From Longimicrobiales bacterium (GTDB lineage Bacteria; Gemmatimonadota; Gemmatimonadetes; Longimicrobiales; RSA9): DNA of 64,000 nucleotides. Numbering within the stretch: position 1 is the first letter of the stretch; each line of letters starts with the position of its first letter. Both the position numbers and the translations under genes were made by a program. The notes under the pieces are model-generated. The model had not been told where the DNA came from. It ran no database searches and was given only the letters and a program-made list of their open reading frames with translations. Where the stretch lies: contig DATHUY010000160.1 in assembly GCA_035461765.1 (NCBI GenBank), forward strand, positions 1 through 64,000. The letters run 5' to 3'. Shown here piece after piece: positions 1-64,000 of this stretch.

Positions 1-107
1 GCGGTGAAGCGGAACTCGCCCTTGTCCTTCCATGCGGGCTCCAGCTTGTCCAGGATCTGAACCCAACGCAGAACCACCTTGATCCTGCCGCCGGTCTGCT
101 CCGCCAT
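1..107 (-). CDS. Hypothetical protein, N-terminal fragment cut by window edge
   Basis: Only the first 35 or so codons are inside the window. They begin MAEQTGGRIKVV and continue with a mixed, soluble-looking sequence ending KGEFRFTA. The ATG at 105-107 is preceded on the minus strand by a good ribosome binding site (GAAGGAG, about 6 bases before the start), so the start is well supported. It lies downstream of, and in the same direction as, the sugar dehydrogenase gene and could share its transcript. I recognise no family from this fragment. Confidence 0.6.
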   Translation of the reverse strand, partial: MAEQTGGRIKVVLRWVQILDKLEPAWKDKGEFRFT

Positions 108-214
108 CGATCGCTCCTTCGGCTAGTTCGAATTGGGCATGTACGGGGGCCCGGGCCGGAACGCGGCACGGGCTGAGATAATGCAGCGGCGCGGTGTCCG
201 GGGCAAGCCTCGTA

Positions 215-1498
215 CTATCGCGGCCTGATTCGCCAGAGCTCACCGTTGTCCTCATCGGTCACTATGTACAGCATGCCGTCCGGTCCCTGCCGCACATCGC
301 GGATGCGGCTGTCCCGCCCCCGCAGCAGATGCTCCTCGCCTGCGACGCGGCCGTCGGACAGGACCAGTCGCACCAGTCGCGTGTCGCGGAGCGCACCGAC
401 GAACAGACTGCCGCGCCATGCGGGGAACGCGCTGCCGGTGTAAAACTGCGCGCCTGATGGTGCGATCACCGGGTCCCAGTAGTAGACGGGCTGCTGAAAA
501 CTGCCGGGTGCGGTCGACGCACCGGCAATGGGGCGACCGGAATACTCGATGCCGTAAGCCTGCACCGGCCACCCGTAGTTGCTGCCGCGTTCGATCAGGT
601 TCAGCTCATCGCCGCCGCGCGTGCCGTGCTCGACGATCCACAGACGTCCCTCGCTGTCGAACGCGGACGCCTGCACGTTGCGATGACCGAGCGTCCAGAT
701 CTCCGGCTGCGCACCCGGCTCGTCGACGAACGGATTGTCGGCGGGCACGGAGCCGTCGGGGTTGATGCGCAGGATCTTGCCCAGATGGTTGTCCAGCTCC
801 TGCGCGTGATGGCGCATCGGCGTGTCGGAGCGGTCTCCTGTCGAGATGTACAGCTTTCCATCCGGACCGAAGGCGAGGCGTGAGCCGAAATGGGCCCTGC
901 CGTCGTATGTCGGCAGGGCGCGGAAGATGACTGTCACATCCTGTATCGCACGGCGATCCCCCGACAGCACTCCGGTAGCGACTGCGGTTCCATTGCCGCC
1001 CTGCCGGGGCTCCGCATAGCTCCAGTAGATGCGTCGATCGGATGCGAACGCAGGGCTCAGTGCCACGTCGAGCAGGCCGCCCTGACCGCGCGCGTCCACC
1101 TGTGGCAGTCCGGTGATCGGCTCGCCGACCGTGCCTGTCGCACTCACGATGCGCATGCGGCCGGGCCGTTCCGTGACGAGCAGGTCGCCACCGGGTAGCG
1201 GCTCAACCGCCCACGGATGGTCCAGCCCGCTCGCCACGACGTCGACGTCGAATGCGACGTTCGATACGGCTTCACACGCGCGCGTCTGAGCCTCGAACGC
1301 CGGTTCCTGGTCGGGCGCGTTCGGCTCGCGCGTCTCGAGCGGCTCGCAGTCCTGCGCAATGGCGGGTGCTGCGGCGCCAGTGTCCTGCGGTGCCGCAGCA
1401 CTCCCGCCCGCGCTCTGCTCGCCATTGCGTGGACCGCACGCGGCGACACCCGCGAGCAGCAGGACGGCAGGAACGATATTCATGCAGAGGTTACGCAC
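215..1498 (-). CDS. PQQ-dependent aldose sugar dehydrogenase-like lipoprotein (GSDH family)
   Basis: 427 residues. It probably oxidises a sugar or other polyol with pyrroloquinoline quinone at the outer face of a membrane. The N-terminus is a lipoprotein signal with lipobox GVAAC (Cys21). The remainder matches the six-bladed propeller of the soluble aldose sugar dehydrogenase (Yli-type) family: HPWAVEPLPGGDLLVTERPG near residue 93, then FGSRLAFGPDGKLYISTGDR, GHRNVQ and EHGTRGGDELN, the last two corresponding to cofactor/calcium-site segments. The start is GTG at 1498 with AGGAGG seven bases upstream; an internal ATG five codons later lacks such a site. It is the third gene of a minus-strand run after two DUF3568-like lipoproteins. 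A paralogue lies at 33247-34416. No pqq biosynthesis gene is visible in the window, so cofactor and substrate are inferred from the family. Confidence 0.88.
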   Translation of the reverse strand: MRNLCMNIVPAVLLLAGVAACGPRNGEQSAGGSAAAPQDTGAAAPAIAQDCEPLETREPNAPDQEPAFEAQTRACEAVSNVAFDVDVVASGLDHPWAVEPLPGGDLLVTERPGRMRIVSATGTVGEPITGLPQVDARGQGGLLDVALSPAFASDRRIYWSYAEPRQGGNGTAVATGVLSGDRRAIQDVTVIFRALPTYDGRAHFGSRLAFGPDGKLYISTGDRSDTPMRHHAQELDNHLGKILRINPDGSVPADNPFVDEPGAQPEIWTLGHRNVQASAFDSEGRLWIVEHGTRGGDELNLIERGSNYGWPVQAYGIEYSGRPIAGASTAPGSFQQPVYYWDPVIAPSGAQFYTGSAFPAWRGSLFVGALRDTRLVRLVLSDGRVAGEEHLLRGRDSRIRDVRQGPDGMLYIVTDEDNGELWRIRPR

Positions 1499-1546
1499 GT
1501 CCCTGCCTCCTGGCTGCGGCGCGCGCCGCCGGTTCGCGGAACACCA

Positions 1547-1960
1547 TTACGCGCGGTTCAGAATCGCGCGCAGGATCTCTTCGGCCCTGCTCTTCTCGTA
1601 GTTCACCTGGTCCTTGCTGACGGTGACTTCCACACTCGTCAGCGGATCGTCGGCATCGCGCTCGATGTCCACGACGATCTTCCAGTCACCCTCCGCCCCC
1701 TTCAGCTCGATCCCGTCGTCCTCCGTCTTCCGCTCCGTCAGCGCGATGCCCATGTCTCGGAATGCCCGCTCAGTCGCGTTCGCCAGTCGCACTACGCTCA
1801 CGTCCACGTTCGACGTCGCGCCGCGATCACTGTACGCGATCGCCGCCGCGGCTGCCGCGCCGGCACTCGCCACTGCGGCCGTCGTCCGCGAACACGCCAC
1901 TGCCAGCGGGAGCAGCAGCACTACGAGCACCGCGCGCGCGGTGCGTGAGAATCCGTTCAT
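1547..1960 (-). CDS. DUF3568-like small lipoprotein (copy 2)
   Basis: 137 residues with a lipoprotein signal peptide (lipobox LAVAC, Cys23), an Ala-rich linker and a compact domain containing RLANATERAF, DDGIELKGAEGDW and a C-terminal SRAEEILRAIL helix. This pattern resembles DUF3568-type periplasmic proteins, which have no assigned function. The gene directly upstream (1972-2394) is a clear paralogue sharing the RLANATE motif and the xDDGxExxGxxxD block. The genes are 11 bases apart and both have strong GAGGAGG ribosome binding sites, so they are co-transcribed and likely arose by tandem duplication. Family assignment is by eye and moderate. Confidence 0.75.
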   Translation of the reverse strand: MNGFSRTARAVLVVLLLPLAVACSRTTAAVASAGAAAAAAIAYSDRGATSNVDVSVVRLANATERAFRDMGIALTERKTEDDGIELKGAEGDWKIVVDIERDADDPLTSVEVTVSKDQVNYEKSRAEEILRAILNRA

Positions 1961-1971
1961 GTCATACCTCC

Positions 1972-2394
1972 TCAGCGTGCGCGGGCCAGCAGCGTGCGCA
2001 GGATCTCACCCGAGCGCGCCTGGTCGAACGTGATGCCGTCGCGAGTCACCGAAACGCGGATCTCCGTCAACACCGCGTCGTCCTCGCGCTCGATCTGCAC
2101 GGATACCTTCCGGTCGCCATCGTTTCCCTCCATCTCCACCCCATCATCCTTCGCCTCGCGCTCTTCGAACGCGATGCCCAGCTCCGAGAACGCGACCTCC
2201 GTCGCATTCGCCAGCCGGTCCACCTCGATGTCCACAACCGTGAGCGCGCCGCGCTGGTCCAGCCGGATCTCGCCGGGCGCCGGCTGCGCGTCGACCATCG
2301 CCTCCTCAGCCGCGCGCGAACACGCGGTGGCAATGACGGGAAGAATGAGTACGGCGAGCAGATTTCTGAAGGGTCGTGACGTGTGCGTACCCAT
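1972..2394 (-). CDS. DUF3568-like small lipoprotein (copy 1)
   Basis: 140 residues, beginning MGTHTSRPF. An upstream in-frame start would add 20 residues, but the ATG at 2394 has GAGGAGG six bases ahead of it and leads straight into a signal peptide with lipobox VIATAC, so it is preferred. The mature part contains a short linker, then RGALTVVDIEVDRLANATEV and DDGVEMEGNDGD, and ends in an ARSGEILRTLLAR helix. It is a paralogue of the next gene downstream. It is first gene of the run that ends in the sugar dehydrogenase. The function is unknown; a small envelope domain is all that can be said. Confidence 0.75.
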   Translation of the reverse strand: MGTHTSRPFRNLLAVLILPVIATACSRAAEEAMVDAQPAPGEIRLDQRGALTVVDIEVDRLANATEVAFSELGIAFEEREAKDDGVEMEGNDGDRKVSVQIEREDDAVLTEIRVSVTRDGITFDQARSGEILRTLLARAR

Positions 2395-2533
2395 GTCAGC
2401 CTCCTCTTGCCGGTTGATGCAGGGGCTCGAGTGCTGCAAGTCACAGACCCGCACCGCCTTCGCAAACGCGCTTGTGCCCCGTGTGCGGGTCCACCTGCAC
2501 GCTGGACGCGCAACTGGAGTCGGGCATCGCCGC

Positions 2534-2664
2534 CGGACGCGGAACCCATTCTGCAGAACGGCTCACCGGAACATGGCCGTGGCGCCGGGAGCGCGCCTCA
2601 GCATGACTGTGTGCGTCACGGCGGTGCGGGCCTGAGCCATTCTGCAGAATGGGTTCCGCGTCCG
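2534..2664. repeat. Inverted-repeat element with 32-bp arms
   Basis: A 32-base arm at 2534-2565 recurs in reverse complement at 2633-2664 with a single mismatch; about 67 bases lie between. The inner edge of each arm carries CCATTCTGCAGAAYGG, a perfect 16-base palindrome in the right-hand copy. The element sits in the spacer between the convergently oriented neighbourhood of TspO and the DUF3568-like gene, just 2 bases from the TspO stop codon. The layout (long near-perfect arms, short non-coding core) fits a miniature inverted-repeat element, or it could be a large hairpin. No transposase is near. Confidence 0.75.
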
Positions 2665-2666
2665 AC

Positions 2667-3152
2667 TCACAGCCCCGGATTCATGCGCCACAGCGCATAT
2701 GTCAGCGCGGTGGCGAACGTGACCCACAGCAGGTATGGCACGAGCAGCAGGCCGGCGAGCACGCGCACGCGCCAGAACATCACGACCAGCGCGACGATCA
2801 TCGCCCACAACACCAGAATTTCCGCCAGTGCGAGGCCGGGCGCTTCGAGACCGAAGAAGATGCCCGTCCAAGCCGCGTTGAACACGAGGTGAACGAGAAA
2901 GAGGACCAGTGCGCCGCGCGCTCCGTCGAAGCCGCGCGCGCGCCACACGAGCCACGCGGCGGTGCCCATCATGATGTAGAGCGTGATCCAGACGGGACCG
3001 AACACCGATGGTGGCGGCGCCCAGTCGGGCCTGGCGAGCTGTTGATAGAACTGCGATTCCGCCACGTTGCTGAGGAGATTGCCCACCATGCCGGCCGCAA
3101 GGCTGGCGCCCGTCCACAGGGCCCAGCCGAGCAGCTGTCGAGCCTTGCCCAT
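2667..3152 (-). CDS. tspO: TspO/MBR family tryptophan-rich sensory protein
   Basis: 161 residues, the usual length for the bacterial TspO / mitochondrial benzodiazepine receptor family. These are five-helix inner- or outer-membrane proteins that bind porphyrins and other hydrophobic ligands and modulate stress or photosynthetic gene responses. Family marks are [15 protein letters not shown] near residue 41, [20 protein letters not shown] near 87, and the C-terminal [20 protein letters not shown], part of the cholesterol-recognition-like region. Five hydrophobic segments are evident. The ATG at 3152 has AAAGGA upstream. It is divergent from the LLM oxidoreductase gene, and its 3' end abuts the inverted-repeat element. 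Confidence 0.93.
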
Positions 3153-3236
3153 AGCACTATCCTTTCGTCGTCGAGTCGCGGGCAGTGCGGCATCAAGCGT
3201 GCCGTACGCCGGAGTCGGGACAGGGGACAGAACGAG

Positions 3237-4277
3237 GTGGCTGTGGAGATCGGCATCTATTCATTCGTGGAGCGCACGCCTGATCCGGACACGGGCGAGC
3301 TGGTGAGCGCCGGCCAGCGGATGCGGGACCTGCTGGAAGAGGTCGTGCTGGCGGAGCAGGTGGGCCTGGACGTATTCGGCATTGGGGAGCACCATCGCCC
3401 GGACTACGTCGTCTCGGCTCCCGCGGTGGTGCTGGCCGCGGCGGCCGCATTGACGAAACGCATCCGGCTGACGAGCGCGGTGACAGTCCTCAGCTCGGAC
3501 GATCCGGTGCGGGTTTTCCAGGATTTCGCGACGCTCGACCTCCTGTCGGACGGGCGCGCCGAGATCATGGCCGGTCGCGGCTCGTTCATCGAGTCGTTCC
3601 CACTGTTCGGCTACGATCTGGAGGACTACGGCGAGCTCTTCTCGGAGAAGCTCGACCTGCTGCTCGCCCTGCGCGCCGACGAGCGCGTGACGTGGTCCGG
3701 CCGGCACCGGGCCGCGCTCACGGACCTGGCAGTCTATCCGCGGCCGATCCAGGAACCGCTACCGGTATGGGTCGCGGTCGGCGGCACGCCGCAGTCCGTG
3801 GTGCGCGCGGCGGGACTGGGGCTGCCCATGGCGCTCGCCATCATCGGCGGCCAGCCGGAGCGGTTCGTGCCCTTCGTCGAACTGTACCGCAGCACCGCGC
3901 GCGACGCAGGTCACGATCCGGCGACACTCTCCATCAGCATCAACTCGCACGGCTACATCGCCGACGACTCACGGCAGGCCGCCGACGACGCGTTTCCGCC
4001 CTATGCCCTCACAATGGGGAGAATCGGACGCGAGCGCGGGTGGCCGCCGCCGACGCGTCAGCAGTTCGAGGCGGAACGTTCGCCGCGCGGTGCGCTGCTC
4101 GTGGGCAGTCCGCAACAGGTCATCGACAAGATTCTGTTCGAGCACGAGCTGTTCGGCCATGACCGCTTCCTCATGCAGATGAGCGTCGGCACGATGCCGC
4201 ACGAGAAGATCATGCGTTCCATCGAGCTGTTCGGCACCGTGGTCGCGCCGGCCGTGCGTCGCGCTTTGACACCGTGA
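3237..4277 (+). CDS. LLM class flavin-dependent oxidoreductase
   Basis: 346 residues from the GTG at 3237 (AGGGGA about ten bases upstream); the open frame runs much further 5' but overlaps tspO on the other strand and is not protein-like there. It belongs to the bacterial luciferase-like superfamily, TIM-barrel enzymes using reduced F420 or FMN. Signs are the early [14 protein letters not shown] strand, [59 protein letters not shown], and the C-terminal [17 protein letters not shown]. The substrate cannot be told from sequence. The stop codon lies inside the first unit of the downstream tandem repeat. Confidence 0.88.
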
Positions 4278-4404
4278 CGCGCCGACAGTACGCCGCGCTG
4301 GACACCGTGACGCGCCGGCAGCGCGTCGCGCCCTGACAAACCGTGACACGCCGACATTGCGTCGCGCTCTGACAAACCGTGACACGCCGACGATGTGCCC
4401 CGCC
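4268..4404. repeat. Imperfect tandem repeat, four units of 32-36 bp
   Basis: Units start with GACACCGTGACGCGCC or GACAAACCGTGACACGCC at about 4268, 4301, 4333 and 4369, followed by a variable TGCGTCGCGC-like tail; a degenerate fifth unit may follow. The first unit overlaps the last codons and the stop of the LLM oxidoreductase gene, so the array seems to have expanded from the 3' end of that gene. No open frame of interest covers it. Confidence 0.8.
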
Positions 4405-4510
4405 AGGACGCTGTGAGCTCCGGCATTGCGGCGCAGCGGCTGGCCTGCAACCTGCACCACTGCAATGAGTTCGTTCAATCAGCGCCGCACAGCCGGAATG
4501 GAGTCATACG

Positions 4511-5179
4511 ATGGACAGAGTCAAGGTCGCAGTGATCTTCTACACCACCTACGGCACGAACCAGCAGATGGCCGAGGTCGCCGCGGATGCTGCACGCGAG
4601 GCGGGCGCGGAGGTACGTCTGCGCCGCATCGCCGAGACCGCGCCGCAGGAAGTGGTACAGGGCCAGAAGAAGTGGGCCGCGCAGCTCGAGAGCATGTCGG
4701 ACATCCAGGAAGTCTCGCCGGAGGACATGGAATGGGCGGACGCCTACTTCTTCAGCGCACCCACGCGCTATGGCGGTGCGGCCAGCCAGATGCGCGCGTT
4801 CATCGATACGCTCGGTCCGCTGTGGCAGAAGGGAAAGCTCGCGGACAAGACGTTCACTGCGATGACGAGCGCGACGAATCCGCACGGCGGCCAGGAGACG
4901 ACGCTGCAGACGCTCTACATCACCGCCATGCACTGGGGCTCCATCCTGGTGCCCCCCGGCTATACGGACCCGGTGATCAATGCCGCAGGAGGCAACCCCT
5001 ACGGCGCGAGTGTGACCGCGGACGGCGAGCCGCTCAGCGATGAGATCGAGGCGGCTATCCGGCACCAGGCGGAGCGTCTGGTGGAGGTCACGTCGCGCTT
5101 CGTTGCCGGCCGCACGGGCGAGGACGATGATGGTGGCTGGCGCTCGACATCGAGGGAGCGCGCCGGGTCCACGGCCTGA
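4511..5179 (+). CDS. wrbA: NAD(P)H:quinone oxidoreductase, WrbA type
   Basis: 222 residues, slightly longer than typical WrbA (about 200). The family uses FMN in a flavodoxin fold to reduce quinones by two electrons, protecting from oxidative stress. The FMN phosphate loop is seen as [11 protein letters not shown] at residues 12-22, followed by [19 protein letters not shown], the typical PTRYG block, then a [15 protein letters not shown] segment and [11 protein letters not shown]. The extra length is a charged, Gly/Asp/Ser-rich C-terminal tail ([15 protein letters not shown]) that looks disordered. The ATG follows GGAG by about nine bases. It is separated from the LLM gene by the tandem repeat. 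Confidence 0.92.
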
Positions 5180-5182
5180 GCA

Positions 5183-5569
5183 TCACGCGTGCGGCAGCGC
5201 CCGCTGCCGCACGCCCGCATCGATCCGTTCGAGCAGCTCCAGCGCCACCAGGATATCGGGTACGCTCCCGGCCTTCTGCGAGAGCAGCAGGCGCAGCACG
5301 TCGCGGCAGATCTCGATCGAAGCGAGACATCCCATGCGGAATTTCTCCCGATCCTCCCGTGACAGATCGTCGTCCGGTGGCATTTCCGCGTTGGCACCCG
5401 CAATGCCCTGCGCGATATGAACCGAGCCGCGGATGAGCACACGGCCCAGCTCGGGTCGATATCTCCGCGGCAGAGTTACCAGTATGCGTCCTACGCAGCG
5501 ACCCAGCTGCTGTGTGCAGCGGTACTCCGGCAGATCCTCCCACCGGTAGGCGATATCGTGTGCGGCCAT
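5183..5569 (-). CDS. Small helical protein, possibly four-helix-bundle (S23-like) family
   Basis: 128 residues from the ATG at 5569, with AGGAG seven bases upstream; the longer open frame upstream is a shadow of the kinase gene. The sequence is almost all helix-forming, with LGRVLIRGSVHIAQGIAGAN followed by a charged turn and GCLASIEICRDVLRLLLSQK. The RxSxxIAxG pattern and a following GxxxSxxE/IC helix are reminiscent of the four-helix-bundle (23S rRNA intervening-sequence) family, but the match is loose. It follows the REC-PAS kinase by 79 bases in the same direction and could be the last gene of that operon. Confidence 0.65.
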   Translation of the reverse strand: MAAHDIAYRWEDLPEYRCTQQLGRCVGRILVTLPRRYRPELGRVLIRGSVHIAQGIAGANAEMPPDDDLSREDREKFRMGCLASIEICRDVLRLLLSQKAGSVPDILVALELLERIDAGVRQRALPHA

Positions 5570-5648
5570 GCGACGCTCCTGTTTCGAGTGCCGCAACGAT
5601 GCACCCGGATGCGGGGCGACCACATGGCTGGTTGGGAGAATCGAGCGG

Positions 5649-7315
<1,667 letters not shown>

Positions 7316-7319
<4 letters not shown>

Positions 7320-7900
7320 GCCGGCCTCCGGACCGGAGGCTCAGCCTCAGTCACCTGGATCAGTCGCGCCGCCAGCTCCTCGAGAGTAAGCAGCTCCGCT
7401 TCCGGCACCGCTGCCGCGGCGGCCGCAGGCATGATGTCGACCTCCGCTGTCGCAATCGTCTGCACCAGCGCCAGGCCGCCCGCGTCGCGCACATGGCGCA
7501 GGCCGCGGGCGCCGTCGCGGTTCGCACCCGTGAGCACCACACCGACCAGACGCTGCCCCCATGAATCAGCCGCGCTCTCCAGCGATACGTCGATCGACGG
7601 CCTGCTGTACGCCACCGGCTCGTCCACCGAGAGGGAGAAATGATCTTCCTCGACCAGCACGTGATAATCCGGCGGGGCCAGGTAGACGTTGCCCGGCGTG
7701 ATCGGCTCCTTGTCGATGACGTCGTGCACCGGCAGCGCGCTGCAGTCCTGAAGCACGTCGCACAGCGCGTCGGAGTCCGGGCTGCGGTGCTGAACCACCA
7801 GGATCGACAGTCGCAGATCGGGCGGGAGCAGACGCAACAGTCTGCAGACGGCGTCCAGCCCGCCCGCCGATGTGCCGATCACTACCATTCCGTGCGCCAT
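7316..7900 (-). CDS. cheB: CheB-type protein-glutamate methylesterase, receiver-less
   Basis: 194 residues, only the methylesterase domain; classic CheB also has an N-terminal receiver (about 350 residues). The enzyme removes methyl esters from glutamates and deamidates glutamines in signalling coiled coils. The catalytic triad is visible as Ser11 (GTSAGG), His38 (VVQHRS) and Asp128 (LTGANRDGARG). Without a receiver it cannot be phospho-activated directly. The gene sits 3 bases after cheR and overlaps the next kinase gene by ATGA. No chemoreceptor, cheA or cheW is in the window, so the substrate may be another coiled-coil signalling protein such as the adjacent HAMP-array kinase (inference). 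Confidence 0.92.
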
Positions 7901-7903
7901 CGA

Positions 7904-8893
7904 CTACGACACCTTACGGTAGATCTTCTCACGCTCGCTGAGCTCCTCGTAGTGATCCTCCACCGGTGAGAAGCGCAGCGACTCCTTGCTGCCCAGCGCG
8001 AGTATCCCGTAAACGGGCAGACTCTCGTAGAACAGCTGATGCACGCGGCTCTGCAGCTCGCGATCGAAATAGATCATGACATTACGGCATAGGATCACGT
8101 TGAATTCGCTGAACGACCGGTCCGTGACGAGGTTGTGCTGCGCGAACACCACGTTCCGGCGCAGCGTCGGCGAGAACAGCGCGCCGTCATAGGCTGCCGT
8201 GTAATACCCGGAGAACGAGTGCGTCCCGCCGGCGCGCAGGTAGTTGCGCGTGTATTCCTGCATCTTGTCGAGCGGGAAAATGCCCTCGCGCGCCTTCTGC
8301 AGCAGCACGTCGTTGATGTCCGTCGCATAGATGCGCGTGCGATCGTAGAGTCCTTCCTCCTGGAGCAGGATGGCCATGGAATAGACTTCCTCCCCCGTCG
8401 CACAGCCCGCATGCCAGATGCGCACGAACGGATACGTCCGCAGCAGCGGGACCACCTTCTCGCGGAACGCGCGGTAGAAGCCGGGATCGCGGAACATCGC
8501 CGTGACGTTCACGGAGAGACTCATCAGCAGCCGCTCGACTGCGGCCGGGTCGTGCAGCACCCTGTCCTGGAGTCCGCTGATCGTCGTCACGCCCTCCGCC
8601 TCCGCGTACTTCCACAGCCGCCGCTTCAGCGACGCGTACGCATAGGACCTGAAGTCGTACCCGTAATGGCGGTGCAGCGCCTCCAGCAGCAGCTCGATCT
8701 CGAGCCGCTCCAGGTCCGCCGGGTAGAGCGACGGCGTGTCCGGCAGCTGCACCTGCGCCGCGGCCCCAGCCGCCTGCGCCGCGTCGCCCGGAGCCTGCGT
8801 CCCGCTACCAGCCGCCGGCCGCGCGGCCTTCCCGCCCGCGGCCTGCTGCGCGGCGCCCGCGCGCTCCGGTTTCTGCCCCGTCTCAATACTCAT
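7904..8893 (-). CDS. cheR: CheR-type protein-glutamate O-methyltransferase
   Basis: 329 residues. The first 55 or so are Ala/Gly/Pro-rich and probably disordered; the rest is a CheR methyltransferase using S-adenosylmethionine to methylate glutamates. Landmarks are the all-helical N-domain with YGYDFRSYAYASLKRRL, NVTAMFRDPGFYRAFRE (family NxTxFFR), the SAM loop WHAGCATGEEVYSMAI, ATDINDVLLQKAREGIF, and CRNVMIYFDRELQ. It lacks the C-terminal beta-subdomain extension or TPR seen in some CheR proteins. It follows the HAMP-array kinase by 7 bases and precedes cheB by 3, so the three genes form one transcript. Confidence 0.94.
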   Translation of the reverse strand: MSIETGQKPERAGAAQQAAGGKAARPAAGSGTQAPGDAAQAAGAAAQVQLPDTPSLYPADLERLEIELLLEALHRHYGYDFRSYAYASLKRRLWKYAEAEGVTTISGLQDRVLHDPAAVERLLMSLSVNVTAMFRDPGFYRAFREKVVPLLRTYPFVRIWHAGCATGEEVYSMAILLQEEGLYDRTRIYATDINDVLLQKAREGIFPLDKMQEYTRNYLRAGGTHSFSGYYTAAYDGALFSPTLRRNVVFAQHNLVTDRSFSEFNVILCRNVMIYFDRELQSRVHQLFYESLPVYGILALGSKESLRFSPVEDHYEELSEREKIYRKVS

Positions 8894-8900
8894 GACCCAA

Positions 8901-11900
8901 CTACCGGTAGAGCCACACGCGCATCAGCGACAGCAGCTGCTCCGTATCCACAGGCTTGGTGATGTAGTCCGACGCGCCGGCGGCCAGTGTCTTCTCGCGA
9001 TCACCCTTCATGGCCTTGGCCGTGACCGCGATCACCGGCAGTTCCCTGAAGCGGGGGATCTCGCGAATGGCGCGCGTCGTCTCGTAGCCGTCCATCTCCG
9101 GCATCATCACGTCCATCAGCACCAGATCGATGCCCGGATGCGATTCCAGCTGCGCGAGCGCATCGCGTCCGTTCTCTGCGAACACCACGTTCATGCCGTA
9201 GGACTCCAGGAGGCTCGTCAGCGAGAAAATGTTGCGCACGTCGTCATCGACGATCATCACGTGCTTCCCCGAGAACGCCGGCTCGCTGCTGTGGAGCCGT
9301 TCCAGCATGCGGCGCTTCCCTTCCGGCAGCCGCCCTTCAACGCGGTGCAGGAAGAGCGCCGTCTCGTCGAGCAGCCGCTCGGGTGACTTCACGTCCTTGA
9401 CGATGATCGTTTCGGCATAGCGCTTCAGCTGCGTCTCCTCCGCGGGCGACAGGTCCTTGCCCGTGTACACGATGATCGGCAGGTCCTCCGCGCCGGGCGT
9501 GTCCTTGATCTGCTCCAGCAGCGTAAACCCGCTCATGCCCGCGAGCCCGAGATCTAGCACCATGCAGTCGAAGCGTGTGGCAGCGATCTGCTCGAGCGCC
9601 TCCTCGGCGGAGCCGACAGCGGTGATCTCGACGTCATCGGCACCGATCAGCTCGATCATGCTCTGACGCTGTGTGTCGTCGTCCTCCACGACCAGAAGCT
9701 TGCGCACGTCCGTCGCAATGAACGTCGAGATCTGATCGAACGCCTGGTCGAGCGCTTCCTTGCTGACCGGCTTCTCGAGATAGGAGATCGCGCCCTGCTG
9801 CAGCCCGCGCTGCCGCTTCTCCATGCCGCTCACGATGTGAACGGGTATGTGCCGCGTGGCGGACTCGTGCTTGAGCCGGTCGAGCACCGTCCACCCGTCG
9901 ATCACGGGCAGATCGATGTCGAGCGTGATGGCATCCGGCATGTAATCACGGGCCAGCTCCAGGCCCGTTTCGCCATCGAGCGCGACGAGACCCTTGAAGC
10001 CCTTCTCACGCGCCATGTCCAGCAGGATACCGGCGAACGTGACGTCGTTCTCGATCATCAGCACCACGCGGTCATCCATGCCGATGCTGCCGCGGTCATC
10101 ATGAACCTGCGGCACGTGCGCGCGTGGCTGCGCCGGCTTCGGGCGCGGCGCCGGCTCCGATGCGCCATACTCGGGCGCCACTTCCGGCTGGTCGAGTGTC
10201 AGCGGCAGCAGCAGTGTGAACGTGCTGCCTGCTCCCTCCGTGCTCTCCACGCGGATCTCGCCGCCGAGCAGTCGTGCGATCTCGCGCGAGATCGACAGCC
10301 CGAGGCCCGTGCCGCCGTATTTCCGCGACGTGGTGCCATCCGCCTGCTGGAACGCCTCGAAGATCAGTCGCTGCTTGTCCTTCGGTATACCTATTCCGGT
10401 ATCGCTCACAGCCAGCGCCACGACCGCCTCGGCCTCGTTCAGCGACTCGACCGTGAAGCGCCGCGTCTTATCCGCCGGCCGCAGTGTGAGCCGGACCTCG
10501 CCAGTGTCCGTGAACTTCACTGCGTTCGCGACCAGGTTCTTCAGGATCTGCTGCAGCCGCTGGCCGTCCGTCTCCATTGACGCCGGCAGGGCGGGATCCA
10601 CGTCCACGACCAGCTGCAGACCCTTCTCCTCCGCGAGCGGCTGAAAGCTGCGCCGCACGAACTCGCGGATCTCGTCGAAGCGGACATCGGACACGTTGAT
10701 GTCCATGCGCCCGGCCTCGATCTTCGACAGGTCCAGCACATCGTTGATCAGCGCCAGCAGGTCCGTGCCCGCGCCCAGGATCGTCTGCGCGTATTCCACC
10801 TGCTTCGGCGTGAGATTCTGCTCCTGGTTCTCCGTCAGCAGCTTGGCCAGGATCAGCAGCGAGTTCAGCGGTGTGCGCAGCTCATGGCTCATGTTCGCCA
10901 GGAACTCGCTCTTGTAGCGTGACGACACCGCCAGCTGCTCCGCCTTTTCCTCCAGTGCCAGCCGCGCGGCTTCGACTTCCTCGTTCTTCTGCTCGACCTT
11001 CTTGTTCTGCTCCGCCAGCAGTGAAGCCTTCTCCTCCAGCTCCTCGTTGACCTGCTGCAGCTCCTCCTGCTGTTCCTTCAGCGTCTCCTCGCTGGCCTTG
11101 AGGGTGCGCGCCTGCGACTCGAGCTCCGCGTTCGTCACGCGCAGCTCTTCCTGCTGCGCCTGCAGCTCCTGCGACTGACTCTGCAGCTCCTGCGTCAGCT
11201 TCTGCGACTGCTGCAGCAGCTCCTCCGTGCGCATGTTCGCCGTGATCATGTTGATCACCACACCAACGGTCTCTGTCAGCTGGTCCAGGAAGATCTGGTG
11301 GATCTGACTGAACTGGTTGAATGACGCCAGCTCGATCGCACCCTTCACTTCGCCCTCGAACAGGATCGGCAGCACCACGATGTTGCGCGGCGGCGCTTCG
11401 CCCAGCCCCGAGTTGATCTGCACGTAATCTTCGGGGACGTTCGTCAGCATGATCGCCTTCTTCTCGATCGCCGACTGCCCGACCAGCCCCTCGCCTGGCG
11501 CGAACCGGTTTGCCAGGTGCTTCCGCCGCTTGTACGCATACGACGAGATCATCTTCAGCACCGGCTCATCCCCGTTCTCCTGGTCCATCAGGAAGAACGC
11601 GCCGTGCTGTGCCGATACCAGCGGTGTGAGCTCGGACATGATGAGCCGGGAGACGGCCCCCAGGTCCTTCTGCCCCTGCATCATGCGCGAGAACTTGGCG
11701 AGGTTGGTCTTGAGCCAGTCCTGCTCCTCGTTCTTGGCGGTCGTCTCGCGCAGGTTGCCTATCATGCGGTTGACGTTGCGCTTCAGCTCGTCCAGCTCGC
11801 CACGCGCATCCACCGTGATGATGCGGGTGAGGTCGCCCTCCGTGACGGCGGTCGCGACGTCCTTGATGGCGCGCACCTGCGCGGTCAGCGAGTTGGCCAT

Positions 11901-14327
11901 CGCGTTCACGTTTTCCGTCAGGTCCTTCCAGGTGCCGGCGACGTTCGGCACTTCGGCCTGGCCGCCCAGCTGACCCTCCGTGCCGACCTCGCGCGCCACG
12001 CGCGTCACCTCATCGGCGAAGACACTGAGCCGGTCGACCATCGTGTTGATGGTGTCCTTCAGCTCCAGAACCTCGCCCTTCACGTCGACCGTGATCTTCT
12101 GGGTCAGGTCACCGGCCGCGACCGCCGTGGTGACGAGCGCGATGTTGCGCACCTGGCCGGTCAGGTTGCCGGCCATGAAGTTGACGTTGTCCGTCAGGTC
12201 CTTCCATGTGCCGGCGACGCCCGGCACGCTCGCCTGCCCGCCGAGGACGCCTTCCGTGCCCACCTCGCGCGCCACGCGCGTCACTTCCGACGCGAACGCG
12301 CCGAGCTGATCGACCATCGTATTGATGGTGTCCTTCAGCTCCAGGATCTCGCCGCTCACGTCCACCGTGATCTTGCGTGACAGGTCGCCGCGCGCCACGG
12401 CCGTCGTCACGTCTGCGATGTTGCGCACCTGCGCGGTCAGGTTGCCGGCCATCGAGTTGACGCTGTCGGTCAGGTCCTTCCACGTGCCTGCGACGCCCGG
12501 CACGCTCGCCTGCCCGCCCAGGTTGCCTTCCGTGCCCACTTCGCGTGCAACGCGCGTCACCTCGGACGCGAATGCCGAGAGCTGATCGACCATCGTGTTG
12601 ATGGTGTCCTTCAGCTCCGCCACCTCGCCGCTCACGTCCACCGTGATCTTCTGCGTCAGGTCGCCGCGTGCGACCGCCGTCGTGACATCGGCAATGTTGC
12701 GCACCTGCACGGTGAGGTTGCCCGCCATTGCGTTCACGCTGTCCGTCAGCGCCTTCCACGTACCCGCGACATTCGGCACCTCGGCCTGGCCGCCCAGCTG
12801 GCCTTCCGTACCGACCTCGCGCGCGACGCGCGTCACCTCCGACGCGAACGCGCCGAGCTGATCGACCATCGTGTTGATGGTGTTCTTGAGCTCGAGGATC
12901 TCGCCCCGGACATTGACCGTGATCTTCTGGCTGAGATCGCCATTGGCGACGGCAGTGGTGACGAGCGCAATGTCACGAACCTGCGCGGTCAGGTTGCCCG
13001 CCATGAAGTTGACGTTGTCCGTCAGGTCCTTCCACGTACCCGCGACGTTCGGCACCTCCGCCTGACCGCCGAGCACGCCCTCGGTACCGACCTCGCGCGC
13101 CACGCGCGTCACCTCGCCCGCAAACACGCGCAGGCGATCCACCATGCTGTTGATGACTTCCTTGATCTGCAGGATCTCGCCGCGCACATCGACCGTGATC
13201 TTGCGCGTGAGGTCGCCATCCGCGATCGCCGTCGCGACGGCCGACACATCACGCAGCTGGACCGTGAGGTTGCCCGCCATCGCGTTCACGTTGTCGGTCA
13301 GGTCCTTCCACACGCCGGCAACGCCCGCGACTTCGGCCTGACGACCGCCCAGCTGTCCCTCGGTGCCGACTTCGCGCGCGACGCGCGTCACTTCCGACGC
13401 GAATGCGGACAGCTGGTCCACCATCGAGTTGATGGTGTCCTTCAGCTCCAGCACCTCGCCCTTCACATCCACCGTGATCTTCCGGCTCAGGTCGCCGTTC
13501 GCGACCGCCGTCGTCACTTCCGCAATGGCGCGCACCTGACTCGTGAGGTTGCTCGCCATCGCGTTGACGTTGTCCGTGAGCTCGCGCCACACGCCCGCTA
13601 CGCCTTCCACACGGGCCTGCCCGCCCAGCTTGCCGTCCGTGCCCACCTCGCCCGCGACGCGCGTCACCTCGGACGCGAACGCGGACAGCTGATCGACCAG
13701 CGTGTTCACCGTCGTGCCGATGCGGAGGAACTCGCCCTGCACCGTCTTGCCGTCGATCTCGAGCACCATCTTCTGCGACAGGTCGCCGCGCGCCACGGAG
13801 CTGAGCACCCGCGCGACCTCCGTCGTGGGCTGCATGAGGTCGGTGATCAGCATGTTCACGGCTTCCACGGTCCGGCCCCAGTCTCCCGAGGTGTCCTGGA
13901 GCGAGGCCCGGTCGTTCATGTGGCCCTGCCGGCCCACCGTCGTGCTCACGCGGCTGATCTCTTCCGTCAGCCGGGCGTTCTGGTGCGCGATGCCATTCAC
14001 GGCACGCGCGATCCCGGCCATCAGCGGATCGCCCGCTTCAGGCAGCCGGGCCGCGAAATCACCCGCCTGGATCCGCCGGAGCTGATCGAGCAGATCCTCG
14101 AGGTCGTAGCTCGTCACCACGGTCGCACTGCCGGCCGGGCGCCGGCGCTTCGTCGCGGGGCCGGCCTTCGCGCTGGGGCGAGCCTTCGTCCCGGCGCGGC
14201 GCGAGCCAGTGGCGCGGGGACCATCGCCAGGCGGCGATCCGGCGGCGCGGCCCTCATCGGCGCCCTGTTCGGTGTCCGGGTGGTCCGGCGACTCGCCCTC
14301 GCCGGCCGGTCTATCCTGCAAAGCCAT
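8901..14327 (-). CDS. HAMP-array hybrid histidine kinase (multi-HAMP, GAF, HisKA, HATPase, three REC)
   Basis: 1808 residues with no membrane segment. After a 70-residue basic, Pro/Ala-rich tail comes a HAMP array of about 92-residue units (roughly 78-865): seven EVTRVAxEVGTxG blocks alternate with eight xGDLxxKITVD blocks. Then follow a GAF domain (about 885-1030), a Gln/Glu-rich coiled coil (1032-1134), HisKA (His1148 in NMSHELRTP), HATPase (about 1252-1377) and three receivers (about 1420-1537, 1550-1670, 1690-1808; Asp in [23 protein letters not shown]). The layout matches the Nik1/group III osmosensing type, which senses through cytosolic HAMP arrays. The start has AGGAG five bases upstream. 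It heads the operon with cheR, cheB and the REC-PAS kinase. Confidence 0.95.
11736..13670 (-). repeat. Coding tandem repeat, seven 276-bp HAMP units
   Basis: Within the HAMP-array kinase the 92-codon unit is repeated seven times in nearly perfect register; one unit carries a single extra codon (GGRQ instead of GGQ). Recurrent blocks such as [13 protein letters not shown] and [20 protein letters not shown] are almost invariant. The array is translated and not a CRISPR; the high similarity between units suggests recent unequal crossing-over or gene conversion. Confidence 0.9.
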
Positions 14328-14521
14328 GGTACTCCTGCATTTGATTAATGTCTCGTGCCGAGGGCCGAGGCGGGCTCAGCGGCGGCAGGTGCATCGAACA
14401 GCCTGATTTTCCAACGCAAGAACCGGGCGCTTTCCGAGGCAGGTCGCGGCGACGGCCGCGGGCGTCTGGCGGACGGCACAGCCGTTGCGCCGTCGGGCCG
14501 CACACTCAACGGAGGCATCCA

Positions 14522-14776
14522 ATGGATATCCTGACCTGGCTGATTGTCGGCCTGATCGCGGGCGTGCTCGCTGCACTCGTCGTTGGCGGGGTGGGCCTGA
14601 TCGGAGATATCATTGTCGGCATCGTCGGCGCCTTTGTCGGCGGCTGGATCTTTCAGCAGCTCGGGGTGACCACCCCCTTCGCCGGCCTCGCCGGAACCAT
14701 CTTCACGGCGTTCGTCGGTGCAGTGGTCCTGCTGTTCCTGCTTCACCTCATCATGCGCGGGCGCACTCGTGTCTAG
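14522..14776 (+). CDS. GlsB/YeaQ/YmgE-family small membrane protein
   Basis: 84 residues with about three membrane segments: LTWLIVGLIAGVLAALVVGG, IGDIIVGIVGAFVGGWIFQQ and FAGLAGTIFTAFVGAVVLLF. The Gly-rich GDIIVGIVGAFVGGW block is the mark of the transglycosylase-associated/YeaQ family, often induced by stress. The ATG at 14522 follows GGAGG by six bases; the longer frame upstream is not membrane-like. Its last codons overlap the GTG start of the M28 peptidase by eight bases, so the two are co-translated. It is divergent from the HAMP-array kinase. Confidence 0.88.
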   Translation: MDILTWLIVGLIAGVLAALVVGGVGLIGDIIVGIVGAFVGGWIFQQLGVTTPFAGLAGTIFTAFVGAVVLLFLLHLIMRGRTRV

Positions 14777-15866
14777 ACGGATTCGTCAGTACATCCCTGC
14801 GGCGGCGGTGCTGTGGACCACGGCACTCGTCGGGTGCGGCACTGTGGAGCCGCGCACCGACACGCCCCAGCCACAGGCCGGCCTGCCGCAGGCCGAAGGG
14901 GTCATCCGCGGAATCCCCGCGGTGAATATCGACGACGTGCGGCGCGGCCTCACGGCGCTCGCGCACGACAGCATGGAGGGCCGGATGACCGCATCGCCCG
15001 GCGCAGCGCGGGCGGCGCGGTTCATTGCGGCCGAGTTCCGGGCGGTCGGCCTGGAGCCGGCGGGTGACAGTGCTGACTGGTTTCAGCGGGTACCGCTCGC
15101 GCGCCGCGAGGGTGGGCGGGGTTTCACGCTCATCAGCAGCGCGGCAGGTGACACGTTTCCGGCTGACCGCCGCGTGAACGATGTGAACGTCGCCGGCATG
15201 CTGCGCGGCTCCGATCCGGCCCTCCGTGACGAGGTGATCGTCGTCGGTGCGCACTTCGACCATGTGGGCATCCGCCAGCACGCGAGCGGCGACTCGATAT
15301 TCAATGGAGCCGATGATGACGCGTCCGGCGTAATTGCAATGATCGAGATCGCGCGTGTGCTGAGCGTCGGCGCAGGACCCCGGCGGTCAGTGCTGTTCGT
15401 CGCGTTCACCGGTGAGGAAGTCGGCCTGCTCGGTACGCACTATTACCTGGCGAACCCGATCGTGCCGCTGGACCGCACAGTGGCGCAGTTCCAGATCGAA
15501 ATGATCGGGCGGCCGGACTCGCTGGCGGGGGGCCCGGGCAGGGCGTGGCTGACGGGCTATGAGCGGTCGACAATGGGCGATATGCTCGCGGAGAACGGCG
15601 TGCCGATCGTTCCGGACCCGCGACCGGACCAGCGCTTCTTCTTCCGCAGCGACAACATTGCGTTCGCCTACCTCGGCATTCCCGCGCACACTCTGTCGAG
15701 CTACGGCATGCATCGCGACTATCACCAGCCGACCGACGATGTCAGTGGTGTCGACTTTCAGCACATGACGGATGTCATCCAGGCTGCCGCGCGCGCCGTC
15801 CGTCTCCTGGCGGACGGGCCGCGGCCGGCGTGGCACCCGGGCGGCCGCCCGGAACGCGGGCAGTAG
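14769..15866 (+). CDS. M28-family zinc metallopeptidase lipoprotein
   Basis: 365 residues from the GTG at 14769, which overlaps the stop of the preceding gene; this start gives a lipoprotein signal with lipobox LVGC (Cys23). The peptidase domain is of the aminopeptidase Y/M28 type, hydrolysing N-terminal residues with two zinc ions. The ligands can be read in order: His in VGAHFDHVG, Asp in NGADDDASG, Glu-Glu in FTGEEVGLLG, a carboxylate in IEMIGRPD and His in DYHQPTDDV. There is no protease-associated domain insert. It likely acts in the periplasm on peptides. Confidence 0.92.
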   Translation: MSRRIRQYIPAAAVLWTTALVGCGTVEPRTDTPQPQAGLPQAEGVIRGIPAVNIDDVRRGLTALAHDSMEGRMTASPGAARAARFIAAEFRAVGLEPAGDSADWFQRVPLARREGGRGFTLISSAAGDTFPADRRVNDVNVAGMLRGSDPALRDEVIVVGAHFDHVGIRQHASGDSIFNGADDDASGVIAMIEIARVLSVGAGPRRSVLFVAFTGEEVGLLGTHYYLANPIVPLDRTVAQFQIEMIGRPDSLAGGPGRAWLTGYERSTMGDMLAENGVPIVPDPRPDQRFFFRSDNIAFAYLGIPAHTLSSYGMHRDYHQPTDDVSGVDFQHMTDVIQAAARAVRLLADGPRPAWHPGGRPERGQ

Positions 15867-15882
15867 CCCGCGGCGCTGCCGC

Positions 15883-17084
15883 TCAGCGGCTGGAGAGCGA
15901 TGCGCCGATGTTGTCGTCGAAGAAGGCGTCGAGCGCGGTCGCGAACGCCATCGCGAATGCTGAACGCTGCGGCCCCGGCGCACGCACGGGCAGCGGTAGC
16001 TGGAGCGACACGGCGCTCACGAGGCTGCCGTCCCGCGATCCGTAGCGGGCAGTCGTGAACGTCCCCGCCAGGTAGTCGGCGCCGTCGGGTGCGGCGCGCG
16101 CCGGACTCGGAACGCTTGCGTACCCCGCCTCGTCCAGCACGCCGCCGAGGCTCCGCTCGCCGCGCACGACCCTGGCAAACGAGACCTCCCCGCGCGCCGC
16201 GTCGCGGATGGAGCTTTTCAGCATGTAGGCCGAGCCGTTCAGCGTGAAGTCCGATTCGGTCAGGTCCCCGGGCGTGAGCAGGTAGCCCAGCTGGACCGCG
16301 TCGTCACCGGTGTCATGGCCGTGCACGTCGACGATCAATCCGCGCACGTTACCGTCTTCCAGGCGCACACGCGCGGCGGCGAGCAGCGCGTGGTATTCCC
16401 GCCACGTCCGCCGCGCGACCGGATGTACGGGCGGACCCGGCAGCGCCCGGTCCACGTCCATCATGTCGCGGATCAGGTGCGACACCAGCACGGTCGGCCG
16501 GCTCGTCTGTGATGCGAACGCGTCCACGATGGCCGATGCGACATCTGCGGTGTACGCATCCGGCGCGCCGCCGTCAGTGCGCACAGGCACCGCTGCCGGC
16601 GTCAGTGTCCCGCCGTGCGGTGCCGTGACGATCACGGGAAGATCGCCGACCGTCATCTCGACCAGACCGTCCGTGCCGACGTAGGTCACGCCGGGCTCGA
16701 GGCCCGTTGCCGACGCTCTGAAGCCCGTGGTGGCGGTACCGGATCGTGCCTGGAGGATGTTCGCACCGGGACGAGGGCCCAGGTACCAGACTGTGCTGAC
16801 CAGGCCGTTCTCGTCGGTCAGCATTTCCTCCGTGTTCTCGACCCAGCCGTCGCCGGTGGCGACCTGGAACGTCACCGGCACGCCAGCCTTGTTGCGACCG
16901 GAGGCATCCTGTGCCTGCACGACCATGCGGATCGGCAGTGCCATGGCCACCGTACCGATCTGCTGGTCGCCGTCCTGCCGCACCAGAGCGATCTGTTCAT
17001 TGACGCGCGTCGCCGGCGCGACCGTCTGATCGCCGCATGCGACGGCAGCGACCGCGAGGAGCAGGGACAGCGAGCGGACTCTTC

Positions 17085-17088
<4 letters not shown>
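15883..17088 (-). CDS. Lipoprotein with Ig-like domain and N-formylglutamate amidohydrolase-like domain
   Basis: 401 residues: a signal with lipobox AVAAVAC (Cys18), an Ig-like Big_1-type domain (about 30-130, VPVTFQVATGDGWVENTEE then TDENGLVSTVWYLGP), and a C-terminal domain (about 140-395) with VIVTAPHGGTLTP, SHLIRDMMDVDRA, LIVDVHGHDTGDD and FTTARYGSRDGS. This order resembles N-formylglutamate amidohydrolases, zinc hydrolases that use HGG and Arg/Asn-rich motifs. The combination with an Ig-like stalk on a lipoprotein is unusual. Its ATG overlaps the kinase stop (ATGA), making it third gene of the ECF/kinase operon. Substrate is unknown. Confidence 0.72.
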
Positions 17089-19654
<2,566 letters not shown>

Positions 19655-19658
<4 letters not shown>

Positions 19659-20221
19659 GGGGTCGCCTGCATGTAGGTGTAGAGCCATGTCCGTGCGCGC
19701 GTCCAGTCGCGCTTCACGGTGCGCACCGATACGCCCATCACATCCGCGATCTCTTCGTAACTGAGCCCGCCGAAGAACCGATACTCCACCAGCTGACACT
19801 GGCGCTCGCTCAGCCGGCGCAGGCGCTCCATGGCATCATTGAGCGCCAGCAGGTCCGCCACGGGCGTGTCCACCGCTATCTGAACGCGGTCGAGCGACAC
19901 GTCCTCCTGGCCACCACCTCGCTTCTGCACGCTGCGCGCGCGCGCATGATCGACCAGGATGAAGCGCATGGCGCGCGACGCCAGCGCAAGGAAATGCCCA
20001 CGGTCGCTGGCGCCCGCCCCCTCGTGATCGGCCAGCCTGAGGTACGCCTCATGGACCAGCGCCGTCGTGTTCAGCGTTTCGCCCGGCCGGTTCCGCCGGA
20101 GCCGCTGCCGCGCGATCTGGTGCAGCTCCGCATAGACCCGGGAATAGACCTGGTCGAACGCATCGCGATCCCCGGCGCGCGCGGCGGAGAGAAGGTGCAG
20201 CGTCAGCTGGTCAGCAGGCAT
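19655..20221 (-). CDS. ECF-type RNA polymerase sigma factor (TIGR02999-like)
   Basis: 188 residues. Region 2 is seen as DAFDQVYSRVYAELHQIARQ with LNTTALVHEAYLRLAD, and region 4 as ECQ-type CQLVEYRFFGGLSYEEIADVMGVS followed by VRTVKRDWTRARTWLY (helix-turn-helix). The HEAYLRL and DHARARSVQKRGGG patterns are typical of the planctomycete/acidobacterial ECF-like group that is encoded beside Ser/Thr kinases. No anti-sigma gene is present; regulation by the coupled kinase is inferred. A likely sigma-70-type promoter lies about 50 bases upstream. Its stop overlaps the kinase start. Confidence 0.95.
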
Positions 20222-20272
20222 CTCGTGGAGTTACAGCCCGGGGTGGTCGCCTTACCGTCAGGCGCTGGCCCC

Positions 20273-20302
20273 ACTTTACCTGCGCGGAGAGCCTGCGGTC
20301 AA
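20273..20302 (-). promoter_or_regulatory. Predicted promoter of the ECF/kinase operon
   Basis: Read on the minus strand, TTGACC (20302-20297) and TAAAGT (20278-20273) are separated by 18 bases, close to a housekeeping promoter. Transcription would begin near 20266, giving a leader of about 45 bases before the sigma-factor ATG. No other gene could use it in that direction. Confidence 0.5.
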
Positions 20303-20421
20303 CCTTCGTCGTCTCCGCACCACGCCCGGGCATGGCACTCACCGGCCGGATTTCCCGATAGAGAGAGTACCCGGCGCCATCCCACGCTGCGGCACCCAAT
20401 ACGAACCGAAGGAGACGACCC

Positions 20422-22746
20422 ATGTCCCCCACGACCCGAGCCTGGCTCGCCGCCCTCAGCCTGCTGGCCGCCTGCGACGGCGATCCCACCGCCCCAATGC
20501 ACGATGTCGGCCCCCCTCAGATGATGGTGGCGCCTTCTGCCGCCATTACCGGGGGCAGTGCGGCCGCCCCCGGGAACGGCTCGCTGGACAGCCTCATGGA
20601 TGGTGCGTTCACGTTCCTCGCACCGTTCGCTGCCGGGCCGACATCCGGCGAGTTCGACCCCTCCGTGCTCACGGCGCTGGTTCTCGAGGTCTGCGAGATC
20701 TCCGCGTGTGACGGCCCTCCCATCGCCACGTACACGTCCACGACCGGACCCGGCTCGGAGACGATCCGGGTCAGCGAGCTGGAGGAGCTGTTCATCGTCA
20801 ACTGGATGCCGTCGGACCTCGGACTTCCGAGTCCGGCCACATACCGCCTGCGCGTCCGCGTCGCAGGCCTGGCGCTCGGTCATGTCGATGTGCAGCTGGT
20901 GAGCAACGGCAGCGACCTGCGCAATGCCGCGACCGGCGAGACCCTCGCGTTCCTCGACCGGCGCGGCGTTCCCGTGAAGTTCTCCGTCCGCCGGAACGTC
21001 GCCATCTCTGCATGGCTGCGGGTTGCCGCAGGCGCGTCGGCCGCCGATATCGCGGATCTGCTCGTCACGGATGGCGGCCTCGATGCGGCCGCGACGGCGT
21101 CCATTCTCGTCTCGTTCGGCTACCCGGCCGCTGATGTGGCTGTCATCCTGCGCGATGTATTCGCCTACACGGCCGACGAAACGGTGGCGGTCCTGCGCGG
21201 GCTCGGTGCCGACGCGTTCGACATCGGCGCAGCGCTCGTGACCGGACTCGGCCATACGGTCGAGGAATCGGCGGCATTGCTCTCCCGCAGTGGCTTCGAC
21301 GCCGAAACTGTCTTTGCTGCGACGTACCGGGTGGGTGTCGATGTTCTGGGCAATCCCGTGGACTTCGCGCTGCGGGTCGCCGTGGCCACCATGCATGGCC
21401 TCGGCTACGCGCTGGACGACTTCAGGGACGGACTGCTCGGCGGGCTGCACGCGTGGTCGGAGGAGAACATCACCGACGCACTCGGCCTCTCCGGCTACGC
21501 CATGAGCGACCTCGTCCCGTTCATGCTCGATGTCATGGGCCTGACCGTCGACGTCGTGATGGCGAAGGCAGAGTCCTGGGGTGTTCCCCTGTCCGACGTC
21601 GTCGACGCCCTCGTCGACGCCGGTGCCGCAATCGAGGACATCGCCGCAGGCGCCGTCGCCGCCTTCGATGCCACGTCAGCCGAGCTCGGCCAGGCACTCG
21701 CCGACGCCGGTGCGACCGCGCTCGAGATCGGCACCGCGCTCATGGACGCGTACAACCAGACGCTCGATGAAACGGCGGTCACGCTCGGGACCCTCGGGTT
21801 CCAGGCGGAGGCTGTCTTCAACGCTGTTTACGACCTCGGTGTGAACGTCCTCGGCAATCCGGCGGACTTCGCCCTCAACCTCGCCCTCGCCGTGATGAAG
21901 GGTGCGGGCTATACGCTGAACAACTTCCGCGACGCACTGATGGATCCGCTCCGCGCCTGGACGCAGGAGAACATCATCGATGCGCTCGGCCTCTCCGGAT
22001 TCGCCACGGAGGATCTGGTCGATTTCATGATCAACACGATGGGAATGACGGCAGACCGGGTGGCAGATATCGCGCAGCGATGGGGCGTGCCGGTCGATGA
22101 GTTCGTCGCCGCGATGTATGCCGCCGGTCAGCAGGTGGAGGACTTCGCGGATGCCATGATCGACGCCTGGGGCATGACCGATGAGGCCGCCGTCGCGGCA
22201 CTGAAGGACGCGGGCTACCTCGCCGCCGACGTGGGTGAATGGATCTACGGTCGCCTCTCTTCCGGCGGCACCCTCGCGTTCGAGAACGCGGCGAAACTCC
22301 TGGCGGACGCAGGTTACGCGTTCGACCACGTCGCCGCGTGGGTCTGGACGAGGGCCGGCGGCGTGACGGACCGCGCCGTGGTCGTGCTCCGCTACGGCGG
22401 ATACAGCGCGCGCGAGATCACGCGATTCCTCTTCGACACGGCCGGCCGGACGGCCCGTACGATATTCGTCGCGCTGAAAGCCGCCGGCTTCGCTGCGGCC
22501 GACGCTGCGGAGGCCGTCTTCCTGGAGGCCGGGGCGTCACTCGTTCAGGTCGGCGCCTGGCTCTCCGAGGTCTACGGCCTCGCCGTTGACGCGACGCTCG
22601 GCATCCTCTCCGCCCTCGGCGCCACGCTCGGCGACATGATCAGCGTCGCATCCGGCGTATACGGCGCGACGCTCGACGAGGCGACGGCACTGCTCACACA
22701 GTTCGGCTTCTCCGTGGTCGACATCATCGCAGGATGGGCCGGTTGA
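20422..22746 (+). CDS. Large helical-repeat (alpha-solenoid-like) lipoprotein
   Basis: 774 residues. A lipoprotein signal (lipobox LLAAC, Cys18) is followed by a beta-type domain (about 60-190) ending NAATGETLAFLDRRGVPVKF, then about 580 residues of roughly 30-36-residue helical hairpins. The hairpins repeat a pattern like AADVAVILRDVFxxTADETVAVLRxLG. Residues 264-420 and 433-589 are a long internal duplication at an offset of 169, both containing VLGNPxDFAL, AWxxENIxDALGLSG and WGVPxxxxVxA. Composition is acidic, Ala/Gly/Val-rich, without Cys in the repeats. I know no named family for the array. It is transcribed divergently from the ECF/kinase operon, which may regulate it (inference). The ATG follows GAAGGAG. 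Confidence 0.8.
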   Translation: MSPTTRAWLAALSLLAACDGDPTAPMHDVGPPQMMVAPSAAITGGSAAAPGNGSLDSLMDGAFTFLAPFAAGPTSGEFDPSVLTALVLEVCEISACDGPPIATYTSTTGPGSETIRVSELEELFIVNWMPSDLGLPSPATYRLRVRVAGLALGHVDVQLVSNGSDLRNAATGETLAFLDRRGVPVKFSVRRNVAISAWLRVAAGASAADIADLLVTDGGLDAAATASILVSFGYPAADVAVILRDVFAYTADETVAVLRGLGADAFDIGAALVTGLGHTVEESAALLSRSGFDAETVFAATYRVGVDVLGNPVDFALRVAVATMHGLGYALDDFRDGLLGGLHAWSEENITDALGLSGYAMSDLVPFMLDVMGLTVDVVMAKAESWGVPLSDVVDALVDAGAAIEDIAAGAVAAFDATSAELGQALADAGATALEIGTALMDAYNQTLDETAVTLGTLGFQAEAVFNAVYDLGVNVLGNPADFALNLALAVMKGAGYTLNNFRDALMDPLRAWTQENIIDALGLSGFATEDLVDFMINTMGMTADRVADIAQRWGVPVDEFVAAMYAAGQQVEDFADAMIDAWGMTDEAAVAALKDAGYLAADVGEWIYGRLSSGGTLAFENAAKLLADAGYAFDHVAAWVWTRAGGVTDRAVVVLRYGGYSAREITRFLFDTAGRTARTIFVALKAAGFAAADAAEAVFLEAGASLVQVGAWLSEVYGLAVDATLGILSALGATLGDMISVASGVYGATLDEATALLTQFGFSVVDIIAGWAG

Positions 22747-22802
22747 CGCACATGAGGTGATGCGCCGCGGCCGGCCCGCAGGAGTCGCCGGGCCGACGCG
22801 CA

Positions 22803-22832
22803 GCGGCCGGAGGTATTGCAGCCTCCGGCCGC
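22803..22832. terminator. Bidirectional hairpin between convergent genes
   Basis: An 11-base perfect stem (GCGGCCGGAGG at 22803-22813 with CCTCCGGCCGC at 22822-22832) encloses an 8-base loop, exactly between the stops of the repeat lipoprotein and the CocE-like hydrolase. A second, shorter GC hairpin lies just to its left. There is no T run, so termination is inferred from position and stem strength. Confidence 0.6.
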
Positions 22833-22841
22833 TGGAGCCGG

Positions 22842-24803
22842 TCACCGCCGCGCCGGCACCATCGTCAGCCGCACGTGCGACGGGTATTGCCGCGAGTGAT
22901 GCACCACGTTGTTCGCGACGACGCCCTCCGATTCGTCGTAGTTCCGGCCGCCCGTGTTCAGGTTGCGATCGAACCGCGGGAAATTGCTGCTCGAGACCTC
23001 GACGCGGATACGGTGTCCTGGTGCAAACCAGTTGCTCGTGGTCAGCGGGCCCAGCACCACCTCGTACACCTCGCCCGGCTCCATCCACACTTCGCGGTCG
23101 TAACCTTCGCGATACCGCATGCGCTGAATGGTCTCGTCCAGATTGTACGCACGCCCTTCCGCATCCACGTCGATCAGCTTCACCGTGAAATCGGTGTCGC
23201 GCGCATCGGATGAGACGTACAGCGTCACTTCGACCGGGCCGCTGATCTCGACGCCCTCCGCGAGCGGCTCCGTCGTGTAGACGAGGATGTCGCTGCGGGA
23301 CTCCTCGAGCTGCCTCTGGTCGAACGCGCCGCCCTGCACGGCGTTGCCCGTACAGCATACGTTGCCGCCGTACGACGGCACCGGATTCAGCGGATCGTAC
23401 GTGAACCGGTCGGGGACATCCGTGGCGGGCGGCGCGTCCTGGAGGCGTCCGTCTGCGTTCGACGTACCGGCATTTCCGCCGCTCGCGAGCCAGTACGTGA
23501 GCGGCCGTGCTCCCGCAGGCGGCCACGAGTCCGAGCTCTGCCAGCGGTTCGCGCCCATCGTGAAGTACTGCACCTTCGGCAGCGTGTCGAGCATGCCGTT
23601 GTCCGTACCCTTGAGCAATGCATCGAACCAGCCCCACGTGAGCGCGTCCCAGTCGAGCCGGGCATCGCCCATGTTGCGCTCACCCACGACCGTCTCCTCA
23701 CTGGCGCGTCGATACGCGCAGTGCAATGTCGGCGCAATAACCGCGTACTGCCGGTCGGCGATCTCCGGTGCGGCCGTGCTGCGCACGTGGTTGTAGAGGG
23801 CGAGGTTCGGACCGACGGATACGTCGTACCACGACATGAGCCACATGCCGGGCACGCCGATCGGCATGTCGTCATGCCACAGCCCGCCGCGGTACCATGC
23901 GGGATCGTTCGGCGTGCGCTGGATCATGCGGCCGCCCGTCGCGACGGGCATGGAATCCGCAAACACGCCGCGCGGCCCGTCGACCGCCTCGATGATGTCC
24001 TGCACCGGGAGATGTCGCAGCGCCTGCGACCAGTCCACGGCCGGCATCTGCGGCGCCAGATCGTAGAGCCGCGACGCCGCGATCAGATCCTGCTGCGACA
24101 GGCCCGGATCGAACAGCGGACGGAGCTGATTCTGCTGGCCGTAGATCCAGGCGATGAACAGCATCTGCACCGCGCCGCCGCGATACCAGTTGCCCTGTTC
24201 GTAGAACCCGCCCACGCGGCCGACACCGGCGCCGTAGCCCGCGGCCTGGAGCGCCGCGAACGCCGGGTGACCCATCGACGCGACCGCCATCTGCCACTCC
24301 GCGGTCGATGAGCATCCCATCGTGCCGGCCTTGCCGTTTGACCAGGGCTGCGCCGCGATCCACGTGAACGCATCGTAGCCGTCCGTAGTCGGCGGCCCGA
24401 GGATGTCCCAGTTCCCCTCCGACATGAAGTGACCGCGCTCGTTCTGTTCCACATATGCGTAGCCGCGACGCACCGCATCGAGCGCCGCACTCATGTCACG
24501 CGGGGCACCCGTACGTACGTCCCAGTAATTGAAGTTGTAGGGCGTCTTCACGAAGATCGTCGGTACTCCGGCCGTGGCGTTCTTCGGGCGGTAGATGTCC
24601 GTCATGAGCCGGACACCATCGCGCATCGGCATCATGAACCTGCGTTCGATCACGGCAATGGAGTCCAGCGCACGCTCCACCTGCCAGCGCCGCGCGATCA
24701 GCTCGGCGTTGTTGCCACGCTGCTGGCCATGCAGCGGCGTCGCAAGGCCGGGTACGGCCGCCAGGGCGGCGGCAAGGATCAGAACTCGTGCATGACGGCG
24801 CAT
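22842..24803 (-). CDS. Exported CocE/NonD-family hydrolase (X-Pro dipeptidyl-peptidase-like)
   Basis: 653 residues from ATG 24803, which has AGGAG seven bases upstream; the 19 extra in-frame codons before it are not needed. The signal peptide ends near ATPLHGQQ. The alpha/beta hydrolase core shows the nucleophile region [20 protein letters not shown], a catalytic-Asp candidate in [11 protein letters not shown] and His in [11 protein letters not shown]. The C-terminal jelly-roll is typical of the S15/CocE family: [20 protein letters not shown] and [20 protein letters not shown]. Family members hydrolyse Xaa-Pro peptides, cephalosporin or cocaine esters. It is probably periplasmic. It is convergent with the repeat lipoprotein and divergent from the pseudouridine synthase. 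Confidence 0.93.
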
Positions 24804-24969
24804 GGAGAGGCTCCTGTCGGGCGGGTGTGGCGCGGGTGGACGGCTCGAAATGCTGTCCAAACGTAGGCGCCGGAAGCACGGATGAAGTCAGGTAATCACC
24901 GTCACGGCCGTGGGGGAGCGGCTGACATTCCGCCTTGTGAGCGACCGGGAGGGGTGTGAGATTGCGGCC

Positions 24970-25833
24970 ATGAAGGCCGGCGCTCTCGCGAAGTACATAT
25001 CGAATCTGGGGTACGGCAGCCGCCGTGAGGTCATGGCAATGATCGCCCGCGGACGTGTGACGAACGCTGCCGGCGACGTGCTCCGGCATGACGATCCGAT
25101 CGATCACGACGACGTGAGGGTGGATGGCGAGCCGCTCGATCCTCCGGCCGGCGCACTGCTGATGCTGCACAAGCCGGTCGGATGCGTGTGCTCGACGAAG
25201 GACGTGAACGCCGTCGTCTACGACCTGCTGCCACACAGGTTCCTGCACCGTTCCCCCGTCATTGCACCCGTCGGACGCCTGGATGCGGACACGTCGGGAC
25301 TGCTGCTCATGACGGATGATGGATCGCTCAACCATCTCATCACGTCACCGCGCTCCCATCTGCCCCGCGTCTACGATGTCTCGCTGGCGGATCCGCTGCG
25401 CGGCGATGAGGCCGCGATCTTCGCGAGCGGCACACTGCTGCTGAAAGGCGAGGAGACGCCGCTGCGGCCGGCGGAAATGGACGTGGTCAGTGAGCGGAAC
25501 GCGCGCGTGACGCTTCACGAGGGGCGCTATCATCAGGTGCGCCGCATGTTCGCCGCCGTCGGCAACCGCGTCGTGGCACTGCACCGCAGCCGCCTGGGGC
25601 CGCAGGACCTGGGTGATCTGCCCGCAGGTGAGTGGCGCATGCTCGGACCCGGGGAGGTCGATGCGATCCGCACGGAGATCGCTGCGCTGCGCACGCGTTC
25701 CGCGCAGGAACGATCGGCGACTGCAGAACGGTCTGCGACGGCAGAACGGTCGGCGGCGGCGGAACGATCCGCGACGTCGGAACGGTCAGCGACTGCAGAA
25801 CGATCGGCGACTTCAAAACGGTCGGCGACGTGA
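24970..25833 (+). CDS. RsuA/RluB-family pseudouridine synthase with repetitive C-terminal tail
   Basis: 287 residues from ATG 24970. An S4-like RNA-binding domain (about 5-60, LAKYISNLGYGSRREVMAMI) precedes the synthase domain with the catalytic Asp in APVGRLDADTSGLLLMTDDG, LMLHKPVGCVCSTKD and GRYHQVRRMFAAVGNRV. The enzyme isomerises uridine in rRNA, probably 16S U516 or 23S sites. The last 42 residues are seven copies of a six-residue unit (AERSAT and variants), highly charged and probably disordered. The stop overlaps the GTG start of the methyltransferase (GTGA), coupling two RNA-modification genes. The start could lie upstream, but MKAGALAKYI fits the family N-terminus. Confidence 0.9.
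   Translation: MKAGALAKYISNLGYGSRREVMAMIARGRVTNAAGDVLRHDDPIDHDDVRVDGEPLDPPAGALLMLHKPVGCVCSTKDVNAVVYDLLPHRFLHRSPVIAPVGRLDADTSGLLLMTDDGSLNHLITSPRSHLPRVYDVSLADPLRGDEAAIFASGTLLLKGEETPLRPAEMDVVSERNARVTLHEGRYHQVRRMFAAVGNRVVALHRSRLGPQDLGDLPAGEWRMLGPGEVDAIRTEIAALRTRSAQERSATAERSATAERSAAAERSATSERSATAERSATSKRSAT
25705..25830. repeat. 18-bp coding tandem repeat (AERSAT x7)
   Basis: Seven in-frame 18-base units encode QERSAT, AERSAT, AERSAA, AERSAT, SERSAT, AERSAT and SKRSAT at the very end of the pseudouridine synthase. The units differ mostly at third positions and in ACT/ACG. The array ends exactly at the junction with the next gene. Confidence 0.9.
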
Positions 25834-27077
25834 CGCGTTCCCGGAAGTCTGCGCCACGCACGGCGACGGAGCAGTCGACTGATCGGTTTCGCTGCGACGA
25901 CGACGACTATCATCGCTGGCGCACCGGCGAAGTCGGTTCCGGAGCGCACGCGATCACCGTCTCGTCCAAGCCCGGTGTTCCCGGCTTCGGCGAGGCGGAT
26001 CCTGCGACCGGCCTGCTTCTGGACCATGTCGAGATCGGGGCCGGCGAATCCGTGTGTGACCTGCACTGCGGCCCCGGCGCCGTAGGAGTGGCGTCGGCGC
26101 TGCGCACGTCGGGCGCGGTTTCGATGTGCGACGTCAACCTCCTCTCAGTCGCGGCCGCGCGTCGCACCGTAGAGGCCAGCGGTGCCAGCGCATCGGTAAC
26201 GTTCGGGCGCGCCGCGGACGCGCTCGGCGCGGAACGCGTGGATGTCGCCGTCGTACGCCTGGCGAAGGGACGGATCCCGACGCTGCGGTTGATGTGGGAC
26301 GCGTATCACGCGCTGCGGCCAGGCGGCCGGTGCTACCTGGCCGGCGCCAATGATGAGGGGGTCAGGACTGCGCTGCGTCAGCTGGAGCAGCTCTTCGGCG
26401 ACGCCGCCGTACTCGGCTACCGTGGCGGTAACCGGGTGGGAATGGCGATACGGCCGGACGCGGCGCCGGAGCGGACTGGCGATTTCGACGTGCCCTGGCT
26501 CGACCCTGGGACTTTCCATGAGCTCCGCGTGGAGGCATGCGGGGTCGAGATCGACGTCCGTTCGCGCCCCGGCGTATTCTCATGGGACCGACTCGACGAC
26601 GGCACGCGGGCATTGCTCGACGTCCTGAACGTGCAGGATGCCGGCGCCATCCTGGATCTCGGCTGCGGCTTCGGCATCGTCGGCGCGGTCGCAGCGCGGC
26701 TCGCACCCGCTGCCCGGGTCACCCTGACGGACGTCAGCATGGATGCCATCGAGTCGAGTCGCCGCACCATCGCGGAGAACGGCCTCGCGGGTCGTTGTGA
26801 GGTCATTGCATCGGACATCGCCGCTGTCATTCCCGATCGCAGCGTCGACCTGGTGCTCACCAATCCGCCGTTCCACACCGGCAAGGCAACCGACCTGCTC
26901 GTCGCCGCGCAGTTCGTCCGCGATGCGGCGCGCGTGCTGAAGCCCGGCGGCCGACTCATGCTGGTCGCCAACCGTACCCTGCCGTACGAGCTATGGCTGC
27001 GCGCATGCTTCGGCTCGTACCATGCGGCGTTCGACGGCCGCCGGTTCAAGGTGCTGTCTGCCGTGCGACCGGGCTGA
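25830..27077 (+). CDS. RsmC/RlmG-like two-domain rRNA guanine-N2 methyltransferase
   Basis: 415 residues from the GTG at 25830, which shares its TGA with the pseudouridine synthase stop. The frame reaches further back but only through the antisense phase of the repeat array. Two Rossmann-type halves are seen: a divergent N-half (about 45-220, SVCDLHCGPGAVGVASAL, CDVNLLSVAAARR) and an active C-half (about 225-415) with ILDLGCGFGIVGAVAA, TLTDVSMDAIESSRR and the catalytic LTNPPFHTGK. NPPFH and the duplicated layout are marks of RsmC and RlmG, which methylate guanine N2 in 16S or 23S rRNA. Which RNA is modified cannot be told. Confidence 0.87.
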   Translation: MTRSRKSAPRTATEQSTDRFRCDDDDYHRWRTGEVGSGAHAITVSSKPGVPGFGEADPATGLLLDHVEIGAGESVCDLHCGPGAVGVASALRTSGAVSMCDVNLLSVAAARRTVEASGASASVTFGRAADALGAERVDVAVVRLAKGRIPTLRLMWDAYHALRPGGRCYLAGANDEGVRTALRQLEQLFGDAAVLGYRGGNRVGMAIRPDAAPERTGDFDVPWLDPGTFHELRVEACGVEIDVRSRPGVFSWDRLDDGTRALLDVLNVQDAGAILDLGCGFGIVGAVAARLAPAARVTLTDVSMDAIESSRRTIAENGLAGRCEVIASDIAAVIPDRSVDLVLTNPPFHTGKATDLLVAAQFVRDAARVLKPGGRLMLVANRTLPYELWLRACFGSYHAAFDGRRFKVLSAVRPG

Positions 27078-27113
27078 GCGGACAATGCTCATGTGGTTAC
27101 CCGTGGAGGCGTG

Positions 27114-27926
27114 ATGAGCAGGATCGTCGGCAGCACGGCGCTGATCACGGGCGGCGCGTCCGGCATCGGCTACCTGATGGGCGAGCGGCTGCTGACGGAG
27201 GGCGCGGCCCGTATCGTCATCTGGGACATCGATGCTTCCGCACTGGAGCGCGTGACGACAGAGCTTACTGCGCGGGGCTGCCACGTGGACGGATACTGCG
27301 TCGATGTCACCGACAGTACGCAGGTGCAGCATGCCCTCCACACGATGCAGGTCCGGGACGTCCACGTCGATCTGCTGATCAATAACGCCGGCATCATTGT
27401 CGGCCGGGATTTCATCGCGCACGATCACGATGACATTGACAGGACGATGGCGATCAATGCTCTCGCCCCGATGCATCTCACGCGTGCCATCCTGCCCGTC
27501 ATGCTGAAGCGGAGGCGCGGCCACATCGTGAACATCGCGTCGGCCGCAGGCATGGTGGCGAATCCCGGCATGTCCGTCTACTGCGCGAGCAAGTGGGCCG
27601 TGACCGGGTGGTCGGAGTCGCTGCGCATCGAGCTGGAACGGTCGAAAAGCGGTGTGCGGGTCACGACCGTCATGCCGTATTACATCGACACGGGAATGTT
27701 CGCCGGCGTGCGCTCGCGGGTTCTCCCGCTGCTCAAGCCCGAACGCGCCGCGCGCGACATCGTGACGGCCATCAGAAAGGACCGCATCCTGATCCGGCTT
27801 CCCGGCCTGCTGAACGTCGTACCGTTGATGCGCGGCGCACTGCCCGCCCGCTGGTTCGATCGCATTGCGGGCGAGTGGCTGGGTGTGTATGACACGATGA
27901 GCTCGTTCACGGGCAGGCAGAAGTGA
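27114..27926 (+). CDS. Short-chain dehydrogenase/reductase
   Basis: 270 residues from ATG 27114 with GGAGG five bases ahead. Classical SDR features: cofactor loop ALITGGASGIGYLMGE, Asp in WDIDASALE suggesting NAD(H) preference, NNAG, catalytic Ser in NIASAAGM and YCASKWAVTGWSESL (Tyr-x-x-x-Lys). The C-terminal part LIRLPGLLNVVPLMRGALPA is hydrophobic and may contact a membrane or lipid substrate. Its stop overlaps the GTG start of the aldehyde dehydrogenase (GTGA), so alcohol and aldehyde oxidation may be consecutive steps (inference). Confidence 0.92.
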   Translation: MSRIVGSTALITGGASGIGYLMGERLLTEGAARIVIWDIDASALERVTTELTARGCHVDGYCVDVTDSTQVQHALHTMQVRDVHVDLLINNAGIIVGRDFIAHDHDDIDRTMAINALAPMHLTRAILPVMLKRRRGHIVNIASAAGMVANPGMSVYCASKWAVTGWSESLRIELERSKSGVRVTTVMPYYIDTGMFAGVRSRVLPLLKPERAARDIVTAIRKDRILIRLPGLLNVVPLMRGALPARWFDRIAGEWLGVYDTMSSFTGRQK

Positions 27927-29434
27927 GCGACGGAGAACCCGGAACGCGGGTCGTACGTTCGCGGCTGCATGACCTCCACGACGCGCAGCGTGCTGCGTTC
28001 GCTCGCGGGGCTCCCGGTTACGGACAGCGGATGGATGCTCTGGCCGCACTGCGCGACGCCGTGCGTGCCCGCCAGGATGAGCTCGTGCGGGCGGTATCGG
28101 CCGACTTCGGCGGACGGGCGCCGGAGGAGACGAAGATGCTGGAGCTGTTTCCGTTATACGACCAGATCCGGCATGCGCGACGGCACCTGAAAGGCTGGAT
28201 GCGACGGCGCCGGGTCCGGACGAGCTGGGTGCTGTGGCCGAGCAGGGCATTCTACCAGTATCAGCCGCTGGGCGTCGTCGGAGTGATCGGCGCCTGGAAC
28301 TATCAGCTGCTCCTCACGCTCGGTCCCGTGGTCGACGCGATTGGCGCCGGCAACCACGTGATGCTGAAACCGTCGGAGATCACGCCGCGGTCCGCGGACG
28401 TGATCGCCCGGATCGTCGCCGACGCATTCGCGACGGAGTACGTCGCCTGCGTCACGGGCGGCCCCGAAGTGGGCAGCGGGTTTTCGCAGCTGCCGTTCGA
28501 TCATCTGTTCTTCACAGGCTCCACACGCGTGGGCACGCTCGTGATGAGTGCCGCGGCCGCGCACCTGACGCCCGTGACGCTGGAGCTCGGAGGCAAGTCT
28601 CCCGCGATCGTTCACGAGAGCTATCCGTTCGAGCGTGCGGTCCGGCGCATCATCAAGGGCAAGCTGCTCAACGCCGGACAGACGTGTGTCGCGCCGGATT
28701 ACGTGCTGCTGCCGGCGCGCCGCAAGGCCGACTTCGAGACCGCAGCGCAGCGCGTAGTCGCCGAGCTGTATCCGCGCCTCGCGCAGAACCCGGACTACAC
28801 GCGCATCGTCAGCCCCACTCGTTACGAGCGATTGCAGGCCCTGGCCGATGACGCGGCGTCGAAAGGCGCGCGCGTGGTCACGCTCGACACTGAGGCCGCC
28901 TCGAAAGGCGCCCGCGTGGTCACGCTCGGCGCTGAGGCCGCCTCGATCGGCGCGGGCGGCGATCCCATCGCCGCGCGGGACCGCGTGTTTCCCCCGACTC
29001 TCGTATTCGATACGACAGACGAAATGACGGTAATGCAGCAGGAGATCTTCGGGCCGATCCTGCCCGTGGTCACCTACAGCACGATCGCCGACGCGATCGC
29101 ATACGTGAACGCGCGCCCGCGGCCGCTGGCCCTCTATTACTTCGACCATGACGAGAAGCGCGTCGATGCCATGCTCGCAGCGACGCTTTCGGGCGGCGTC
29201 ACGATCAACGACTGCATCTACCATCTGGGTCAGCACAACCTGCCGTTCGGCGGCGTCGGGCCGAGCGGCATGGGCAGCTACCACGGCTTCGACGGGTTCC
29301 AGACGTTTTCGAAGAAGCGTGGCGTCATGGTGCAGAGCCGGCGCGCCGGTACATCGCTCCTGCGGCCCCCGTACGATGCCGGCCGGCGTCGCCTGGTGAA
29401 CGCTCTGTTGAAGCTCGCGCGGCGCTCACGGTGA
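27923..29434 (+). CDS. Aldehyde dehydrogenase, class 3 type
   Basis: 503 residues from the GTG at 27923 sharing bases with the SDR stop. Family signatures are GVIGAWNYQLLLTLGPVVDA, GSTRVGTLVMSAAAAHLTPV, VTLELGGKSPAIV and catalytic Cys in NAGQTCVAPDYVL; the late FGGVGPSGMGSYHGFDGFQT is typical of class 3 / coniferyl-aldehyde-type enzymes that lack N-terminal oligomerisation extensions and act on long or aromatic aldehydes. Between residues 310 and 350 a 14-residue segment (AASKGARVVTLDTE) is repeated in tandem, then a third partial copy, lengthening a surface loop before RVFPPTLVFDT. The C-terminus is basic and amphipathic. Confidence 0.93.
   Translation: MSDGEPGTRVVRSRLHDLHDAQRAAFARGAPGYGQRMDALAALRDAVRARQDELVRAVSADFGGRAPEETKMLELFPLYDQIRHARRHLKGWMRRRRVRTSWVLWPSRAFYQYQPLGVVGVIGAWNYQLLLTLGPVVDAIGAGNHVMLKPSEITPRSADVIARIVADAFATEYVACVTGGPEVGSGFSQLPFDHLFFTGSTRVGTLVMSAAAAHLTPVTLELGGKSPAIVHESYPFERAVRRIIKGKLLNAGQTCVAPDYVLLPARRKADFETAAQRVVAELYPRLAQNPDYTRIVSPTRYERLQALADDAASKGARVVTLDTEAASKGARVVTLGAEAASIGAGGDPIAARDRVFPPTLVFDTTDEMTVMQQEIFGPILPVVTYSTIADAIAYVNARPRPLALYYFDHDEKRVDAMLAATLSGGVTINDCIYHLGQHNLPFGGVGPSGMGSYHGFDGFQTFSKKRGVMVQSRRAGTSLLRPPYDAGRRRLVNALLKLARRSR
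28853..28952. repeat. 42-bp coding tandem duplication in aldehyde dehydrogenase
   Basis: Units at 28853-28894 and 28895-28936 encode AASKGARVVTL followed by DTE or GAE; a truncated third copy (AASIGAG) follows. The copies are in frame and nearly identical at the DNA level, so the duplication is recent. Confidence 0.88.
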
Positions 29435-29547
29435 ACAGCCTGCGCAGGGAGGCGCTGCGGTTACACTGAGAGGTTGTTGAAGCTCGGGCTTGGCGATTGC
29501 AGATCTGACCACCACATTGCCGTCAACCGATCGAGAGCGGGGACACC

Positions 29548-30831
29548 ATTCGAATCGCGATCCTGACCAACGAGTACCCGCCGCACGTCTACGGCGGCGC
29601 AGGTGTGCATGTGGACTACCTGACGCGCGAGCTGGCCGCGCTCGACGGCGGCCGCCATCACGTGCAGGTCCTGAGCTTCGGCGCCCAGCGTGAGACCAGC
29701 CCGAGCCTGAGCGTTGAAGGTGTTCAGCCGCCGGTCGAACTGCCGGCACAGGACCCGCGCCATGCAAAGCTGTTCGCGACCCTGCTGCAGGACCTCGTGA
29801 TGAGCGGCCGGCTGGCGGATATCGACATCGTCCACTGTCACACCTGGTACACGCACCTCGCCGGCTGCCTCGCGAAGCATCTGCACGGTGTGCCGCTCAT
29901 TCTGACGACCCACTCGCTCGAGCCGCATCGGCCCTGGAAGGTCGAACAGCTCGGCACGGCCTACCACGTGTCCTCATGGATCGAGCGAACGGCCTACGAG
30001 AATGCCGATGGCGTCGTCGCGGTGTCTCAGTCCATGCTCCGTGACGTGCACGCACTGTACGGCGTCGCGCTCGACCGCGTCCGGGTGATCCACAACGGCA
30101 TCGATCTCGACGAGTACCGTCCCACACCCAACCTGGCGACACTGCGCGAGTGCGGAATCGATCCCGACATACCGTTCGTCCTGTTCGTCGGCCGCATCAC
30201 GCGGCAGAAGGGCATCATTCACCTCGTCAATGCCATCCGCCACATCCAGCCGGGTGTGCAGATCGTCCTGTGCGCGGGCGCACCCGACACACCGGAGATC
30301 TCGCGCGAGATGATCGATGCCGTGGAGCGCGCGCGCACACTGAGCTCGCACTCCATCATCTGGATCGATGAGATGCTGTCGAAGGACAAGATCATCCACC
30401 TCTACACGCATGCGGAGATCTTCGTCTGCCCGTCCGTCTACGAGCCGTTCGGGATCATCAACCTGGAAGCGATGGCGTGCGGTACGCCGGTCGTCGCATC
30501 GGCGGTGGGGGGGATACCGGAGGTCGTGGAGCACGGCGAGACGGGACTGCTCGTGGCGCCGGAAGCGATCAGTGCGACGGAGGTCGAGCCGCGACACCCG
30601 GAGCAGTTCGCGCGCGACCTCGCGACGGCGGTCAATGCCCTGCTCGATGATGCAGACCTGCGCGCGTCCATGGCGCGCAAGGCGCGCGCGCGTGTGGAGC
30701 AGCGCTTCAGCTGGCAGAGCATCGCGCGGCAGACACTCGAGTTCTACGAGCAGGTGTGCGACCAGCATGCGCAGGCGCGCACACCGGCGCACACGCGCAA
30801 GTACACCGACCTCTTCGATCCGCCGTCCTAG
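29548..30831 (+). CDS. glgA: Glycogen synthase / GT4 glycosyltransferase, apparent ATT start
   Basis: 427 residues if translation begins at ATT 29548. The codons there read IRIAILTNEYPPHVYGGAGV, exactly the family N-terminus with the Gly-rich donor loop, yet the frame has no ATG, GTG or TTG between the stop at 29506 and this point; the first ATG is 29605, past that loop. A GCGGGG stretch precedes ATT. The rest is a GT-B enzyme of the actinobacterial glycogen synthase type: VHCHTWYTHLAGCLAKHL, VIHNGIDLDEYRP, FVGRITRQKGIIHLVNAI and VCPSVYEPFGIINLEAMACG (donor Glu). It would transfer glucose from a nucleotide sugar to alpha-glucan or to glucose-1-phosphate. Start is inference. Confidence 0.85.
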   Translation: MRIAILTNEYPPHVYGGAGVHVDYLTRELAALDGGRHHVQVLSFGAQRETSPSLSVEGVQPPVELPAQDPRHAKLFATLLQDLVMSGRLADIDIVHCHTWYTHLAGCLAKHLHGVPLILTTHSLEPHRPWKVEQLGTAYHVSSWIERTAYENADGVVAVSQSMLRDVHALYGVALDRVRVIHNGIDLDEYRPTPNLATLRECGIDPDIPFVLFVGRITRQKGIIHLVNAIRHIQPGVQIVLCAGAPDTPEISREMIDAVERARTLSSHSIIWIDEMLSKDKIIHLYTHAEIFVCPSVYEPFGIINLEAMACGTPVVASAVGGIPEVVEHGETGLLVAPEAISATEVEPRHPEQFARDLATAVNALLDDADLRASMARKARARVEQRFSWQSIARQTLEFYEQVCDQHAQARTPAHTRKYTDLFDPPS

Positions 30832-30909
30832 GCTGGCAGCCGGCGTCCGCCGGCGGCCCTCTGCCGGGCATGGTGCCGGCAGCGGGGCGGCCGGCGTTCA
30901 GAGTCCGGG

Positions 30910-31030
30910 CGTCGCGCGGCGACGTGAAGCGCGCCCCAACCGCCCTCATGCCGCGCCCGGGGCAATCCCGACGTCGCGCGGCGACGGGAAACGTGCCCCG
31001 ACCGCCCTCGCGCCGCGCCCGGGTCACTCC
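30910..31030. repeat. Dispersed intergenic repeat, locus A (two units, 62-bp period)
   Basis: Two direct units begin with CGTCGCGCGGCGACGKGAAR at 30910 and 30972. In reverse complement a 56-base stretch aligns without gaps to a unit of the array at 44866-45028, with 39 of 56 bases matching by my count (shared blocks TGGGGC, CTTCACG, GACGCC). It fills most of the spacer between the convergent glycogen synthase and cytochrome genes. Confidence 0.7.
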
Positions 31031-31083
31031 CGCCGGCGCCCACAACCCGACTCTCCCTCTACCCCACCCGGCGGCAGTTCCGC

Positions 31084-31968
31084 CTACTGCGCCGGCGCAG
31101 CGCGTGCCGGCAGCGATCGCAGATATGCCCAGATGGCGTCCATCTCCGCCGGCTCCGCCTGCCCGATCACCTTCCATGGCATCGCATCGCTCAGCACCCG
31201 GCCATCAGGAGTGCGGCCGGTTGCGAACACCTCCTGGAAGTCGTCCCGCGACCAGCGCGCGAGATTGCCCGATGGCGTCAGGTCCGGTCCGGGCGGCGCG
31301 TCCGGCGCGAGCGCCGGTGCACCGCCCAGATCGAGCCCGTGACAGCCGGTGCACAGCCGCGTCAGGTAGTAACCGAGCGCGAGCGGATCGGACGCCCCCG
31401 GGCGGTCGAGGTGCCGTGCCTGTGGATCCGCGGCGATGAGGTCGGGCTGGAACGGCACCTTGCCGAGCGCCGCCATGGCCCGGCCGACCGGTCCGAAGCT
31501 GCGTGACGGCAGCTCCCGCTCGACCGCTGGCAGCGTGCGGACCCACGCCAGCACGTCGGCGACGTCCTGATCGCTCAGGTACGTGTATTCCGCCGAGGGC
31601 ATGATGAAGAGCTTGCGGCCGTCGCGTCCGATGCCGTGGCGGACCGCCTGCTCGAAGTCCGCGTCGCTCAATGCGCCTTCCGGCGCGCCTGCGGTGAGGT
31701 TCGGTGCCGGCACGCGGGCGAAGGGCATGCCGTCCATGAGCACGGTCCCGCCGAGGTCGGGGCCGTGGCAATCGGTACAACCGTAAAGGGTGCCCAGTCG
31801 CTCTCCCTCTGCGGCGTTGCCGATGGCGCCGTTGAACGGATGGGGGTCCGTCGTGTGCCCGCCGCCCACCGCGGACGCGGACATCCCGTACACGCCGCCG
31901 AGCACGAGCAGGAAGAGAGCTGCGATTCCACCGAACGTCATGGCGAGCCGGCGCTGCCAGGTCTTCAT
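31084..31968 (-). CDS. Di-haem cytochrome c, membrane-anchored
   Basis: 294 residues. An uncleaved N-terminal helix (about 10-32, AMTFGGIAALFLLVLGGVYG) anchors two periplasmic class I cytochrome c domains. Haem motifs are CTDCH and CTGCH, each followed by GxDLGG; axial Met candidates are in FIMPSAEYTYLSD and DAMPWKVIG. Similar di-haem proteins pass electrons from periplasmic dehydrogenases to terminal oxidases. The PQQ sugar dehydrogenases in this window are possible donors (inference; the nearest is 1.3 kb away). It is divergent from the M23 peptidase gene. Confidence 0.92.
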   Translation of the reverse strand: MKTWQRRLAMTFGGIAALFLLVLGGVYGMSASAVGGGHTTDPHPFNGAIGNAAEGERLGTLYGCTDCHGPDLGGTVLMDGMPFARVPAPNLTAGAPEGALSDADFEQAVRHGIGRDGRKLFIMPSAEYTYLSDQDVADVLAWVRTLPAVERELPSRSFGPVGRAMAALGKVPFQPDLIAADPQARHLDRPGASDPLALGYYLTRLCTGCHGLDLGGAPALAPDAPPGPDLTPSGNLARWSRDDFQEVFATGRTPDGRVLSDAMPWKVIGQAEPAEMDAIWAYLRSLPARAAPAQ

Positions 31969-32187
31969 GCGACCTCCAGGGATGCATAAGCACGCCGTTC
32001 CGGCGTGGGACTCGGGATCTCTGTACGGGAGATGGACCGGCGGAAACCGGTCCGGGCTCGAAGTTAATCACCTGCAATCCGGGAGTCACGAACTTTCTTT
32101 CCGCCGCGGCGGGGCCCCGCACTTGCCCGCACAAACCGACCTGGCGCACCTTCGGGTTCGGGAATGAGTCCTCACGGCAGGAGACCG

Positions 32188-33141
32188 ATGCGCAAACATA
32201 CATGGCAGAGCCTGGCCGCCATACTCGGCGCGACCGCGCTCATCATCGGCGCCTGGCAGTTCGATCTCCCCGGGCGCTGGCAGGGTGAGCCGGCAGTCGT
32301 CATCGACACGCCGCAGACGCCTCAGGCGCCTCCAGTCATTCGCTGGCTCCCCGAGCGCGTCGTCGAAGGCACGCTGTTCACCGTGATCGTGGAGGGCGGC
32401 GAGCCGCCGGCTCGCAGCGCGCAGGGCCAGTTCGCCGGAGAACCGCTCCATTTCCACATGCGTGAGGACGGCACGCTGGTGGCGCTCGCGGCCGCACCGC
32501 TCGATTCCCTCGGACCGCGCCAGCTCCGGGTCCGTGTCACGCACACAGATGGATCACGCTACGACGACAACGTGGTCGTGGCGATCGACTCCGGCGCCTA
32601 CCGCATGGAGCAGCTGAGTGTTGCGCCTCAATTCGGTCGCCCGCCGTCCGCCGCGATTCAGCAGCGCATGGCCGACGAAGCCGCGCGCGCGCGCGCCGTG
32701 TCGACGCAGTCCCATGACACGCCGCGCATGTGGGAGCCCCCGTTCGTCCAGCCGCGCGAGAGCCGTATCACGAGCGGATTCGGAAACGGCAGGGTCTTCA
32801 ACGGCCAGGTGCAGAGTCGCCACACGGGAACCGACTTCGCCGGCGCTGTCGGCGCACCCGTGCACGCTCCGGCGCGCGGCATCGTCGCGCTCGTCGATGA
32901 CTTCCATCTCGGCGGCGGGGTCGTTTACATCGATCATGGCGCGGGCCTCGTTACCGCCTACCTTCACCTCAGTGAGAAGGACGTGGCCCAGGGCGACACG
33001 GTCGAGTCCGGCCAGGTCATCGGACGCGTCGGTGCAACCGGACGCGTGACGGGGCCGCACCTCCACTGGATCGTCCGCTACGGCGGCCACACGGTCGATG
33101 CGATGAGCCTGCTCGAGCTGCCTGTTCCGGCGGCGCGATAG
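32188..33141 (+). CDS. M23-family peptidoglycan endopeptidase-like protein
   Basis: 317 residues from ATG 32188 (AGGAG four bases upstream). A signal anchor (about 5-25) leads to a beta-rich domain of about 130 residues, then a LytM/M23 domain (about 195-310). Zinc ligands are present: HTGTDFAG (His and Asp) and HLHW; the core strands read APARGIVALVDDFHLGGGVV and GQVIGRVGATGRVTGPHLHW. M23 enzymes cut peptide crosslinks in the cell wall; ligand conservation suggests it is active. The gene is followed by the sugar dehydrogenase on the same strand. Confidence 0.93.
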   Translation: MRKHTWQSLAAILGATALIIGAWQFDLPGRWQGEPAVVIDTPQTPQAPPVIRWLPERVVEGTLFTVIVEGGEPPARSAQGQFAGEPLHFHMREDGTLVALAAAPLDSLGPRQLRVRVTHTDGSRYDDNVVVAIDSGAYRMEQLSVAPQFGRPPSAAIQQRMADEAARARAVSTQSHDTPRMWEPPFVQPRESRITSGFGNGRVFNGQVQSRHTGTDFAGAVGAPVHAPARGIVALVDDFHLGGGVVYIDHGAGLVTAYLHLSEKDVAQGDTVESGQVIGRVGATGRVTGPHLHWIVRYGGHTVDAMSLLELPVPAAR

Positions 33142-33172
33142 ACCCGCGGTCGCTCACCGGCGTCGCATCCGG

Positions 33173-33178
33173 TATACT
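33173..33178 (+). promoter_or_regulatory. Possible -10 box before sugar dehydrogenase
   Basis: TATACT at 33173-33178, in an otherwise GC-rich spacer, lies 68 bases before the ATG of the downstream dehydrogenase. No convincing -35 is seen at 16-18 bases, so this is a weak call. Confidence 0.3.
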
Positions 33179-33246
33179 CACGAACGCGCGCGCTGTGCAA
33201 AGGACCGCCGCTGCGCCTGACCCGGCATGACAGACAGGAGACACAG

Positions 33247-34416
33247 ATGCTTCGCAACACTCTCGGCCTCTGCGCCATCGGATTCCTCATCGTCCCGGCG
33301 ACGCACGCTTCCGCACAGGCACCCGTGCTTCCCTCCGCTCATCACGATTATCGTGTCGTTACGGTAGCGGAAGGACTCGTCCACCCGTGGTCCATTGCCG
33401 CACTGCCTGATGGTGACATGCTCGTCACGGAGCGGCCGGGGCGCCTGCGCATCATCCGCGGTGGACAGCTGCTGCCGGATCCGGTGCCGGGCGTGCCCGC
33501 GGTGCTCGCAGAGGGCCAGGGCGGCCTCCTCGACGTGGTACCACACCCGGACTTCTCATCGAACCGACTCATCTATCTGAGCTTCTCGAAGCCGGTTGCA
33601 GGCGAGCAGGGCGCGACGACGGCCGTCGTGCGCGGCCGATTCCTCGATGATCGGCTCACCGACGTCGAGGAGATCTTCGAGGCGGCTTCACGTGGTCGCG
33701 GCCATTACGGCTCACGCATCGCGTTCGATGGTCAGGGCTACGTCTTCATTACCGTCGGCGACCGCCAGGCCCCTTCAACGGGAGACCTCGAGGCGCACCC
33801 CGCGCAGGACCTGTCCAATCACCATGGCACCATCGTCCGCCTGCACGACGACGGCCGCGTGCCGGATGACAACCCGTTCGTTGGTCGAGCGGGTGCGCGC
33901 CCGGAGATCTGGAGCTACGGCCACCGCAATGCACAGGGCCTCGCCTTTCACCCGGAGACCGGTGACCTGTGGGCCAACGAGCACGGACCCCAGGGGGGCG
34001 ATGAGCTCAACCGCATCACCGCCGGAGCCAACTACGGCTGGCCGGTGATCGGCTATGGCGTGAACTACCGCAGCGGCACAGTCATACACGAAGGCACGCA
34101 CCGCGAGGGCATGGAGGCGCCCGTCCACGTCTGGGTCCCCTCCATCGCCACGTCCGGCCTCATGATCTACACCGGCGATCGCTTCCCCGCGTGGCGCGGC
34201 AGCTTCTTCATCGGCGGCCTCGCCGGCGAGCAGCTCGCGCGGCTCGAGATGGACGGCACCACCACACGCATCGAGGAGACGCTCGTACGCGGCATGGGCC
34301 GTATCCGCGATGTGCGGCAGGGCGTCGACGGCTACATCTATCTGGCGATCGATCACCGCGGCGGCGAACCCACGCGCATCGTACGCCTCGAGCCGGTGAC
34401 AGAAGCGGCGCGCTAG
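33247..34416 (+). CDS. PQQ-dependent aldose sugar dehydrogenase-like protein, secreted
   Basis: 389 residues. A cleavable signal peptide ends near THASAQA, so unlike the copy at 215-1498 it is probably free in the periplasm. Propeller landmarks are HPWSIAALPDGDMLVTERPG, YGSRIAFDGQGYVFITVGDR, GHRNAQGLAFHP and EHGPQGGDELNRI, the last two closely matching the cofactor/calcium segments of soluble aldose sugar dehydrogenases. The ATG follows AGGAG by six bases. It probably donates electrons to a periplasmic cytochrome. Both copies keep the same motif order, so this is a functional paralogue pair with different localisation. Confidence 0.92.
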   Translation: MLRNTLGLCAIGFLIVPATHASAQAPVLPSAHHDYRVVTVAEGLVHPWSIAALPDGDMLVTERPGRLRIIRGGQLLPDPVPGVPAVLAEGQGGLLDVVPHPDFSSNRLIYLSFSKPVAGEQGATTAVVRGRFLDDRLTDVEEIFEAASRGRGHYGSRIAFDGQGYVFITVGDRQAPSTGDLEAHPAQDLSNHHGTIVRLHDDGRVPDDNPFVGRAGARPEIWSYGHRNAQGLAFHPETGDLWANEHGPQGGDELNRITAGANYGWPVIGYGVNYRSGTVIHEGTHREGMEAPVHVWVPSIATSGLMIYTGDRFPAWRGSFFIGGLAGEQLARLEMDGTTTRIEETLVRGMGRIRDVRQGVDGYIYLAIDHRGGEPTRIVRLEPVTEAAR

Positions 34417-34483
34417 TCGCCGGACGCTGCACCCGTTCATCATGCGCGTTGCCAGCCGCCGAAGACACGCACAGAGGATTATC

Positions 34484-36484
34484 ATGCCCGCTCATGTCCG
34501 GCCTCGCTCCGCCATCCCGTTCCGCGTCGGCGGTGCCCTGCGTCTTGTTTCGGTCGCGCTGGTCCTGGCCATGCCTGCCTGTGCGCCCGCACTGAAGCTG
34601 GCCACCGACGATTCACAGAAGGTGCTGACGACGCACCGCCTGAACGTGCCCGACCCATCGCAGCCGGGGTCGTTCCCCGTCCGCTTCCTGTACTACGGCA
34701 GCGGCACCGACAGGAACCGACCGGAATATCGCGACTCCGTCGCGCTGAAGACGGAACCGGTGGATGCGTCGAAGCTCGTGGACCTCGGTACGACGGCGAA
34801 GAGCCGCAACGAGTACTGGGGCTTCACGCCATCGAAGATGCCGCTCAATGCGCGCGTCTGGTATCCGGAGGGTGCGGGTCCGTTTCCCGTCGTGCTGATC
34901 GCACACGGCAACCACAACATGAAGGACTTCTCCGATCCAGGTTATGGCTGGATCGGAGAGCTGCTCGCGAGCCGGGGCTACATCGTCGCATCACTCGACA
35001 TGAACTTCATCAACGGCGGCATCCGCGGCGAGAACGACGCGCGCGGCTGGTTCTTCCTCAAGCACCTGGAACAGCTGCGCAAATGGAACGATGAGGAGGG
35101 CAATCCTTTCAGCGGCCGTGTCGATCTCGACAACGTCGCGCTGATCGGTCACTCACGCGGCGGCGAGGCCGTCGGGCACGCGGCCGCGTTCAACACACTG
35201 ACACACTATCCCGACAACGCGAACGTCCGCTTCGATTTCGGATTCGGCATCAGGTCCATCATCGCGATCGCACCCGTCGACGGACAGTACCAGCCGAGCA
35301 ACCAGTTGGTGCCTGTCGAGAACGTCAACTACCTGGTCTTCCACGGCTCGCACGACGGCGATGTCTCCAGCTTCATGGGCATCCGGCAGTACCAGCGCGT
35401 GCGCTTCACGGATGACGAGCCGCACCTGAAGGCGGCCGTGTTCGTCTACCGCGCAAACCACGGACAGTGGAATACGGTCTGGGGTGCGCACGACAACGGC
35501 CCCCGCAGCGGGCGTATCCTCGACCTCCGTACGCTCATGCCGGCGGAGGATCAGCGGCAGTTCGGCAAGGTCTACATCAGTGCGTTCCTGGACGCGACGC
35601 TGCGCGGCCGCAAGGAGTACCTGCCGCTCTTCCGGGACCATCGCGTGGCCGCCGGCTGGCTGCCGAAGACGATGTACATCACGCGCTTCGAGGAGAGCAC
35701 GTTCCGTCCGATCGCGGCGTTCGAGGAGGACATTGACGTGACGAGCGGCAGCGCGAACGGCGTGCGCATCAGCGGCGACAGCCTGGCGACGTGGCAGGAG
35801 AGCCGCCTGTCGTTACGCACCGCGAACTCGCCTGCCGAGGGCAGCTCCCAGTACAACAACGCCGTCACGCTCGGCTGGAACAACCGGCTGGCAGGCGAGG
35901 ACACGACGAGGATGGGGCCGGCGGCAGCATACACCCTGACTCTTCCGGAGCAGCTGCCCTCCGACTGGAACATCGACCGGCAATCCGCTCTCCAGTTCCT
36001 GATGATGCCGACGGAGGCCATGCCCGCGCCGCGCGCCGAGCCGCGCGACTCCGCGGCGGCCGCCGACTCGACGAACAAGCCACGTCCCCGGCCGCGGCCG
36101 GAACGGAAGGATCATGACAAAGACAAGGAGCTGCCCCCGGTCGATTTCTCGATCGAGCTGACGGACGCGGCAGGTGTCAGCGTCGCGCTGCCGGTGAGCA
36201 GTTATGGCGTCGTGCGACGGCCGCTCGAGAGCTGGATCCTCATGCGACGTGATCTCGAGCGCTCCCGATTCGCGCGCCAGTCCGAGATCGTGCTCCAGAC
36301 GTATTCGCTGCCGCTCGCCGACTTCGTCGCGGCACGTCCCGATCTGGATGTGAGCCGACTGCGCACGATCCGGTTCCTGTTCGACCGCGCAGTCGCCGGT
36401 ACCATCATTGTCGACGACATCGGGTTCGCCGCGCTCGACCCGGCGTATCTCACCGTCGCGGGAGAAGCGGCCGACGTGCGCTGA
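34484..36484 (+). CDS. Alpha/beta-hydrolase lipoprotein
   Basis: 666 residues from ATG 34484 (GAGGA upstream), giving a lipobox at AMPAC (Cys33). The hydrolase domain (about 95-380) has the oxyanion strand VVLIAHGNHNMKDFSDPGYG, nucleophile elbow LIGHSRGGEAVGHAAAFN and a late FVYRANHGQWNTVWG with the likely catalytic His. A long C-terminal beta-rich part follows, interrupted by a disordered Arg/Pro/Lys stretch (about 535-560, PRPRPERKDHDKDKE). The C-terminal strands may form a carbohydrate-binding-like sandwich. Substrate unknown; the size and HGN..D layout recall acetyl-xylan or poly-ester hydrolases but do not decide. Confidence 0.8.
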   Translation: MPAHVRPRSAIPFRVGGALRLVSVALVLAMPACAPALKLATDDSQKVLTTHRLNVPDPSQPGSFPVRFLYYGSGTDRNRPEYRDSVALKTEPVDASKLVDLGTTAKSRNEYWGFTPSKMPLNARVWYPEGAGPFPVVLIAHGNHNMKDFSDPGYGWIGELLASRGYIVASLDMNFINGGIRGENDARGWFFLKHLEQLRKWNDEEGNPFSGRVDLDNVALIGHSRGGEAVGHAAAFNTLTHYPDNANVRFDFGFGIRSIIAIAPVDGQYQPSNQLVPVENVNYLVFHGSHDGDVSSFMGIRQYQRVRFTDDEPHLKAAVFVYRANHGQWNTVWGAHDNGPRSGRILDLRTLMPAEDQRQFGKVYISAFLDATLRGRKEYLPLFRDHRVAAGWLPKTMYITRFEESTFRPIAAFEEDIDVTSGSANGVRISGDSLATWQESRLSLRTANSPAEGSSQYNNAVTLGWNNRLAGEDTTRMGPAAAYTLTLPEQLPSDWNIDRQSALQFLMMPTEAMPAPRAEPRDSAAAADSTNKPRPRPRPERKDHDKDKELPPVDFSIELTDAAGVSVALPVSSYGVVRRPLESWILMRRDLERSRFARQSEIVLQTYSLPLADFVAARPDLDVSRLRTIRFLFDRAVAGTIIVDDIGFAALDPAYLTVAGEAADVR

Positions 36485-36506
36485 GCTTCACGCGGGAGGC
36501 GCAGCC

Positions 36507-36550
36507 AGCGCGCGGTGGTTCCTGCGCGGGAGAAGCAGGCGACGCGCGCT
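36507..36550. terminator. Nested hairpin between convergent genes
   Basis: AGCGCGCG (36507-36514) pairs with CGCGCGCT (36543-36550), and CCTGC (36521-36525) with GCAGG (36535-36539) inside it. It is located between the stops of the hydrolase and the PorV-like gene. It has no T run. Confidence 0.4.
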
Positions 36551-36568
36551 CGGGGTTCACAATACGTT

Positions 36569-37480
36569 TCAGCGCAGCCGCACTCCCACACGATGCACTG
36601 CTCGGGCACCGTCGTATCGCTGCACGCCGTAGTCGATCCCGATGCGATCGCCGACGAACCCCGCGCCGAGCGTGAGCGGGCGGATGTCGCTGTCGTCGAT
36701 GTAGCGGATTCCGATCCGTCCGATGAACGTGCGCCCGTTCACCGGCCAGTACGCAACCTCGACACCGGCGTGCGGTACGATCGTCCCATCTTCCCAGCGT
36801 GAGACCGCAGCCGCGGCCGAGACATCGAGCGGCCCGACGGGCGTGCTCTGCGTCGATGCGCCCAGCGTCAGTGTCATCGGCAGCGCGACATCCTCGCCTT
36901 CCAGTGCGGGGGCGCGCCCCAGGTTCCGCGCGGAGAGGCCCGCCGTCACGAAACCGAGCTGGCGCGCTATGCCCAGGTCCGCAGCGATGGTGACATCCCG
37001 TTCACCCGGTACGCGCGTCTCGACATACTTCGTCGCGAGACCGACGCGGAACCCCTTGATCGAGCGGCCATAGCCCGCGGAGAGAACGAGCTCGGCAGCA
37101 GTCACGTCGCCTGCATCGCCCAGTCCGGCTTCGCCGCGCGCGAACGCACCAGACGTCCGGCCGGGTGCGGAGTAGCTCAGGCTCTGCACGCCAAACGCCA
37201 CAGCGCCGCTCCAGAACTCGGCCGCACCGGACGCAGTGACGAGCGACGCGCGCTCGAAGATCGCCAGCGACGCACCGATGCCTCGGGCGGCGTCGATCAG
37301 GCCGGGATGATAGAACAGCGCGTCATTGTCGGCACTCGCGAGATGATAGGAATCGCCGAGTCCGAGCGCCCGTGTACTCGCAGGGAGCTGGAGCAGCAGC
37401 GGCGCGTTCTCGCGCACCTGTGCATCGGCTGGCGTCGCAACAACGAGTGCCAGCAGCAGCGTGATTGGATAGCGTCGCAT
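36569..37480 (-). CDS. PorV/PorQ-family outer-membrane barrel protein
   Basis: 303 residues from ATG 37480; an in-frame start 20 codons earlier overlaps the preceding gene and adds nothing signal-like. The signal peptide ends near ATPADAQ. The mature N-terminus LPASTRALGLGDSYHLASAD followed by ALFYHPGLIDA is the hallmark PorV/PorQ opening (loss-of-function helper of type IX export in Bacteroidota, also present elsewhere). Alternating strands ending GIDYGVQRYDGARAVHRVGV close the barrel with a C-terminal aromatic-hydrophobic pattern. No other type IX secretion gene is in the window. It follows the M1 peptidase by 56 bases. Confidence 0.85.
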   Translation of the reverse strand: MRRYPITLLLALVVATPADAQVRENAPLLLQLPASTRALGLGDSYHLASADNDALFYHPGLIDAARGIGASLAIFERASLVTASGAAEFWSGAVAFGVQSLSYSAPGRTSGAFARGEAGLGDAGDVTAAELVLSAGYGRSIKGFRVGLATKYVETRVPGERDVTIAADLGIARQLGFVTAGLSARNLGRAPALEGEDVALPMTLTLGASTQSTPVGPLDVSAAAAVSRWEDGTIVPHAGVEVAYWPVNGRTFIGRIGIRYIDDSDIRPLTLGAGFVGDRIGIDYGVQRYDGARAVHRVGVRLR

Positions 37481-37536
37481 CGCCCGCCTGGTTGTGAGAG
37501 TCGTGAACGTGGGATCCGGTCGGGGCCGCGGCACAA

Positions 37537-40104
37537 TCACCGCAGCGCAGCCGCGCGGAACAGATCGTCCGCCGCCTGGAGGACGATGCCGCGCAGTCGC
37601 GGCGCGAGGTCGGGCGTCTGGTCGAGGTACGCGCGCACCTCCGCGGCCGCCTCAGGCGTTGCGTGCCCCGAGAGCATCGCATCCACCCAGCGACGGGGGA
37701 AGAAGATGTCACCCGTGCGCTGAATCTCCGGCAGCAGCTCCAATGCAGGCCGGATGTACTCCAGCGCCTGATCCGCGCGCAGCGGATGATTGAGCATCGC
37801 CAGCCCGTCGGTCACCCACGGCTCGTGTGAGCGGTTGCGCACGTCCGCGAGCGAGGCGAAGAAGCTGTCGCGTACGGCCGGATCCGCGGACAGCGCGGGC
37901 AGTATGAACTCGAAGCGGGCACGCCTGTCTGCATTCTCGATCCTGCCCAGCTGCTCCTGCAATACGTCGCGCGATTGCGCCACGCCGCGCAGGGCAAGCT
38001 CCTCGGCCAGCGCGGTGTAATCCCGCTCGGCTAGCGGCAGTCCCGGGATGGAATCAGTCCGCGCCCACACCGCGTGCAGTCTTGCGACCGACGCCTCCGT
38101 GAGTGCGACATTACGCACCGCGGCGAACCAGCTCGCCTTCGCGGACGCATCCGCCGCTTCGCTCAGTCCCCGCCACAGCAGCCGCTCCAGCGCCGGCGCG
38201 ACCTGCGCGCGCGCATCGGGCTTCAGGAACCGCCAGAATACGCCGCCGATCATGCCCAGGTAGCGTGCCGTAAGCAGCTGCTCGCCTTCCGTCGCCACCG
38301 CGGTCATCAGTGCGTTGAGCAGTGCCGCCGGCGCGACCTCCCCGCTGAGCATCGCATCCTGGAGCGCCAGCACCGCAGTGCCCCGCGCCACCGCGGGCGA
38401 TACCGCCGCGAGTGAATCGAGCAGAAAGCTGCGTGTCGCCTCATCGAGCATGAACCTGCCGTAACCGAGGCCGCGGGCGTCAGGCAGCACGTAGCGGGGC
38501 ATGGCCTGACCCGCGGCGGCCGCCACCTGCACCGCAGGCGCGTCGCTCACTACGGGCAGCGTCAGCGCCGAATTCTGCCAGGTGAGCTGCACGTCCACGC
38601 GCTGCGGCCACACGCGGCCGCGGCCGGCGGGATCCTCCTGGTGCAGCGTCAACTCGCTGACGCGTCCATCCTCGATGTCGACCTCGACACGAACGTGCGG
38701 ACGGCCTGACTCCTCCACCCACACGCGACTCCACGCCGACAGGTCCTGCGGGGTGCGACGGTCGAGGATGTCCACCAGGTCCCGCCATGTCGCATTGCCG
38801 AACGCGTAGTCGCGCAGGTACTCCCGCATCCCGTCGCGGAAGGCCGCCTCACCGACGATGACCTCGAGCTGGCGCATCACGACCGGCGCCTTCTGGTAGA
38901 TGATCGCGCCGTACAGCGACCCGGCCTCGTTCAGGTTGTCGAGCTGCTGCCGTATCGCGTGCGTGCCCGCGGTGCGATCGACCGAGTACGCGGTCGGGTG
39001 ATGCGCGAGCACGAAGCGCAGGTCATGGTCGATGTCGGGGAACGCCGGGTTCACGATCTTCGCCGCCATGAAGTTCGCGAACACCTCCTTCATCCAGACG
39101 TCGTCGAACCACTGCATCGTGACGAGATCGCCGAACCACATGTGCGCGGTCTCATGAGCGATGAGGCTGGCGCGGCCGAGCTGCTCGTTCTGTGTAGGCG
39201 CCGGCTCCAGCAGCATGCGGCCCGCATTGTACAGGATGGCGCCCGGGTGCTCCATGCCGCCGTACTGAAACGACGGCACGAGTACGAAGTCGAACTTGCC
39301 GAAGGGATACGGAATGCCCGTGTAGTCCTCGAGCCAGCGCAGCGCTGCCGCGTGCAGGTCGAAGATGGTGTCGCGGCTGCGCGCCAGCTTCGCCGCATCC
39401 GTCTCGCGGTGGAACATGCGCATGGTGCGCCCGTCGCGCTCCGCCGTTTCCACCGCGAACTTCCCCGCGGCGAACGAGAAGAGGTAGGTGCTGATCGGTG
39501 CGGTCGGTGCGAACGTGATGCGCCTGCGGCCGCCATCCTCCACCACGTCCTGTTCGGCACCATTCGCCACGGCCTGCCAGTCGGCCGGTACGTCGAGCGT
39601 GAGGCTGTAGACGGCTTTCAGGTCCGGCTGGTCGAACGACGGGAACGCGTTCGACGCGCGGTCCGGCACGAACAGCGTGTAGAGGAAATCGGGATTGCGG
39701 TTGAGCGATCCGTCGCCGGCGGTGAACCGCATCCTCAGCTCGTTGGCTCCGCGCTTCAGCGCCACCGTCGGGATCACGACATGGCCGTTCACCAGCTCGA
39801 ACGATACCGGCACTCCGCCGCTGCTGACGGAGGCGACGTGCGGCTCGGCTGCGTCGAAATCGAGCACGAGCGGCTGCGCGGCGTCGCTCAGCGAGAAGCG
39901 GAGCGTGAGAGTGCCATCGATCGCTGCATCTGCGTCCGCGGGTACGCGGAAGCCCAGATCGTACCGGAGGTTGCTGATGGTGCGGGCGCGGTGCGCCGCG
40001 AGCACGGCCGTCAGTCCCGGCTCCGGGGCCGCGTTCTGTGCCCGCACGGCCTCAGCCGGGACCAGCAGCAGCAGCAGCAGCCACCACACAGTGCACGATC
40101 GCAT
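37537..40104 (-). CDS. M1-family zinc aminopeptidase, exported
   Basis: 855 residues with a signal peptide ending near AEAVRAQN. The catalytic centre is complete: exopeptidase motif YGGMEHPGAI (variant of GAMEN), zinc site HETAHMWFGDLVTMQW and the third ligand Glu in DDVWMKEVFANFM. The substrate N-terminal saddle domain carries PSFDQPDLKAVYSLTLDVP. The C-terminal ERAP1-like all-helical domain extends from about 520 to the end (LRGIVLQAADDLFRA). It trims N-terminal residues from peptides in the periplasm. The gene is in one run with the PorV-like gene. Confidence 0.94.
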   Translation of the reverse strand: MRSCTVWWLLLLLLVPAEAVRAQNAAPEPGLTAVLAAHRARTISNLRYDLGFRVPADADAAIDGTLTLRFSLSDAAQPLVLDFDAAEPHVASVSSGGVPVSFELVNGHVVIPTVALKRGANELRMRFTAGDGSLNRNPDFLYTLFVPDRASNAFPSFDQPDLKAVYSLTLDVPADWQAVANGAEQDVVEDGGRRRITFAPTAPISTYLFSFAAGKFAVETAERDGRTMRMFHRETDAAKLARSRDTIFDLHAAALRWLEDYTGIPYPFGKFDFVLVPSFQYGGMEHPGAILYNAGRMLLEPAPTQNEQLGRASLIAHETAHMWFGDLVTMQWFDDVWMKEVFANFMAAKIVNPAFPDIDHDLRFVLAHHPTAYSVDRTAGTHAIRQQLDNLNEAGSLYGAIIYQKAPVVMRQLEVIVGEAAFRDGMREYLRDYAFGNATWRDLVDILDRRTPQDLSAWSRVWVEESGRPHVRVEVDIEDGRVSELTLHQEDPAGRGRVWPQRVDVQLTWQNSALTLPVVSDAPAVQVAAAAGQAMPRYVLPDARGLGYGRFMLDEATRSFLLDSLAAVSPAVARGTAVLALQDAMLSGEVAPAALLNALMTAVATEGEQLLTARYLGMIGGVFWRFLKPDARAQVAPALERLLWRGLSEAADASAKASWFAAVRNVALTEASVARLHAVWARTDSIPGLPLAERDYTALAEELALRGVAQSRDVLQEQLGRIENADRRARFEFILPALSADPAVRDSFFASLADVRNRSHEPWVTDGLAMLNHPLRADQALEYIRPALELLPEIQRTGDIFFPRRWVDAMLSGHATPEAAAEVRAYLDQTPDLAPRLRGIVLQAADDLFRAAALR

Positions 40105-40456
40105 GCTCTCGTCTCATCCGGGGGTCACGCACGGCGCCATCCTCCGTGCTTTCCGCACCGTGTCATACGCATACCGGGACGATGGCGCAACCGCGGCCGC
40201 GTCGAAGCGCGCCGCCATCGAGCACCCGTGCAAGCCCGAGGCGAGCTCGCGGAAGACCGGGTTGCGACATAGCCGCCATCATGAAATATCTGATCGAGGA
40301 TCGTGGTCAAGCGCGCATACGTCGGCGCTCCCGGTCATGGGCCGGACAGGATAGCGGGCGCAGCCGCGGAGCGTAGGGCCGACGACTCGGGAGAGGCGGC
40401 ATCACGGTGCGGCCGTGATCGCCACGGCCTCACCCCGGCACCCTGCGACGAGGACG
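40105..40456. other. Divergent spacer without clear gene
   Basis: 352 bases between the M1 peptidase and the YpsA-like gene, reading away from both. Short frames exist (a 61-codon minus-strand frame starting MTTILDQIFHDGGYV and a 32-codon Arg-rich plus-strand frame), but both degrade to Arg/Ser-rich low-complexity sequence typical of chance frames in high GC. I see no convincing promoter or RNA. Confidence 0.5.
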
Positions 40457-40963
40457 ATGGCGATGGCGGCGATGAGCAGACGATGGGACATCACGACGAT
40501 CGTATCGGGCGGTCAGACCGGAGCGGACCGCGCGGCGCTCGACGTCGCACTCGCATGGAACCTGTCTGTTCGCGGCTGGGTCCCGCGCGGGCGGCGTGCC
40601 GAGGATGGCGTCATTTCCGCGCGCTACCCGAACCTGCGCGAGACAGCAGACATCGATACGGCCGAGCGTACGCGTTTGAATGTGCGCGACTCGGATGGCT
40701 GCCTGATCGTATCGCATGGCGCGCTCACCGGCGGATCCCGCCTCGCAGAAACCACGGCGCTGGAGCTGGGGCGACCGCTGCTGCACGTCGACCTGTCTTC
40801 GACCACGATGGCTGACGCGGTGCGCGCTGCAGCCGCGTGGGTGCATGAACACCGCGTGCGCGAGCCCGGCCTCGGCGGTCCGCGCGCAAGCGAGGATCCA
40901 CACATCTACGCTGCCACGACGGTGCTGCTCAGCGGTCTGCTGGGATTTCTGCTCACGCCGTAG
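40457..40963 (+). CDS. YpsA/SLOG-type putative molybdenum-cofactor carrier protein
   Basis: 168 residues from ATG 40457 (GAGGACG upstream); a second ATG five codons later is also possible. The TIVSGGQTGADRAALDVALA segment is the diagnostic nucleotide-binding loop of the cp-YpsA/putative molybdenum carrier family in the SLOG superfamily. GLVSHGALTGGSRLAETTAL-like sequence (CLIVSHGALTGGSRLAE) and ELGRPLLHVDL complete the fold. A hydrophobic C-terminus (ATTVLLSGLLGFLL) is an extra feature and might be a membrane tail. Function in the family is poorly established. Convergent with fabH. Confidence 0.85.
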   Translation: MAMAAMSRRWDITTIVSGGQTGADRAALDVALAWNLSVRGWVPRGRRAEDGVISARYPNLRETADIDTAERTRLNVRDSDGCLIVSHGALTGGSRLAETTALELGRPLLHVDLSSTTMADAVRAAAAWVHEHRVREPGLGGPRASEDPHIYAATTVLLSGLLGFLLTP

Positions 40964-41002
40964 CCGACGGCCGCGCAGGCTGCGTATACCGCCGTTAACC
41001 CG

Positions 41003-42001
41003 CTACCAGCGGATGACGGCGCTGCCCCACGTGAAGCCGCTGCCGAACCCGGTCAACACGAGCAGGTCCCCGCGCTTCAGACGGCCGCTCTGCGCGCACT
41101 CATCCAGTGCGATCGGGATCGTGGCCGCCGTTGTGTTGCCGAAGCGCTGAATGTTGTTGTAGACGCGGTCCGCGCCGATACCCAGCTGCTGTGCGACCGC
41201 TTCGTTGATGCGCAGGTTGGCCTGGTGCGCGACCAGCAGATCGATGTCATCGACCGCCAGGTCGTGTGCGGACAGCGCGGCCTGCACGGACTCCGGCATG
41301 CGCGCGACCGCGTTACGAAAGACATGCCGTCCGTTCATCTTCGGGTACTGCCGGCCCTCATCCAGGTCCTCGTGCGAGATGCGGGGGAAGCGGGCGGATG
41401 CACCGGACTCGCACCACAGCTTGTCCGCCTGGCTGCCATCCGCGTGCAGATGCGTCGACAGCACGCCGCGGCCGGCGTCTTCGGTCGGTCCGAGGATCGC
41501 AACGCCAGCACCGTCGCCGAACAGGACGCCGACGTCTCGCCCCGCCGGTCCGTAGTCGAGCCCCGTCGAATGCACCTCGGCTCCTACCAGCAGGACGCGG
41601 CGATACTGACCCGTTCTGATCCACGCATCCGCGACCGACAGACCATACAGGAACCCCGTGCACTGGTTACGGATGTCGAGCGCCGGCACGCCGGGTATGC
41701 CCAGCTTCGCCTGGAGATACACGCCGCCGCCCGGGAAGAAGTAGTCGGGGCTGAGTGTCGCGTAGATGATGCAGTCGATCTCCGATGCGTCCATCTGCGC
41801 CCGCTCGAGCGCCTTGCGCGTCGCTTCCAGCGCCAGGTCGGACCCCGCCTGCTGCCCGGGCTCGACCCAGTGCCGCTGCTCGATACCGCTCCGCTCCCGG
41901 ATCCATTCGTCCGATGTATCCCACCACTGCTTCAGGTCGTCGTTGGTCAGCACCCGGTCGGGCACGCTGAAGCCAGTGCTGATGAACTCGGTGCGAAGCA
42001 T
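41003..42001 (-). CDS. fabH: Beta-ketoacyl-ACP synthase III
   Basis: 332 residues. FabH starts fatty-acid synthesis by condensing an acyl-CoA with malonyl-ACP. The Cys-His-Asn triad is visible as Cys114 (RNQCTGFLYGLS), His in LVAHQANLRINEAV and Asn in NIQRFGNTTAATIP. GDGAGVAILG and FGSGFTWGSAVIRW are further family marks. It is not flanked by plsX, fabD or acpP, so it may be a second copy with specialised substrate (branched or secondary-metabolite primers) rather than the housekeeping enzyme (inference). Confidence 0.93.
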   Translation of the reverse strand: MLRTEFISTGFSVPDRVLTNDDLKQWWDTSDEWIRERSGIEQRHWVEPGQQAGSDLALEATRKALERAQMDASEIDCIIYATLSPDYFFPGGGVYLQAKLGIPGVPALDIRNQCTGFLYGLSVADAWIRTGQYRRVLLVGAEVHSTGLDYGPAGRDVGVLFGDGAGVAILGPTEDAGRGVLSTHLHADGSQADKLWCESGASARFPRISHEDLDEGRQYPKMNGRHVFRNAVARMPESVQAALSAHDLAVDDIDLLVAHQANLRINEAVAQQLGIGADRVYNNIQRFGNTTAATIPIALDECAQSGRLKRGDLLVLTGFGSGFTWGSAVIRW

Positions 42002-42207
42002 GTATCCCCCGATGCTGCAACAAGGAATGTCGTGGTGTGTCTGACGCTATCGCGCGGCGGTGCACGCGAGCAAGTGCTTTCGCTTCACCGGGGCACAGAT
42101 CCCAATGGTCATTCATCCGTATCAGCCGGGTGTCACGGCCCGATCGTTGCGCGCGATCCAGCGCGAGTATCTGGTGAGCCGGGCTCTACTACAGGGAGGA
42201 TCCACTC

Positions 42208-42825
42208 ATGCGCCGCCTGCTCGCTGTTTCGCTGCTGTTCCTGGCCACCTCGGCGTCGGCACAGACCGTCCCTTCCTTTTCCGTCGCCGCCGACGTCGGC
42301 CCGGCATTCCCGCTGGGTGATTTCGCCGACGACGGCGCCGAGCGCGGCTGGAGTGCCAGCGTGTCAGCGGCTGCACGTCTCACCCGGCTCTTCGGGGTGT
42401 ACGCAGGCTACGAGCGTACGTCTTTCGATGTCGAGCAGGCGGCTGACGCGGCCGACGACACCTGGACCGATTCCGGCCTGGGTGCTGGGGTGCGGATGTG
42501 GTTTCCCGTCCGACCGGGCGCGCGCCTGCAGCCCTGGGCGCAGCTCGGCGCAGGATGGCATGATCTCGACCCGCTGATCGCAGGCCCGGAATTTTCCGCC
42601 ATCGATACGGACGGGATCCTCACGCTGGAAGGCGGCGCGGGGTTGGATGTCGCGGTGGCCGGACAGAGGGTGTTCGTCAGACCGGCGGTGCGCTACCGGC
42701 GGTACTCCTTCGAGGCGGAATCGCCTGGACTGACCGCGAAGACGACGGTCTCCTCCATCTCTTTCGCCCTCGGCGTGATGGTCGTAGTCAATCCCGGGGA
42801 CGACGCGAGCGGTCGTTCCCCGTAG
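42208..42825 (+). CDS. Outer-membrane beta-barrel protein, small
   Basis: 205 residues. A cleavable signal peptide ends at ATSASAQT. The rest alternates polar and hydrophobic residues in about eight strands with aromatic girdles, e.g. FGVYAGYERTSFDVEQ, AWLQLGAGWHDLDP-like (WAQLGAGWHDLDP), RPAVRYRRYSFEAE and SSISFALGVMVVVNP. The opening VAADVGPAFPLGDFADDG is typical of OmpA-like/outer-membrane-protein-beta-barrel families. Function unknown. The ATG follows GGGAGGA by about eight bases. It is divergent from fabH. Confidence 0.82.
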   Translation: MRRLLAVSLLFLATSASAQTVPSFSVAADVGPAFPLGDFADDGAERGWSASVSAAARLTRLFGVYAGYERTSFDVEQAADAADDTWTDSGLGAGVRMWFPVRPGARLQPWAQLGAGWHDLDPLIAGPEFSAIDTDGILTLEGGAGLDVAVAGQRVFVRPAVRYRRYSFEAESPGLTAKTTVSSISFALGVMVVVNPGDDASGRSP

Positions 42826-42833
42826 CCCGTGCC

Positions 42834-43361
42834 CTACACCCGACTGAACCAGGCCCCGATCCCGAGGAGCAGCATTCCGGTCGAAAGCAGGATCACGGTC
42901 GACGGCTCCGGAATCACCTCCGGCGGCGGAGCCGGTCCATCGCGTCCACCGATGAAGGCGCCGCCGGCGAGCGGCGCCAGCAGCCACGGGCTCGGCCGGA
43001 CCGGCACGTCGGGCACCGGGGGCTGAGGAACGAACGGCCGCGGCGGAATCGGCACGGGCGCAAACGCGATCGGCGGGATCGGTCGGACACGCGGAGTGAT
43101 GACGCCGAACTTTGCGACGAGCGGAAGCTGCTGGAACGGCCAGCCCGCAGCAGCGACCGGCTGCTTGGGTGGTGTATCGACCTGAATGGATATTCCTGTC
43201 GGGCCCTCACCGGTTGCCCCGTCTTCGAGCGCCAATAGACCCACCGGCATGTCCGCCCGCGCACCTGCCGCCGCCGGGCTCATGCTCCTGAGGAAGATCG
43301 CTGCTCCCAGAGTCACCAGCGTCATCACCAGCAGCGCAATCCCTATCGCTGAACGTCTCAT
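42834..43361 (-). CDS. PEP-CTERM-sorted exported protein
   Basis: 175 residues: an N-terminal signal/membrane helix (about 6-24), a Pro/Val-rich central stretch (PRVRPIPPIAFAPVPIPPRP, PVPDVPVRPSPW), then the sorting tail VIPEPSTVILLSTGMLLLGI followed by a short basic end (FSRV). The VPEP-like motif, hydrophobic helix and Arg-containing end fit the PEP-CTERM signal recognised by exosortase, which anchors or releases exopolysaccharide-associated proteins. No exosortase gene is in the window. The central region is low-complexity and gives no function. Confidence 0.87.
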   Translation of the reverse strand: MRRSAIGIALLVMTLVTLGAAIFLRSMSPAAAGARADMPVGLLALEDGATGEGPTGISIQVDTPPKQPVAAAGWPFQQLPLVAKFGVITPRVRPIPPIAFAPVPIPPRPFVPQPPVPDVPVRPSPWLLAPLAGGAFIGGRDGPAPPPEVIPEPSTVILLSTGMLLLGIGAWFSRV

Positions 43362-43396
43362 CCTGTCCCGCCTCTCCTGAAAGGGCCGGCGGTGCC

Positions 43397-44173
43397 TCAG
43401 TAGATCAGCACCGGCGTCCCTCTATCCACCAACTCGAACAGTCGCTCCACGTCGCCGGTATGCATCCGGATGCAGCCGTGACTCGCGGCATTGCCGATCG
43501 ACGACTGATTGTGCGGCGTGGTCCCATGAATCAGATATCCCTCTCCGAGATCGAGCGCGCGCGTCCCGAGCGCTCCCGGTACCCTGCGCTGAACCGTACC
43601 CACGGGCGGCGCATACAGAACTCCGTCGATGATGATCTCCCTGCCCTGCGGCACCACCCAGAACTGCTGACCGAGCACGCGCACGACGTTTGCGCCGCGT
43701 ACCTCGAGATGACTGCCGTCCGCGAGCGGATACCGCCGGCCCCGCACCATCTCGATCAGCTCGCGGTTCTCCCTGTCGGCGCGCTCGTAATAGTGCCAGT
43801 CGGGCACGTTCCAGACGGGATCCAGCCTCTTGTCGAGAATGACACGCTCGCCGCGCGGCGTCTCCCAGTTGTAGACTTTGGAGCCGTGACGGAACGTGGC
43901 GTTGCGACCGACCGCCACGGGCGCGGACAGCAGCGTGTCCGGTCCTTCGGTCAGCCAGAGGCGATTTTCCTGCAGGGAGACGATGATGCGACGGACGGGT
44001 TCGGAGTCAGGGGTGACAAGCGGCTGGGCCGCGGCGCTGGATACGGAGAGTATGGAGAACGTAGAGGTGAGCCAGATCAGGCGTGCAACTGCCCGACTAT
44101 CCTGCCGGCTTCGGCCCTGCCCGCTCGCCCGACGCGGGTCACTGCACGGCAGATCGGTCGCCCGATTCGCCAT
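43397..44173 (-). CDS. L,D-transpeptidase (YkuD domain), exported
   Basis: 258 residues from ATG 44173 (GCAGGAGC upstream; an ATG 13 codons earlier is less likely). After a basic N-region a signal-like helix (about 32-50, VARLIWLTSTFSILSVSSAA) precedes the catalytic domain, with early RIIVSLQENRLWL and late YLIHGTTPHNQSSIGNAASHGCIRMHTGDV. HGTT..SHGCIRM holds the catalytic Cys and His. Enzymes of this type crosslink peptidoglycan 3-3 or attach lipoproteins. The unusual inserted middle (PDWHYYERADRENRELIE) recalls proteins with a substrate-binding helix. It follows no obvious partner. Confidence 0.92.
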   Translation of the reverse strand: MANRATDLPCSDPRRASGQGRSRQDSRAVARLIWLTSTFSILSVSSAAAQPLVTPDSEPVRRIIVSLQENRLWLTEGPDTLLSAPVAVGRNATFRHGSKVYNWETPRGERVILDKRLDPVWNVPDWHYYERADRENRELIEMVRGRRYPLADGSHLEVRGANVVRVLGQQFWVVPQGREIIIDGVLYAPPVGTVQRRVPGALGTRALDLGEGYLIHGTTPHNQSSIGNAASHGCIRMHTGDVERLFELVDRGTPVLIY

Positions 44174-44362
44174 AACTGCTCCTGCCTTCCACGTGCAACG
44201 CGCACGATACATTTACTGCTGCGATCGTCATTGCACGTATTGCACCACGACGCGCACGCGGCGTAACAACCCCTCCCGCGGGGTTCCCGGCGGCCGCTGC
44301 GGCCCCACGCCAGCCCGGCCCGGACAACGGGACCTTACGGGAAGACGCGTTCCGGTGACTTC

Positions 44363-44854
44363 ATGAGGCACAGCCGATTCCTGATCGCGACCGGCTACTG
44401 GCTGGCACTCCTGCTGCTCGTGCTGCCCCTGCTCGAGCGCGTCGTGACGGTGCTGCCGTTCAGTCCACGCGCCATCCGCTGGCGCCTCGAGGCCTTCGGC
44501 GCGCTGAGCCAGGTGCTCCTGCTCCCGCTGCTGGGCGGTGTCGTTGCGGTCGGGACGGCGTACCTGCTGGGACATAGAAAGGTCGTCCGTACGCTGGCAA
44601 TTTCCGCATACGTCGCCGCTGTGATACTCGTGGTCCTGGCGACGCTATTCGGCCTCGACCTGCTGCAGTACCGCCGCTCCATCGATGCGGAGATGCAACA
44701 GTTTTACGATGTGGCCGGCCTGGTCTACCTGGGGGCCTTCATGCTGAGCATCATGTTCCTGGTGTGGGTCGGCGCCGTGGCCTGGCGCGCGGCGGGGCAT
44801 ACCCGGCGGTTGCGCCGTCTGCGGGTCCGCAAGGATGACCCGCCCGAGGAGTGA
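44363..44854 (+). CDS. Four-helix integral membrane protein, hypothetical
   Basis: 163 residues with four hydrophobic segments (about 6-30, 50-72, 80-102, 115-138), e.g. LIATGYWLALLLLVLPLLER, SQVLLLPLLGGVVAVGTAYL and FMLSIMFLVWVGAVAW, and a basic C-terminus ending RVRKDDPPEE. No motif I recognise. The ATG at 44363 follows GGTGA by about six bases. It is divergent from the L,D-transpeptidase and is followed directly by an intergenic repeat array. Confidence 0.7.
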   Translation: MRHSRFLIATGYWLALLLLVLPLLERVVTVLPFSPRAIRWRLEAFGALSQVLLLPLLGGVVAVGTAYLLGHRKVVRTLAISAYVAAVILVVLATLFGLDLLQYRRSIDAEMQQFYDVAGLVYLGAFMLSIMFLVWVGAVAWRAAGHTRRLRRLRVRKDDPPEE

Positions 44855-44865
44855 CCGCGGGCGTT

Positions 44866-45028
44866 GCCCCAGGCTCGCCCGAACGCGGTCGGGGCAGACT
44901 TCACGGCGTGGGGCGACGCCTGCCCCAGGCGGCGCCCGGACGCGGCTGGGGCAAACTTCACGGCGTGGTGGGACGCCAGACCCGCCCCAGGCGCCGCCCG
45001 AACGGCGGCTGGGGCACGATTGACGCCG
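44866..45028. repeat. Dispersed intergenic repeat, locus B (three units)
   Basis: Units begin GCCCCAGGC at 44866, 44922 and 44984 (periods 56 and 62) and share a core of GGGGCARACTTCACGGCGTGG plus GACGCC. A 56-base unit aligns to the reverse complement of the array at 30910-31030. It fills the spacer between two convergent genes. No coding function is evident although all frames are open in places. Confidence 0.75.
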
Positions 45029-45072
45029 GTCCCGCCACACTGCGATCCGACCGCGCGCGGACGTGACGCTTC

Positions 45073-46500
45073 TCAGAGCAGTGGACTCAGCAGTTTGGCG
45101 AAGTCCTGCCGCCAGCGGTCTCCCGGAGCGCGTGCGCGCCACTCGTCGAGATGGACGCGCGCGCTCGACTGCTCGAAGGGGCGGAGCATCGACTGCAGAT
45201 TGCGGGCGACGCGCGGATCCGGCAGGAACAGCATCAGCTCGTAGTTCAGGAAGAACGACCGCCTGTCCAGGTTGGCCGTGCCGAACAGCACTGACTCCTC
45301 GTCCACGACCAGTGCCTTCACATGCAGCACGCCTCTGCCGTGTTCGAGTATCTGCACTCCCGCCTGCAGCAGCGTCTCCCATGAAGCGCGGCCCGCGAGA
45401 TCGGCGGTGCGGCGATCGCTGCGCTCCGGCACGAGCACGCGCACATTTACACCGCGCAGTGCCGCACAGGACAACGCCACGATGAGCGGCTCGTCCGGCA
45501 CGAAGTACGGAGAGACGAGCAGTACGGACGCCCGCGCGCTGTTCAGCGCCTGGATGCACACCTGTTGAATCGCATCGTCGGGGTAGGTCGGGCCGTCGGC
45601 AATGACCTGCACGGGCGTGGGGCCGGGTCGGTTCGCTGCCGGGAAGATGTCGCTGCCGGCGAGCTTCTCGTCGGCGGCGAGCGTCCAGTCCTCCAGGAAC
45701 AGTGTCTGTAGCGCGGCAACCGCCGGGCCCGCGATGCGCGCACTGATCTGGTGCCAGCGACCGAGTCCCGGCTCCAGATCGTATTCAGGCCCGTGGATGT
45801 TGCTGGAGCCTGTATAAGCCACCGTACCGTCGATCACTGCGATCTTGCGGTGGTTGCGCACGTCGTGTCTGCGCAGTGGTCGTGTCAGAGGGCGCATGCG
45901 GAGCATAGCGACTACGGCTACTCCCTGGCGACGCAGCTCGGGTGCGAGCTGCTTCAGCATGGCGCGTGACCCGAATGCGTCGACCAGAACACGGCACGTA
46001 CAGCCGTTGCGCGCTGCAGTGACCAGCGCGTCGGCTACCATGCGTCCGGTCTCGTCCGGCGCAAAGATGAAGAACAGGAGATGAACGTGATTCCTGGCGG
46101 ATTGTATGTCAGCGCACAGGCGCTCGACCACCTCGTCATCTGACAGCAGCGTAACCTCGTTGGCCGCGAACAGCGGCTGCACCGCCGTACGCTGGTGCGC
46201 GGCGTACCCCACGCTCGCAATCTCCCGCGCTCTGTCCGGAAGTTCACTGATCCCGCCATGATGCGCGCGCTCCTGCAGCATGCCGCCGTACTCCCGGCGC
46301 ACCGCCAGCGTCGCCTCGCGCCGCCGCTGGATGCCGAATACGGAGAAAACGAAATAGAGTGGCGCGCCGACGGGCGGGAACGCGAAGATGCAGCCGAGCC
46401 AGGCTATGGCGATGAACGGGCGCCGGTGCTGCCGCACGACAACGGGAGTCATCGCGATCGGCAGCAGCCATTCGAGGGCGAGGTACAGCCAGCCGGATAA
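45073..46500 (-). CDS. cls: Cardiolipin synthase (phospholipase D superfamily)
   Basis: 475 residues from MLSGWLYLAL at 46500 (the ORF can be read 15 codons further; ribosome-site evidence is weak). Two N-terminal membrane helices (about 5-22 and 31-52) precede two phospholipase D halves, each with an HxKxxxxD motif: RNHRKIAVIDGTVAYTGSSN and HVKALVVDEESVLFGTANLD. This is the ClsA-type arrangement joining two phosphatidylglycerols into cardiolipin in the inner membrane. FLEDWTLAADE after the first motif is also typical. Confidence 0.93.
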   Translation of the reverse strand, partial: LSGWLYLALEWLLPIAMTPVVVRQHRRPFIAIAWLGCIFAFPPVGAPLYFVFSVFGIQRRREATLAVRREYGGMLQERAHHGGISELPDRAREIASVGYAAHQRTAVQPLFAANEVTLLSDDEVVERLCADIQSARNHVHLLFFIFAPDETGRMVADALVTAARNGCTCRVLVDAFGSRAMLKQLAPELRRQGVAVVAMLRMRPLTRPLRRHDVRNHRKIAVIDGTVAYTGSSNIHGPEYDLEPGLGRWHQISARIAGPAVAALQTLFLEDWTLAADEKLAGSDIFPAANRPGPTPVQVIADGPTYPDDAIQQVCIQALNSARASVLLVSPYFVPDEPLIVALSCAALRGVNVRVLVPERSDRRTADLAGRASWETLLQAGVQILEHGRGVLHVKALVVDEESVLFGTANLDRRSFFLNYELMLFLPDPRVARNLQSMLRPFEQSSARVHLDEWRARAPGDRWRQDFAKLLSPLL

Positions 46501-46550
46501 CATCAGAAGACGGCGGTCAGCACATCGACAGTCTGCGTTCTGCAATCACG

Positions 46551-47873
46551 GTGGACATGATGTACGGCACTAGGGAGGAAAGCAACCGCGCAGGGCGCTT
46601 CATGCTGTCGCCTGAGATCGATGCGCTTCCGGGTGCGGGCACATATCATTCTGCCGTGACTTCCACAGGTGGGCCGCGCGGCGGCCGGGAGAAGCTCCCC
46701 GCCGGCATATGGGTGCTCGGCATGGTGAGCATGTTCATGGACATTTCCTCGGAGATGATCCATGCGCTGCTCCCGGTTTTCCTGGTGACGGTGCTTGGGG
46801 CTTCCACGCTCACCGTAGGACTGATCGAGGGCGTAGCGGAGGCGATCGCGGCGATCACCAGGGTGTTCTCCGGTGTGCTGTCCGACTGGTTACGCCGGCG
46901 CAAACTGCTCACGGTGATCGGCTATGGACTGGCCGCCGCGACCAAGCCGATGTTCGCCCTTGCCGGCAGCATCGGCCTGGTCGTCACGGCCCGTTTTCTC
47001 GACCGCGTCGGCAAAGGCATTCGCGGCGCGCCGCGTGATGCCCTGATCGCCGACATCGCACCGCCACACCTGCGCGGTTCCAGCTACGGCCTGCGTCAAT
47101 CGCTCGACACTGTCGGTGCGTTCATCGGGCCGCTCGCTGCGATCGCATTGATGGCGCTGACGGCAGATCGGTTCCGTACCGTCTTCTGGATTGCGGCCGT
47201 GCCGGCCGCGATCGCCATGGTCATCCTCGTGCTCGGTGTCCATGAGCCGCCACGGACGGACACGACGGCGCCGCGCATACCGCTGCGACTCGCCGACCTC
47301 ACCCGTTTCACGGCCCGGTTCTGGGCGATCATCGGCGTTGCTGCACTCCTCACGCTCGCCCGATTCAGTGAAGCGTTCCTCGTGCTCCGCGCGCAGGACG
47401 TCGGCCTTGCGCTCACCTTCGTCCCGCTCGTGATGGTCGTCATGAACATCGCGTACTCACTGACCGCATGGCCCGCAGGCGTTCTCTCGGATCGCGCGGG
47501 CCGATCGGGCGTGCTCATGGCCGGCTTCGCATTCCTCGTCATCGCGGATCTCATCCTCGCGTTCGGTGCGACGATTCCCCTCACGCTGCTGGGCGTGCTG
47601 TTCTGGGGACTGCACATGGGATTCACGCAGGGGATCCTTGCTTCGATCGTCGCCGACAGCGCACCGCCGGAGCTGCGCGGGAGCGCGTTCGGCTTCTACA
47701 ACCTGGCGCTCGGCATTGGGATGCTCGCCGCCAGCGTAATTGCGGGTGCACTTTGGGACCACCATGGCCCGCGCGCGACGTTCCTTGCCGGCGCCGCGTT
47801 CACGATCCTGAGCTTCATCGGGTATCTCATTGCACGCAGTCGCGACCGACCGGCGGGGGCGCACCGTACATGA
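46551..47873 (+). CDS. Major facilitator superfamily transporter
   Basis: About 440 residues with 12 membrane helices starting near residue 50. Motif A is seen as FSGVLSDWLRRRKLLTVIG after helix 2, and the second half repeats it as AGVLSDRAGRSGVLMAG. GKGIRGAPRDALIADIAPP is a conserved block of this subgroup, annotated as MFS transporter of unknown substrate in many bacteria. The first 48 codons are not membrane-like, and internal starts (ATG 46602, GTG 46656) are possible, so the start is uncertain. Divergent from cls, whose coding region it follows by about 50 bases. Confidence 0.9.
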   Translation: MDMMYGTREESNRAGRFMLSPEIDALPGAGTYHSAVTSTGGPRGGREKLPAGIWVLGMVSMFMDISSEMIHALLPVFLVTVLGASTLTVGLIEGVAEAIAAITRVFSGVLSDWLRRRKLLTVIGYGLAAATKPMFALAGSIGLVVTARFLDRVGKGIRGAPRDALIADIAPPHLRGSSYGLRQSLDTVGAFIGPLAAIALMALTADRFRTVFWIAAVPAAIAMVILVLGVHEPPRTDTTAPRIPLRLADLTRFTARFWAIIGVAALLTLARFSEAFLVLRAQDVGLALTFVPLVMVVMNIAYSLTAWPAGVLSDRAGRSGVLMAGFAFLVIADLILAFGATIPLTLLGVLFWGLHMGFTQGILASIVADSAPPELRGSAFGFYNLALGIGMLAASVIAGALWDHHGPRATFLAGAAFTILSFIGYLIARSRDRPAGAHRT

Positions 47874-47931
47874 CGGAACACCCGGCGTGCAGTCGACGGC
47901 GGGCCCGCTGATTCACGTGGCAGTTGCCGTC

Positions 47932-49044
47932 TCACCGGGCTAACGGCAGGAACGTGTCAGCCACGATGTCGCGGATGCGGCCGCCGCTCACGCGGTAGCG
48001 GTTCGTGAACACGATGATGGCGAGATCATCGTCCGTCAGCCGCGTGAAGTTGCTGACGAAGCCGGCGACCTGGCCGGTGTGTGAGACTGCGCGGCGGTCG
48101 CGATAGGGTCGCGTCACCCAGCCGAAGCCGTAACCCGTGTCCGTGCCGTCGGGCAGGATCGTGGAAGTCCACATCGCGGCCTTCGACGCTTCGGAGAGCA
48201 CCGTGTTGCCGTAGAGCGCTTCATCCCACTTCGCCATGTCCCGCACGGATGAGAGGAGCCCTCCCGCGCCGAGAGTGGAGGAGGTCTGCGTCGCGTCGCG
48301 GTTCATGAGGTGCACGTTCATCCGGTCGACCCAGTAGCCCGCAGAACGGTGCGGGATGATGTCCTCGGGATCCGCCATACGCGTCTGGTTCATGCCCAGC
48401 GGCGTGAAGATGCGCTCGCGCAGCACGTCGCCGAGCGGGCGCCCCTCGATCCGCTCGATGATCATGCTCAACAGGAAGTAGCCGGTGTTGCTGTAGTACC
48501 AGCCCTGCCCCGGTGCGAAGTCCATCGGCCGGGAGTGCGCGACGCGGATGATCTGCTCCGGTGTGAAACGGAAGCGATACGCCTCATACGTCTGGATCTC
48601 TTCATAGTCCGGAATGCCGGACGTGTGATTCAGGAGCTGGCGGACGGTGACACCCAGCCATTCGCCAGGCAGGTCCGCGAGGTGTTCATGGATCGGGTCG
48701 TCGAGATCGAGACGTCCCTCTTCCGCGAGCAGCAGTGCCGCGGCCGCCGCGAACTGCTTCGAGATCGAGCCGATCTCGAACACCGTGCTGTCCGTCACGG
48801 GCACGCGCAGTTCCACGTCGGCCAGGCCGTACGTGCCCACGTGCAGCAGCTGCCCGCGCGACGCCACGCCCACAACGACACCGGGTATCTTCTGCGACTC
48901 GAGCTCCGCTTCGATCCTGCGGTCCATCTCCGCGAGCGCGGCCGGCGACGGCTGTACCTGCGCCGAGGCGCCCGCCGGGAGTGCCAGCGCGCCGATGACG
49001 ATGAGGTTCCGGATCATGGTGCACCGTGGTGAACTGTTGGACAT
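47932..49044 (-). CDS. Serine hydrolase, beta-lactamase/penicillin-binding-like
   Basis: 370 residues with a signal peptide ending LPAGASAQV. The active site of class C beta-lactamase-like esterases/peptidases is present: Ser-x-x-Lys in EIGSISKQFAAAAALL, Tyr-x-Asn in WYYSNTGYFLL and His-Thr-Gly in AVSHTGQVAGF. The mature domain is close to the whole family length with no extra C-terminal domain. It could be a D-aminopeptidase, esterase or PBP-related protein; the precise activity cannot be read. The start could also be the ATG nine codons in. Confidence 0.9.
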   Translation of the reverse strand: MSNSSPRCTMIRNLIVIGALALPAGASAQVQPSPAALAEMDRRIEAELESQKIPGVVVGVASRGQLLHVGTYGLADVELRVPVTDSTVFEIGSISKQFAAAAALLLAEEGRLDLDDPIHEHLADLPGEWLGVTVRQLLNHTSGIPDYEEIQTYEAYRFRFTPEQIIRVAHSRPMDFAPGQGWYYSNTGYFLLSMIIERIEGRPLGDVLRERIFTPLGMNQTRMADPEDIIPHRSAGYWVDRMNVHLMNRDATQTSSTLGAGGLLSSVRDMAKWDEALYGNTVLSEASKAAMWTSTILPDGTDTGYGFGWVTRPYRDRRAVSHTGQVAGFVSNFTRLTDDDLAIIVFTNRYRVSGGRIRDIVADTFLPLAR

Positions 49045-49220
49045 GCCGAAAGATCCCTGCTGAACAGCGGCATCAACCGGCGCCTGGAGCGGAACACGCG
49101 TGCGTGTTCATGGGAGAGAATCCGTACTCAGCCGAGGCGGCGCAACCGGCGCGTTCGCCGGGCAGGTACGGAGAGGCCGCGATGACACGTCGGCCGACCG
49201 TGCGTTACGCGAGGAAGGTT

Positions 49221-49354
49221 GCCGATCGCGCGGAATGGCCGGCCGATCACGCGGGTGGGCGGCCAATCTCGCGCGGGTGGCGGCCAATCGCGCGGGTGGC
49301 TGGCCGATCAGGCGGGTGGCTGGCCGATCGCGCGGGTGGCTGGCCGATCAGGCG
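49221..49354. repeat. 20-bp tandem repeat, about seven units
   Basis: Units of the form CGGGTGGCTGGCCGATCRSG recur head to tail; the three right-hand units are nearly identical and the left-hand ones diverge (GGCGGCCAATC in place of TGGCCGATC). The array lies in non-coding DNA between a serine hydrolase and a small lipoprotein. Confidence 0.88.
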
Positions 49355-49653
49355 GCCGCGAATCGTACATTGGGGAGAGGCGTGCGCCGACAATGGAAAA
49401 CTGCATGCGCCCTGCGCCGCCAAACATCCAGCGAAGACAGCCGCGGAGATTGTCGATGGAAGGTTGAGTGGGCTATGAGCGTGATACCGTCCACTGGCCG
49501 CGCCCATGCCCGGCATATGGACGGTTGTGTGGTGGCGACTGGCTCCGGCCTCGAGCACAGGCCATTGAGCGGCTTCCACGCCTGTGCGCCTCAAGCACCC
49601 CACGACGGGAGGAAGCCCCGTCGCGTTCGGCGCCGGGGCTCCTGTATTCGGTT

Positions 49654-49695
49654 ACGACGTGCACGTCGTTTCGTTGCGACGTCCACGTCGTTTCG
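49654..49695. promoter_or_regulatory. Paired CGACGT palindromes, possible operator
   Basis: ACGACGTGCACGTCGT (49654-49669) is a perfect 16-base palindrome. A near copy, GCGACGTCCACGTCGT, begins 22 bases later, two helical turns, and both are followed by TTCG. They lie about 190 bases before the small lipoprotein gene. Two palindromes on the same DNA face suggest a dimer-binding regulator, but no promoter is evident near. Confidence 0.45.
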
Positions 49696-49881
49696 CGATC
49701 GCGACTCTGCACCCTGCTCGTCGTCCGTGCAAGAGCGCCCAGGCGCTGACGCCGGCCCTGCGTGGCCAGCCAGAGTATCGGGTCCCTTCCGACAGACGTA
49801 AGCTGCCAGCGCTTGCATGCACATCCGCCGGGATTGGCACGGGATACGCGTTATCGATAGCGCACTCACTCTGGAGGAACC

Positions 49882-50256
49882 ATGAAGCTGCGTCCGCTCA
49901 TACTCGTATCAACTCTCGTGCTCACAACCCTGACTACCGGTTGCTTCGGCCTCTTCGGCAGCGGTGGTCCGGAGGAGAGTGCGATAGTCACCGTCCTGAA
50001 CGACCTGGATCCGCCGAACACGATGACCATCGAGCTTCGCCGGGACGGCGACGACGAAGGCACACTGGGCACAGTCCCCGGAGGTGCCGAGCGCGCCCTG
50101 ACGTACGAGTCCAGGAATCTGCAGGGCGCCTATCAGCTGGTCGCACGGCAGCCGAGTGGAGCTGCAGTCGTGTCGCGGGAGTTCACGCTGTTCGCCGACG
50201 CCCGGGTGCGGTGGCAGTTGCGTACCAATTCCGTAACCGTGTCACAGGCACGCTGA
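49882..50256 (+). CDS. Small lipoprotein, hypothetical
   Basis: 124 residues, lipoprotein signal with lipobox LTTGC (Cys21), then a Gly-rich linker and an all-beta domain (about 33-124) with SAIVTVLNDLDPPNTMTIEL and EFTLFADARVRWQLRTNSV. The start is well supported by GGAGG five bases upstream. The fold resembles an Ig- or fibronectin-like sandwich but there is no specific family match. Its promoter region contains the palindrome pair. Convergent with the binding-protein gene. Confidence 0.75.
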   Translation: MKLRPLILVSTLVLTTLTTGCFGLFGSGGPEESAIVTVLNDLDPPNTMTIELRRDGDDEGTLGTVPGGAERALTYESRNLQGAYQLVARQPSGAAVVSREFTLFADARVRWQLRTNSVTVSQAR

Positions 50257-50301
50257 CGCGCGCGCAATCAGCCGTCGCTCCCCCGTGGGCAACGATGACA
50301 T

Positions 50302-50319
50302 ACGCACGAAGTCGTGCGT
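50302..50319. terminator. Short palindromic hairpin between convergent genes
   Basis: ACGCACGA-AG-TCGTGCGT forms a perfect 8-bp stem with a 2-base loop between the stop of the small lipoprotein and the stop of the binding-protein gene. The very tight loop makes it equally an inverted-repeat site. Confidence 0.35.
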
Positions 50320-50394
50320 CGCCTTAACGGTGCTGCTGCACGCGACCCTTCTCAGTCACGGCGTTGTCCTCCGCGCGATCCATCCGTAGTCGCG

Positions 50395-52011
50395 TCAGCG
50401 GCTGAGTCGCCAGTCGATGAGGGATGAGAAGGCTCCGCCCGGACCGCCGCGGACACCCTCCAGCGCCGGCCCGTGCACCAGCAGTCGCGGTATGTAGATC
50501 GTGTAGATGGAGGGTACATCCTGCGCGACGCTGCGCTGGAGCTGCTGGTAGACGCGCCGCCGCGTGGCCTCTTCGGTCGCAGCGCCGAGCGCCTGGATCA
50601 GCGAATCGACGCCGGAGTTCTCATAGAGCGACAGGTTGGCGTAACCCTCCGAATGCAGATCGGGGTACGGGTCGAAATAGTTGACTTTCGTTGGAGATAC
50701 GCCGATGGCCATGGCCGCGGGCCGCGTCTGCGGATCGTCGATCATGTCGAAGTAGGTGCTCCCCTCGAGGAGCGATACGCGGACGTCCATGCCGACGCTG
50801 CTCAGCTGCGCCTGCACGTTGGTCAGATATGTCGCATAGGACTGCGGCCCGTAGATGGTGAACGTGAGTGGCTCACCGTCCGCGTTTGTGCGAACACCGT
50901 CACGGCTTCCATTCAGTGACCAGCCCGCGCTGTCGAGCAGTGCCGCGGCAAGTTCACGGTCAGCACTGACCTGGCCGAGAGAATCTTCGCGGAACGGACT
51001 GTCGGCCGGCAGGAAGCTCGATGCCGGCCGTGCCGCGGAAGAAGTGACGGCTGCGATCTCGTTGCGGTCGATCGCCGCGGACACAGCGCGACGCACACGT
51101 ACGTCATCGAACGGCGCCCGATCGTTGCGCAGCGGTATGATTGCCACGGAAGGCAAGCCGAGCGGCACGGTCTCGAGGGAGCCGGTCGCCGCGACCTGAT
51201 CCGCCGCGCTCGCGCCCATCACACACGCATGAATGCTTCCCGTCTGCAGCTCGACCAGCTGCGTCGACAGTTCAGGCACCGTACGCAGCACCAGCCGGTC
51301 CACGGCCGGCCGGCCCAGGTCCTCCGGAAAATCCTCGAACCTCTCGAACAGCAGATCTCCGGTCGAGTTGCGGTTCACGAACCGGAACGGACCGCTGCCG
51401 ACCGGCTCGCGATGGTACGGCGCGTTCCTGAAGTCGCCGGCCGGGATCTCGGCCAGGAGGTGGCGCGGGAGGATCGGCAGCGCGACGAAGCCCTCCAGCC
51501 CGATCGGAGAAGCCTCGCTGAGGCGGATCTCGACGGTGTGCGGCCCGACCGCACGAACCGATTCGAAATCCTCGAAGTCCTCGATGAGTGCGTAACCGAA
51601 CTCCGGCGTGGAAGCCGTTTCAATCGTCCAGACCACGTCCTCCGCGGTCAGGGGCTCACCATCATGCCAGCGTACATCCTGGCGCAGCTCGAGTGTCACG
51701 CCGAGCTGGTCGGGCGACCACTCCCATGATGTGGCCAGCCACGGCTGCAATGCGCCCTGCTCATCGTAGCGGACGAGCGGCGTGAAGAGCACGGCCGTCA
51801 GATCCCCCGTCAGCACGTGCATGGATGTGAACGGATTCAGGCCGACTGGCTCCGCCTGCGTGCAGACGACGGCCGTGCCGCCGCGTTCGACCGTGCCTTC
51901 CCGTTCATCTCCCGCACAGCCCGCGAGGGCGACGAGTGGAAACAGGAGTACTGCGAGCGGCGCCCGGCGGACCGGTACAACGACTCGTGTCAGCAGTGCG
52001 TCATGACGCAT
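50395..52011 (-). CDS. Family 5 (oligopeptide-type) ABC substrate-binding lipoprotein, orphan
   Basis: 538 residues with lipobox LVALAGC (Cys32). The SBP_bac_5 fold is seen in AEPVGLNPFTSMHVLTGDLT, LRQDVRWHDGEPLTAEDVVW, VGSGPFRFVNRN and the late YAYPDLHSEGY-type region (FDPYPDLHSEGYANLS). Such proteins present peptides, nickel or sugars to an ABC importer, or act as sensory ligand proteins. No permease or ATPase of an importer lies in the window. Its ATG overlaps the last 11 bases of the STAND ATPase, so the two are co-translated, which suggests a sensory partnership (inference). RBS GGGGGTC precedes the start. Confidence 0.87.
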   Translation of the reverse strand: MRHDALLTRVVVPVRRAPLAVLLFPLVALAGCAGDEREGTVERGGTAVVCTQAEPVGLNPFTSMHVLTGDLTAVLFTPLVRYDEQGALQPWLATSWEWSPDQLGVTLELRQDVRWHDGEPLTAEDVVWTIETASTPEFGYALIEDFEDFESVRAVGPHTVEIRLSEASPIGLEGFVALPILPRHLLAEIPAGDFRNAPYHREPVGSGPFRFVNRNSTGDLLFERFEDFPEDLGRPAVDRLVLRTVPELSTQLVELQTGSIHACVMGASAADQVAATGSLETVPLGLPSVAIIPLRNDRAPFDDVRVRRAVSAAIDRNEIAAVTSSAARPASSFLPADSPFREDSLGQVSADRELAAALLDSAGWSLNGSRDGVRTNADGEPLTFTIYGPQSYATYLTNVQAQLSSVGMDVRVSLLEGSTYFDMIDDPQTRPAAMAIGVSPTKVNYFDPYPDLHSEGYANLSLYENSGVDSLIQALGAATEEATRRRVYQQLQRSVAQDVPSIYTIYIPRLLVHGPALEGVRGGPGGAFSSLIDWRLSR

Positions 52012-54694
52012 ATGACCCCCGAAGGTCGGCTATGAGGTTGTTCGCGCGCTCCACACTCGGACGCGCACCCATCGATTCGAATTCGTTCCGTGCGGTCTCG
52101 GCGAGTTCCAGTGCCGTGTCGGGATCAACATCCTTCAGGATCTCCGCACGTTCCAGCCGGTAGAGATTGCCCATGAAGCGGTCGCGGCCCTGTGCGGCGC
52201 GCTCCAGTCGCTCGAATATGACGGCGGCACCTTCGATCTCTCCCGTTGCGGCCGCGACCCGGGCGGTGTAGAGCTGAAACGCGTCCCCGCTCTCGCCCAT
52301 GTTCTCCGGATCATTCTGCATCAGCTCACGGGCGGCCGATTCGGACGGAGACGCGCGACGGTCGCCACGACGCAGGCGCGCAGTGCCGATGCCGCAATGC
52401 GCGATGATCTGTTCGCTCGTGTATCCGGTCTCGACCGCACGTTCGAGCATCTGCGTCCAGCGACGCTCCGCTGTGACCCAGTCTTCCTGCGCCTCGGCAA
52501 GCTCCGCCAGACTCATCAGCGGCGAGAGCAGGCGCACGGGCGCACCCAGACGTTCTATCGTGCGCACGGATTCGAGCAGCAGCTTCTCCGCGCCCTCGTA
52601 ATCCCCGAGGTTGCGCAGCACCGTGCCAAGATTCGTACGTGCGACGGACCCTCGTACCGGATCCATGATTTCCTGGAATGTTGCGACCGCCGATTCCAGC
52701 TCGCTGACTGCACTCGCGAACTCTCCGAGGAAGACATGCGCGAGTGCCAGATAGCTCGTGCTGGCCGCCTGCCTGCTGCGATCGCCCAGCTCACCGTAGA
52801 GCTCCCGGGCACGGCGCAGATCATCCATCGCGCTGGAGGGATCCACGAACATGATGGCCGCGCCAAGAACGTGATGGCCGCGTGCGATCAACCATTGATC
52901 ACCACTCTGATCCGCCAGCCGGAGCGCCTCGCGCGCGAGCGTCACGTCGAGCTGCTCCGCGGTGCCCGGCAGGTCGATCATCTGCCAGATGATCTGACAT
53001 TCCTCGGCCACCTGCCCTGCCTGCTGCGCCTCCGTACGCAGATCCGCCATTTCGCTCAACATCTTCGGCAGCGGCACCGTCCCCTGCGTGGTTTCGATCA
53101 GCACGCGCTTACGCCGGAGGCGGAGGTAGCTGCCGACGTCCGCACCCGTGTCCAGATGCTGCAGCGCGTCGGAAAGCGCCTGGACACCATCCGGCAGGTT
53201 CCCGGTCGAGACGTACTCTTCGGCGAGACGTTCGTATGCGACTGACTGCTGCGCCGGCTCGACGGCATTGCGCAGCGCGCGCTGGATCTGCTCGAGTGCG
53301 TCCCAGTGCGCATACAGGCGGGTCGCGCGCTCCGCTGCGAGCAGCGCGTACTCGTACGCCTTCTCCTTCTGGCGGCCCTCCTCGAAATGCACCGCGAGGC
53401 GCGGGGCCACGAACGCGGCGTCACCGGAGTAGATCTGCTCCAGGATCTGCGCCATCTTGCGATGCAGCAGGATGCGGCGTTTCCCCTGCAGTCCCCTGTG
53501 CAGCACATCCGCCACGAGGGAATGGCTGAATCGGTAGACGCTCGCGATGTCGCCGTTCGGCAGGTCCTGCGTGTCGATCAGCTGGATCAGCCGGTGCGTG
53601 CGCGCTATCGGCTCCAGCAGTTCCTCCAGTTCCAGCTCATCCTTGTCCAGCAACTGGGCCAGACTCACCGAGTCGAAATCGTTGCCCTGCACGCTCGCGT
53701 ACTCGAGCAACCGACGCGTTTCCTCGTCCAGACGGTCCAGACGCTTCTCGATCGTGCTCTCCGCGGAACGCGGGATCTCGATTTCCTGCGGCACACGCAC
53801 GAGCTGGAGCTCGCCGAGGTTATCGCGAGTGAATCCCTGCGTGACGAGCCAGTTGAGCAGCTCCTCGAAGAACAGGGCGTTCGTGCCCGCCCGCCGCACC
53901 AGCCAGTCCAGCAGCTGCACGCTCGGAGCGGCACCCGCATGCAGATGGATGAGGTCCGACAGTGCTTCTGTCGCCAGCGGTGCGAGGGAGATCTCCTCGG
54001 CAACACGGTATCGCTGCAGCTCCTGCCGCGCGTCGCGCATTGGGTGATGGCCCGTGTCGACCTCGGTCGGACGGTATGTACCGAGGATCAGCACGCGCTG
54101 ATCTGCAACGCGGCGCCCCAGGTGAGACAGCAGTGAGACAGATGCGCGATCCGCCCAGTGCAGATCGTCGAGGAACAGGATCAGCGGCGCCGCAGCGGCC
54201 GCCGCAAAGAACAACTCCGAGTACTGGAAGAACAGCGCCTCTTCGCTGGCCGCTGCCGGCCCCCCGCCCGTCTGGAACTGCTGCTTCAGCTCCGATGCAG
54301 TTGCCAGCGATGCCGCCATGATCTCGCCGGCCACCGGTATGGCTGCAAGCCAGACGGGCGCGAGCTGCTTCGCGAGGTCCCGGAAGCTCCGCTCCTGCCG
54401 TCCCTCGCGCTCGCGAAGAAGGTGCCGGAACGCTTCCACGAACGGTTGGTACGGCTCGCCTGCGCCGTACTGCTCCGAGCAGCCCGCCCGGATGACGTAT
54501 GCTTCAGGGTGATCGATCGAGATCTGATCGAGGAAACGGGAGGTGAGTGTGGTCTTGCCCGCACCGGGCTCGGCGGACATGAAGATGACCCTGCCGCGAC
54601 CCGCGAGAGCCTCAGCCAGTCGGCCATTGAGCAGGGCGAGCTCATCCTCGCGGCCGACGAACCGGGTGGCTGACTGTGCTTCTGCTGATCCCAT
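52001..54694 (-). CDS. STAND-type AAA+ ATPase with TPR array, signal-transduction type
   Basis: 897 residues from ATG 54694 (AGGTGA close by). An in-frame GTG ten codons earlier falls within the hairpin at 54707-54738 and is rejected. An ATPase domain (about 10-290) carries Walker A FMSAEPGAGKTTLTSRFLD and Walker B LILFLDDLHWADRASVSLL, then a winged-helix-like connector (about 290-430, RRLLEYASVQGNDFD) and TPRs (about 430-890). No DNA-binding or effector domain is attached at either end. STAND proteins act as ligand-gated molecular switches. Genetic coupling to the substrate-binding lipoprotein suggests a cytosolic response partner, but the lipoprotein is periplasmic, so the link is unproven. 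Confidence 0.9.
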   Translation of the reverse strand: MGSAEAQSATRFVGREDELALLNGRLAEALAGRGRVIFMSAEPGAGKTTLTSRFLDQISIDHPEAYVIRAGCSEQYGAGEPYQPFVEAFRHLLREREGRQERSFRDLAKQLAPVWLAAIPVAGEIMAASLATASELKQQFQTGGGPAAASEEALFFQYSELFFAAAAAAPLILFLDDLHWADRASVSLLSHLGRRVADQRVLILGTYRPTEVDTGHHPMRDARQELQRYRVAEEISLAPLATEALSDLIHLHAGAAPSVQLLDWLVRRAGTNALFFEELLNWLVTQGFTRDNLGELQLVRVPQEIEIPRSAESTIEKRLDRLDEETRRLLEYASVQGNDFDSVSLAQLLDKDELELEELLEPIARTHRLIQLIDTQDLPNGDIASVYRFSHSLVADVLHRGLQGKRRILLHRKMAQILEQIYSGDAAFVAPRLAVHFEEGRQKEKAYEYALLAAERATRLYAHWDALEQIQRALRNAVEPAQQSVAYERLAEEYVSTGNLPDGVQALSDALQHLDTGADVGSYLRLRRKRVLIETTQGTVPLPKMLSEMADLRTEAQQAGQVAEECQIIWQMIDLPGTAEQLDVTLAREALRLADQSGDQWLIARGHHVLGAAIMFVDPSSAMDDLRRARELYGELGDRSRQAASTSYLALAHVFLGEFASAVSELESAVATFQEIMDPVRGSVARTNLGTVLRNLGDYEGAEKLLLESVRTIERLGAPVRLLSPLMSLAELAEAQEDWVTAERRWTQMLERAVETGYTSEQIIAHCGIGTARLRRGDRRASPSESAARELMQNDPENMGESGDAFQLYTARVAAATGEIEGAAVIFERLERAAQGRDRFMGNLYRLERAEILKDVDPDTALELAETARNEFESMGARPSVERANNLIADLRGSYAS

Positions 54695-54706
54695 GCTCAC
54701 CTGACA

Positions 54707-54738
54707 GCGGGAGCCCGTCTCCACGTACGGGCTCCCGC
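54707..54738. terminator. Strong hairpin upstream of STAND ATPase start
   Basis: GCGGGAGCCCGT (54707-54718) pairs perfectly with ACGGGCTCCCGC (54727-54738) around an 8-base loop. It lies after the stop of the large lipoprotein (54804) and just before the STAND ATPase ATG. It has no U run in either direction, so it may be a terminator/attenuator or an mRNA-stability hairpin. Confidence 0.5.
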
Positions 54739-54803
54739 CTGAATGACCTTCACTGTATTGAAGCGACTACCTGTCACTCATACCGCGGTATGGCTGCCCC
54801 TCA

Positions 54804-56357
54804 CTACATGCCGAGGTCGTAACGGCCGTCGTTGTTCGTCGGCAGCGGGCAGCTCGTATCGTACTGTCCCGCGTACGGAATGGAGCCCCTCTGCAAAGCG
54901 AAGCGCGCGGCGTCGATGTTGTCCTTCGCGGCCTTCAGCGTATACACCATGCTCTCGCGGTCGACGGAAGCCGGCAGTCCCGTCAGCACGAACGCGAGCT
55001 TGAATTCGCCCGCCGTGGAGACCGACTCCGCGCATGTGCCGACGTGACCGACGGTACTGCCATCGATCAGGCCGAGGCCGCTGCCGCTCGCCGGATCGAT
55101 GGTGCAGACGCCTGCGCTCGTGATCGAGAAGGTGGCTTTCACGGAATACATGCCGTTGCCCGAATTCAGTCGATACTGGACTGCGAGCTCGCCCTTGCCG
55201 CCGCCGTTCGACTTGATGATGGCGCCGACTATGGCCGTGCTCGGCACCGGTGCCAGGATCATCGGAGAAAGCGGATCCGTCGGATCGCTCAACGCCGTGG
55301 TGAGACCGATCGTCGAGAATGTTCTCAGGATATCCAGCGGAGAGGCGCCTGACGGGTTCGTCTCGTCCTCGACGGTCGTGCTGTCATCCACGCGGCACAT
55401 CCCCGGAACCACGTGCACGATGTACTGGCCGCCGGTGGACTCCGTGGCCGTGCCGAAGAACGTGAAGCCGGTTCCGCCGAGCACCGTCTCGATGACGAGC
55501 GGACTGCCGAAGGCGCCGACCTTGAAGTTGCCATTGTGATCGGCGCGGCCCATCGCCTGGAGCACGGCCGGACCGTCCGAGAGCATCGGATCGCTGCAGT
55601 CCGCCAGGCGGCTGCCCTGGATCCACGGCAGAGCCGCGCATGCCGCCGCCTGCGACGCCTGCGGCCCAGCGGTCCACGTATTCAACGCAGCGACAATGAC
55701 ATCGCTGCTGTTGCCCGGCAGGCCGATCAGTTTACCCGACGTGCCCGTGGTTTGCGTGAGCTGGATCGACACGGCGTACCCGTTGCCGTTCGGCATGATG
55801 CAGGGATCCGCCAGCGCACCCATGTAGCCGCTCCACGTGAGCGCGTCACTGCCGGTGCACGCGCCTCCGCGCAGCAGCGTCGGCCGCTGATGAACGGCCA
55901 GCGATGGCGCATCTGCAACCTGATTCACCAGGTTCCCGCCGGGATGAGGCGGCGCGATCTGCAGCTGGGAGGCATAAAGGTTGACCTCGTCGCGCACCAT
56001 CGCCACGAACTGCGCACCCATGGCGACGCCCTGGAACGTGGCGACGCCATTCGCATCGGCTTCCACCTCGCACGCGGGACCGGACGTCGGATTCACCAGC
56101 GTAACCAGTACGGATTTGCCGGGGCTGCCGTCGGACAAGGTCACGTTGACCGTGAATGTCTTGCCGTTGTTCGCACCGATGGGCGTACCCGCACAGCTGG
56201 TGACGCCTGCGACCGATGCCAGCGTTGCGTCCAGCTTCTCGACCGCCGGCGCGGTCGGCTGCTCGCAGGCCGCCAATGCTGTCGAACTGAAGACGACCGC
56301 AGCCGCTGACCGTAAACGATTGCGGGTCATCCGTGGTGATCCATTTGTGCGCTTCAT
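54804..56357 (-). CDS. Large lipoprotein with N-terminal Ig-like domain
   Basis: 517 residues from ATG 56357 (GGAGGG six bases ahead), with lipobox STALAAC near residue 31. The first part (about 50-115) looks like an Ig-like or carboxypeptidase-regulatory-like beta domain: GKTFTVNVTLSDGSPGKSVL and ATFQGVAMGAQFVAMVRDEV. The rest is beta-rich with several Cys pairs, ending ARFALQRGSIPYAGQYDTSC. No enzymatic motif is seen. It stands between two STAND-like ATPase genes and in the same direction, but a hairpin and 110 bases separate it from the next gene. Confidence 0.72.
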   Translation of the reverse strand: MKRTNGSPRMTRNRLRSAAAVVFSSTALAACEQPTAPAVEKLDATLASVAGVTSCAGTPIGANNGKTFTVNVTLSDGSPGKSVLVTLVNPTSGPACEVEADANGVATFQGVAMGAQFVAMVRDEVNLYASQLQIAPPHPGGNLVNQVADAPSLAVHQRPTLLRGGACTGSDALTWSGYMGALADPCIMPNGNGYAVSIQLTQTTGTSGKLIGLPGNSSDVIVAALNTWTAGPQASQAAACAALPWIQGSRLADCSDPMLSDGPAVLQAMGRADHNGNFKVGAFGSPLVIETVLGGTGFTFFGTATESTGGQYIVHVVPGMCRVDDSTTVEDETNPSGASPLDILRTFSTIGLTTALSDPTDPLSPMILAPVPSTAIVGAIIKSNGGGKGELAVQYRLNSGNGMYSVKATFSITSAGVCTIDPASGSGLGLIDGSTVGHVGTCAESVSTAGEFKLAFVLTGLPASVDRESMVYTLKAAKDNIDAARFALQRGSIPYAGQYDTSCPLPTNNDGRYDLGM

Positions 56358-56606
56358 AGCATACCCTCCGCCGAGCAATGGCCGGCCAATACCGCGACGC
56401 GCGGCACTGGTGTATCTGGTTCCTGCGATGTGGAAATTGAACGGCGCGCAAGACGCCGACGTACGAGCATCAGAGCCTGACGTGTCCGTTCCGAGTCGAT
56501 CTCACTGTTGCTCGGATACGGCAGGTCGTAGCGGTGCTGCAACAACAACGAACGCGTCCACGCATCACCGATCCGTGCACGGCAAACATTCCATCAGTGG
56601 CAGTGC

Positions 56607-57845
56607 TCAGAGTCGCTCGGCGGCGCCAGATGATTGCTGCACTTCATCTTTCACGATCGGCCGCTCAACTCTCGCCGCCCAGCGCGCAGCGTTTTCAGGT
56701 CGGACGAACTCATACCTGTCGACGAGATCACCGTCGCGCTCGACTGTATCCGTCAGTCGCAGCCTCTGTTTGCGCACGAGCCGCGCCAGATGATCCTCGA
56801 GGGCCATTTCATCCATCCGGAGCGCCGCGGCGAGCGCGGGCGCTTCAAATGCCACCCCCAGTCGACCGGCAGCTTCGAGCAGGGTGATGTCGACATCGGC
56901 GAGGTTGTCGAGCTCACTGGCAGCGAACGGAATTACCGCCGCGCCGTCCGAGACGGGAGCGATCCGGGCCCAGTGCCACCGTCCCCGTTTCCGGACCAGT
57001 TCCCCGGTCTGCTGCAACTCACCCAGCAGATTCCAGAGCTGTGCGGGCGTAGCAGGCGCGGCGTCACGCAGCCACCCGCGCCAGCCATCCGGGAGGGCGT
57101 TGCCCGTGGCTTTTTCAACAGCTCTCGCTGTTTCTGCCGGGGTGAGCGCCGGTATTTCGATGACGTGACCCACCTTGAGTCGTTGCGCTTCCCTCAGCAG
57201 ATCGGCGACTGCCGGCGGCAGAGTGCCGGAGCGCGAGATCGCGGTGCCGATGAATAGCGTGTGGGAGGACTCCAGCCGCTGGATCAGGGCGGATGCACCG
57301 GCCAGCTCGCTGGGGTCGCTGACCTCGAGGTTCTCGAGGATGATCAGACGCGGCTTCTCGCCGCCGTGCACGAGCAGGGTCCGGACCTGGTCGATCGTCG
57401 ATCCGGTACCCATGACTTCCGTCCGCTGCCGCGGCTGCCGATCCGGTCGCAGGATCTCGACCGTCTTCACCACTGCGCTGACGATGGGGCCCACGACCGG
57501 GACCAGCGGATCAATCCACTCGGACAGGGTCCGCTTCACCGCAGCGCCGACGCGTCGCCCTGCGGTAAGGCGCAGCGCGATCTGGCGCCACGCCGGTGTA
57601 ACCGGGTCAGCGGCGTCCCCTATGGCAGAGCTCAGACGGCGGTTGCGCCGCCGCGCCTCCCGATTGAAGCGCCTCACCAGCGCGGCGCGGCCGGAGCCAT
57701 CCGGACCATGCAGCAGGATGAAGCGGCCCGCGCCCGTTGATGCCGCGGTCAGTTCCCCGTGCAGGGCTGCCAGCACGTTCTCTCGCCCTATGAACGGCCG
57801 TTTGCCTGTCCAGCCCGGTTCCGGTTCCTTTTCTGCTCTGCTCAT
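56607..57845 (-). CDS. STAND-like ATPase with degenerate P-loop
   Basis: 412 residues. The N-terminal half resembles an AAA_16-type NTPase (FIGRENVLAALHGEL, as in orc1/STAND proteins). But the P-loop reads FILLHGPDGSGRAALVRRF, with Arg-Ala in place of the invariant Lys-Ser/Thr. The Walker B-like strand is LIILENLEVSD with Glu at the Asp position. The C-terminal half is a chain of winged-helix-like segments (LTPAETARAVEKATGNALPD, LLEAAGRLGVAFEAPALAAA). It probably binds or scaffolds without hydrolysing ATP. Its upstream neighbour STAND ATPase (52001-54694) shares the AAA_16 layout. Confidence 0.75.
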   Translation of the reverse strand: MSRAEKEPEPGWTGKRPFIGRENVLAALHGELTAASTGAGRFILLHGPDGSGRAALVRRFNREARRRNRRLSSAIGDAADPVTPAWRQIALRLTAGRRVGAAVKRTLSEWIDPLVPVVGPIVSAVVKTVEILRPDRQPRQRTEVMGTGSTIDQVRTLLVHGGEKPRLIILENLEVSDPSELAGASALIQRLESSHTLFIGTAISRSGTLPPAVADLLREAQRLKVGHVIEIPALTPAETARAVEKATGNALPDGWRGWLRDAAPATPAQLWNLLGELQQTGELVRKRGRWHWARIAPVSDGAAVIPFAASELDNLADVDITLLEAAGRLGVAFEAPALAAALRMDEMALEDHLARLVRKQRLRLTDTVERDGDLVDRYEFVRPENAARWAARVERPIVKDEVQQSSGAAERL

Positions 57846-57965
57846 GCGGTTGAGTCCGGGCGCGTGTGAAATGGAAGGGGGCGTCGCGCATGCACGTGCG
57901 CCAAGTTAAGCGCACGTTCGTCCACCGTCGATGCACGCAGGACCCGTGCGCCCCCCGTCGTGTCA

Positions 57966-58700
57966 TCACCCGCCCGGCCCCGCCGTCAGTGATCTCGTCT
58001 CCTCCGAGTCCCAGACCAGTGCGCCCGCCTCATCGAAATAGCGGAACGTCCACTGCCACGTGCCCGCCACCTCGGGGACGAGCCGGAACCGTGCGCCGCC
58101 GCCCAGGCGGGCGCTGAACGACGTTCCGTCGGCCGGCGCCGCAGTGGACGCGATCTCGACCGTTACGTTGCCCGTGTTTACCCACTCGACCGGGGTCCCG
58201 ACCGGGACGCTCGCGTCCAGTGATCCATCCGGCGAGAGAAAATAGCCCCAGAAGACATTGCTGATCACGAGCACCGATGCGTCGATGCTGAAGGTGACCG
58301 GCTCGATCGACCGACCGGGCACCGACGCGGCGATCGTGCTGATGCCCAGCTGCGCCGGAATGAACGTCACGGCGGCGTTGCCGTTGCTCGCGGTCATGGT
58401 GGTGTCCGCAGCTACCGGGGCGCCGTCGATGTTTTTCTGCAGGAACCCGGCGCCCGATGTCACGGTCCACCTCACCGCCTGCCCGGCCACACCGTTGCCG
58501 GCGCTGTCCGTGACCCGCACCACCAGCCGCTCCGGCAGAGGCTCGCCGGCGCCGCCGATCTGGTTGTTGCCCACGACGATGACCAGCGCGGCCGGCGGCG
58601 ACGGAGCCGGATGCGGCTCGCCAGGCAGCTCGACGGCATCGTCACAGCCGAACACGCCGAGCAGTGCGGCAACCCCTGCGACGCGAATCGCTGCGTTCAT
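57966..58700 (-). CDS. Lipoprotein with Ig-like and cupredoxin-like domains
   Basis: 244 residues from ATG 58700 (AGGAGG six bases ahead), lipobox VFGC (Cys19). Residues about 35-145 form a Big_1-like domain (VTDSAGNGVAGQAVRWTVTS, GNAAVTFIPAQLGISTIAAS), residues 145-240 resemble a plastocyanin-type cupredoxin (ASVPVGTPVEWVNTGNVTVE, FRLVPEVAGTWQWTFRYFDE) but without visible copper ligands. Likely a structural or cell-surface protein. Confidence 0.7.
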   Translation of the reverse strand: MNAAIRVAGVAALLGVFGCDDAVELPGEPHPAPSPPAALVIVVGNNQIGGAGEPLPERLVVRVTDSAGNGVAGQAVRWTVTSGAGFLQKNIDGAPVAADTTMTASNGNAAVTFIPAQLGISTIAASVPGRSIEPVTFSIDASVLVISNVFWGYFLSPDGSLDASVPVGTPVEWVNTGNVTVEIASTAAPADGTSFSARLGGGARFRLVPEVAGTWQWTFRYFDEAGALVWDSEETRSLTAGPGG

Positions 58701-58787
58701 CTGCGCCTCCTGTTCCCGGTGATGAGGTCTCCTCATCGATACATGCGCGGAAACGGCGCTCGATCCGCAATTTCGCCACGGCCTGCG

Positions 58788-59780
58788 CTATACCGGCGCG
58801 GCGTCCTTCGCGAGGACCTCGTTCTCGAGCCGCACGTAGCTGCGCTCCATGCCCTCCGTCATCCCCGTGCCGAGCACCATGTCGCGCACCTCGGCGCTGG
58901 GATACGTGATCACGAGTGTCAGGAGCGTCCCCGCTCCTACCGGCGTCAGTGTCAGCTCATTCGTGGCTCCCGGACCTTCCATGCCGATCATCCGCTCCGT
59001 GGTGACCGCGCGGCGCGGCGCCTCCGACTCGAGCAGCTCGCCTTCGAAACCGAAGCGCTCCGAGCCGTCGTCCTTCTCCCACTCGTAGCGGTACGAATCA
59101 CCCACGCGGTCTGCCACGTCACACACGGGCATCGTCCAGCCGTCGGGGCCGAGCATCCAGCGCTTCAGAAGCTCACGTTCATGGTGCGCGCGCCATACCT
59201 GCTCGACCGGACCACGGATGATTCGTGTGATCCGAACCTGCGTGTCGTTCAGGATCTGCGTGCCCGTCCCGCGCGCCGCCGCGAAAGCCGCCAGGTCGGC
59301 GAGCACGCGGTCCAGCTGACCGAGCGCAGAGCGCAGTCCCTCCACCATCCCCATCTCCACGAGCTGCTCCATCGCCTCCACACTCGGGAAGTACGTGGTA
59401 CTGCGGAATCGCGAACCGCTCGCCGTCGGCTCGAACGTGAACACCATGCGCATCGTCGGCATGGCCTCGTTCGGACGGCCGTCCTCGTGCGCGAACCCGT
59501 CCTCGAGCTCGATCCGGCGTCCCGGCTCTACCGCCAGGAAGCGCCACCAGCCGCGTGAGCGGCTCCCGTCGGGGCCCGTCATGTAGTACTCCGATCGTCC
59601 TCCCGCCGTCAGATCGTGACGCGTGAACGTCGCAGGCCACGTCTCCGGTCCCCAGAATCGCTCCAGCTGGCGCGGGTCCGCATACGCATCCCACAGCCGC
59701 TCCACCGGCACGGGGTATTCTCCGACAACGGTGAGCGTGAGGGTTTCGGCGTCCGAGGTGACATTCGTGATCGGCATCAT
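58788..59780 (-). CDS. Tandem SRPBCC (AHSA1-type) ligand-binding protein
   Basis: 330 residues made of two START-like SRPBCC domains (about 12-165 and 175-325). Each opens with an AHSA1 signature: VPVERLWDAYADPRQLERFWGP and GPVEQVWRAHHERELLKRWMLGP. Such fused pairs are usual next to ArsR repressors, where they bind hydrophobic small molecules. The ATG directly abuts the ArsR stop (TAA then ATG) with GGGAG upstream, so both are one operon. Ligand unknown. Confidence 0.92.
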   Translation of the reverse strand: MMPITNVTSDAETLTLTVVGEYPVPVERLWDAYADPRQLERFWGPETWPATFTRHDLTAGGRSEYYMTGPDGSRSRGWWRFLAVEPGRRIELEDGFAHEDGRPNEAMPTMRMVFTFEPTASGSRFRSTTYFPSVEAMEQLVEMGMVEGLRSALGQLDRVLADLAAFAAARGTGTQILNDTQVRITRIIRGPVEQVWRAHHERELLKRWMLGPDGWTMPVCDVADRVGDSYRYEWEKDDGSERFGFEGELLESEAPRRAVTTERMIGMEGPGATNELTLTPVGAGTLLTLVITYPSAEVRDMVLGTGMTEGMERSYVRLENEVLAKDAAPV

Positions 59781-60131
59781 TTACTCCCGCGGGTCGGTGT
59801 CGGTGAACAGTGCGTCGATCTGACTGAAGCGGGACCTCCAGAGATCCTCGAGGCGCGACAGCAGCACGCGGGCCTGGGCCAGTCTCTCCGGATTACCCTG
59901 AACGATCCGCTCACGGCCGCGCCGCCGCTTCAGCACCAGACCGGCCCCTTCCAGTACCGCGACATGTTTCTGAACGGCCGCGAATGACATGTCGTAGCGC
60001 GTCGCGAGCACGGAGATCGATGCCGGCTCGCCCTCCAGGACGCGCGCGATGATGTCGCGGCGTGTGGCATCGGCGAGGGCGCGGAACAGGCGGTCCAGCT
60101 CCGCATCAGTCAGGTCAGGATATGCAACCAT
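59781..60131 (-). CDS. ArsR-family winged-helix repressor, probably leaderless and autoregulated
   Basis: 116 residues from ATG 60131. DNA-binding core: LDRLFRALADATRRDIIARV, then SISVLATRYDMSFAAVQKHVAVLEGAGLV and KRRRGRERIVQGNPERL. No Cys metal-binding motif is seen, so it is probably of the SRPBCC-associated non-metal type. On the minus strand TTGCGC and TATATA are 17 bases apart, ending five bases before the ATATG; transcription would begin at or next to the start codon. A 22-base imperfect palindrome (20 of 22 bases symmetric; core CAACCATATGGTTG) spans that -10 box and the start codon. It is presumably an autoregulatory operator. Confidence 0.9.
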   Translation of the reverse strand: MVAYPDLTDAELDRLFRALADATRRDIIARVLEGEPASISVLATRYDMSFAAVQKHVAVLEGAGLVLKRRRGRERIVQGNPERLAQARVLLSRLEDLWRSRFSQIDALFTDTDPRE

Positions 60132-60142
60132 ATGGTTGTATA
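60121..60142 (-). promoter_or_regulatory. Operator-like palindrome over ArsR start codon
   Basis: TATGCAACCATATGGTTGTA plus TA is symmetric at 20 of 22 positions about its centre, containing the 14-base perfect palindrome CAACCATATGGTTG. The ATG used by ArsR (60129-60131) lies in the centre. Together with TATATA (60139-60144) and TTGCGC (60162-60167) it would let bound repressor block the promoter. Confidence 0.75.
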
Positions 60143-60167
60143 TAGTCCGGCGACGGGCGGTGCGCAA
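60139..60167 (-). promoter_or_regulatory. Promoter of ArsR-SRPBCC operon
   Basis: Minus strand: TTGCGC (60167-60162), 17-base spacer, TATATA (60144-60139). The expected start is 60132 +/- 1, directly before the ATG, implying a leaderless or nearly leaderless transcript. Confidence 0.6.
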
Positions 60168-60284
60168 GCCGTCGGTCGGCTCGCGTTGCCGGAACGCATG
60201 GACCCGCACCGTTCGTGAACAGTGCGGGTCTGTCTGGTGGCGCTGCGCGGACCCAGGGGCCTGTCCGCCCGTCGTGCCTACGGC

Positions 60285-60836
60285 TCAGCGTTTCCGGTTT
60301 ATTAACCCGCCCAGCATTCCGCCGATCTCATCGACGATGGACCCGTCGCCATCGCGGTCGAGGAGCGGCTCCAGCATGCCGGCGAGTCCACCGGACTGCG
60401 CAGCGCCTGCACCGCCCCGTGTCGCGCCTTTCTTCTGCTTTGCCAGTGCACCCATGGCGAGTGAGGCGAGGAGGGGGAGCATCTGCTTGAGTACGGCCGG
60501 GTCTATTCCCGTCCGATCGGCCGCACCGGCCGCGACCTTCCGGCTGACGTCCTTGGAGCCGAAGATGTGGCCGAGGATGGCGTTTCCATCGGCGGTGGTG
60601 GCGGGTGCCCCGAGTACCTCGGGCTGATCGATGTAGGTCTCGTGATGGCCGTCGGCGAGGGCGGACTCGAGCGCTGCTTCGTTCGTGGTGATGTTTCGTT
60701 TGAGGCCGGCCGCGAGTGCTGGCATGAGTGCGCCCATGGCCGCGCTGACCTGTTCGGGCCGCAGGCCGAACTGCGCGCCGAGCTGCTGGACTGCCGCGCC
60801 GTCGCGGGCGCTGACGATCGAGTCGAGGATGTTCAT
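60285..60836 (-). CDS. DUF937/YidB-family protein
   Basis: 183 residues from MNILDSIVSA at 60836 (GCGGAGCATC ahead). It has two tandem helical repeats: VQQLGAQFGLRPEQVSAAMG and ILGHIFGSKDVSRKVAAGAA, an arrangement shared with YidB/DUF937 proteins, which are of unknown function. A charged, Gly-rich C-terminus carries LLDRDGDGSIVDEIGGMLGG, which looks like a single EF-hand-like calcium-binding loop. No signal peptide. The genes on either side are not obviously linked. Confidence 0.85.
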   Translation of the reverse strand: MNILDSIVSARDGAAVQQLGAQFGLRPEQVSAAMGALMPALAAGLKRNITTNEAALESALADGHHETYIDQPEVLGAPATTADGNAILGHIFGSKDVSRKVAAGAADRTGIDPAVLKQMLPLLASLAMGALAKQKKGATRGGAGAAQSGGLAGMLEPLLDRDGDGSIVDEIGGMLGGLINRKR

Positions 60837-61163
60837 GATGCTCCGCGAGTCACGGGTGAGCGGTATTGTGTTGCGCCGTCTTGACGGACCGTCGACGCAC
60901 GCTCCACGCCACAGGCCGCCGCCTGCGCGGCGCGTCACGCGGCTCAGCGGCATTGGTTGTTGGAAGGTTACCGCGCCCCTCGGGCACGGGCATGTTCCGA
61001 GCTCGCGAATCGTACCATGTACCCTCTCATGGGTGCTCAGCCAGAGGTCTACTACCTGCTGGCCGACCGCTTCGGCAAGCTGTCGGCGACAGGTCGCGAT
61101 TCCCGGAGCCCCGCGACTCGCACTCGCGTTTACGGTAGCTGTGCTCGCGGGGCCCCGGATGTC
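60837..61163. other. Spacer with possible gene remnant and GC hairpin
   Basis: 327 bases between the DUF937 gene and the slipin gene. On the plus strand a 51-codon frame from ATG 61019 begins MYPLMGAQPEVYYLLADRF with coding-like third-position bias for about 20 codons then decays; it may be a fragment or a small protein. CCCCGCGA (about 61110) and TCGCGGGG (about 61145) form a hairpin next to the slipin stop, a possible terminator. Confidence 0.4.
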
Positions 61164-62165
61164 TTACCGTGAGAGGGGCGGACGCTCCTCTTCCTCCCGT
61201 ACGACCGGTTCACTCACGACCGCCTCCGCTCCAGGCGGCTTCACGCCTGCGGCACCGGCCATTCCCATGATCCCCGGCAGGTTCAACGAGTCGGCGAGCC
61301 CCGACGGCACGACCATGAGCGAGCCGCGCTTCACGATGCTTTCGTACAGCATGTTCATCGCGCGGAGGTTCAGGGCGACGGGGTTCTCCGCGTAGAGCTC
61401 GGCGGCCTCGACGAACTTCGACGCGATCTCGGTTTCGGCGGTGCCGAGAATGATGCGCGCCTGTCGCTCACGTTCGGCCTGCGCCTGTCGCGACATCGCT
61501 TCCTCGAGGGCTTTCGGTATCACTACATCGCGGATCTCGACCGACTGCACCTGAATGCCCCAGTCGTGCATCTTCCGGTCGAGTGCTTCCTGGAGGCCGC
61601 GGCCGAGCTCCTTGCGTGACTGGATCAGCTCGGCGAGGTCATGCTTGCCGATGGCATCGCGGAGCGCAGTCTGCGCGGCGAGCATCACGGCCTGTCCGTA
61701 GTCCTGCACCTCGAGAGCGGCGCGCTCCGCATCGTAGACGACCCAGAACGCGATGGCATCGACGTCGACGGGCACCGTGTCCTTCGTCAGGCACGACTCT
61801 GCGCCGAACGCGGTGGTACGAATGCGCTGGTCGATGTGGTAGCCGACCCGGTCGATGACAGGGATCACTGCGAAGAAGCCCGGCCCGCGCAGACCCTGGT
61901 AGCGACCCAGTCGCAGCACGACCGCCTTCTCCCACTGGTCGGTGAACTTGAGCGACGACCCGAGCAGCAGCCCCGCGACAGCACCCGCGATCGCTGCGGC
62001 CGGAGCGATCACGCCCGCCAGCAGCAGACCGCCGGCGAGCGCACCGCCACCGATCACACCCGCGCCGATGGCGGGCACCGGAAAGCGCGTGTCGTCGGGC
62101 GAGCTGCCCCCGGCGATGCCTGTGATGCTCCGCTCGGCGCGGCGGGTCGGCAGGAAACTGGTCAT
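61164..62165 (-). CDS. Slipin / SPFH-domain (stomatin-like) membrane protein
   Basis: 333 residues. An N-terminal hydrophobic hairpin (about 32-68, GGALAGGLLLAGVIAPAAAI) is followed by the SPFH core (FTDQWEKAVVLRLGRYQGLR, RIRTTAFGAESCLTKDTVPV, AQTALRDAIGKHDLAELIQS) and a C-terminal coiled coil (LEEAMSRQAQAERERQARI) with ILGTAETEIASKFVEAAELY. These are the slipin-subfamily blocks; slipins organise membrane microdomains and may pair with NfeD, which is not here. The ATG overlaps the GntR-type gene's stop (ATGA), so the regulator is co-translated with it. Confidence 0.92.
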   Translation of the reverse strand: MTSFLPTRRAERSITGIAGGSSPDDTRFPVPAIGAGVIGGGALAGGLLLAGVIAPAAAIAGAVAGLLLGSSLKFTDQWEKAVVLRLGRYQGLRGPGFFAVIPVIDRVGYHIDQRIRTTAFGAESCLTKDTVPVDVDAIAFWVVYDAERAALEVQDYGQAVMLAAQTALRDAIGKHDLAELIQSRKELGRGLQEALDRKMHDWGIQVQSVEIRDVVIPKALEEAMSRQAQAERERQARIILGTAETEIASKFVEAAELYAENPVALNLRAMNMLYESIVKRGSLMVVPSGLADSLNLPGIMGMAGAAGVKPPGAEAVVSEPVVREEEERPPLSR

Positions 62166-62593
62166 GAGGGCGGCTCCATTGAATGGTCATCACGGTCGGC
62201 ACTGCGGAACTCGGCGAACGCGTCGATCAGATCCTCGAGCGAGAAGCCGAGCGCGGCTGCGTTTTCCACGGTCGCCCGGCAGAGGGCGGCGAACTGCTGA
62301 TGGCGGGCCCGGTCCGATTCGGAGGCGGGGGACAGGCTGACGAATGTACCCGCACCCGCGCGCGACACCGTCACGCCGCGCCGCTCCAGCTCGGTGTATG
62401 CGCGCTCGATGCTGCGCGGGCTGACATTCAGGCCGATTGCCAGCTGGCGCGGTGTGGGCAGACGCTCGCCGCTCTCCAGGCTGCCGTCGACCACCGCCAG
62501 CCACAGCTCCTCTACGATAAGATGAGCCACCGGCTCGGCGCTGCCCTCGCGCAGCCGCACGGCCAGCCGTCGCAGCAGTTCGTTGGCATCCAT
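62162..62593 (-). CDS. GntR-family transcriptional regulator
   Basis: 143 residues: winged helix-turn-helix (about 22-90, PVAHLIVEELWLAVVDGSLE, GERLPTPRQLAIGLNVSPRS, ERAYTELERRGVTVSRAGAG) followed by a short helical tail (LCRATVENAAALGFSLEDLI). The length, with no large effector domain, corresponds to the YtrA-type subfamily. Its stop overlaps the slipin start, a layout that suggests it represses its own two-gene operon. Many YtrA-type regulators sit next to membrane-transport genes instead. Confidence 0.9.
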   Translation of the reverse strand: MDANELLRRLAVRLREGSAEPVAHLIVEELWLAVVDGSLESGERLPTPRQLAIGLNVSPRSIERAYTELERRGVTVSRAGAGTFVSLSPASESDRARHQQFAALCRATVENAAALGFSLEDLIDAFAEFRSADRDDHSMEPPS

Positions 62594-62686
62594 TGCACCG
62601 AAGCTGCGACGACGCGCGTTGAATGTCGAGGCCTTCCGTTGTACAGACTGGTGATGACCGGCCAGGGGTGGCAGGAAAACCGCTTG

Positions 62687-63967
62687 TCAGCCGGAGTTGT
62701 CCCTCACCCCGGCCTCGCGCGCCCAGGTGTTCAGCGAGTGCTTGAGCAGGAGGCGGTTCTGCTCCGTGTATCTCATGCGGCGGCGCGTCCGGCCGGGCAG
62801 CAGCAGTTCGAGCGTAAGCCACCCCTTCCGTCGCAAGAGATCGAAGGGTCGCATCACATACAACAGGGCCAGTCTCACCGGGGAGCGTGGCGTGCCGTAA
62901 ATGGCGGCCATGCGGGCAGGCGATGGAAACATGTGCACGGCCCCCGCGCGGAATCGATGTGGCCAGCTGCCGGCACGCACCACGGATTTGAAAGCAACGG
63001 GCATAGCGATGGTGCAGTTCAGTATGTAAGCGCGCGCGTTCTCGAGCAGGCGTGCTTCGTCGGCGTCGGCTGGCAGCGACTGGATCGTGTCCGGCACCTC
63101 CGCACCGAGGATCTCTCGCGTCAGCAGGAGCGTGAAGCGGACGAAGGAATGGATGCCCCAGCGTTCTGCCGTGCCGGCGAGTAAGTCCCAGTCGATCTGA
63201 CCGTCAAATTGCCGCAGCGTGACAGCAACGTCGCAGAGTTGTTTGAGCGGCGTGTGATCGAACCTGTGGTGATAGCATGCGTGCAGGCACAGGTGCAGGA
63301 TCAGGTGCTCGGGCGACAGTCCCAGCACATCGCGACCATTCACCTGGAATGGTCTTGAGCTCGCCCAGAGCTCCGCGGGCCGAATTTCGAACGGGCTCGT
63401 CGGCAGCTCGATCGTCCAGTGCACCTCGACGCCGAGTCCCCTGCCACCGGGCGGCGCCATCCTGGGCAGATGACAGTTCGTAAGACAGAAATCGTCCAGG
63501 TCCGCAACCTCTGTGGTGTCGAAGCCAGCCTCGGTTAGAGCTCGCGAGGCATCCGCAAGGCGGTCGCGCGGAACCATGACGTCGAGGTCACCCATCGCAC
63601 GCAGGGCCGGGTCGTCGTACACGGCGGCGGCCAGGTGAAGTCCCTTGAGCAGCACCACGGGTATGCCGCGTGCCGCCAGCGCGTCGACGATAACGTCCAG
63701 CTCACGAAAAATCAGCGTGCTCCACAGTGCGCCGATGCTGTAACGCTCGCGCACCACAGCCGTGACTTCAGCGGGAACGGTGCCCACCGGGAACCTGCCG
63801 ATGCGCGCATGGATCAGGGGCAGCACACCCTGCCGCGCCGCCTCATGGGCCATGGCCATCCACGTCCCATCGTCCGTCGCAGCGACTGCGTCGGCATCGG
63901 CGCCGGCGAGTAGCTGGACCAGCAACTCCGCGGCTTTGGGCGTGGCCGTTGTCTTCGTCCCGCTCAA
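62687..63967 (-). CDS. Nucleotidyltransferase-fold protein (NTP_transf_5-like)
   Basis: 426 residues from TTG 63967, with GAGGGGAAG directly ahead; start codon TTG inferred. Pattern GIPVVLLKGLHLAAAVYDD followed by RAMGDLDVMVPRDRLADASR is the MGDxDxxV catalytic signature of NTP_transf_5, found in biosynthesis clusters and in sulfotransferase/kinase contexts. A second part carries LSPEHLILHLCLHACYHHRF, a helical Cys/His-rich stretch, and the C-terminus is basic. The protein starts 33 bases before the window edge; its upstream neighbour is not visible. Confidence 0.85.
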   Translation of the reverse strand: MSGTKTTATPKAAELLVQLLAGADADAVAATDDGTWMAMAHEAARQGVLPLIHARIGRFPVGTVPAEVTAVVRERYSIGALWSTLIFRELDVIVDALAARGIPVVLLKGLHLAAAVYDDPALRAMGDLDVMVPRDRLADASRALTEAGFDTTEVADLDDFCLTNCHLPRMAPPGGRGLGVEVHWTIELPTSPFEIRPAELWASSRPFQVNGRDVLGLSPEHLILHLCLHACYHHRFDHTPLKQLCDVAVTLRQFDGQIDWDLLAGTAERWGIHSFVRFTLLLTREILGAEVPDTIQSLPADADEARLLENARAYILNCTIAMPVAFKSVVRAGSWPHRFRAGAVHMFPSPARMAAIYGTPRSPVRLALLYVMRPFDLLRRKGWLTLELLLPGRTRRRMRYTEQNRLLLKHSLNTWAREAGVRDNSG

Positions 63968-64000
63968 CTTCCCCTCACAGCTGTAGCGGCGCCTTTTCGT

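Follow-up and report, generated by a model that had tools for sequence, protein, structure and literature searches.

In the 64,000-nucleotide stretch of DNA analyzed here (the window), we read one gene as encoding an envelope lipoprotein whose helical solenoid serves as a scaffold and as an exchangeable module, and which is a likely output of an ECF43-like regulator; we regard this joint reading as reasonably probable. The repeat that builds the solenoid matches no named family, either by sequence or among the natural solved structures listed, and it is known from the window's own phylum and from four other bacterial phyla. The gene is present in one full-length copy in its own genome (4.68 Mb, 171 contigs) and has the following features.

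20422..22746, plus strand: lipoprotein gene, 774 aa (open reading frame; GGAG ribosome-binding site just 5' of the ATG)
20464..20475, plus strand: lipobox LAAC (LLAAC), residues 15-18 with Cys 18, then acidic residues (CDGD) (sequence; relatives alike in layout)
20599..21003, plus strand: N-terminal domain, residues about 60-194, ending in the P-x-K-F-like VPVKFSV (homology to other lipoproteins)
21004..22743, plus strand: predicted helical solenoid with a 29-residue period, residues 195-774 (autocorrelation, AF2 models, four-unit profile)
21076..21732, plus strand: duplication copy 1, residues 219-437 (ungapped self-match)
21580..22236, plus strand: duplication copy 2, residues 387-605, at an offset of 168 and overlapping copy 1 (ungapped self-match)

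The lipobox named in a preliminary description of this DNA is indeed present in the 774-residue frame, and the protein is probably lipid anchored in the cell envelope. An acidic residue stands shortly past the lipobox cysteine in 35 of 36 lipoproteins with this N-terminal domain (N-domain), resembling the surface-export signal of Bacteroidetes, with four proteins only as the control.

The N-domain and the divergent operon

The segment ahead of the solenoid had been described as a beta domain. Its strands are not directly confirmed (four strands at a pLDDT of about 25 to 45 in single-sequence AF2 models, in which the N-domain folded without confidence), and what stands is a domain conserved by homology. 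A three-sequence profile matches 72 of the 395 genomes of the phylum, nearly always across the N-domain only, and the C-terminal partners are RCC1 propellers, Big_2, Laminin_G_3, subtilase, unassigned regions, or the solenoid. On these comparisons, the N-domain is a separate mobile module. Its P-x-K-F-like end recalls NF038114 (PxKF), to which several relatives show weak matches (E, 7e-4 to 8e-3) that are partial and under the curated cut-off (17 to 20 versus 35 bits); the window protein itself gave no match to NF038114, and we found no description of a PxKF domain in the open-access literature.

Of 63 N-domain loci, 14 have a kinase gene at most 300 bp from the N-domain gene. At a background density of about 7 kinases per Mb (538 kinases in about 77 Mb from 20 genomes), roughly 0.3 of the 63 loci would be expected, although the kinase-adjacent loci are not independent, because a single family of the phylum accounts for much of this set. 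The recurring neighbor of kinases is the N-domain, rather than the solenoid. Each of the two clear N-domain lipoproteins of the window's own genome is divergent from an NTTA-type ECF gene. The second of them (642 aa, no Pfam match; contig C158, L062 7007-13159) is encoded 135 bp from its divergent NTTA ECF gene and is convergent with a kinase gene downstream of another NTTA ECF gene. In L104, L112, and L118, N-domain lipoprotein genes occur as tandem pairs, flanked on one side or on both by kinase genes.

The neighborhood on the other strand of the window reads as follows.

19655..20221, minus strand: ECF sigma factor, TIGR02999/PF07638, 188 aa (Pfam, NCBIfam)
20060..20071, minus strand: NTTA, residues 51-54 of the ECF factor, sigma region 2.2 (comparison with ECF43 motifs)
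20273..20302, minus strand: sigma70-like promoter TTGACC-18-TAAAGT, facing the ECF gene (motif search)
17085..19658, minus strand: Ser/Thr kinase; single predicted transmembrane helix, TPR region at the C terminus (Pfam; start inferred)
15883..17088, minus strand: 401-aa lipoprotein, likely in the same operon as the kinase (4-bp overlap with the kinase stop)

The divergent arrangement across 200 bp and the ECF promoter had both been proposed earlier and are borne out here: the promoter (minus strand, 20302-20273) lies 51 bp upstream of the ECF start and had 0 counterparts in 50 shuffles. It points to the ECF gene; no promoter was found for the lipoprotein gene, and no promoter motif shared across divergent ECF regions was seen. 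The start of the kinase gene (PF00069, E=4.6e-43) and the stop of the ECF gene overlap in the sequence ATGA, and the kinase runs from the kinase domain through one hydrophobic segment into the TPRs. The 401-residue lipoprotein shows weak matches, under cut-off, to FGase (N-formylglutamate amidohydrolase) and Big_1. At least 16 such ECF genes exist in the same genome, and most of those examined are directly followed by a kinase gene. Elsewhere in the window, inspection by eye revealed an 1808-residue hybrid histidine kinase (8901-14327), in which numerous tandem HAMP-like units precede GAF, kinase, and receiver-like regions, as well as low-complexity (A/S/T)ERSAT repeats (25700-25833) at the C terminus of a pseudouridine-synthase-like reading frame.

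ECF43 factors carry STTA or QTTA in region 2.2 where the canonical motif is DAED, and the threonine is phosphorylated by the adjacent kinase (PMC8999054, PMC13147305). Likewise, the window factor has an uncharged, threonine-containing motif in place of DAED and an adjacent Hanks-type kinase gene. The best explanation of this motif and this neighbor is that the factor is ECF43-like, and by analogy the kinase may phosphorylate it.

The preliminary description had paired the solenoid with the ECF-kinase operon. The operon is real, but the solenoid is not its conserved partner. In two other genomes with orthologous operons (G005 and G011; ECF 60 to 61% and kinase 43 to 44% identical), the divergent slot holds another secreted protein and another lipoprotein, both unrelated to the solenoid, which therefore is exchangeable cargo rather than a fixed partner. 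The check suggested in the preliminary description, whether ECF-kinase operons elsewhere have the same divergent neighbor, thus fails for the solenoid and holds, in a weaker form, for the divergent position alone. No ECF or kinase neighbor accompanies the solenoid relatives in G132 and Deinococcus, and the relative in G182 adjoins a BTAD regulator. These observations bear on the alternative that the lipoprotein is a cognate co-sensor, whose solenoid would bind the extracytoplasmic TPRs of the kinase and relay a ligand signal. Such a role would fit the divergent adjacency of the two transcription units, the frequent occurrence of N-domain genes next to kinases, and the position of the TPRs beyond the membrane helix of the kinase. 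However, the orthologous kinases face different secreted proteins and some solenoid relatives have no kinase neighbor, and we consider co-sensing unlikely.

The 29-residue repeat

Autocorrelations of hydrophobicity and glycine over residues 195-774 give a period of 29 residues; 14/15 is also high, the half-units being of 14/15 residues, and there is no peak at 10. The helical hairpins proposed earlier are confirmed in the AF2 models; their period of 30 to 36 residues is corrected to 29. The internal duplication, too, is real, given that residues 219-437 and 387-605 are identical at 96 of 219 positions (44%), with an ungapped score of 446, whereas none of 40 shuffles exceeded 60. The offset is 168 instead of the proposed 169, and the duplicated block is larger than the 264-420/433-589 first delimited; the motifs VLGNPxDFAL and WxxENIxDALGLSG, noted at the same time, are both found in each copy.

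In AF2 predictions made without an alignment, the full protein reached a pLDDT of 59.5; large parts of the solenoid lay at 70 to 90, and the residues ahead of 205 scored low. Residues 530-774 alone reached 83.5, with 17 helices of 9 to 13 residues and an all-helical model. On these models, the solenoid is predicted to be an all-helical, repeating fold, as the preliminary description had supposed for residues 195-774. Foldseek searches of the PDB placed designed helical repeat proteins first by E-value, with very low TM-scores; among the matches listed, no natural solved structure reached a TM of 0.5 (best TMq, about 0.32 for the confident model), and a viral library returned nothing at E < 0.001.

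Sequence searches with the 774-residue protein gave no match over cut-off in Pfam (TPR, HEAT, ankyrin, and Sel1 included), NCBIfam, or PHROGs, and nothing below E=0.3 among PDB sequences; nor did we find a description of the 29-residue repeat in the open-access literature. The earlier statement that no recognizable repeat family applies thus holds for these databases and for the natural solved structures listed. As an isolated novelty, the solenoid does not stand, because its repeat is shared by proteins of five phyla. When the window protein was left out of the training set, a four-unit profile scored the solenoid of that protein at 142.5 bits; among the controls, 500 shuffles reached at most 7.7, the reversed sequence 0.4, and the TPR region of the kinase 0.0. 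A two-unit profile likewise detected the protein above shuffles; a one-unit profile did not.

D. taeanensis and D. peraridilitoris encode full-length relatives on plasmids, and others are present within the window's own phylum, which looks like Gemmatimonadota, in genomes G132 (E=2e-122) and G182; the layout of lipobox, N-domain, and repeat is common to G132, G182, and D. peraridilitoris. In Deinococcus QL22 the repeat makes up a short protein, and in Herpetosiphon, Hymenobacter, and Priestia it forms the C-terminal tails of large proteins, behind unrelated N-terminal regions. The latter are hypotheticals with a long body and a helical-repeat tail (L025 1650-5990, L125 2614-7197, L027 514-3510) and have no Pfam match over cut-off; an assignment of Herpetosiphon Haur_5003 as a DUF6603 protein was dropped, there being no such Pfam match. 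At E < 1e-6, the repeat is present in 5 of the 395 genomes of the phylum, and besides G000 none belongs to the window's genus, family, or order. Profile scans of genome contigs and viral contigs confirmed no further relative, and no phage match to the window protein was found.

We hold it to be quite unlikely that a named family (UBA-like, mTERF, TPR, or HEAT) includes this repeat as a divergent variant. PF24899 (UBA_DHX29) exceeds its cut-off in P0002 and P0003 through partial matches, repeated in Deinococcus relatives, and weakly matches 8 of 13 repeat blocks; the likeness consists of a short helix, a G-F turn reminiscent of the UBA M-G-F loop, and a helix with A-L. However, the model describes one three-helix domain of 55 positions, of which the best stretches cover 23 to 30 (9-31 and 8-37, in relatives only), so that no complete UBA unit is seen. 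The window protein, which has no PF24899 match, is a tandem 29-residue solenoid in a lipoprotein, and among the Foldseek matches listed no natural one attains a TM of 0.5.

That the solenoid is a structural spacer or envelope-filament protein without a specific ligand strikes us as distinctly improbable. Relatives vary in length and may have near-identical repeats (P0006), and their presence is sporadic, as a spacer might allow, but the window duplicates have diversified rather than been homogenized. A beta-helix of the DotG/IcmE decapeptide type, signaled by the LKxAGFxA motif, is scarcely credible: the DotG decapeptide region is the best PDB sequence match of the repeat-block profile (E=1.4e-4) and PF25296 weakly matches 5 of the 13 blocks, but no individual DotG stretch is significant alone, the periods are 29 and 14/15 in place of 10, and the AF2 model contains helices only.

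Proposed role and known systems

In the scaffold reading that we favor, the lipobox is followed by a mobile presentation domain (residues about 60-194) and then by a predicted rigid superhelix of 29-residue alpha-hairpins, most likely an extended protein- or polymer-binding scaffold and one among several swappable C-terminal modules of a lipoprotein platform. We identified neither a ligand nor a conserved patch on the surface. The ECF factor would be phosphorylated on the threonine of its NTTA motif by the membrane kinase, whose TPRs would lie on the opposite side of the membrane, and the lipoprotein, as a presumed member of the regulon, would most likely be an output of this ECF43-like regulator. 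More tentatively, and as a possibility that we would not yet call probable, the repeat may represent a natural alpha-solenoid class (a 29-residue unit of two pseudo-equivalent 14/15 half-repeats) that is shuffled across five phyla. On surface lipoproteins it would then act as an interchangeable tip for ligand binding, and the genes of these lipoproteins would be swapped at a fixed divergent slot next to ECF43-type kinase regulators.

No Pfam, NCBIfam, or PHROGs entry describes the 29-residue repeat. Since this uncatalogued repeat is found on different scaffolds in five or more phyla, hypotheticals from every one of them would gain an annotation through a curated model. The near-identical units of the G132 protein would suit repeat-protein engineering, and secreted proteins that replace one another next to one orthologous sigma-kinase operon make it possible to test modular surface display governed by a phospho-activated sigma factor.

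Among known proteins, the designed helical repeat proteins 8cws, 5cwb, and 7rdr resemble the solenoid in their regular stacks of alpha-hairpins and have the best Foldseek E-values. In contrast to the solenoid, they are artificial, and their very low TM-scores to its model mean that they are not a structural match. With the ECF43/kinase systems EcfP-PknT and EcfK-PknS, the window shares the lack of an acidic DAED motif and a kinase gene immediately downstream; it differs from them in the TPRs that its kinase carries past the membrane helix and in the divergently encoded secreted protein, which is exchangeable.
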